DNA of 32,545 nucleotides from Halanaerobiaceae bacterium. Lineage in GTDB: Bacteria; Bacillota; Halanaerobiia; Halanaerobiales; Halarsenatibacteraceae. Made by a program: the position numbers and the translations under genes. Position 1 is the stretch's first letter, and each line of letters starts with the position of its first letter. Location: positions 1-32,545 of the forward strand of contig SLSL01000085.1 of NCBI GenBank assembly GCA_007130465.1, written 5' to 3'. This document shows, in pieces, positions 1 to 32,545 of the stretch. The notes beneath the pieces are model-generated. The model saw only the letters and a list, made by a program, of their open reading frames with translations, was not told the DNA's origin and did not search any database.

Positions 1-494
1 ATTTCAGCCAGCATCAGATGGAAATTCTTATCACCTTCCCCATGGCTTTCACCTTTTTCAAAATCAGCCTGATGCCTTGTGATAATATCTCTTAATTTCT
101 TGAATTCCTGATCAGTAATTTTTTCAGTAGCCAGCCTGACAATTTCCCTCTCTATAGCCTTTCTGGCAACTAGCATATCAAATAATTCCTGTCTTCTCTC
201 TACTTTTGTCAGGTCTAGAAATCTATTAATCTGACTCTTCATCTTTTTATCCAATCTATATTCTTTTAAAGCAAGCTCACCTTTTTTTAACAAAATCCGA
301 CCACGATAAGGCTCCTTCTCAGTAAGGCCTTTCTTATCAAGCCTTCTTAAAATCCTACCGATAGTAGCCTCGCTAAATGAATCATAATCTCTAGAAATCC
401 GCTGACTAATAACCCCTGATCCAACTGGCCCTTCAATAGATTCAATAATACTTAAAATCTCAAACTCTTTATCTGATATTTCTATTTCTAACAC
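1..494 (-). CDS. HTH (winged-helix) + FCD-domain transcriptional regulator, truncated at window edge
   Basis: Hand translation of the minus strand from GTG at 494 (upstream GGAGG): VLEIEISDKEFEILSIIESIEGPVGSGVISQRISRDYDSFSEATIGRILRRLDKKGLTEKEPYRGRILLKKGELALKEY...RQELFDMLVARKAIEREIVRLATEKIT...FHLMLAE; open to the window edge. N-terminal winged helix and FadR-C-terminal-like helical pattern. Not in supplied ORF track. Confidence 0.7.
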   Translation of the reverse strand, partial: MLEIEISDKEFEILSIIESIEGPVGSGVISQRISRDYDSFSEATIGRILRRLDKKGLTEKEPYRGRILLKKGELALKEYRLDKKMKSQINRFLDLTKVERRQELFDMLVARKAIEREIVRLATEKITDQEFKKLRDIITRHQADFEKGESHGEGDKNFHLMLAE

Positions 495-1458
495 TCCTGA
501 ACCTCCTTCTGAGCCTTGAAATCCCAAGCCTGACAGGATCTATAGTCCACCTGGCATTATAGCCATCAGCAACTACTAACCAGTCATTATCATCTACAAT
601 CACTTTCTGCTTAATACCTGCTGGCAACCTTTCCAGAAAATCAACATGATGCATTCTCTCTGAGTTCCAGCCAGTTCCAGAAGCCGAAAAGTAAGGCCCA
701 ATCAACCTTTCTTTATAGCTATCAACATTTATTTCCTCAATCTCATGGAGCATCACCCTACTGCCATAGCCTGGCAGAGGATCCTGAGCAGGCCGATAAA
801 ATTTGCCCTCATAATCTAAAAACCGCCCTGCCGGCCTGGCAAACCTACCGATAGCAACAGGGGAAGCCTGATGCTGCTGCCAGCTTCCATTTAACAAATC
901 ATCACTGAAATACAGATGCAGCCTGGTATCATCCCAGGTAGTAAAGAGCCACCAGAGCCCATTATATCTGAGCAGGCTACTATCTCGATATCTTTTCCCA
1001 GATAATAACTCAGCAACAGGCTCCCATTGATAGGGAAAATTTACAGCCTGAAATAATTTAACTGTTCTACCCTGATTCATCTCAGGCAGCATATAATAAT
1101 TATCCTGCCATGCAAAGACCCAGGGATATGATAAATGGTACCGGGTAGCCAAAACCAGCCCCTCATAAGTCCATTTAACTCCATCTTTACTTATAGCAAG
1201 ACCAATATCCCCCTGGCCACTATCAAGATTCATTATTTCAAAAAAGAGATAATATATACCCTCAACTTCAATAATAAAGGGATCAGCAACAAAGCCTGCC
1301 CTGCAATCAGTAATATCTTCTGCAGCAATAATCGGGTTCCCTGGTAATTCAACAAGTTCCCCCAGAGGATCTCCAGTATAAAGCCCTATACTCCACTTTC
1401 TTCCTCGATTAATATTTTTTGGCTTCATCCTCTGTCTATTTTTAATCAATCCTAACAT
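469..1458 (-). CDS. Beta-propeller / GH43-like protein resembling the glucosamine inositolphosphorylceramide transferase (GINT1) N-terminal domain family
   Basis: ORF 469..1542; ATG at 1458 (MLGLIKNRQRMK) with upstream GGAG chosen because the longer ORF runs into the divergent cls 5' region. Motifs: CRAGFVADPFIIEVEGIYYLFFEIMN, GDIGLAISKDGVKWTYEGLVL, SYPWVFAWQDNYYMLPE, DSSLLRYNGLWWLFTT. Confidence 0.7.
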   Translation of the reverse strand: MLGLIKNRQRMKPKNINRGRKWSIGLYTGDPLGELVELPGNPIIAAEDITDCRAGFVADPFIIEVEGIYYLFFEIMNLDSGQGDIGLAISKDGVKWTYEGLVLATRYHLSYPWVFAWQDNYYMLPEMNQGRTVKLFQAVNFPYQWEPVAELLSGKRYRDSSLLRYNGLWWLFTTWDDTRLHLYFSDDLLNGSWQQHQASPVAIGRFARPAGRFLDYEGKFYRPAQDPLPGYGSRVMLHEIEEINVDSYKERLIGPYFSASGTGWNSERMHHVDFLERLPAGIKQKVIVDDNDWLVVADGYNARWTIDPVRLGISRLRRRFRSVRNRNIR

Positions 1459-1545
1459 AATCCAATCAACTCCAAATAATTTAATTAAAAAAAAGGGAAA
1501 TACTATTAGAACGTGAATATAATATATAAGCAAGGAGGACAAACA

Positions 1546-2964
1546 ATGAATTTACTAACATATTTACCAGTCGCATTAATAATCTTAAATCTTATATTTA
1601 TCATTCTTTTAATTTTCTTTGAGAGAAGAGACCCAACTTCAACCTGGGCCTGGTTGCTCATACTTACCCTTTTACCAGTTCTAGGCTTTATTCTCTATCT
1701 CTTTTTAGGCCTAACTCCTAGAAAGAAGCAGGTCTTCCAGAAAAAGCAGGAACAGGATGATGTGAAAAATATAGTTTATGTCGATAAATCAAAATCTTTA
1801 ACTATACCAGAATCAGATTTTGATCACCTGGAAGTAAGTATCATCCGTTTAGGTCTAAGAAATAGAAACCCTGCTCTAGTCGGTTATAATCAGATTAAAA
1901 TTTATACTAACGGAACAGATAAATTTGCCGACCTCTTCAAAGATATTGAAAGAGCTAAAAACTTTGTTCATGTTAATTACTATATAATCAATGATGACGA
2001 GTTAGGCAATGAACTTATGGATCTCCTGACTAAAAAAGCCCAGGAAGGTATTGAAGTCAGGCTTTTATATGATAGAATGGGCTGCCGCAACCTCTCTAAA
2101 TATTCAATCAACAAATTAGTCGATGCCGGTGGTGAAGCTGTTCCTTTCGCCCCTTTTATTCTTGATATGAACTATAGAAACCACCGTAAAAACGTAATCA
2201 TAGATGGCCAGATAGGCTATCTCGGTGGAATCAATGTCGGCGACGAATATGTCGGCCGCTCTAAAAGGTTCGGAGACTGGCGTGATACCCATCTCCGGCT
2301 CAAAGGAGAAAGCGTTAATAGCATGCAGCACCGTTTCCTTCTGGACTGGGCTTTCGCCTCTGGGGAAGATTTCCTTGGTGATAAAAAATATTTTCCTGCA
2401 AAAGAAACCAAAGGCAAATCACCTGTCCAAATCGTCAGCAGTGGACCTGACTCCAGAGAAGAAGAAATTAAATCACTCTTCTTAAAGATGATCTATGGTG
2501 CTGAAAACAGTATCTATATCCAGACACCATATTTCATACCAGACCCTGCCATGTTAGAAGCTCTCCAGGTTGCAGCCCGCTCAGGAGTCGACGTCAGGGT
2601 AATGATTCCTGATAGAGGCGACCATCCATTTGTCTATGCAGCCAACAATTCATTTGTCGGCCAGATGCTGGAGGCCGGGGCTAGTTGTTACCGTTATACA
2701 AAAGGATTCCTCCACAGCAAGACTATCTGCATCGATGGTAGAATCCTCTCAATAGGAACAACCAATATGGATGTCAGAAGCTTTAAGCTCAACTTTGAAA
2801 TCAATGCCTTCATCTATGATGAAGATATAGCCCAGCTCCATGATGAAATCTTCAGAGAAGATTTAAAGGAATCAAGGGAAATCACAGTCCAGGAATACGA
2901 AGAAAGAGGCTGGACTATGAAAGTCAGGGAATCTATCTCCCGGCTGCTTTCGCCAATCCTTTAA
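1546..2964 (+). CDS. cls: Cardiolipin synthase (phospholipase D family)
   Basis: N-terminal TM pair; two HKD motifs (NHRKNVIIDGQIGYLGGINVGDEY, HSKTICIDGRILSIGTTNMDVRSF). ATG 1546 preceded by AAGGAGG; supplied ORF extends upstream to 1513. Confidence 0.93.
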   Translation: MNLLTYLPVALIILNLIFIILLIFFERRDPTSTWAWLLILTLLPVLGFILYLFLGLTPRKKQVFQKKQEQDDVKNIVYVDKSKSLTIPESDFDHLEVSIIRLGLRNRNPALVGYNQIKIYTNGTDKFADLFKDIERAKNFVHVNYYIINDDELGNELMDLLTKKAQEGIEVRLLYDRMGCRNLSKYSINKLVDAGGEAVPFAPFILDMNYRNHRKNVIIDGQIGYLGGINVGDEYVGRSKRFGDWRDTHLRLKGESVNSMQHRFLLDWAFASGEDFLGDKKYFPAKETKGKSPVQIVSSGPDSREEEIKSLFLKMIYGAENSIYIQTPYFIPDPAMLEALQVAARSGVDVRVMIPDRGDHPFVYAANNSFVGQMLEAGASCYRYTKGFLHSKTICIDGRILSIGTTNMDVRSFKLNFEINAFIYDEDIAQLHDEIFREDLKESREITVQEYEERGWTMKVRESISRLLSPIL

Positions 2965-2978
2965 TAACATCTAGAGCA

Positions 2979-3038
2979 CTTTAACTATACCTCCAAATAT
3001 ACTCAATGCTTTAACTATGTCTAAAAAGCTTTAACTAT
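2979..3038. repeat. Three direct copies of CTTTAACTAT (2979, 3009, 3029)
   Basis: Exact 10-mer copies at 30- and 20-bp spacing in the cls/addA convergent gap; last copy overlaps the addA stop. Confidence 0.85.
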
Positions 3039-6000
3039 ATATTAACATACTCAGTCTCAAAAATGTACTCCTGGCCAAGCTCATCGGCCAGGATTTCCTT
3101 ATATTCATCAAGCTGGTCATCAGATTCTATTGAGCCACTCTTAAAATCAATAATCCAAACCAGCTTCCTCTCTCTATCAACCATTAACCTATCAACCCTC
3201 TTCATACTGCCATCATCCAGCCAGAGACTATATTCAGTCAGTATCTCATATTCTTCTGAGAAATATTCAGGATTATTAGCAACAAACCTCTCAGCCCTGG
3301 CAATTAAACTTTCAGTATCATCCCTGCCTAAAATATTCCCATATCTGGCCATAACCAGCCTGACTGCTAACTCCATCTCCTCACTGCTACCATAAACGAC
3401 CTGCTCTAAATAAAAATGCAGGCCAAGTCCTATCACCTGGGCCCTCTCTTTATCCAGATTAAAAGCAAAATCCTTGGCCTCTTCAGCTCTAATCCTATCA
3501 GTCAGTTCAGGCCAATCCCCGGCAAAAAATGGTGCCAGGCACTCAAAATCTACCAGATCTCGAGACTCTTCCTCAAAACTATCAATCTCTAACTCCCCAT
3601 AGCTCCAGGGCTCAATCAAGTCAACAAGAGACTCCTGGCCAGTAGCCCTCAAAATAGCAGGCTCATAAAAGTTATAGCTATCATTACTCTCCCAAAATTT
3701 AGTCTCTCCAGGCATTATCTTCCTTGGTGTATCAATATATATAAATAGATTAGAAACAGGTCTGGTCATAGCAACATAGAGATTATTAATCTCCTCTGCC
3801 AGTTCATCGGCATCAGCTTTATCCTGAAAATCATATTCCAGCCACTGCAGCAAATTTTTATAATCAGAAGTAAGCAGCAGATAATCTTCCACTTTTTCAT
3901 AAAGCCGATCAAATTCCAGAAATAGTTCGATAGTATTCCCCTGGTTACCACCTCCGTTACCTCCAGGCGACCAGTAGAAAAATTCTGTATCAAAAGATAA
4001 GCCTTTAGCCCTATGTACTGTCAATAACTCAACAGCATTTTCGCTCTTAACAGCCACCTGTTCTAACTCTGAGGCCCCCTCTTTCTCATCAAAAAAATCA
4101 ATTAATTCCCCCAGGCTGGCAACTGATTTCATCAGATTAAAGAATTTATATAGATTCTTTAAAGCAGAACGGTTATCACTATAATAATTAACAATCCCTG
4201 ATTCTTTTAATAAACTATCTACTAATTGTGGATATGGAAGCTCCTTTATCTCTTTTAACCAGCTGAAAAACTCCTCCAGCTCTGGCTCCTCTGCCAGAAT
4301 TCCCCTAACTTCAAGGGAAAGCTGACCTCTATCCTTTATGTAAGTCTGAAAATCGCCCTTATATTTAATTAATTTCTGACAGAGATTATGACCTACAGCT
4401 AAAGGTTCACTCCTCAAAAAGGCCAGCAATTGATAAAAATCATCTCTAATCAGATACAATATCAACTGATAGAGAGGCCTGACTGCCTTATGTTCTAGCA
4501 AAGAACCGCCTTTTTCTAAAATAAAAGGAACCCCAAGCTCCTCAAGTTCTTTCCCAATATCCTCTAATTCATTATTCTTCCTGGCCAGCACAGCTATCCC
4601 ACTATAATCTTCAAACTCTTCAGCAATTCTCCTGGCTATAGCCGCCGGTAAATTCTCTGTCACCCTTTCATTATAGCTAACTAACTGATTCTGCCTCTCC
4701 TCTGAATATCCGGCAAACTTTTTAGTATCAGTATTAATTAGAGCAGAACTCCCGCCAACTAAAACTTCCAGGTAGCCTCCCTGCTTACCAGGCAAAAAGT
4801 CAACATCCTGGTATTCCCAGTCATCCCGGAGACCATTAAAAAATCTATTGACAAATTCAACAATATTTTCCTTGCTTCGATAGCAGACTCCCAGGGTCTC
4901 TTCAGCACCAGCAGTAATCTCAGGCAGCCTGATAAAAAGCTCTTTTTCCCCATCCCGCCAACCGTAGATCGACTGCTTGGCATCGCCAACAGCTATTAAA
5001 GACCGGTCACCAGTCAGCAGCTTGCTTAATATCTGCCACTGGAGCACGCTGGTATCCTGAAACTCATCTATAAATAAAGTAGTAATCTCACCGCCAACTA
5101 ATTCCCCAAGGTAATCAATTAACTCTCCAGGAGGAAGCTCAATTCCTTCTTCTATCAGATAATTATAGGTGAAATTCGAAATATCCTGATGGGTAAATCG
5201 CTTCTGCTTTAACTTCAGCCGATCATATTCAGCAAAAATATCATGAACCAGGCCAAAAATCCAATCCTGCTGGGGCAAAACCTCAGCTTCCATAATTCTT
5301 CTGGCCAGCCGTTCCTGAAAAACCTGATAAACTTCTCTTAAGTCAGCCTTATAGGGCTTCAACTCTTTCCTGCGAAACTTATTACCATTCCAGCAGGTAT
5401 CATCCTTTAAGAACTGACTGTAATGCTTATAGATAGCCTCTTCCAGTATATTTTTATCCTGATTATTAGCCTTCAAGTCAAGATAATGGGTCAAAATGTC
5501 TCTATAATCCTTGGTAAACCAGCCGCCATCAACCTCTTCTCCACTTAGACTGGCAGCCTCATTCATGATCCCAATAAGATCATCAAGCGGTTTTATAAAA
5601 TCAAGATTAAACTCATTATTCTCACAAGAAACATTGCTGGAACTCTGCTTGGAGTTAAGATCATGCTCTATCAACAAATATTTCCATCGATTATGAATTA
5701 TCTCCTTTAAAAAATCAACTGGAACTTTAAAATCCCTGCTAATCTGATTACCGATCAACTTCTCCACCATCTCCACCTTATCTGGTGATGAAATCAACCT
5801 CCTAAAGAGCTCATCGATTATCCTCTGATTCTCTTGATCAGAGATAATATCATAATTAAATATTCCCAGGTACGGAGCAACAATCTCCTCAAATAAGAGA
5901 TTTAGAAAGCTATCTATAGTGTAAATATTAATCAGATCCTTCTCCAGCAGCATCTCCTGATAAGTCTCTTCCAAATAATCCAGCTTCAACTCCACATCTG

Positions 6001-6238
6001 GATAAATCTCCTGCAGACTCTCCCAGACTCCAGAATCCTCTTTATTTTGAATAATATCAGCAATCTGCTCAAAGACCCTCTCCCTGACCTCGGCAGTAGC
6101 CTTCCTGGTAAAGGTTAAAATCACTATCTCACTAAATTCTTTCCCCTGCATAATCGCCCCAATATACTCAATAGAAAGCCGATAGGTCTTGCCAGTCCCG
6201 GCACTTGCCTTCAATATCTTACTATCTACAGTTCTCAT
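3035..6238 (-). CDS. addA: UvrD/RecB-type helicase-nuclease, AddA-like
   Basis: Walker A ASAGTGKT, ILTFTRKATAEVRERV, FIDEFQDTSVLQWQIL, GDAKQSIYGWRDGE, C-terminal VDRLMVDRERKLVWIIDFKSGS nuclease motif. Start 6238 (MRTVDSK...) overlaps the upstream gene by 4 nt (ATGA). Confidence 0.88.
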   Translation of the reverse strand: MRTVDSKILKASAGTGKTYRLSIEYIGAIMQGKEFSEIVILTFTRKATAEVRERVFEQIADIIQNKEDSGVWESLQEIYPDVELKLDYLEETYQEMLLEKDLINIYTIDSFLNLLFEEIVAPYLGIFNYDIISDQENQRIIDELFRRLISSPDKVEMVEKLIGNQISRDFKVPVDFLKEIIHNRWKYLLIEHDLNSKQSSSNVSCENNEFNLDFIKPLDDLIGIMNEAASLSGEEVDGGWFTKDYRDILTHYLDLKANNQDKNILEEAIYKHYSQFLKDDTCWNGNKFRRKELKPYKADLREVYQVFQERLARRIMEAEVLPQQDWIFGLVHDIFAEYDRLKLKQKRFTHQDISNFTYNYLIEEGIELPPGELIDYLGELVGGEITTLFIDEFQDTSVLQWQILSKLLTGDRSLIAVGDAKQSIYGWRDGEKELFIRLPEITAGAEETLGVCYRSKENIVEFVNRFFNGLRDDWEYQDVDFLPGKQGGYLEVLVGGSSALINTDTKKFAGYSEERQNQLVSYNERVTENLPAAIARRIAEEFEDYSGIAVLARKNNELEDIGKELEELGVPFILEKGGSLLEHKAVRPLYQLILYLIRDDFYQLLAFLRSEPLAVGHNLCQKLIKYKGDFQTYIKDRGQLSLEVRGILAEEPELEEFFSWLKEIKELPYPQLVDSLLKESGIVNYYSDNRSALKNLYKFFNLMKSVASLGELIDFFDEKEGASELEQVAVKSENAVELLTVHRAKGLSFDTEFFYWSPGGNGGGNQGNTIELFLEFDRLYEKVEDYLLLTSDYKNLLQWLEYDFQDKADADELAEEINNLYVAMTRPVSNLFIYIDTPRKIMPGETKFWESNDSYNFYEPAILRATGQESLVDLIEPWSYGELEIDSFEEESRDLVDFECLAPFFAGDWPELTDRIRAEEAKDFAFNLDKERAQVIGLGLHFYLEQVVYGSSEEMELAVRLVMARYGNILGRDDTESLIARAERFVANNPEYFSEEYEILTEYSLWLDDGSMKRVDRLMVDRERKLVWIIDFKSGSIESDDQLDEYKEILADELGQEYIFETEYVNI

Positions 6239-8844
6239 GATTTCACCACCTGACAGATTGTCAAATATGGACATCGTTCACAGCGTGATTTATATATCCT
6301 GGTATAGTATTCAGCGCCAGTTAGCTCCTCCAATTCCAAGCATATCTTTTCAGCCAGCTCATTTCCAGTATCAGAGTTTGCAGACTGAAATAATTCATCC
6401 ATTATATTATAAATATATTTTTTCTTGATAGAAGCCCTGTTATCTAAAAGCAGGGAGTAAAAATCTAACTGTTCAACTGAGCCGGAGCCAGTTTTAAAAT
6501 CTACTAAAACCTTCTCCTGACCAGTCTCAACCAGAAGATCAATCCGGCCACTTAAATAAAACTCCATCCCAGCCTCCTGATAAAAACTTTCTCCCTTCTT
6601 TTTAGGACTATATTCCAGCTTCCAGGCCCAGTCAGATAAATCCTCTTCTAAAGAGCCTGCCAGCCTTCTGAATAGACCTTCAATAAAGCTAAATATTGAA
6701 TCAACCAGCCTCGGCTTAATAATCTCCTTATAATAGCCCTTAAACCGCTGGTCATAAAATAAATAGTATTTTCCGATTATCCTATCAACAACTTCCTCTA
6801 TTCTATCTCTATATTGCTCTATATCCGCCGTATTTGCCTTTATAAGCGGTTTTAATTCAGTAATGGCCTCATCCATCAGGTTATGAACCATCGTCCCAAA
6901 AACCATCGGATTCATCGCTTTATCTGCTAGCTCCAGCCCTGAATCAAAACCAATAATATGTTCAAGGTAATACCTGTGATAGCAGTCCTTAATTCTATTA
7001 TACTTATAATAGGTCAAACTGGTCCTCCCACCAGTCTCTTCAATAAGATTCTGCTTTAAATCTGTTCTATATTCATCTCTTTCTACATGGCCAAAATTAT
7101 AGCCAGCTTTGCTCTCAAAAATATTATTAAAAAATCTTAAATAATCACTTCGCTTTATAGGGCTATCCTCATATTCCAGCCCATACTTAAATTTAAGCTC
7201 CTCCATTAAAGAACCTGGAGATAAATTTTCATCCTGGTTATCCAGGCCAAAAACCACAGCCTCTTCAGCAGTCAGAATATGTCTAAAGAAATAATACCTC
7301 TGCCATTTCTGTTCTTCCCTGGCCGTTGGCAACCCTAACTCTACTCTCTGTTCCGGGTTTAACAAAAATGAGCCCCTGCCACCCACTGGCAGCTCGCCCT
7401 GACTGGCATTTAAAATTATAAGATTTTCTCTCCTGCCTGCAGGAGCCAGTTGAAAATCCTGTAATAAAAGCGGCTCTTCATCAAAACTAATATTAGTCGA
7501 TATCTTCTTATAACTGAGATAATTTATTACCAGCTCCATTAATCCCTGGGCTGACCGACTAAAAAACCTACTCCATTTTTCTACTAAACCTAGCTTCTCA
7601 ATAGCAGTTAACTCTATTAAACCATCATAAAACTGATCTATTTCATCTTTATATAACGGGTCAGCCAGTTTATCAAGCTCTAGCCTATCAAGATAAGCAA
7701 GCAGCTCAGTTAAATCCTTCATCCCGAAGAAATCATCAATCATCAGAAAAAGCGGTTTAAAAGCCGGTAAATCTTCTTCAATTATCCTTCCATTTAAATA
7801 ATAATACCCCTGACCTATTAGCTCATTTAATCCTGCCCTAACCTCTTTAATCTCAAAACCAAAATACCCTGCCACTACAGGTTGATTAATAGCCTTCAGC
7901 AACTCTTTAACTGGCAGCAGCCCTAACCCCTTGACTGCTGGTTCATAATTTAATAATAAATTATGGCAGCATTTCAAAAATCGATATAGCGACGACTCCT
8001 CCAGACCGATAGATGCCTGCACATCAACCTTCTTCTCAGATAAAAGCTCCCTGTAATTCCTTTTATCAAGATTAGGCGATATAATCTCTGCTTTATTTCC
8101 TACAGCTATATTTAAAGCCGATGCTAACTGGCCAATATCTTCCTCGGCAGTATATAGTTTTATATTAACCTCTAGCTCATCTGGCAGATTAAACTTTTCA
8201 AGCCTTAAGTTCTCTTCAGAATAATTAGATTCCTCCAGCTGCAAAAATATCTCTACTTCAAATTCTTCATCCAGCCTATTAATAATCTCTCTTTCTAAGG
8301 GGCTTGTTTCAATAGGATTTATTACTACTATTCTCTGAAAATTTTTAATCCCTGCAGAATTAAAATTCTCCAACTTATAAACCAGGGACTTATCAGAATA
8401 ATTATTCTCACTGAGCCAGTTAAGATACCTGGCCCTTAATTTTTCAATTAAATCTAACCTCTTCTGCTGCCAGCCTTCAAGGGCAGGCCTGCTATCTACT
8501 AAATATTCAGCTCTTTCAAGATAATACTTGTGAAATAAACTTGAAAACTCCAGGACATCACTATATTCATTAATATTTAAAAATCTCTTCTCATCACCTG
8601 TTAGCAGTAAAAATAATCCAATCGACAGTTTTTCCTCTTTCAAAACTAATTCATCTACAGGAAAGATCATCTCCTTAAAGCTATTCCAGTCCAGAAATTT
8701 ACTTTCCTTTGTCAATGGTTCCCGGTTATATGTAGCCCTTGCCGCCTTAATATCACCACTATTAGGGAAGATATAAATCGCCGGCTCCTCTGTAATTGCT
8801 GCTTCAAATAAATCCTGGCTAAAATCAATATACCTAAACTCCAT
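6235..8844 (-). CDS. addB: PD-(D/E)XK nuclease family protein, AddB-like
   Basis: GRIDLLVETGQEKVLVDFKTGSGSVEQLDFYSLLL nuclease motif; Cys residues in IKDCYHRYYLEHI and C-terminal CERCPYLTIC fit the AddB Fe-S pattern; directly upstream of and overlapping addA. Confidence 0.8.
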   Translation of the reverse strand: MEFRYIDFSQDLFEAAITEEPAIYIFPNSGDIKAARATYNREPLTKESKFLDWNSFKEMIFPVDELVLKEEKLSIGLFLLLTGDEKRFLNINEYSDVLEFSSLFHKYYLERAEYLVDSRPALEGWQQKRLDLIEKLRARYLNWLSENNYSDKSLVYKLENFNSAGIKNFQRIVVINPIETSPLEREIINRLDEEFEVEIFLQLEESNYSEENLRLEKFNLPDELEVNIKLYTAEEDIGQLASALNIAVGNKAEIISPNLDKRNYRELLSEKKVDVQASIGLEESSLYRFLKCCHNLLLNYEPAVKGLGLLPVKELLKAINQPVVAGYFGFEIKEVRAGLNELIGQGYYYLNGRIIEEDLPAFKPLFLMIDDFFGMKDLTELLAYLDRLELDKLADPLYKDEIDQFYDGLIELTAIEKLGLVEKWSRFFSRSAQGLMELVINYLSYKKISTNISFDEEPLLLQDFQLAPAGRRENLIILNASQGELPVGGRGSFLLNPEQRVELGLPTAREEQKWQRYYFFRHILTAEEAVVFGLDNQDENLSPGSLMEELKFKYGLEYEDSPIKRSDYLRFFNNIFESKAGYNFGHVERDEYRTDLKQNLIEETGGRTSLTYYKYNRIKDCYHRYYLEHIIGFDSGLELADKAMNPMVFGTMVHNLMDEAITELKPLIKANTADIEQYRDRIEEVVDRIIGKYYLFYDQRFKGYYKEIIKPRLVDSIFSFIEGLFRRLAGSLEEDLSDWAWKLEYSPKKKGESFYQEAGMEFYLSGRIDLLVETGQEKVLVDFKTGSGSVEQLDFYSLLLDNRASIKKKYIYNIMDELFQSANSDTGNELAEKICLELEELTGAEYYTRIYKSRCERCPYLTICQVVKS

Positions 8845-8872
8845 AATTGATAGCCCCCTATCAAAAGCTATA

Positions 8873-8893
8873 AGCCACCCTCCCAGGGTGGCT
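8873..8893 (-). terminator. Hairpin terminator-like structure
   Basis: AGCCACCCT-CCC-AGGGTGGCT perfect 9-bp stem downstream of the 8902..9339 gene; T-tract weak. Confidence 0.6.
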
Positions 8894-8901
8894 CTAATAA
8901 C

Positions 8902-9339
8902 TTAATTCTCATAACTTCCTACAACGCCATCATATTCTCTTTCTCCACGGTCACCTTCAATACTAATAACCATCTGAACCGGTAAAGCAACAATCATCTG
9001 GCCTGGTCTCTGAATCCAGCCCATCTGTTCATGTATATCAAGGGGAACTACTTCTTTGGAAAGCCGATGCAGACGAACCCGATTATTTTCAAATTCCAGT
9101 CTGGCCTGATATTCATCCCCATCCCAGCGAAAACTAAACTCCTCTACACCATCTTCCCTGGGAAAATCTTGCCGGAATAATTCCTGTCCCCCCTGCTCAA
9201 CTACTAACTGATATTCACCATGCTCAGGTTGAAATAATATTGGCATAAATATGCCAACTACTGAGAATACTAAAATAACCAGTACTAATATAATATCTGC
9301 CCTGGTCATTCTGGAAATTAATCTTTTAATACCTTCCAT
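8902..9339 (-). CDS. NusG domain II-containing, N-terminally membrane-anchored protein
   Basis: TM segment RADIILVLVILVFSVVGIFMPI followed by MGWIQRPGQMIVALPVQMVISIEG, matching the NusG_II pattern (GWI..PGQ.IV.LP..VVI.I.G). Confidence 0.7.
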   Translation of the reverse strand: MEGIKRLISRMTRADIILVLVILVFSVVGIFMPILFQPEHGEYQLVVEQGGQELFRQDFPREDGVEEFSFRWDGDEYQARLEFENNRVRLHRLSKEVVPLDIHEQMGWIQRPGQMIVALPVQMVISIEGDRGEREYDGVVGSYEN

Positions 9340-9344
9340 TTAAT

Positions 9345-9923
9345 CTACTCCTGACTAACAAGCTTATTTAAACTTTCCTCAAGAGACTCCCACTTTTCCT
9401 TAAAACGTTCTTCAATCTCCTGACGTGCCTGTTGCAGTTGTCTCTGTGTATTCTCATCTAAATTACCTAGCAGCTCCATAACATCCTGGGGCTGCTGACC
9501 CTGAGAGCTGGCAGCCTGGCGGAGCATATTTTCTAATTTTCTCTGCAGCTGTTCCTGTTCCTGATTATACTGCTGGACAGTCTGGCTAACTTTTGCCATT
9601 AACTGATCTAATTCAGAAGGATTCGGTTCTTCCTTAAGATTCTCAATAGCCATCAGACCTTCTTTTCTCAATTTGATCTCCTGTTGATTGGAATTTAAAC
9701 CTAATGAAGATACAATCATTCTCTGGGCTTCTGCCAGTCTTTCTTCTTCACTATCTTTAAATTCTTCCCAGAGACCATCAGCATCTATCTTGTCCTGAAA
9801 AAATTTACTTAATACCGGCCTAATTTCAGAACGAAGATCAAGCTTATCAGTATCAGCATCTACTTCAAGTTTTTCTGCCCTCTCCATAGCTATCTCATAT
9901 GAACTCTTAATTCTATCTCCCAT
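9345..9923 (-). CDS. Uncharacterised Gln/Glu-rich coiled-coil protein
   Basis: Intact 192-aa ORF, 5 nt upstream of the NusG_II gene; long helical C-terminus with no TM segment; GGAGG upstream of ATG. Confidence 0.65.
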   Translation of the reverse strand: MGDRIKSSYEIAMERAEKLEVDADTDKLDLRSEIRPVLSKFFQDKIDADGLWEEFKDSEEERLAEAQRMIVSSLGLNSNQQEIKLRKEGLMAIENLKEEPNPSELDQLMAKVSQTVQQYNQEQEQLQRKLENMLRQAASSQGQQPQDVMELLGNLDENTQRQLQQARQEIEERFKEKWESLEESLNKLVSQE

Positions 9924-10018
9924 ATAATCAACCTCCTAATGAAAGCATAAAGATAATTTTGTGATTCCATTATTATTTTATCAGATATCCAGGTAATAAT
10001 ACAAGTTTATTTCCAATT

Positions 10019-11230
10019 TTACTCATAACTTAATGAATCAACAGGGTCCAGCCTGGCAGCCTTAACTGCAGGATAAATCCCAAAAAAGAGACCAATTGCC
10101 AGTGAAAATCCAAAAGCCAATATAACTGCTATCGGAGATAAAACTAAAGGCCAATTGCCAATCCTGGTAACAAGATAAGTCCCTAGATATCCTAAGCCGA
10201 TTCCTATGAAGCCTCCAATACTGCTTAAGGCAAGAGACTCTAATAAAAACTGACCTAATATATTTCGCTTCTTAGCCCCTAAAGCCTTTCTAATGCCGAT
10301 CTCCTTAGTCCTTTCAGTAACAGATACCAGCATTATATTCATTATCCCAATTCCACCAACTAATAGAGAAATCCCTGCTATTCCACCAAGCATTAAACTT
10401 AAAGTGCCGGTGACCTGGTCAAGTACTCCTAATATCTGATCCTGGCTCATTATATTGTAGAGGTTTTCATCTCCTAAATGTTGAAAGAAAAAGTAATCAA
10501 TTTGATTCCTGGCTTCTTGAGAACTGAATCCAGGAGAAAACTGGGCATAATATAAATCAACAAAGTTCTGCCTTGACAGTTTATCAGTAAAGGTTGTAAC
10601 TGGAATATATACTCTCCGGTCAAGATTACCCATAATACCCTGACCTTTTGGTTCCATTACTCCAACTACAGTAAAATTAATATTTCTACCCTGATAATTC
10701 AATCTAATTCTCTGACCAATTGGATCGCCATCAGAAAATAATTCAGAAGCCACATTGCTTCCCAGGACAACTGAATTCCTTGACTGATCTAAATCATCCT
10801 GATCAATAAACCGACCTCTTTCAGGATAATAAATATTTACTGTTGTAAAATCCTGGCTGGTTCCAACAGCAGTACTATTTAAAGTATTATCGCCTCTTCT
10901 CAATTGAACAGAGCCTGAAACTTCAGGCACAACGTTGGTTACTCCTGGAGAATAATCGTCAATATACTGAATAATATTCAGAGTAAAATTCTCCCTGGGG
11001 TCAGATTCCATCCTGGTAGCTCTACCTGCTGAAAATCCTGGAGTTACCCATAATAAATCAGAGCCTAAACTGGAAATCTGGACCGTCACTTCTTCTCTGG
11101 CCGAACTTCCAATCGATACTATAGCTATAACTGCTCCAACCCCAATAATTATCCCTAACATCGATAAAAAAGTTCTTAATTTATTAGTCCTGAGACCATT
11201 AATTGCAATTCGAAAAGTTTCAAAGATCAT
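10019..11230 (-). CDS. MacB/FtsX-type ABC transporter permease
   Basis: N-terminal NGLRTNKLRTFLSMLGIIIGVGAVIAIVSIGSSA; C-terminal GGIGIMNIMLVSVTERTKEIGIRKALGAKKRNILGQFLLES and YPAVKAARLDPVDSLSYE. Confidence 0.93.
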   Translation of the reverse strand: MIFETFRIAINGLRTNKLRTFLSMLGIIIGVGAVIAIVSIGSSAREEVTVQISSLGSDLLWVTPGFSAGRATRMESDPRENFTLNIIQYIDDYSPGVTNVVPEVSGSVQLRRGDNTLNSTAVGTSQDFTTVNIYYPERGRFIDQDDLDQSRNSVVLGSNVASELFSDGDPIGQRIRLNYQGRNINFTVVGVMEPKGQGIMGNLDRRVYIPVTTFTDKLSRQNFVDLYYAQFSPGFSSQEARNQIDYFFFQHLGDENLYNIMSQDQILGVLDQVTGTLSLMLGGIAGISLLVGGIGIMNIMLVSVTERTKEIGIRKALGAKKRNILGQFLLESLALSSIGGFIGIGLGYLGTYLVTRIGNWPLVLSPIAVILAFGFSLAIGLFFGIYPAVKAARLDPVDSLSYE

Positions 11231-11904
11231 GCTATCACCTCATCAGATGAAATCAATCCATCTCTGAGATTAATAATCCGTTTAGCCTGTTTTGCAATTG
11301 GAGGTTCATGGGTTACTATAACTATAGTATGTCCCTGGTCATTTAACTCCTGAAAAAGCCCCATTATTTCATCACCAGTTTTAGTATCCAGATTACCTGT
11401 AGGCTCATCAGCTAAAATTAAATCTGGATTATTTACTAAAGCTCTGGCAATCGCAACTCTCTGTTTCTGGCCACCTGAGATCTCATTAGGATTATGGTCC
11501 ATCCTGTGTGCAAGACCTACTTGTGCAAGCATCTCTTCTGCCCTTCTCTTCCTTTCTTTCCTGGAAACACCCTTGTAAATCATTGGCACTTCAACATTTT
11601 TGCTTATTGATGTCCTGGCTAATAGGTTAAACTGCTGAAAAACAAAACCTACCTGTTCATTCCTTATTATAGCCAGTTGGTTATCATCAAGCTTACCAAC
11701 ATCAGTACCTGCCAGAAAATATTTACCAGAAGTTGCCTGATCCAAACAACCAAGCAAATGCATCATCGTTGACTTGCCAGATCCTGATGGCCCCATAATT
11801 GCAACAAATTCGCCATCATTTATAGTATAACTTACACCTTTTAAAGCCTCGACCTCAATCTCTCCATTCTTAAAAACCTTTCTGAGATCTTTAACTTCTA
11901 TCAT
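11227..11904 (-). CDS. MacB-family ABC transporter ATP-binding protein
   Basis: Walker [10 protein letters not shown], signature SGGQKQR, Walker [13 protein letters not shown]; overlaps permease by 4 nt. Confidence 0.95.
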
Positions 11905-11906
11905 TT

Positions 11907-12926
11907 TTATCTTCCTCCAGGAGGCCCAAATTGTACACCTAAACTATCATCCCGACCGGCCCGCTGGGAATATTGATAGGAGTTGACTAAAATTCTATCA
12001 TCTGCTTCTAATCCTGAGACTACTTCGATCTGGAGACCATCACTTAAACCTAATTCAACAGGAACTGGCTCAGCTCTACCCTGGTCATCAACAAGAACAG
12101 CATAAGACTGGTCTCCATCAGAAAAGATAGCTGTCACTGGTACCCTAATTGCATCTTCAACAGATTCAACAATTATTTCAACATCTACAGAATAGCCTGG
12201 CCTAAATTCTGCGCTATTGCCATCAATTCTCACTTCGGCAGGCACCACAACAACATTATTAACGACTTCTGTAACTCTCTTAACCTGGCTGACAACACCT
12301 TCATAAATCCTATCAGGTATTGCAGTAATCTCTATTTCAGCCCTCTGGTCAACAGCCACAAGTCTGCTATCGCCTTCATCTATATTTAAATCGACTAAAT
12401 ACCCTGTCTCATCAAGTATCCTGACAACAGTCTCTCCAGCGCTGACCTCATCTCCAACTTCTAATTCTAACTGAACAACCTCTCCTGAAATAGTAGCCTT
12501 CATAGTCCTATCTTCTAGTTCTTCCTCGGCTATCTCAAGCTGGGTTCTTCTCTCATTTATTTCAGATTCTGTACCATTTATCCTGGCCGACTGATAGGCA
12601 GTTCTTGCCTGAATTAGATTAAGCTCCTGCTGGCTGGATTTTAATTTTACCAGACTATCACCTGCAGAAACCCTGTCACCAACTTCAACAAAGACCTCTT
12701 CAACTGTCCCTCCCAGATTAAATGACTGGCTTCTATCTCTAACAGGGGTCAGTCTCCCGCTGGCTGTTATAGTCCGATTAATATCTCCTCTACTAACCTG
12801 CATAGTCTCTGCCTCAACATGGTTTATTCCTTCCATTCTGCCTGCAAGTCTATTTCTAAAAACAAAAAAGCCTCCAGTAAATATTATTATAATCAAGAAT
12901 ATTATTCCGACTTTCTTTTTACTCAT
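11907..12926 (-). CDS. HlyD/MacA-type periplasmic adaptor
   Basis: Signal anchor, VEEVFVEVGDRVSAGDSLVKL and SGEVVQLELEVGDEVSAGETVV lipoyl half-motifs, beta-barrel and membrane-proximal domains. Confidence 0.9.
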   Translation of the reverse strand: MSKKKVGIIFLIIIIFTGGFFVFRNRLAGRMEGINHVEAETMQVSRGDINRTITASGRLTPVRDRSQSFNLGGTVEEVFVEVGDRVSAGDSLVKLKSSQQELNLIQARTAYQSARINGTESEINERRTQLEIAEEELEDRTMKATISGEVVQLELEVGDEVSAGETVVRILDETGYLVDLNIDEGDSRLVAVDQRAEIEITAIPDRIYEGVVSQVKRVTEVVNNVVVVPAEVRIDGNSAEFRPGYSVDVEIIVESVEDAIRVPVTAIFSDGDQSYAVLVDDQGRAEPVPVELGLSDGLQIEVVSGLEADDRILVNSYQYSQRAGRDDSLGVQFGPPGGR

Positions 12927-14412
12927 TTAAACTCTCCTCCATGCTCCAGTAACCAGGCCTCTGCTCAAACTTAAGCAAATCTATAGCAAGTTCAAGCCTG
13001 GCTTCATCATAATCAATTATTGCAGCTTCGTAATCCAGCTCTGCTTCCAGAAGCTCTAATTCATCAATTGCACCAATTTCTCTGGCCTCTTCTTCCTGTA
13101 AAAATGATAAGCGGCTCATCTCTTTCTCGATTTCCTTATCCTCTAATTCATCCAGCTTAATTATTAATCCATCAAGCTCAGCCTCAAGCCCCTGCTCAAG
13201 GTTAAAGATAAACTCTTCTAAATTTAGATTAACTATCTCAATTTCTGCAACTAACTCTTCCCGTTCATAGCCTTTAAACCCTCCATCATAGAGAGGATAA
13301 CTAATATTAAAGCCAGCCTGCCAGCTACCTGAATTTACTTCAGTAGTTGCAGATAAATTAAGCGCAAAACTATCTTCATTATCATGCCATTCGAGTTCCT
13401 GTTCTGCCTCAGATAAGGACTGGATCAACCTGCTATACTCCAGAGAATTAACCTGACTATCTCTAATAACTTCAGAAAAATTAGCCAGATAATTTTCAAT
13501 TCTATTATCAATAGAATCTTTACCTTCTATCAGTAATTCTTCAGCTTGATCAATCAAACCATAGTCAATCTCAACATTTATAGCAACCTTCTTCTCAAAA
13601 TCAGTCTTTAATCTACCAAGATTTCTTTCAGTAGACTGATAAGCCCTATCAACCTGCCTTAAAGCAAGCCTGGCCTCAGCTAATTCTAACTCACCAGCTT
13701 CACTAATCTCTTTTCTCTGTTCAATCCTTGCCAGTCTTCTTTCAGCAATTTCTAAATTCTCCAGATTATTTTCCTGCCTCTTTTCCAAAAAGATTATCTC
13801 TATATAATCTCCAGCCAGTTCAAGGAAAAACTCTCCTTCAGCCTCTTCCAGCTCCAGCCTGGCAAGAGCAAGATTATTTTCAAGCTTATCGATATTTTTT
13901 TCGAAATCAGAAGGTGTTCTCGGCCAGAGTCTAAGATTAGCTCCAAGATCAAGCTGCCAGTCATCTCGGAGGTCATCAAAGTTTAAATCCTGTGAATCAA
14001 TAACCGTTAAATCTGTTGTCAGGTTAAGCCCAAATAAAAAACTGCGGCCACCATCTATACTAATATTATACCGCTCCTGAGTTCCCAGTGATTCAACAGG
14101 CTCATCAGTTCTATCATCTGATAACTGGACCTGCTCACCTCTATTATAAGACAGCTTCAGGTCATACTGCCATCCAAGATTAGCTTTAAACTTAGCAATT
14201 TCTCTTTCAAGGCTGATAACAGCTCTCCTCTCATCTGCAAGTTCATTTGACTCCTCAACTGCTCCAAGGAGAACCTGCTCAAGATTCATATCATCATTGG
14301 CCCTAACAGCAACCTGGTTAGCACCTAATAAAGCAAAAATCATAATTAACATTATAATATAAGACTTAAACCTCAAAGGTTTATTAGTCTGAGATAACTG
14401 CAACAATTCCAT
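12919..14412 (-). CDS. TolC-family outer-membrane efflux protein (full length)
   Basis: Signal sequence, long helices, and beta-rich stretches YDLKLSYNRGEQ...RYNISIDGG..FLFGLNLTTDLTV...WQLDLGANLRLWP and FALNLSATTEVNSGSWQAGFNISYPLYDGG. Confidence 0.85.
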   Translation of the reverse strand: MELLQLSQTNKPLRFKSYIIMLIMIFALLGANQVAVRANDDMNLEQVLLGAVEESNELADERRAVISLEREIAKFKANLGWQYDLKLSYNRGEQVQLSDDRTDEPVESLGTQERYNISIDGGRSFLFGLNLTTDLTVIDSQDLNFDDLRDDWQLDLGANLRLWPRTPSDFEKNIDKLENNLALARLELEEAEGEFFLELAGDYIEIIFLEKRQENNLENLEIAERRLARIEQRKEISEAGELELAEARLALRQVDRAYQSTERNLGRLKTDFEKKVAINVEIDYGLIDQAEELLIEGKDSIDNRIENYLANFSEVIRDSQVNSLEYSRLIQSLSEAEQELEWHDNEDSFALNLSATTEVNSGSWQAGFNISYPLYDGGFKGYEREELVAEIEIVNLNLEEFIFNLEQGLEAELDGLIIKLDELEDKEIEKEMSRLSFLQEEEAREIGAIDELELLEAELDYEAAIIDYDEARLELAIDLLKFEQRPGYWSMEESLNE

Positions 14413-15478
14413 CTAACAGCACCTCCAGCTCTACACCGATCATATTCTGGAGATCAAAATAATTTATAAGATAAGCAAACCTGGACAGATCCAGATTCAA
14501 TTCTGCCTGAAGGTGTTCTAATTCAGCTTCTTCCAGTGCGCTTGCAGATACCAGGCCAGCCTCTCTCTGTTCTCTTGTAATCCGGCGATGTTCTGAGGCC
14601 TGCTCAAGATTATCTACAGCAAGCTCGATCTGACGATAAGACTGTTCAACCTGATGATACTGCTCCAGGGCATCCTCTTCAACGCTTTCCTCAACCTGAA
14701 TGATTTCTAAATCAGCCAATTCTCTTTGATTCTTATGCTCCTGCAATTCTAATTCAGGTGTCTGAACAGCTTCTGCCCTCCTTAAATCTATCTCAGATAA
14801 TTCACGATTAATTCTAGCCGCTTCTAACTGAAAACTTTCATCTAAAGTTTTAGCAACAATTTCCTCTCTTGCTCCTAAGTCCAGACTTCCTACTGGCTGT
14901 ATTCTAGAAGTTAATTCAGGCAAATAATCTAAATCCAGACGTGATTTAAATTGCCTTTCAGCCTGTTCTAAATCTGCTTCCAGACTAATAAGATCAAACT
15001 CTGTATTGTTATAAGCAATCTGCTGCTGCAGTAAATTTATCCTGGAACTTAAACCCTGCTCAACCTCTAATTCTTTATCTTCCAACCTCTTTCTAGCCAG
15101 GTCTCTTTCTTTAACTGCAATCTCCAGTTCCTGATTTATTTCAACTATATTATGATAATCTCTAATCAGACCAATATATATGCCAGTTCTAGTCTGGCGA
15201 TTCTCTTCCTGAGCCTGATTATAAGCCAATTCAGCAGAAAGTTCCTGATAACGAGATTCTGTCCGTAAATTCTGAGCTCTACTCATCTCATAATTTAATC
15301 TGGCATTATCTAATTCCAATACAGAAATTTTCAAATCCACATCATTTTCATCTGCAAGCTCTATTACTTCACCTAAAGATAAACCGCTCTCGGCATATGA
15401 ATTAACAGTCATCATCAAAAACAAAATTAATATCAGTATAAGTCCAGAAAATTTATTAAAACTAATTGTTTTGTTCAT
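14384..15478 (-). CDS. TolC-like, nearly all-helical exported protein apparently lacking the beta-barrel segments
   Basis: Signal peptide then SLGEVIELADENDVDLKISVLELDNARLNYEMSRAQ..., helix repeats typical of OEP; no alternating beta stretch or PLFDGG-type motif. ATG 15478 or TTG 15481; 29-nt overlap with next gene. Confidence 0.72.
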   Translation of the reverse strand: MNKTISFNKFSGLILILILFLMMTVNSYAESGLSLGEVIELADENDVDLKISVLELDNARLNYEMSRAQNLRTESRYQELSAELAYNQAQEENRQTRTGIYIGLIRDYHNIVEINQELEIAVKERDLARKRLEDKELEVEQGLSSRINLLQQQIAYNNTEFDLISLEADLEQAERQFKSRLDLDYLPELTSRIQPVGSLDLGAREEIVAKTLDESFQLEAARINRELSEIDLRRAEAVQTPELELQEHKNQRELADLEIIQVEESVEEDALEQYHQVEQSYRQIELAVDNLEQASEHRRITREQREAGLVSASALEEAELEHLQAELNLDLSRFAYLINYFDLQNMIGVELEVLLDGIVAVISD

Positions 15479-15527
15479 CAATTATTCATCTCCTTTAATA
15501 AACAAAAATATTTATAATCACACAACA

Positions 15528-15556
15528 ATTATATAACTACATTTAAATCTTGTCAA
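15528..15556 (-). promoter_or_regulatory. Sigma70-type promoter for the efflux operon
   Basis: Minus strand TTGACA (15556-15551), 17-nt spacer, TATAAT (15533-15528): full consensus, ~40 nt leader to the first TolC-like gene. Confidence 0.8.
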
Positions 15557-15561
15557 ATAAT

Positions 15562-15590
15562 TTGCTATGATTAAGATAGTGTTATATAAT
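15562..15590 (+). promoter_or_regulatory. Sigma70-type promoter for marR-family gene
   Basis: TTGCTA (15562-15567), 17-nt spacer, TATAAT (15585-15590). Confidence 0.7.
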
Positions 15591-15625
15591 GTTTTTATAA
15601 GATACTACTTAATGGGGTGAAGGTT

Positions 15626-16093
15626 TTGGAAAATAGAGATTTAAACATGGTAGTAAGAAATCTTCTAGAAATATTTCCACCACTGATGAAACGAATCAAA
15701 AGGGTGGACTATATGAAAGAATCAAATATTACACCTAATTCATTTAGAATTCTCCATCTACTTTATTATCATGATAACCTGACTCTTTCAGATATAAGTC
15801 AGTTAAATACTATGTCAAGTTCAAACTGTAGCAGGGCTGTAGATGAGCTTTCAGAGATGGGCTATACAAGTAGAAGGAGAGATAGCGAAGATCGTCGTAA
15901 AACCAGAATATCTTTAACCGATTCTGGAATAAGCTATGTGGAAGATGTCAAGGAAAGAATTGAAGAAAAACTTGCTGAACATTTTTCAGTATTAAGCAAT
16001 GATGACCTTGCCATACTTCAGAAATCTTCAAAAAATATTTATGATGTTCTCTCTAAATTAAATTGTTTGGAAGAAAAATCTTCCAACTGCTAA
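15626..16093 (+). CDS. MarR-family transcriptional regulator
   Basis: NLTLSDISQLNTMSSSNCSRAVDELSEMGYTSRRRDSEDRRKTRISLTDSG winged-helix pattern. TTG 15626 follows GGGGTGAAGG; the supplied ORF starts at GTG 15617. Confidence 0.88.
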   Translation: MENRDLNMVVRNLLEIFPPLMKRIKRVDYMKESNITPNSFRILHLLYYHDNLTLSDISQLNTMSSSNCSRAVDELSEMGYTSRRRDSEDRRKTRISLTDSGISYVEDVKERIEEKLAEHFSVLSNDDLAILQKSSKNIYDVLSKLNCLEEKSSNC

Positions 16094-16103
16094 GTATTAA
16101 AAG

Positions 16104-16123
16104 ACCCCTGCAGAAGCAGGGGT
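16104..16123. terminator. Bidirectional intrinsic terminator between convergent genes
   Basis: ACCCCTGC-AGAA-GCAGGGGT hairpin; T-rich on both strands (TTAATTTTAT on +, CTTTTAAT on -). Confidence 0.85.
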
Positions 16124-16141
16124 TAATTTTATATATGAATA

Positions 16142-17266
16142 TTATAAATCAAGACTTACTGCAGCCTGAATACTACTCCTATCTCCTCCAGGGGCAAATC
16201 CAGCTCCTAAGTCAGCACTCCCCCCGGCAAAATTCAAGCCAAAACCAGCTGTTAATATCCTTTCTCCATCTGATTCTCTGTAAGTCCCGCCTCTTATTGT
16301 AACAAGTCGTAATAACATATCATTTTCAAAACCTAAATAAAGAACTGGGTCACCTGCTTTATCTTCAGTTAGAATTGGAAAATTATCGATATCTGCAGCA
16401 AGTGTGGTACCTATCACCGGCACTCTAGCAGAAATGCCAATCCTGCTGCTCCTGGCAGGGCTATACTCTTCCTGACGAGCAATCTCGTCATCTAATTCCC
16501 AGTCACCATTATAATTGTAATATCTCTCATTTGCTATTAAATCAAGGTCAGCAGCCCATAAATTTTCAATCATCACACCTAATTTAACCACCGGTGTCAT
16601 CTGTAACATCATGCCTCCATCAACTGCAAAACCTGAATCAGTCGCCTGCCACTCTCTCTGAAAAGAGCCTTCATCATTAATCTCTAATTCATATTCACCT
16701 CTGGTTAAGCGCTGATAGCGAATATTTAAACCATAAGAGGCTATACCAACTTCTGCAGGTATTGTAAATATATCTCCTGAAAGCCCTAAACGGCCATCCT
16801 GATGGAGTTGATAATCATAATGAGCCCCAGAATCATCTTTATCCCCTTTAATCCTGACCTGAAAATTTCCTCCGGCTCCAGCAGAACCAATTTTAAAGCC
16901 TAAAAACCCCTGCCCGGTTAAATTTACTTCTTCAGGTAAGCTTTGTAGAAATACAATCGGATTCTCAGCATCTTCAGAAAAATCATCTATACTATCAGCT
17001 AACTCTCCATATTGAGAAACATCATCTGCAACCATTCCGCCACTGGCTAAAAAGCCAATGCGACCAGACTGGTACAATCCAGCTGGATTAAATATTAGAG
17101 CAGAAGCATCATCACTAACTGCTGTAAATGCTCCTCCCATACCATATGGCCTCGCAAGAGCCTCTGTAGACATTAAAGGGTCAAGACTATTATTTCCAGC
17201 TTCAACCTCAATTGAAATAAATAATAAAATTACTATAAATATCAGAAGGCCAAGCTTTTTTATCAC
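16142..17266 (-). CDS. Outer-membrane beta-barrel protein, PorV/UPF0164/TraF-like
   Basis: Signal peptide then LARPYGMGGAFTAVSDDASALIFNPAGLYQSGRIGFLASGGM; alternating strands to C-terminal AAVSLDL. Confidence 0.75.
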   Translation of the reverse strand: MIKKLGLLIFIVILLFISIEVEAGNNSLDPLMSTEALARPYGMGGAFTAVSDDASALIFNPAGLYQSGRIGFLASGGMVADDVSQYGELADSIDDFSEDAENPIVFLQSLPEEVNLTGQGFLGFKIGSAGAGGNFQVRIKGDKDDSGAHYDYQLHQDGRLGLSGDIFTIPAEVGIASYGLNIRYQRLTRGEYELEINDEGSFQREWQATDSGFAVDGGMMLQMTPVVKLGVMIENLWAADLDLIANERYYNYNGDWELDDEIARQEEYSPARSSRIGISARVPVIGTTLAADIDNFPILTEDKAGDPVLYLGFENDMLLRLVTIRGGTYRESDGERILTAGFGLNFAGGSADLGAGFAPGGDRSSIQAAVSLDL

Positions 17267-17282
17267 AAAATTCAGCTCCTTC

Positions 17283-18146
17283 CTAAAACTCTAGTCCACT
17301 TAAATAATTTCTAAATTCTTTACCTATATCTTCTCTTCTTAAGGCAAATTCCACTGAAGCCTTCAAAAAGCCTAATTTATTCCCAACATCATAGCGTTCA
17401 CCTTCAAAGTCATAAGCCTCCAGCCTTCTTTTCTCAGCAAGAGTTTTTAATGCATCTGTCAACTGAATTTCTCCACCCTTGCCTGGCTCTGTTTCAGCTA
17501 AAATAGGAAATATATCAGGTGTTAAAACATACCTTCCTAAAACAGCTAAATTTGAAGGTGCTTCTTCAGGCTCAGGCTTCTCAACCATATTACTCACTCT
17601 TGCTCTTCTTCCTGAACGTTCACTACATTCTACTGATCCATAAAGACAGATATCTTTCTTTGGAACTTCCTGACAGCCAATAACTGGTGATTCCGTCTCT
17701 TCAGCATGTTCAATTAACTGTCTGGTTACAGGCTTATCATTAACAATAATATCATCTCCAAGAAGAACTGCAAAAGGTTCATCTCCTACAAAGGCTTCAG
17801 CACAGGCGACAGCATGGCCAAGCCCTAACTGCTCCTTCTGCCTGACTGTATGTATTGTGATTAAATCAGATATTTTTTCAATCCTTTCAAGCAAGTCATA
17901 CTTCTCTTTTTCTTCAAGGACTAATTCAAGTTCAAGGTCATGATCGAAATGATTCTCAATACTTTCTTTACCTTTACTTGTAATTAATAGTATCTCTTCG
18001 ATGCCTGATTCTACAGCCTCTTCAACAACATACTGAATTGTTGGTTTATCAACAATTGGCAGCATCTCTTTGGGAATAGCTTTAGAAGCTGGCAATAACC
18101 TGGTCCCATAACCTGCTGCCGGGATCACCGCTTTTTTAACTCTCAT
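17283..18146 (-). CDS. galU: UTP-glucose-1-phosphate uridylyltransferase
   Basis: MRVKKAVIPAAGYGTRLLPASKAIPKEMLPIVDKPTIQYVVEEAVESGIEEILLIT; ATG 18146 preceded by GGGGG rather than ORF start 18218. Confidence 0.95.
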   Translation of the reverse strand: MRVKKAVIPAAGYGTRLLPASKAIPKEMLPIVDKPTIQYVVEEAVESGIEEILLITSKGKESIENHFDHDLELELVLEEKEKYDLLERIEKISDLITIHTVRQKEQLGLGHAVACAEAFVGDEPFAVLLGDDIIVNDKPVTRQLIEHAEETESPVIGCQEVPKKDICLYGSVECSERSGRRARVSNMVEKPEPEEAPSNLAVLGRYVLTPDIFPILAETEPGKGGEIQLTDALKTLAEKRRLEAYDFEGERYDVGNKLGFLKASVEFALRREDIGKEFRNYLSGLEF

Positions 18147-18175
18147 AAATATCTGCCCCCTTAATTTTTTAAAGT

Positions 18176-18206
18176 AAAAACCGACCGGCAACTTTCTACC
18201 GGCCGG
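18176..18206 (-). terminator. Intrinsic terminator downstream of the phosphohexomutase gene
   Basis: Minus strand CCGGCCGG-TAGAAAGTTG-CCGGTCGG followed by TTTTTA. Confidence 0.8.
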
Positions 18207-18230
18207 AATTATCTCCAACTAAAACTACTT

Positions 18231-19961
18231 TTATGTTTTGTCAATCATCTCCAGGAACTCTTCTTTTAAAATTCCCAAACTGGAAGCTGCCTTTTCTTCT
18301 GAATTAGATCTAACTGCAAAATAAAACTTCAACTTAGGCTCTGTTCCAGAAGGACGAATTGTGATTTTACTTTCGTCAGCCAGAATAAACTGAAGAACAT
18401 TAGACTCTGGGAGATTAATCTCTTTTTCTTCTCCAGTACTAAAATCCTTTGCAACTTTATTTAAATAATCTTTAAAGACAACTACTTTTTCTCCTGCAAT
18501 TTCAGCAGGGCAGTCCTCTCTTAATGAAGCAATTATTCTCTCAATCTCTTCCTGGCCTTCTTTGCCTTCTAAACGCATTGATTCAAGATCTTCTAGGAAA
18601 AAACCATGTTCTTCTCTAAGTTCAGAAAGCCTTTGAAGTAAATTAATTTCTCTTTCTTCTTTATAATAAAGAACCATCATCGCAAGCAATGCAGCAGCAT
18701 TAACAGCATCTTTATCTCTAACATAAGTTCCAGTCAAAAAACCAAAGCTCTCTTCAAAGCCCAGGATGAACTCTTCATCAGTTGCCTCCATCTTATTAAT
18801 TTCATCACCGATATATTTAAAACCAGTTAAGACATCTTTAACTTTAGCTCCATATTTATCAGCTATAGGCTTAATCATCTCTGTAGAAACGATCGTTTTA
18901 ATTATTACAGGAAATTCAGGCAATAAATTCTCTTCTTGCTTCCTGCCTAAAAGATAATCTGCCATCAAAACTCCAATCTCATTGCCATTAAGAGAAGTAT
19001 AACTATCTCCATCTTTTATTAAAGCTCCGAGCCTATCTGCATCAGGATCTGTAGCCATAATTAAATCTGGATTATAACTTTCAGCCAATTCTAAAGCTAA
19101 TGTATATGCTTCCCTCTCTTCTGGATTAGGACTTGAAACAGTGGAAAATTCTGGATCTGGCTCAGCCTGCCTCTGTACAACCATCATCTCTTTAAAACCA
19201 AGATCACTTAAAATATTCCGTACCGGTTTATTGCCAGTACCATGAAGTGGAGAATAAATAATCTTTATATTATTACCTGCTTTATTTGCAAGCTCAACAT
19301 CTGGTAAGACCTCAATTATTGCCTCTTTATATTTTTCATCCATATCTGAACCTAATAATTCAAAGAGACCTTCCTCTTCAGCTTCTGATTTTTCTATCCT
19401 TTTAATTAAAGAAAAATCATCAAGTTCATTTATTTCGGCAATAACCTTCCTGGCTTTATCAGGAACTAACTGGCAGCCATCGCTCCCATAAACTTTATAA
19501 CCATTATACTCAGGTGGATTATGGCTTGCCGTTATAACTACACCTGCTTCTGCATCTAATTCCCTAACAGCAAAGGATAATTCTGGGGTAGGTCTTAATT
19601 CATTAAAAAGATAAGCTTTAATTCCATTACCGGCAAGCACAAGAGCAGCTTCTTCTGCAAATTCTCGAGATTTATGTCTGGAATCATAGGCAATTACGAC
19701 ACCACTATCTTTTCCTTTTTCACTATAATTAATAACATAATTAGCAAGCCCCTGGGTAGCTTTTCTTACTATATATTTATTCATCCTATTTGTTCCAGCA
19801 CCCATCTTGCCTCGCATGCCCCCGGTTCCAAATTCTAAATTCTTATAAAATCTATCTTCTATCTCCTGCTCATTATCTTTAATTGATTCTAATTCTTCTT
19901 TTATCTCTTCATCAAAATAATCATTTAATAACCAATCACGGTATTTCGACTTATAACTCAA
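18231..19961 (-). CDS. Phospho-sugar mutase (phosphoglucomutase/phosphomannomutase)
   Basis: GTGGMRGKMGAGTNRMN, GVVITASHNPPEYNGYKVYG, MATDPDADRLG, FGFEESFGFL-like ILGFEESFGFLTG, ITIRPSGTEPKLKFY. Confidence 0.95.
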   Translation of the reverse strand: MSYKSKYRDWLLNDYFDEEIKEELESIKDNEQEIEDRFYKNLEFGTGGMRGKMGAGTNRMNKYIVRKATQGLANYVINYSEKGKDSGVVIAYDSRHKSREFAEEAALVLAGNGIKAYLFNELRPTPELSFAVRELDAEAGVVITASHNPPEYNGYKVYGSDGCQLVPDKARKVIAEINELDDFSLIKRIEKSEAEEEGLFELLGSDMDEKYKEAIIEVLPDVELANKAGNNIKIIYSPLHGTGNKPVRNILSDLGFKEMMVVQRQAEPDPEFSTVSSPNPEEREAYTLALELAESYNPDLIMATDPDADRLGALIKDGDSYTSLNGNEIGVLMADYLLGRKQEENLLPEFPVIIKTIVSTEMIKPIADKYGAKVKDVLTGFKYIGDEINKMEATDEEFILGFEESFGFLTGTYVRDKDAVNAAALLAMMVLYYKEEREINLLQRLSELREEHGFFLEDLESMRLEGKEGQEEIERIIASLREDCPAEIAGEKVVVFKDYLNKVAKDFSTGEEKEINLPESNVLQFILADESKITIRPSGTEPKLKFYFAVRSNSEEKAASSLGILKEEFLEMIDKT

Positions 19962-20058
19962 GGTTAATCCCCCTTTATCAAACTTATCGAGCTATCTCAA
20001 TAAATAAAACATATCTATCCTTAATTATAAAATAGTATATCACAATTTACAATTAATT

Positions 20059-21159
20059 TCACTTTACAGGTTTAAATGAACGAATAACTTTTATAATCTC
20101 ATTAATGTTCTCATCACTTAGTGCAGGATGAACCGGTATAGAAATAACCTGCTTGGATGCTTTTTCAGCTTCAGGACAATTAAAACTCCCATACCCCATT
20201 TTTTTATAAATTGGTTGCTGATAGGCAAGTCTAGGATAATGAATTCCATAACCAATTCCATTTTCTTTAAGATGCTCAGCCAGAGCATCTCTATGCCCAT
20301 TAATTACCCTAATAGTATACTGATGGAAGACATGTGACCGCTTTTCAGCTACTTTTGGAGTAACTAGCCAATTTAAATCAGATATTCCTTCAGTTAATTT
20401 CATAGCATTTTCTCTCCGGGATTTATTAAAATCATTTAATTTTTTCAGCTGTTCAAGACCAATAGCAGCGGCAATATCTGTCATCCTATAGTTATAACCT
20501 AATTTTTCATGATAATAACGATCAGTCAAACCATGATTTATTAATAATTTAGCATTATCGGCAACCTCTTTATTCGAGGTGACAACAATCCCACCTTCAC
20601 CAGTCGTCATATTTTTAGTAGGATAAAAGCTAAAAACACCTGCAGTCCCTATTCCGCCAACTGGTTCACCTGCAAATTCAGCTCCATGAGCCTGGGCAGC
20701 ATCTTCTATAACAATTAGATCATATTTTTTTGCAAGCCTCATAATAGTATCCATATCTGCAGGTTGACCAAATAAATGAACTGGCATAATGCCTTTGATA
20801 TCAGGATCTTCCTCCAATTTTTTTAATACTTTATAAGAATCAATATTATATGTTATAGGATCAATATCAACAAATACTGGCTCAATCCCACTATAGAGCA
20901 ATGAATTGCAACTTGCAATAAATGTAAAGGGAGTCGTTATAACCTTATCTCCCTCCTTTAGGCCAGTTGCTTTAACAGCAACATCTAATGCAGTGGTGCC
21001 ACTGGTAGTAGCAATGCCATAATCTGCGCCGACATATTCAGCAAATTCATTATTAAATTTTTCCACCTTTGGTCCAGAAGCAAGCATTCCGCTATCAAGG
21101 ACCTGCATAACATTATTTTTTTCTAAATCTGTAATTTCTGGATTTGCAATTGGAATCAT
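20059..21159 (-). CDS. gnnB: DegT/DnrJ/EryC1/StrS aminotransferase, GnnB-like
   Basis: GIATTSGTTALDVAVKATGLKEGDKVITTPFTFIASCNSLLYSGIEPVFVDID, VIEDAAQAHGAE, GVFSFYPTKNMTTGEGG (PLP Lys). Symbol rests on context with lpxA and an oxidoreductase. Confidence 0.75.
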   Translation of the reverse strand: MIPIANPEITDLEKNNVMQVLDSGMLASGPKVEKFNNEFAEYVGADYGIATTSGTTALDVAVKATGLKEGDKVITTPFTFIASCNSLLYSGIEPVFVDIDPITYNIDSYKVLKKLEEDPDIKGIMPVHLFGQPADMDTIMRLAKKYDLIVIEDAAQAHGAEFAGEPVGGIGTAGVFSFYPTKNMTTGEGGIVVTSNKEVADNAKLLINHGLTDRYYHEKLGYNYRMTDIAAAIGLEQLKKLNDFNKSRRENAMKLTEGISDLNWLVTPKVAEKRSHVFHQYTIRVINGHRDALAEHLKENGIGYGIHYPRLAYQQPIYKKMGYGSFNCPEAEKASKQVISIPVHPALSDENINEIIKVIRSFKPVK

Positions 21160-21175
21160 TATATTAAAACCCTTT

Positions 21176-22162
21176 CTACTGTGTTCTTGCAATATCTATT
21201 TGTTTAGCCTGATTATAAACTTGATGTTGAATTACCTTGGTAAGTTTCAGTGCTTCTAAACCATCTGAACCGTTAATTAAAGGCCTTGTTCCATTATTTA
21301 TGCAATTAATAAAATGTGCTAGCTGTGATTTTAAAGGCTCTTCATCATTGCTATAAGTCTCTTCATGTTCATTTGTTCTCTTATATTCAGAGCTATCAGC
21401 CATCATCTTTTTACGCCCAGTTATAACTATTTTGCGATGTAAATAATCAAGTTCAATATAAGAATTAGTTGTGGTTATTGATAAAGCCCTAACTTTTTTC
21501 CTGGTCACTCTACTGGCTGTTAGCGTTGCGATAGCTCCATTGGCAAGTTGAAAGTTAGCAACAGCATAATCCATATGCTTTTCTGATTCAACCCTTCTTG
21601 CAGTAGCAGATACATTTGTTATATCTCCTGAAACCAGAGAACTAACTACATCTATATCATGGATCATTAAATCTTGAATCACATCAGTATCATCAATTCT
21701 AGGATCATAAGGACCCATCCTCTCAACATGTAAAGCAACTATCTCTTCATCTTTTAAAATCTCTGGTAATGCTTGAATTGCTGGATTAAATCTTTCTATA
21801 TGTCCAACCTGTACAATGAGATCCTTCTTTTTGGCAGCATTCAAAATAGCCTGGGCTTCCTCGACTGAATTTGTAATAGGTTTCTCAATTAAAATATGTA
21901 ATCCCTTATCAATAGCTTTCATTGCAAGTTCAAAATGAGTGGTTGTAGGTGTAGCAATATTTACTGCATCAACTTCTTCCATTAAATCTTCGGCTGAATT
22001 ATATGCTTTAACACCATAACTTTCAGCAATCTCAATATTTCTTTCTCTATCAAGGTCAAATACACCTTTTAAATCACAAAGATGTTTTAAAGCTGCATAT
22101 GACCTAACATGATTTCTTCCCATACTCCCAACACCGATTACACCAATCTTAACTTTACTCAT
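21176..22162 (-). CDS. gnnA: Gfo/Idh/MocA oxidoreductase, GnnA-like (UDP-GlcNAc 3-dehydrogenase candidate)
   Basis: KIGVIGVGSMGRNHVRSYAAL Rossmann motif, VDAVNIATPTTTHFELAMKAIDKGLHILIEKPIT; next to lpxA and gnnB-like gene. Confidence 0.75.
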   Translation of the reverse strand: MSKVKIGVIGVGSMGRNHVRSYAALKHLCDLKGVFDLDRERNIEIAESYGVKAYNSAEDLMEEVDAVNIATPTTTHFELAMKAIDKGLHILIEKPITNSVEEAQAILNAAKKKDLIVQVGHIERFNPAIQALPEILKDEEIVALHVERMGPYDPRIDDTDVIQDLMIHDIDVVSSLVSGDITNVSATARRVESEKHMDYAVANFQLANGAIATLTASRVTRKKVRALSITTTNSYIELDYLHRKIVITGRKKMMADSSEYKRTNEHEETYSNDEEPLKSQLAHFINCINNGTRPLINGSDGLEALKLTKVIQHQVYNQAKQIDIARTQ

Positions 22163-22185
22163 AATTTATTCATTTCCTCCTAATT

Positions 22186-22977
22186 TTAGCGACAGATTCC
22201 CCGTGAACTACTCTCAATAAATGCAGTTAACTCAGTAATCTCCACTGCCTCAAACTCATTTTTAATTTTCTCAACAGACTGACTAATATTTAAACCTGAA
22301 TAACAGATATACTCATAAGCTTTTGCCATAATTAATTTGAGCTCTTCTCTTGGACATTTTCCCAATCCTGACAATTTAGCCGGATGTCCTTCCGCCTTAA
22401 AAAATGGAGGTAAATCTTTAATAACCTTTGAAGAACTACTTAAAATAGAAGCTCTGCCTATTCTAACAAATTGATGAATCCCTACCTGATTGCCAATTTC
22501 AGCTTCTGAGCCTATCTCAACATGGCCTGCAACCTGTGTATTATTACCAATACTTATCCCATCACCTAATTGACAGTCATGGGCAACATGTACAAATGCA
22601 GATAAATAATTACCTGAGCCAATTCTTGTCTCCCCAGTATCTTTAGTCCCTCTATGAACTGTCACCCCTGGGCCAAAATAATTATCTCGTCCAATTACCA
22701 ACTGAGTTGATTCATTCTGATATCCAGTATGTTGAGGAGGGTAACCAAGCAAAACTCCACGACCAATATGATTCCTATCGCCAATAAAGGTCTTACCTAT
22801 AATTTCTACATCTGCCTCTATTACAGTATTTTCACCAATAACTACATTTGGCCCAATCATTACACGAGGACCTATCTTTATACCAGAACCTAAACTTGCC
22901 TCAGAAGATATTCTGGCAGATTCAGCTACATCTAAATCTAACTCCTGCTTGCCTGTCATAATTAATTTCATCTCCAC
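22186..22977 (-). CDS. lpxA: Acyl-ACP--UDP-sugar O/N-acyltransferase
   Basis: Hexapeptide repeats; LGYPPQHTGYQ, FVHVAHDCQLGDGISIGNN catalytic His region, GNQVGIHQFVRIGR. Confidence 0.93.
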   Translation of the reverse strand: MEMKLIMTGKQELDLDVAESARISSEASLGSGIKIGPRVMIGPNVVIGENTVIEADVEIIGKTFIGDRNHIGRGVLLGYPPQHTGYQNESTQLVIGRDNYFGPGVTVHRGTKDTGETRIGSGNYLSAFVHVAHDCQLGDGISIGNNTQVAGHVEIGSEAEIGNQVGIHQFVRIGRASILSSSSKVIKDLPPFFKAEGHPAKLSGLGKCPREELKLIMAKAYEYICYSGLNISQSVEKIKNEFEAVEITELTAFIESSSRGICR

Positions 22978-23054
22978 AATATAAATATTAATTATCTGTC
23001 ATGTTAACGAACGATTATTCTAGCTTTAAATATACGAGATAATTATATCATAAT

Positions 23055-24920
23055 TTAAAGGTCAAGGTCAAAACTAAAGGAAATCGCTGGTCTATCATTA
23101 GATAGTTCAGCTTCTATTCCATAGCTGTAGCAATCCAATCTTCTTGTTAAACCTATATTAATTCTATCCCATTCAGACTTGTCTCGCTCATATTTACCAG
23201 AAAACTCAATGCTAACACTGGATTTAGGAGACTCTGTAGGTATCCTAAAATTGATTTCTGGCCAGTATGACTCCTTTTCAGCCTTATCATCTCGTTCAAG
23301 ATATGGATCACCACTGGCCCAGACCCGTTCCTGGCGCAAACCTCCAGAAACTGAATAACCAGATTCTGTCTCCTGCTCAAATCTTAGACCAATTCCTGTA
23401 ATCATATTTGCATAGGAGCGTTGTTCAGGCCTATTTAAATAATAATACCAGTTATAATCACCTCTAGCTTCTACAGTCCAGCCATCAGTTATTTCCACAG
23501 AACCAGCCCAGCCAGGTTTAATCTCTATATGGCCTGTCTCCCTGCCTTTTTCATTTAATCTCCCCATACCTGCAGCCAGATTAAACCCATGGGGAAGAGA
23601 TTTTGATATATCCAGATAGGGTAAATATTCCAGACTATAGCCTGAGCGATATCTCATTCTCCAATCTAAATAATTACTTCCAGCAAGTTGATAACTCTGT
23701 CTATCCAATTCACCATTTCTATAATCCTGATAAAAACTAATATCAATTCCATCAAGCCTATTCCTTAATAAATATTGCTGGCGATATTCATCAGACATAA
23801 AATCAAAGGTATAATCATATTTAAACCTGAATGGTGAAGGATTATAATCAAAAGTTAATTCTAAAGGTTTTGCTATACCTGCCTCATCCCTTCCATCTTT
23901 TATATACTCAAGTTCTCTGCTCTGTTTACCACTAATAATAAAATCCTCTGTCAACTGATGATTCCAGCCTGCAAAATAACGTTCAGAAATTTCTTCTTCC
24001 TCATTATGATATAAAAAGCCTGTTTTAATCTCAAAATAATCAACAGGTTTATAGGTTAATATCGACTCAAAAATCTCTTCATACTCCAACTCGTTATTAT
24101 CAGGCTCATCAATCTCTTCCCTGGAATAACTTGTGTTAAGCTCTAAATTTTCTGCTAGACTAAAGTAATTAGTAGTACTGAAAAGCTGCCGACCTCTCTG
24201 AGTATTAGTGAAATAAAAGCCACCTGAAGTTCTATCGAATAACTCATAATTGTATTCCAATTCAAGATATAACCCCTCAACAGTATCATATCCTATTTGA
24301 TATGTCGGAACCGGTCTGGATAATCTCTCCTCGCCAGTCTCTTCATCTTTTTCATAATGTAATACATAACTGCCTAGAGTAAATATCCTGTTATTCCCCC
24401 AGTAAAAAGAAACATCTTCAGCTACAGCTCTATCTCCTGGGTATATTTTAATTGTGTCTGCCTCTAATCTATAATGAGGATCAGGCTGAATACATGGTGT
24501 TAGAACAGCTTCCTCAACTTCAATGGCGTGATCCATTTCACTAACAATAGCTATCCTGCCCCCAGTAAAATTAAGACTATCAATCTCACTTTCTGCTGCT
24601 AGAATCTGGCCTTCGCCGATATTATAATTAAAAAATAATTCTTCACCTTTAATACTCTCTTCTTCAGTCCTCAGTTTAACATCCCCGGTAGCCCTGATTT
24701 CATTGTTAACTATATAAACAATAATATCATCAGCTTCAACCTCTAAACCAGAAATCCGAAAAAAGACATTTCCACTGGCTGTTAACTCCTGCAGATCATA
24801 ATCATATGTAATAGTATCTGCATCAATAATATATGGTTGATCTTCAGCGACCACTATAGGTGAAAACAAAATCACAAACAAAAAGAGCATTAATACAGAT
24901 CTACTCAGCCTACTCATCAT
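23055..24920 (-). CDS. lptD: LptD/OstA-like LPS assembly outer-membrane protein
   Basis: Signal peptide, OstA domain PYIIDADTITYDYDLQELTASGNVFFRISGLEVEADDIIVYI..., long beta-barrel region ending ISFSFDLDL. ATG 24920 with GGTGG; ORF extends to TTG 24935. Confidence 0.8.
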   Translation of the reverse strand: MMSRLSRSVLMLFLFVILFSPIVVAEDQPYIIDADTITYDYDLQELTASGNVFFRISGLEVEADDIIVYIVNNEIRATGDVKLRTEEESIKGEELFFNYNIGEGQILAAESEIDSLNFTGGRIAIVSEMDHAIEVEEAVLTPCIQPDPHYRLEADTIKIYPGDRAVAEDVSFYWGNNRIFTLGSYVLHYEKDEETGEERLSRPVPTYQIGYDTVEGLYLELEYNYELFDRTSGGFYFTNTQRGRQLFSTTNYFSLAENLELNTSYSREEIDEPDNNELEYEEIFESILTYKPVDYFEIKTGFLYHNEEEEISERYFAGWNHQLTEDFIISGKQSRELEYIKDGRDEAGIAKPLELTFDYNPSPFRFKYDYTFDFMSDEYRQQYLLRNRLDGIDISFYQDYRNGELDRQSYQLAGSNYLDWRMRYRSGYSLEYLPYLDISKSLPHGFNLAAGMGRLNEKGRETGHIEIKPGWAGSVEITDGWTVEARGDYNWYYYLNRPEQRSYANMITGIGLRFEQETESGYSVSGGLRQERVWASGDPYLERDDKAEKESYWPEINFRIPTESPKSSVSIEFSGKYERDKSEWDRINIGLTRRLDCYSYGIEAELSNDRPAISFSFDLDL

Positions 24921-24944
24921 TATACCACCTTTCAAACAACTTTC

Positions 24945-24982
24945 AAAAAAAAGACCGGACGGGTTATCGTTACCGACCGGTC
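24945..24982 (-). terminator. Strong intrinsic terminator for the 25017..26162 gene
   Basis: Minus strand GACCGG...CCGGTC hairpin followed by eight T residues. Confidence 0.85.
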
Positions 24983-25016
24983 AAAAATTTTATATAGCTA
25001 AAATATATCAAAATTG

Positions 25017-26162
25017 TTAAAAACGAATTTCAAAACTTGCCTGAACATTAGATTCAACCTGATCAAAATCTGGTATTTCTCCTGCTGTATTTAAACTATC
25101 TAACATCTGATAACCAAAAGATAATCTACTGCTATCAGTAACATTTAAATCCAATCCAATATCAAGTTCCCAGCCACCCTGGCTCTCTAATGTGTCCTGA
25201 AGGCTATTAATATCAAACAATTTATAAGACGTACTTAAAGTGGCTAAATCAAGTAGATCAAGTTCTAGACCTGTGATTGTCTGCCGCATTTCTTCATAAT
25301 TATCTATCTGGTAACTGGCCCTGATATTACCTAAATTATCCTGATATTCAAGGCCGAAAACAGTAGAACTTCCTCCAGACGGATTAAATATATTGTCTGA
25401 TATATAGTCAGCAGAAACAAAAACATTACTTACAGGCTGATAGGATATACCAAGTTGAGCCATTTCACTTAACTGTTCTACAAATTGTGTCTGGATTTCC
25501 TCTGCTGCTCTAGCCGCCTCAACATCAGTCTCCTGATTTTGCCTGTCATTAAAATTATCAAGATTTGCTGCTGAAACAGTATTTGAATCTTCATTAATAT
25601 CATCTATCAAGTCATCTTCATCAATTTCAAGATTATTATCATTTTCTTCCCAGGAAGAACTTGACCTCTGACCGATTCCAGCTCTAATTGTCATACTAGG
25701 ATTCATATCATATGAAAGATTAAAACTTGTTAAACTCTCCTGACCTCTTTCAGTTTCCCCTGATCTCTGATCAGCTGAAATATAAGCCTCCCTGCCAAAA
25801 GGAAGATCGAGCCTGTTGTCATTAGAACTATTTAATTGGAGTACCTCTCGCAAATCTCTAATCCCCTCGGATTCTTGAACCATTGAGAATAATTCATCTT
25901 CTTCATATTGTTCCTCGCCAAACTGAGAAGCTAATTTAAATAATTTTTCCTGACCCTCATCAGAAAACTGCCTGAATTCATCATCAGGAAGTTCAAGACC
26001 TGTACTGTCAAGAGCAAAGACCTGCCTGACATCATTACCGTTAAAACTCTGCAACCAGGTATCTGAATTGCTCAAGTTATCTGCCTCTACTACTCCAGGC
26101 ATAAATATATTTATTATTATAAATGCGAATATTATAGCTAAAATCAACCTGGTTTGACGCAT
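25017..26162 (-). CDS. Uncharacterised exported protein, candidate outer-membrane beta-barrel
   Basis: Signal peptide MRQTRLILAIIFAFIIINIFMPGVVEA; C-terminal amphipathic strands and terminal Phe (QASFEIRF). ATG 26162 follows GGGGTGGAG. Confidence 0.6.
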   Translation of the reverse strand: MRQTRLILAIIFAFIIINIFMPGVVEADNLSNSDTWLQSFNGNDVRQVFALDSTGLELPDDEFRQFSDEGQEKLFKLASQFGEEQYEEDELFSMVQESEGIRDLREVLQLNSSNDNRLDLPFGREAYISADQRSGETERGQESLTSFNLSYDMNPSMTIRAGIGQRSSSSWEENDNNLEIDEDDLIDDINEDSNTVSAANLDNFNDRQNQETDVEAARAAEEIQTQFVEQLSEMAQLGISYQPVSNVFVSADYISDNIFNPSGGSSTVFGLEYQDNLGNIRASYQIDNYEEMRQTITGLELDLLDLATLSTSYKLFDINSLQDTLESQGGWELDIGLDLNVTDSSRLSFGYQMLDSLNTAGEIPDFDQVESNVQASFEIRF

Positions 26163-26277
26163 GGTCTCCACCCCCTTTGTACTTATACATAGTTATTAAT
26201 TAAATTATAACAAATAAAACACTAAAATGCCAGCTTTTTCAAAAGAAAAAAGAGAATTTTATTTAAGCAGGAATTCC

Positions 26278-26294
26278 TATTCTAAAATAGAATA
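26278..26294. promoter_or_regulatory. Inverted repeat TATTCTA-AAA-TAGAATA in divergent intergenic region
   Basis: Perfect 7-bp arms with 3-nt spacer between the orphan barrel gene and ccmE. Confidence 0.4.
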
Positions 26295-26358
26295 AGTCTT
26301 ATAGGGATTATTAAATTTTTCTTTAATATATCAGCCTTAAAAAGGAGGCTTTAAAACC

Positions 26359-26760
26359 ATGAAATCACTGACTTATAAGACTAAAGTAATAATTTTTACA
26401 ATGATAATAGTATCTATATTATCTTTTTTAATAATTAATAATTACTCCCAATCTTCAGCATATTATATGAAAGTCTCAGAACTTCTAGATGAACCTCCTG
26501 CCACAGATAGATATTTAAGAATTTCTGGAGTTCTTCTTCCTGATACTATTACCTGGAACTCTGAAACAGAAAACCTGGAGTTTACTATTAGAGATCCAGA
26601 AACAGAGGACCATCTTAATATAAAATTTAATGAAGAAGAACCAGATAACCTAAAAAATAATGACCTGATCCTGGTTGAAGGTTATTATGAGAATAACCAT
26701 CTAAAAGCTGAACAGATACTCTATCAATGTCCTTCTCAGTATGAGGAGCAGGTAAATTGA
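26359..26760 (+). CDS. ccmE: CcmE-type heme chaperone, Cys variant
   Basis: N-terminal TM, OB-fold-like YLRISGVLLPDTITWN...LEFTIRDPETEDHLNIKFNE...LILVEGYYENNHLKAEQILYQCPSQYEE; CxxxY replaces HxxxY. Confidence 0.8.
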   Translation: MKSLTYKTKVIIFTMIIVSILSFLIINNYSQSSAYYMKVSELLDEPPATDRYLRISGVLLPDTITWNSETENLEFTIRDPETEDHLNIKFNEEEPDNLKNNDLILVEGYYENNHLKAEQILYQCPSQYEEQVN

Positions 26761-27485
26761 TCGCTGGAAAAAATAGAATATCAGATTATAAAATCAGTAA
26801 CCTTAAATTTTCTAGAGATGGCCTAAATATAATAAATAATATTAGCATGGAATTATCACCAGGCCAGATAACAGCTCTTTTTGGCCCAAATGGGTCTGGA
26901 AAAACAACATTCCTTAAACTACTTGCCGGTATCTGGACACCTGATTCTGGAGAAATTAGCTGGTTAAATAAATCTAATCTTAAAGATTTTAATATAGGCT
27001 ACATAGGCCACGAACTATTTCTCTATAAAGATTTAACTGCCAGAGAGAATCTTGAATTTTTCGGCCAATTGTATAATACTAATGACTTAAATAAAAAAAT
27101 AAAAAACTTAATAAAAGAAGCCGGATTAGAGCTCTGGTTAAATGAACCTGTCAGGAAATACTCTAGAGGAATGCAGCAAAAACTGACTATCTGTCGAGTA
27201 TTTTTAAATTCACCAGATTTACTTCTCCTTGATGAACCTTTTACCGGGCTTGATAGTAAATCAACCAACTTCCTAATAAAGTTAATTACTCAGAACAAAG
27301 AAATTCCTGTGCTCTTTACCAGCCATAATCTCAGACAGGGGTTTAAGCTTGCAGATAACTGGCTTATACTAAAAGCTGGAAAGATAATTGAGCACTCTCA
27401 AAAGCAAAACAATAATACTCTTGATACATTTATAAAAAACTATAATAAAATACTTGCAGGTGACCTATTAGATGAAGATGCTTAA
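26757..27485 (+). CDS. ccmA: CcmA-like ABC ATPase (cytochrome c maturation)
   Basis: Walker A GPNGSGKTT, YSRGMQQKL signature, LLLLDEPFTGLD; TTGA overlap with ccmE stop; TTG start with upstream GGAG. Confidence 0.87.
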   Translation: MIAGKNRISDYKISNLKFSRDGLNIINNISMELSPGQITALFGPNGSGKTTFLKLLAGIWTPDSGEISWLNKSNLKDFNIGYIGHELFLYKDLTARENLEFFGQLYNTNDLNKKIKNLIKEAGLELWLNEPVRKYSRGMQQKLTICRVFLNSPDLLLLDEPFTGLDSKSTNFLIKLITQNKEIPVLFTSHNLRQGFKLADNWLILKAGKIIEHSQKQNNNTLDTFIKNYNKILAGDLLDEDA

Positions 27486-28152
27486 AACTGCAGCCCTATT
27501 AATAAAAAAAGATATCCAGTTAGAAAAAAATACCGGCCAGCTTTCCGGTTCAATTTTACTCTTCGCCCTGCTTGCAGGAACAATTTTTAGTATGGCCTTC
27601 CTACCTGGCCAGGACCAGCTGAGCAACTTTTTCCCAGGCATCTACTGGTTCACCCAAATCTTTGCAGTAATGCTGGTATTAAATAGATCATTTATCCGAG
27701 ATACAGAAAACTCCTGCCAGACAGCAATTCTTATGGCACCAATTACCAGAGAAATGCTTCTGCTGGCAAGAATTTTTGCAAATTATCTGCTTTTTTTATT
27801 ATTAACAGCAATAATAAGTCCTGTGCTCTTTATTCTTTTTGATGCTTTCCCTGTCTCAGGACCACTCTGGTTATTACCAATCGTTTTATTGGTCAATTAT
27901 GGCCTGGCAGCAACTGGTTCTTTACTGGCAGCTCTGGCAACATCTACAAGAATCAGCGATATTCTTTTACCAGTATTACTATTACCAATCCTGATACCTC
28001 TCATTCTTGCTGCTATCGAAACAACCCGGGCATTATATTTTAGCCAGTTAGATTATGACCAACTCTTCTTCTGGTTATTATTTATGCTCATCTATAATAT
28101 TATCTCAACATTAATCAGCTATCTTTTAGCACCATACTTAATGACCGAATAA
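27472..28152 (+). CDS. ccmB: CcmB-like heme exporter permease
   Basis: Six hydrophobic segments, opening AALLIKKDIQLEKNTGQLSGSILLFALLAGTIF; position between ccmA and ccmC. Confidence 0.87.
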   Translation: MKMLKTAALLIKKDIQLEKNTGQLSGSILLFALLAGTIFSMAFLPGQDQLSNFFPGIYWFTQIFAVMLVLNRSFIRDTENSCQTAILMAPITREMLLLARIFANYLLFLLLTAIISPVLFILFDAFPVSGPLWLLPIVLLVNYGLAATGSLLAALATSTRISDILLPVLLLPILIPLILAAIETTRALYFSQLDYDQLFFWLLFMLIYNIISTLISYLLAPYLMTE

Positions 28153-28183
28153 TATATAATATAAATTGTTGGAGGCCTAAATC

Positions 28184-28891
28184 ATGCTAGATTCATTAAA
28201 ACAACTAGAAAAATATCTTTTTTATATATTAGGAATAATAATTCCTTTATCAATTCTCGCAGTCTTTCAGTATGCCCCTCAAGAAAGAGTCATGGGCGAT
28301 GTCCAGCGTATATTCTATTACCATGTCGGCTCAGCCTGGGTCGGATTCTTTGCCTTTTTTATAGTATTTATTGCCAGCATTCTTTATCTCCGCAATAAAG
28401 AACCTGGCTGCCATAGAATTTCCCTGGCTTCAGCAGAAATAGGGGTTCTCTTTACAACTATAGTTCTAGGATCAGGCATGCTCTGGGGCCGTTCCGCCTG
28501 GAATACCTGGTGGACCTGGGACCCAAGATTAACAACCTCTCTAATACTATGGTTAATGTATCTTGGCTATCTATTTCTCCGGCTGGCACTCCAGGGCGAA
28601 GAAAATGAAAAACAACAGCGACTGGCCGCAGTATTTGGAATCATAGCCTTTGTTAATGTTCCCCTGGTCTTTTTCTCAATCCGCTGGTGGAGAACAATCC
28701 ACCCAGTTGTAATAGAGATTGGCGGAACCGGCTTAAGCCCTAGAATGATACAGGTTCTAATCTTTTCTGTTCTGGCTATCTCAATGCTATACCTACAACT
28801 GGTTTCTCTAAGAATTAAACAACTTAAAAATAAAGACCGACTTGAAAAAATACAGAATATCTTAAGAAGAAAGGAGGGTATGGCTCCTTAA
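28184..28891 (+). CDS. ccmC: CcmC/CcsA-type heme-handling protein
   Basis: RIFYYHVGSAWVGFFAFF and tryptophan-rich WGRSAWNTWWTWDPRLTTSLILWLMYLGYLFLR; TM topology. Confidence 0.93.
   Translation: MLDSLKQLEKYLFYILGIIIPLSILAVFQYAPQERVMGDVQRIFYYHVGSAWVGFFAFFIVFIASILYLRNKEPGCHRISLASAEIGVLFTTIVLGSGMLWGRSAWNTWWTWDPRLTTSLILWLMYLGYLFLRLALQGEENEKQQRLAAVFGIIAFVNVPLVFFSIRWWRTIHPVVIEIGGTGLSPRMIQVLIFSVLAISMLYLQLVSLRIKQLKNKDRLEKIQNILRRKEGMAP
28871..28889 (+). promoter_or_regulatory. Hairpin enclosing a Shine-Dalgarno-like sequence upstream of ccmD
   Basis: AAGGAG-GGTATGG-CTCCTT, perfect 6-bp stem, at the ccmC 3' end. Confidence 0.4.
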
Positions 28892-28901
28892 AGCCATTAA
28901 T

Positions 28902-29045
28902 ATGAACTATCTATCTGCAGCATATATAATTTTCTGGGTTCTAATCTTCTTTTATATCTATAAAGTCCGTAAAACCAACCATGAGTTAACTGAAAAAATA
29001 GAAAAACTGGAAGAAAAAATAGAAAAAATGGAACAGAATAATTAA
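28902..29045 (+). CDS. ccmD: CcmD-family small membrane protein (47 aa)
   Basis: Hand translation: MNYLSAAYIIFWVLIFFYIYKVRKTNHELTEKIEKLEEKIEKMEQNN; one TM then a coiled coil, directly after ccmC. Absent from supplied ORF track. Confidence 0.8.
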   Translation: MNYLSAAYIIFWVLIFFYIYKVRKTNHELTEKIEKLEEKIEKMEQNN

Positions 29046-30433
29046 TTCTCGCTTTTATGCCGTTCATTTATCATAACCCTGGCTTCATCAGCCCAGTCAC
29101 CAGAAAGATATCTTCTGGCGACCCAGCCGGCCCTGGCTATAAAGTCAAGGACCATGCCTATAAAGATACCTGGCAGTCCAAATCCGGCTGGAACTGCCAG
29201 CAAATAGCTTAAACCAAGCTTAAAAATAGTCTGGCTAATTACCAGCCCGTAAAATGGAGTTCTTGTATCACCGGCAGATGATAATAGACCAGAAAGCACT
29301 CCATAAAGAGTTAAGATCGGCGCCCCAATACCGAGAGCCCTCAAAAAATTAATGCTATGATTTAATGTTGTAGGATCATCGGTAAAAAAACCAGTTAATA
29401 CCGGTGCTCCTATAATTAAAACCACCCCTCCAGCAGTTATTGTTAAAGCAGTAAGCCATAACATAGCATCAGTTATCTTCTTGCTCTCAAATGGCTTATC
29501 CATCCCTAAAGCTTTTCCTGTCATAATTGTCGTTACAGTACCATAGGCTCTATGGAGAGGAGCAACTAATTGCTGATGAACTCTTCTGGCTATATGATAG
29601 GCCGCAGCCGCCTCAGTTCCAAAAAGAAGAACCAGGGCATTAAAGGGAAAAGTAATTAAACTCTGATAGCCGCCCTGAAGAATTCTCGGCAGACTAACCT
29701 TAAATAACTGTTTAACAATTACTAAATCCCAGCCATCTTCAGGTAGGCCCAGACTTAAATGACTAAAAGAAAAGGTAAATATACCAAGATACATAATCGC
29801 AGCCACCAGTTTGGCAACAAAGGTTCCCCAGCCAACACCAACCACTCCAATTTCAGGAAATGGCCCAACTCCTAATGCCAGCCCAACTGAAAGAACAATA
29901 TTTACAACATTACTTATCACATTAACAACCATCGGTGTTCTAGTATCTCCAGTACCCTGCAAAGATCTATCTGAAATAAGAGTTATCAACCTAAAAGGAG
30001 CAGCAGCCAGAATAATCATTAAATATTCAGCACCAAGTTGAATAACCTCTGGAGCAGCACCTAAAACCGCAATTAAGAAATCTGAAAAAAGCAATCCTAT
30101 CACTAAAAATGGCAGGCTAATTACAACACCAGTTAATAATACCTGGGTCAAAACTTCATCAGAACTTCCTGCTCCACTTCTTACCTCTTCAACACCTGTT
30201 TCCTGGGAGATAAGAGCTATACTCCCTGTTCCTAAGCCCAGACCAACTCGCAAAACAAGCCGTTCCCAGACATCTCCTAAGCCAACAGCTGTAACAGCTG
30301 CCGGGCCAAAGATTCCCATCAACAGCATATCTGTTGTTCGCATAGCTGTCGTAAATATATGATTAAGAACTACCGGCCAGGCAAGAACCATCGCCTCTCG
30401 CCAGATACTATAATACTGTCCCAGGTTAACCAT
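29042..30433 (-). CDS. MATE family efflux transporter
   Basis: Twelve-TM-like ORF: LAWPVVLNHIFTTAMRTTDMLLMG, TRTPMVVNVISNVVNIVLSVGL, GDTRTPFYGLVISQ repeat signatures. Confidence 0.93.
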   Translation of the reverse strand: MVNLGQYYSIWREAMVLAWPVVLNHIFTTAMRTTDMLLMGIFGPAAVTAVGLGDVWERLVLRVGLGLGTGSIALISQETGVEEVRSGAGSSDEVLTQVLLTGVVISLPFLVIGLLFSDFLIAVLGAAPEVIQLGAEYLMIILAAAPFRLITLISDRSLQGTGDTRTPMVVNVISNVVNIVLSVGLALGVGPFPEIGVVGVGWGTFVAKLVAAIMYLGIFTFSFSHLSLGLPEDGWDLVIVKQLFKVSLPRILQGGYQSLITFPFNALVLLFGTEAAAAYHIARRVHQQLVAPLHRAYGTVTTIMTGKALGMDKPFESKKITDAMLWLTALTITAGGVVLIIGAPVLTGFFTDDPTTLNHSINFLRALGIGAPILTLYGVLSGLLSSAGDTRTPFYGLVISQTIFKLGLSYLLAVPAGFGLPGIFIGMVLDFIARAGWVARRYLSGDWADEARVMINERHKSEN

Positions 30434-30454
30434 AAAACCATCCCTTTTGAATAC

Positions 30455-30487
30455 TAAATTATCTCTAAATTATCTCCAAATTATTCA
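30455..30487. repeat. 11-bp tandem repeat TAAATTATCTC x2 plus degenerate third copy
   Basis: TAAATTATCTC 30455-30465, 30466-30476, CAAATTATTCA 30477-30487; overlaps hemL stop. Confidence 0.85.
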
Positions 30488-31764
30488 ATTCGGCTTATTG
30501 CTGCCTTTGCAGAATCTAAAAACTTATTCAGTTCAGCTTTTTCATGGGCCATTGACAAAAATATTGCTTCATATTGGGAAGGCGCCAGGTATATTCCATC
30601 TTTAAGCATCTCCTGAAAATACTCAGCATATAAATCAGTATCTGAAGTCGATGCTGTCTCATAATCTATTACTTCTTCGTCAGTAAAATAAAGACTAACT
30701 AATGTCCCTGCCTGGTTCACAGAAAGCTTAAGGCTTGACTCCTCTGCAATTTCTCTGAGTCCAGCAGCTAAATAATCAGCTTTCTCTTTAAGTTCTTCAT
30801 ACACACCTGGCTGCTGAATCAATTTCATCATCTCCAGCCCTGCCGCCATTGCAAGCGGGTTACCTGATAAAGTACCTGCCTGATATACCGGCCCTGACGG
30901 AGCCACCTCATCCATAATTTCTTTTTTGCCACCATAAGCACCAACAGGCAGTCCTCCCCCGATTATTTTACCAAGGCAGGTCAAATCAGCTTCAACACCA
31001 TAATATTCCTGGGCGCCACCTGGAGCCATTCTAAAGCCAGTAATAACCTCATCAAAGATCAGTAAACTGCCATATTCTTCAGTTATCTCTCTCAAAAATT
31101 CAAGATAACCTTCACCTGGAGGAACAACCCCCATATTGGCAGCAACAGGCTCAAGAATAACAGCCGCTATCTCATCGCCTTCTTCAGCAAAAACCTCTTT
31201 AATAGCCTCTTTATCATTATAGGGCAGGCTAATAGTCAAACGGGCAAGATCAGCAGGAACACCTGGGCTATCTGGCAGACCTAAAGTAGCCTGGCCTGAA
31301 CCAGCCTTTATCAAGAAACTATCGCCATGGCCGTGATAACAACCATTAAACTTTATAATCTTATCCCGGCCAGTATATCCTCTGGCCAGCCTAATTGCAC
31401 TCATAGTCGCCTCAGTACCTGAATTAACCATTCTTACCCGGTCAACAGATGGAATCAACTTAACGATTTCTTCAGCCATCTCAGTCTCAACAACAGTTGG
31501 AGCACCATAGCTTGTACCCTTTTCAAGCTGACTGCTTACAGCCTCAACAATCTCCTCTTTATTATGGCCAAATAACATCGGCCCCCAGGAACCAATAAAG
31601 TCAATATATTCATTGCCATCAATATCATAAATCCTGCTACCCTTTGCCTTTTCAATAAAAACCGGGTTCTCCTTAACAGATGAAAATGCCCTGGCTGGAC
31701 TATTTACACCGCCAGGCAACAGATCACAGGCTCTCTTATATTCCTCATAAGATTTCTCATACAT
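30481..31764 (-). CDS. hemL: Glutamate-1-semialdehyde 2,1-aminomutase
   Basis: [89 protein letters not shown]. Confidence 0.96.
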
Positions 31765-31766
31765 CT

Positions 31767-32545
31767 TTAATCCCTCCCGTTAAAGCTATAATATTTCATG
31801 CTTGACTTCTTAAATTCCTCTAAACTATAAATAATCTGATAATTCATATTTCCAATCTCTTCAGCCATCTCCTCAACAATGGCCTCCAGTTCATTTTGCG
31901 ACTTTGCATGGGTCATAGCATACAGATTATAGGGCCACTCCGGTGGATATTTCGGCCGATGATAACAGTGACTCACCTGATCAAAACCAGCCAGCCTGTA
32001 ACCGGCACTATCTATCTCAACCCTATCCATATCCCAGACAGCCATCCCGTTCGCCTGATAGCCACTCCGGCGATGATATAATAAAGGAGCAATTCTCTTT
32101 AAAACTCCTGCTTCCTCCATCTTCCTTAGCCTATCAAGAATCTCATTTTCTTCACAACCACATTGAGCAGCTATCATCTTAAAAGGCCTTTTAACTAAAT
32201 CCAAATCTTCCTGAAGCAGAGCAATTATGTTCTTATCCAAACGATCTGGACGGTAAATATCCTGATTAATTGAACCTTCCTCCTGAACAGAACCCTTATC
32301 TCCAAAAGTCCTCTCTGAAAACCTGTCTAAAGCCCTATCTTTAGACGTCTTATCCTGCTCATCTCGGAGCTCAAGCTTGACCCCTAATTTATATCTCTTA
32401 ATCGCAGGAAGTTGCAAAATTTCAATATCCAAATCTTCTTCCAGCCTGTTAATCTTCTGATCCAGGCTATCTTCAGGGCCAACAGTCAGCGTAAACCATA
32501 AATTATAATCATGGGAACGCCTGTAATTATGAGTAACTCCAGGCA
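31767..32545 (-). CDS. Siroheme decarboxylase, fused AhbA/AhbB-type (NirDL-like), 5' truncated by window edge
   Basis: Supplied ORF begins at internal TTG 32432; the same frame stays open to the edge, adding [37 protein letters not shown] (end of domain 1). Second domain: [60 protein letters not shown]...[24 protein letters not shown]. Confidence 0.85.

Follow-up and report, generated by a model that had tools for sequence, protein, structure and literature searches.

A probable split of LpxA into complementary half-active paralogues, on at least two occasions, in diderm Bacillota

The window analyzed here, i.e., the whole 32,545-nucleotide stretch of contig SLSL01000085.1 from a Halanaerobiaceae bacterium, carries on its minus strand a series of genes that are transcribed in the following order: a conserved cassette gene of 384 residues (25017..26171), assigned by synteny and devoid of any Pfam or NCBIfam match in profile searches; a gene encoding an LptA/OstA-like outer-membrane protein (23055..24935), which a weak LptA match of residues 31-91 and synteny suggest to be LptD-like; lpxA2 (22186..22977), encoding an LpxA-family acyltransferase that is the putative catalytic subunit discussed below; gnnA (21176..22162), encoding a Gfo/Idh UDP-GlcNAc 3-dehydrogenase; gnnB (20059..21192), encoding a DegT/DnrJ/EryC1 aminotransferase; a phosphohexomutase gene (18231..19961), whose position downstream of gnnB is conserved; and a gene encoding a GalU-type UTP--glucose-1-phosphate uridylyltransferase that exceeds the NCBIfam cut-off (17283..18218). 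The likely start of gnnB is the ATG at 21159 (MIPIANP...), the equivalent of the position where the other members begin with MIPIANP. A sequence-only reading of this DNA had reported lpxA, Gfo/Idh and DegT genes on the same strand at 20059-22977, and our gene calls place all three there. These genes nearly touch each other (22977-20059) and are an operon. LpxA2 passes the cut-off of the NCBIfam model PRK05289 (237.8 bits for a cut-off of 226) and stays under that of TIGR01852 (218.6 bits for a cut-off of 231).

The top curated family of the window GnnA is UDP-GlcNAc 3-dehydrogenase, with a score (262 bits) that does not reach the cut-off of 450, the next family being at 142 bits. Its best PDB sequence match is 7bvj (175 bits; next, 76), which is named in the structure library as the GnnA of Acidithiobacillus ferrooxidans, and 7bvj is also the best match of its predicted fold (pLDDT 91; E 2e-33; next, 2e-23). 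The two proteins share 43% identity over 242 aligned residues. In the trees, GnnA is set apart from WbpB by a long branch and GnnB, whose gene adjoins gnnA, lies outside the WbpE/QdtB clade (SH-aLRT 99, in a tree that includes no characterised GnnB sequence). Neither enzyme thus groups with WbpB or WbpE, in agreement with the sequence-only reading, which had taken them as GnnA/GnnB-like. The trees and the ranking of PDB and fold matches rule out the WbpB/WbpE (UDP-GlcNAcA3N) assignment, for which a true WbpB/D/E-like trio present in genome G032 provided the contrast. The genome of the window encodes only one other relative of this oxidoreductase family, a weak one (59 bits). The GnnA proteins of the genomes studied here form a clade of their own, sister to Bacillus glycan enzymes and not to the GnnA of A. 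ferrooxidans. The closest outside relatives of GnnA and GnnB are encoded by Bacillus clusters harboring a hexapeptide acetyltransferase gene between gnnA and gnnB; we infer that such a cluster would give the same UDP-GlcNAc3N intermediate.

In what follows, G000 designates the genome of the window and other G codes the compared genomes, f families, C contigs and L loci. G000 encodes a second LpxA outside the window, at the start of contig C261 (G000:C261:1-690; L039, L002), followed by lpxI and lpxB. The contig edge truncates this operon copy by ~30 codons at its 5' end, upstream of all the sites scored below. LpxD is encoded on contig C8 and LpxK on contig C128. LpxC was not found in G000, whose contig ends cut exactly at the position of lpxC in the same-genus genome G025, and the LpxC proteins of the genomes from families f1 and f7, including the same-genus one, keep all their zinc and catalytic residues. 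The absence of lpxC, lpxD and lpxB, which the sequence-only reading had given as an argument against its own proposal, is thus not what is observed, lpxD, lpxI, lpxB and lpxK being present in G000 and an intact lpxC occupying the gap in its relative. LpxK gave no match in family f7 (G033-G037) nor in genus g6 of family f3 (G002-G004), which possess the earlier lipid A genes. A literature search turned up no published lipid A structure from Halanaerobiales. Among the lpx genes of G029 (L065:8918-12343), the LpxA and LpxI frames contain long low-complexity charged insertions (ESKRASES-like) that are absent in relatives.

In LpxA, adjacent subunits delimit the cleft where the active site lies (PMC6408518, PMC6286764). 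One subunit was shown to contribute H125, D126, H122, Q73, G143 and Q161, and the other one N198 and R205, which contact uracil (PMC6286764); Q161 and R258 were placed on one protomer and G155, M170 and G173 on its neighbor (PMC6408518). However, the latter work puts N198, R204 and R205 on the Q161-bearing chain, which conflicts with the former. We scored eight residues for the catalytic side (E. coli numbering: Q73, T102, H122, H125, D126, G143, H160 and Q161) and nine for the partner face (R93, E94, M118, G155, M170, G172, N198, R203 and R204). The face list was set after viewing the Halanaerobiales copies and dead copies found elsewhere, but without recourse to the catalytic copies of the second order described below, which alone are a clean test.

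The window LpxA keeps all eight catalytic residues and none of the nine residues of the partner face, and the operon LpxA of the same genome keeps none of the former and all of the latter. Eleven operon copies from families f1 and f7 retain the face (8-9/9) and have a catalytic score of 0-2/8, the LpxAs concerned having lost H125, D126, G143, H144, H160 and Q161. All the cassette copies (16/16) have an intact catalytic side (8/8) with a face of 0-7/9, and D74 and K76 are replaced in every one of them. Every relative whose operon copy has lost catalysis shows this reciprocal split, its cassette copy having lost most of the face residues. The 78 single-copy LpxAs scored do not show it: their face reaches at least 5/9 (9/9 in 57 of them) and their catalytic side at least 6/8. 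The dead operon copies have dN/dS ratios of 0.02-0.11, within the range of LpxI and LpxB, indicating that they are under purifying selection. In four genomes (G004, G006, G022 and G023), the operon copy is complete (face 9, catalytic 8) and the cassette copy has a face of only 3-4, which looks like an intermediate stage of the split.

In the LpxA tree, all the cassette copies are grouped in a single clade (100/99) next to the operon copies. The dead Halanaerobiales copies constitute one clade in the tree built from all columns and are separated, with long branches, in the tree built without the trait columns; the concatenated LpxD/LpxI/LpxB tree groups f1 and f7 with weak support. The negative association between the sites kept by the two copies was not significant (odds ratio 0.97; rho -0.17, p 0.14), and the site-wise complementarity per genome reached p_less 0.01-0.04 in only four of nine pairs. 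Since this statistic is significant in some pairs only, the claim of complementarity rests on the specific walls involved and on the second order. For the window LpxA, AlphaFold gave a poor model (pLDDT 76), which had no PDB match under E 0.01 and was set aside.

A scan of 399 Bacillota genomes revealed LpxA in 84 of them, a few of which have extra copies. Six genomes belonging to a second, unrelated order (G234, G305, G411, G436, G437 and G439) present a mirror arrangement: the lpx-operon copy keeps catalysis with a face of 0-3/9, whereas the extra copy, located beside a DegT gene, has a face of 8-9/9 and a catalytic score of 0-1/8. The reciprocal split is therefore the same as in Halanaerobiales, but the locations of the genes are swapped. 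In catalytic copies, charged or bulky residues take the place of the acyl-groove glycines 155 and 172. A single, complete LpxA is encoded in f110 and f130, the sister families in the second order. In G438, the catalytic copy has a face of 3/9 and no partner was visible at first sight; a partner was predicted and then found by search (G438:C5:102158-102992). It is 92% identical to the partner of G234 and contains an apparent frameshift or stop, due either to an assembly error or to real decay. The tree built without the trait columns rejects the grouping of the catalytic copies from both orders in one clade (AU p 0.0015), so that their origins in the two orders are independent. Although the genomes are mostly metagenome-assembled, G234 and G411 are complete one-contig genomes, and the presence of the pair in many genomes, including these two, rules out chance or contamination. 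Additional LpxA copies with a damaged catalytic side and an intact face were also detected, alongside a complete LpxA, in G108, G394 and G161. The extra LpxA of G161 on contig C18 (L195:1051-1848) has an intact H125 and the changes G143E, H160Y and Q161E, adjoins no lipid A genes and is perhaps at an early stage of the split.

These patterns of residue retention make it likely that LpxA is in these bacteria an obligate hetero-oligomer whose composite active site is made by two paralogues and which, among Halanaerobiales, serves the GlcNAc3N route alone. In the cleft between subunits, the catalytic wall would come from the window LpxA and the opposite one, with the acyl groove and the uracil/ACP contacts, from the operon LpxA, and a mixed trimer would have a complete site only at the interface between a catalytic and a partner subunit. 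We infer in this way the physical complex, its substrate and its product: GnnA would oxidise UDP-GlcNAc at C3, GnnB would transaminate the resulting compound into UDP-GlcNAc3N, the LpxA hetero-oligomer would N-acylate its 3-amine, and LpxC, LpxD, LpxI, LpxB and LpxK would continue towards a lipid A whose primary chains are amide-linked. The catalytic subunit is probably dedicated to UDP-GlcNAc3N in Halanaerobiales because its gene is co-transcribed with gnnA and gnnB, and the prediction of a UDP-GlcNAc3N-based, amide-linked lipid A is well supported. The proposal of an LpxA step in an all-amide route, made in the sequence-only reading, can be retained for the route but is incomplete for the enzyme, since the window LpxA has only half an active site and the operon LpxA has lost catalysis. 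The lack in G000 of any LpxA working alone on UDP-GlcNAc nevertheless strengthens the all-amide part and, as families f1 and f7 have no LpxA able to do so, all their lipid A should carry amide-linked 3-chains. More generally, LpxA has probably split at least twice in diderm Bacillota into an obligate, complementary half-active pair, the split in Halanaerobiales coinciding with a presumed switch from ester to all-amide (GlcN3N) lipid A through an intermediate stage. A literature search, whose scope did not extend to most subscription journals, returned nothing relevant on LpxA heterotrimers.

The same GnnA-GnnB-LpxA2 route could yield an amide-linked lipid A with LpxA2 working as a homotrimer whose second wall has been remodelled, the dead copy having an unrelated role, for example as a regulator binding UDP-sugars or acyl-ACP. 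Such a role would be in line with the conservation, under purifying selection, of the uracil/ACP side (N198, R204) in the dead copies, and the cassette copies have also drifted from canonical LpxA elsewhere, including at D74 and K76. However, a remodelled homotrimer leaves unexplained why the wall lost in one copy is the one kept in the other, with at least two independent origins and swapped locations, as well as the correct prediction of the G438 partner; the replacement of both acyl-groove glycines in catalytic copies also speaks against it. We therefore regard this alternative as rather unlikely and favor the hetero-oligomer.

Two other explanations appear still less credible than a remodelled homotrimer. 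GnnA and GnnB could supply a surface glycan (UDP-GlcNAc3NAc or similar) instead of lipid A, LpxA2 being merely LpxA-like, as the Bacillus clusters with their acetyltransferase and the loss of D74 and K76 might suggest. Nevertheless, no LpxA other than LpxA2 has catalytic residues in f1 and f7, where LpxD, LpxI, LpxB and an intact LpxC are kept, and the neighbor of the cassette is an LptD-like gene rather than glycosyltransferase genes, which makes a glycan function very improbable. Alternatively, the cassette could be an ordinary GnnA/GnnB one, as first proposed, next to a second LpxA that is a functionless decaying relic. The loss of the catalytic histidines and the insertions found in some copies (G026, G029) would fit with decay, but not the low dN/dS, nor the position in the operon, which is conserved across eleven genomes from two families, nor a face kept at 8-9/9. 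The dN/dS values and synteny rule out a pseudogene, and this last explanation is hardly tenable.

A close GnnA is encoded by 18 of 38 Halanaerobiales genomes. The lpxA2-gnnA-gnnB arrangement recurs in genomes of five families of the order, where GnnA shares 61-91% identity with the window one, and is not due to chance. Families f1, f6 and f7, as well as some members of f3 and f4, have the full cassette with its own LpxA. Halothermothrix orenii (G031, PMC2626281) has neither a close GnnA nor the cassette, and its single LpxA is complete. Some soda-lake Halobacteroidaceae carry LptD-gnnA-gnnB without any linked LpxA and have a single LpxA in the lpx operon (including L117 and L118); it retains H125, has lost K76 and, in several cases, has also lost H144. 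In G030, the cassette (L042:3696-5651) comprises LpxA2 directly followed by GnnB, and the operon LpxA is dead; no close GnnA was found in this genome, which has 20 weaker Gfo/Idh genes. In Riflebacteria and several other phyla, a GnnA-like Gfo/Idh gene belongs to the lpx operon, where it separates lpxI or lpxA from lpxB and has no adjacent gnnB (L131, L133, L135, L144, L175, L176, L179 and L180). GnnA carriers include soda-lake lineages (PMC6146748, PMC10536098). However, the cassette also occurs in a shale-labelled isolate and in metagenome-assembled genomes whose names refer to Soudan and GSL, settings that are not known as alkaline, and the resistance to alkali put forward in the sequence-only reading is not supported as a general rationale; an adaptation to alkaline conditions is suggested only for the soda-lake lineages that carry gnnA and gnnB alone.

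In E. coli LpxA, K76 contacts the sugar ring oxygen (PMC6286764). This residue is lost in all the cassette copies, in the single LpxA of the soda-lake genomes with gnnAB and in G350 (f130); in f110, H144 is replaced instead of K76. Among the single-copy genomes tested, three of four with an altered K76 or H144 have adjacent gnnA-gnnB genes (G258, G350 and G125, but not G264), compared to none of eight unaltered single-copy controls. Exceptions are L138, G009, G011 and G013, where GnnA is present and the K76/H144 site of LpxA is unaltered. Since D74 and K76 are lost in all cassette LpxAs, the acceptor could also differ from UDP-GlcNAc3N.

The GnnA-GnnB-LpxA pathway is known from A. ferrooxidans and also from Leptospira, Campylobacter and rhizobia. 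As in A. ferrooxidans, the UDP-GlcNAc 3-dehydrogenase and DegT aminotransferase genes are located here beside an LpxA with catalytic H125 and D126, but this linked LpxA is an extra, half-degenerate paralogue and a catalytically dead lpx-operon LpxA is retained. LpxA, which catalyzes the first step in the synthesis of lipid A and is a target of antibiotics, is described as a homotrimer. The paralogues studied here share the fold family and the catalytic side of the homotrimeric enzymes (E. coli 1lxa, Leptospira 3hsq), but each has retained a single wall of the cleft, and neither would form a complete site as a homotrimer. A parallel exists in the gamma-class carbonic anhydrases of plant complex I, heterotrimers with a left-handed beta-helix fold whose active sites, located at the interfaces, are completed by inactive subunits; their function is unrelated to that of LpxA. 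The LpxA pairs amount to an evolutionary dissection, repeated independently, of which residues belong to which side of the active site, and suggest how the chemistry of lipid A could change stepwise without loss of the outer membrane. They also lead to a testable prediction, all-amide lipid A across a whole clade of halophilic diderm Firmicutes, and to a warning for annotation: catalytically dead LpxA paralogues are named as active, and the lpx-operon copies reported here would pass as the LpxA of their genomes.

Two other parts of the window deserve mention. At 26359-28891, CcmE-like, CcmA-, CcmB- and CcmC-like genes for haem handling and export lie beside hemL and a gene encoding an AsnC/siroheme-decarboxylase-like regulator, which suggests c-type cytochromes. 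The protein encoded at 469-1542 has a match to PF24793, the N-terminal domain of the plant enzyme glucosamine inositolphosphorylceramide transferase, and a weak one to GH43, which is unusual for a bacterium.
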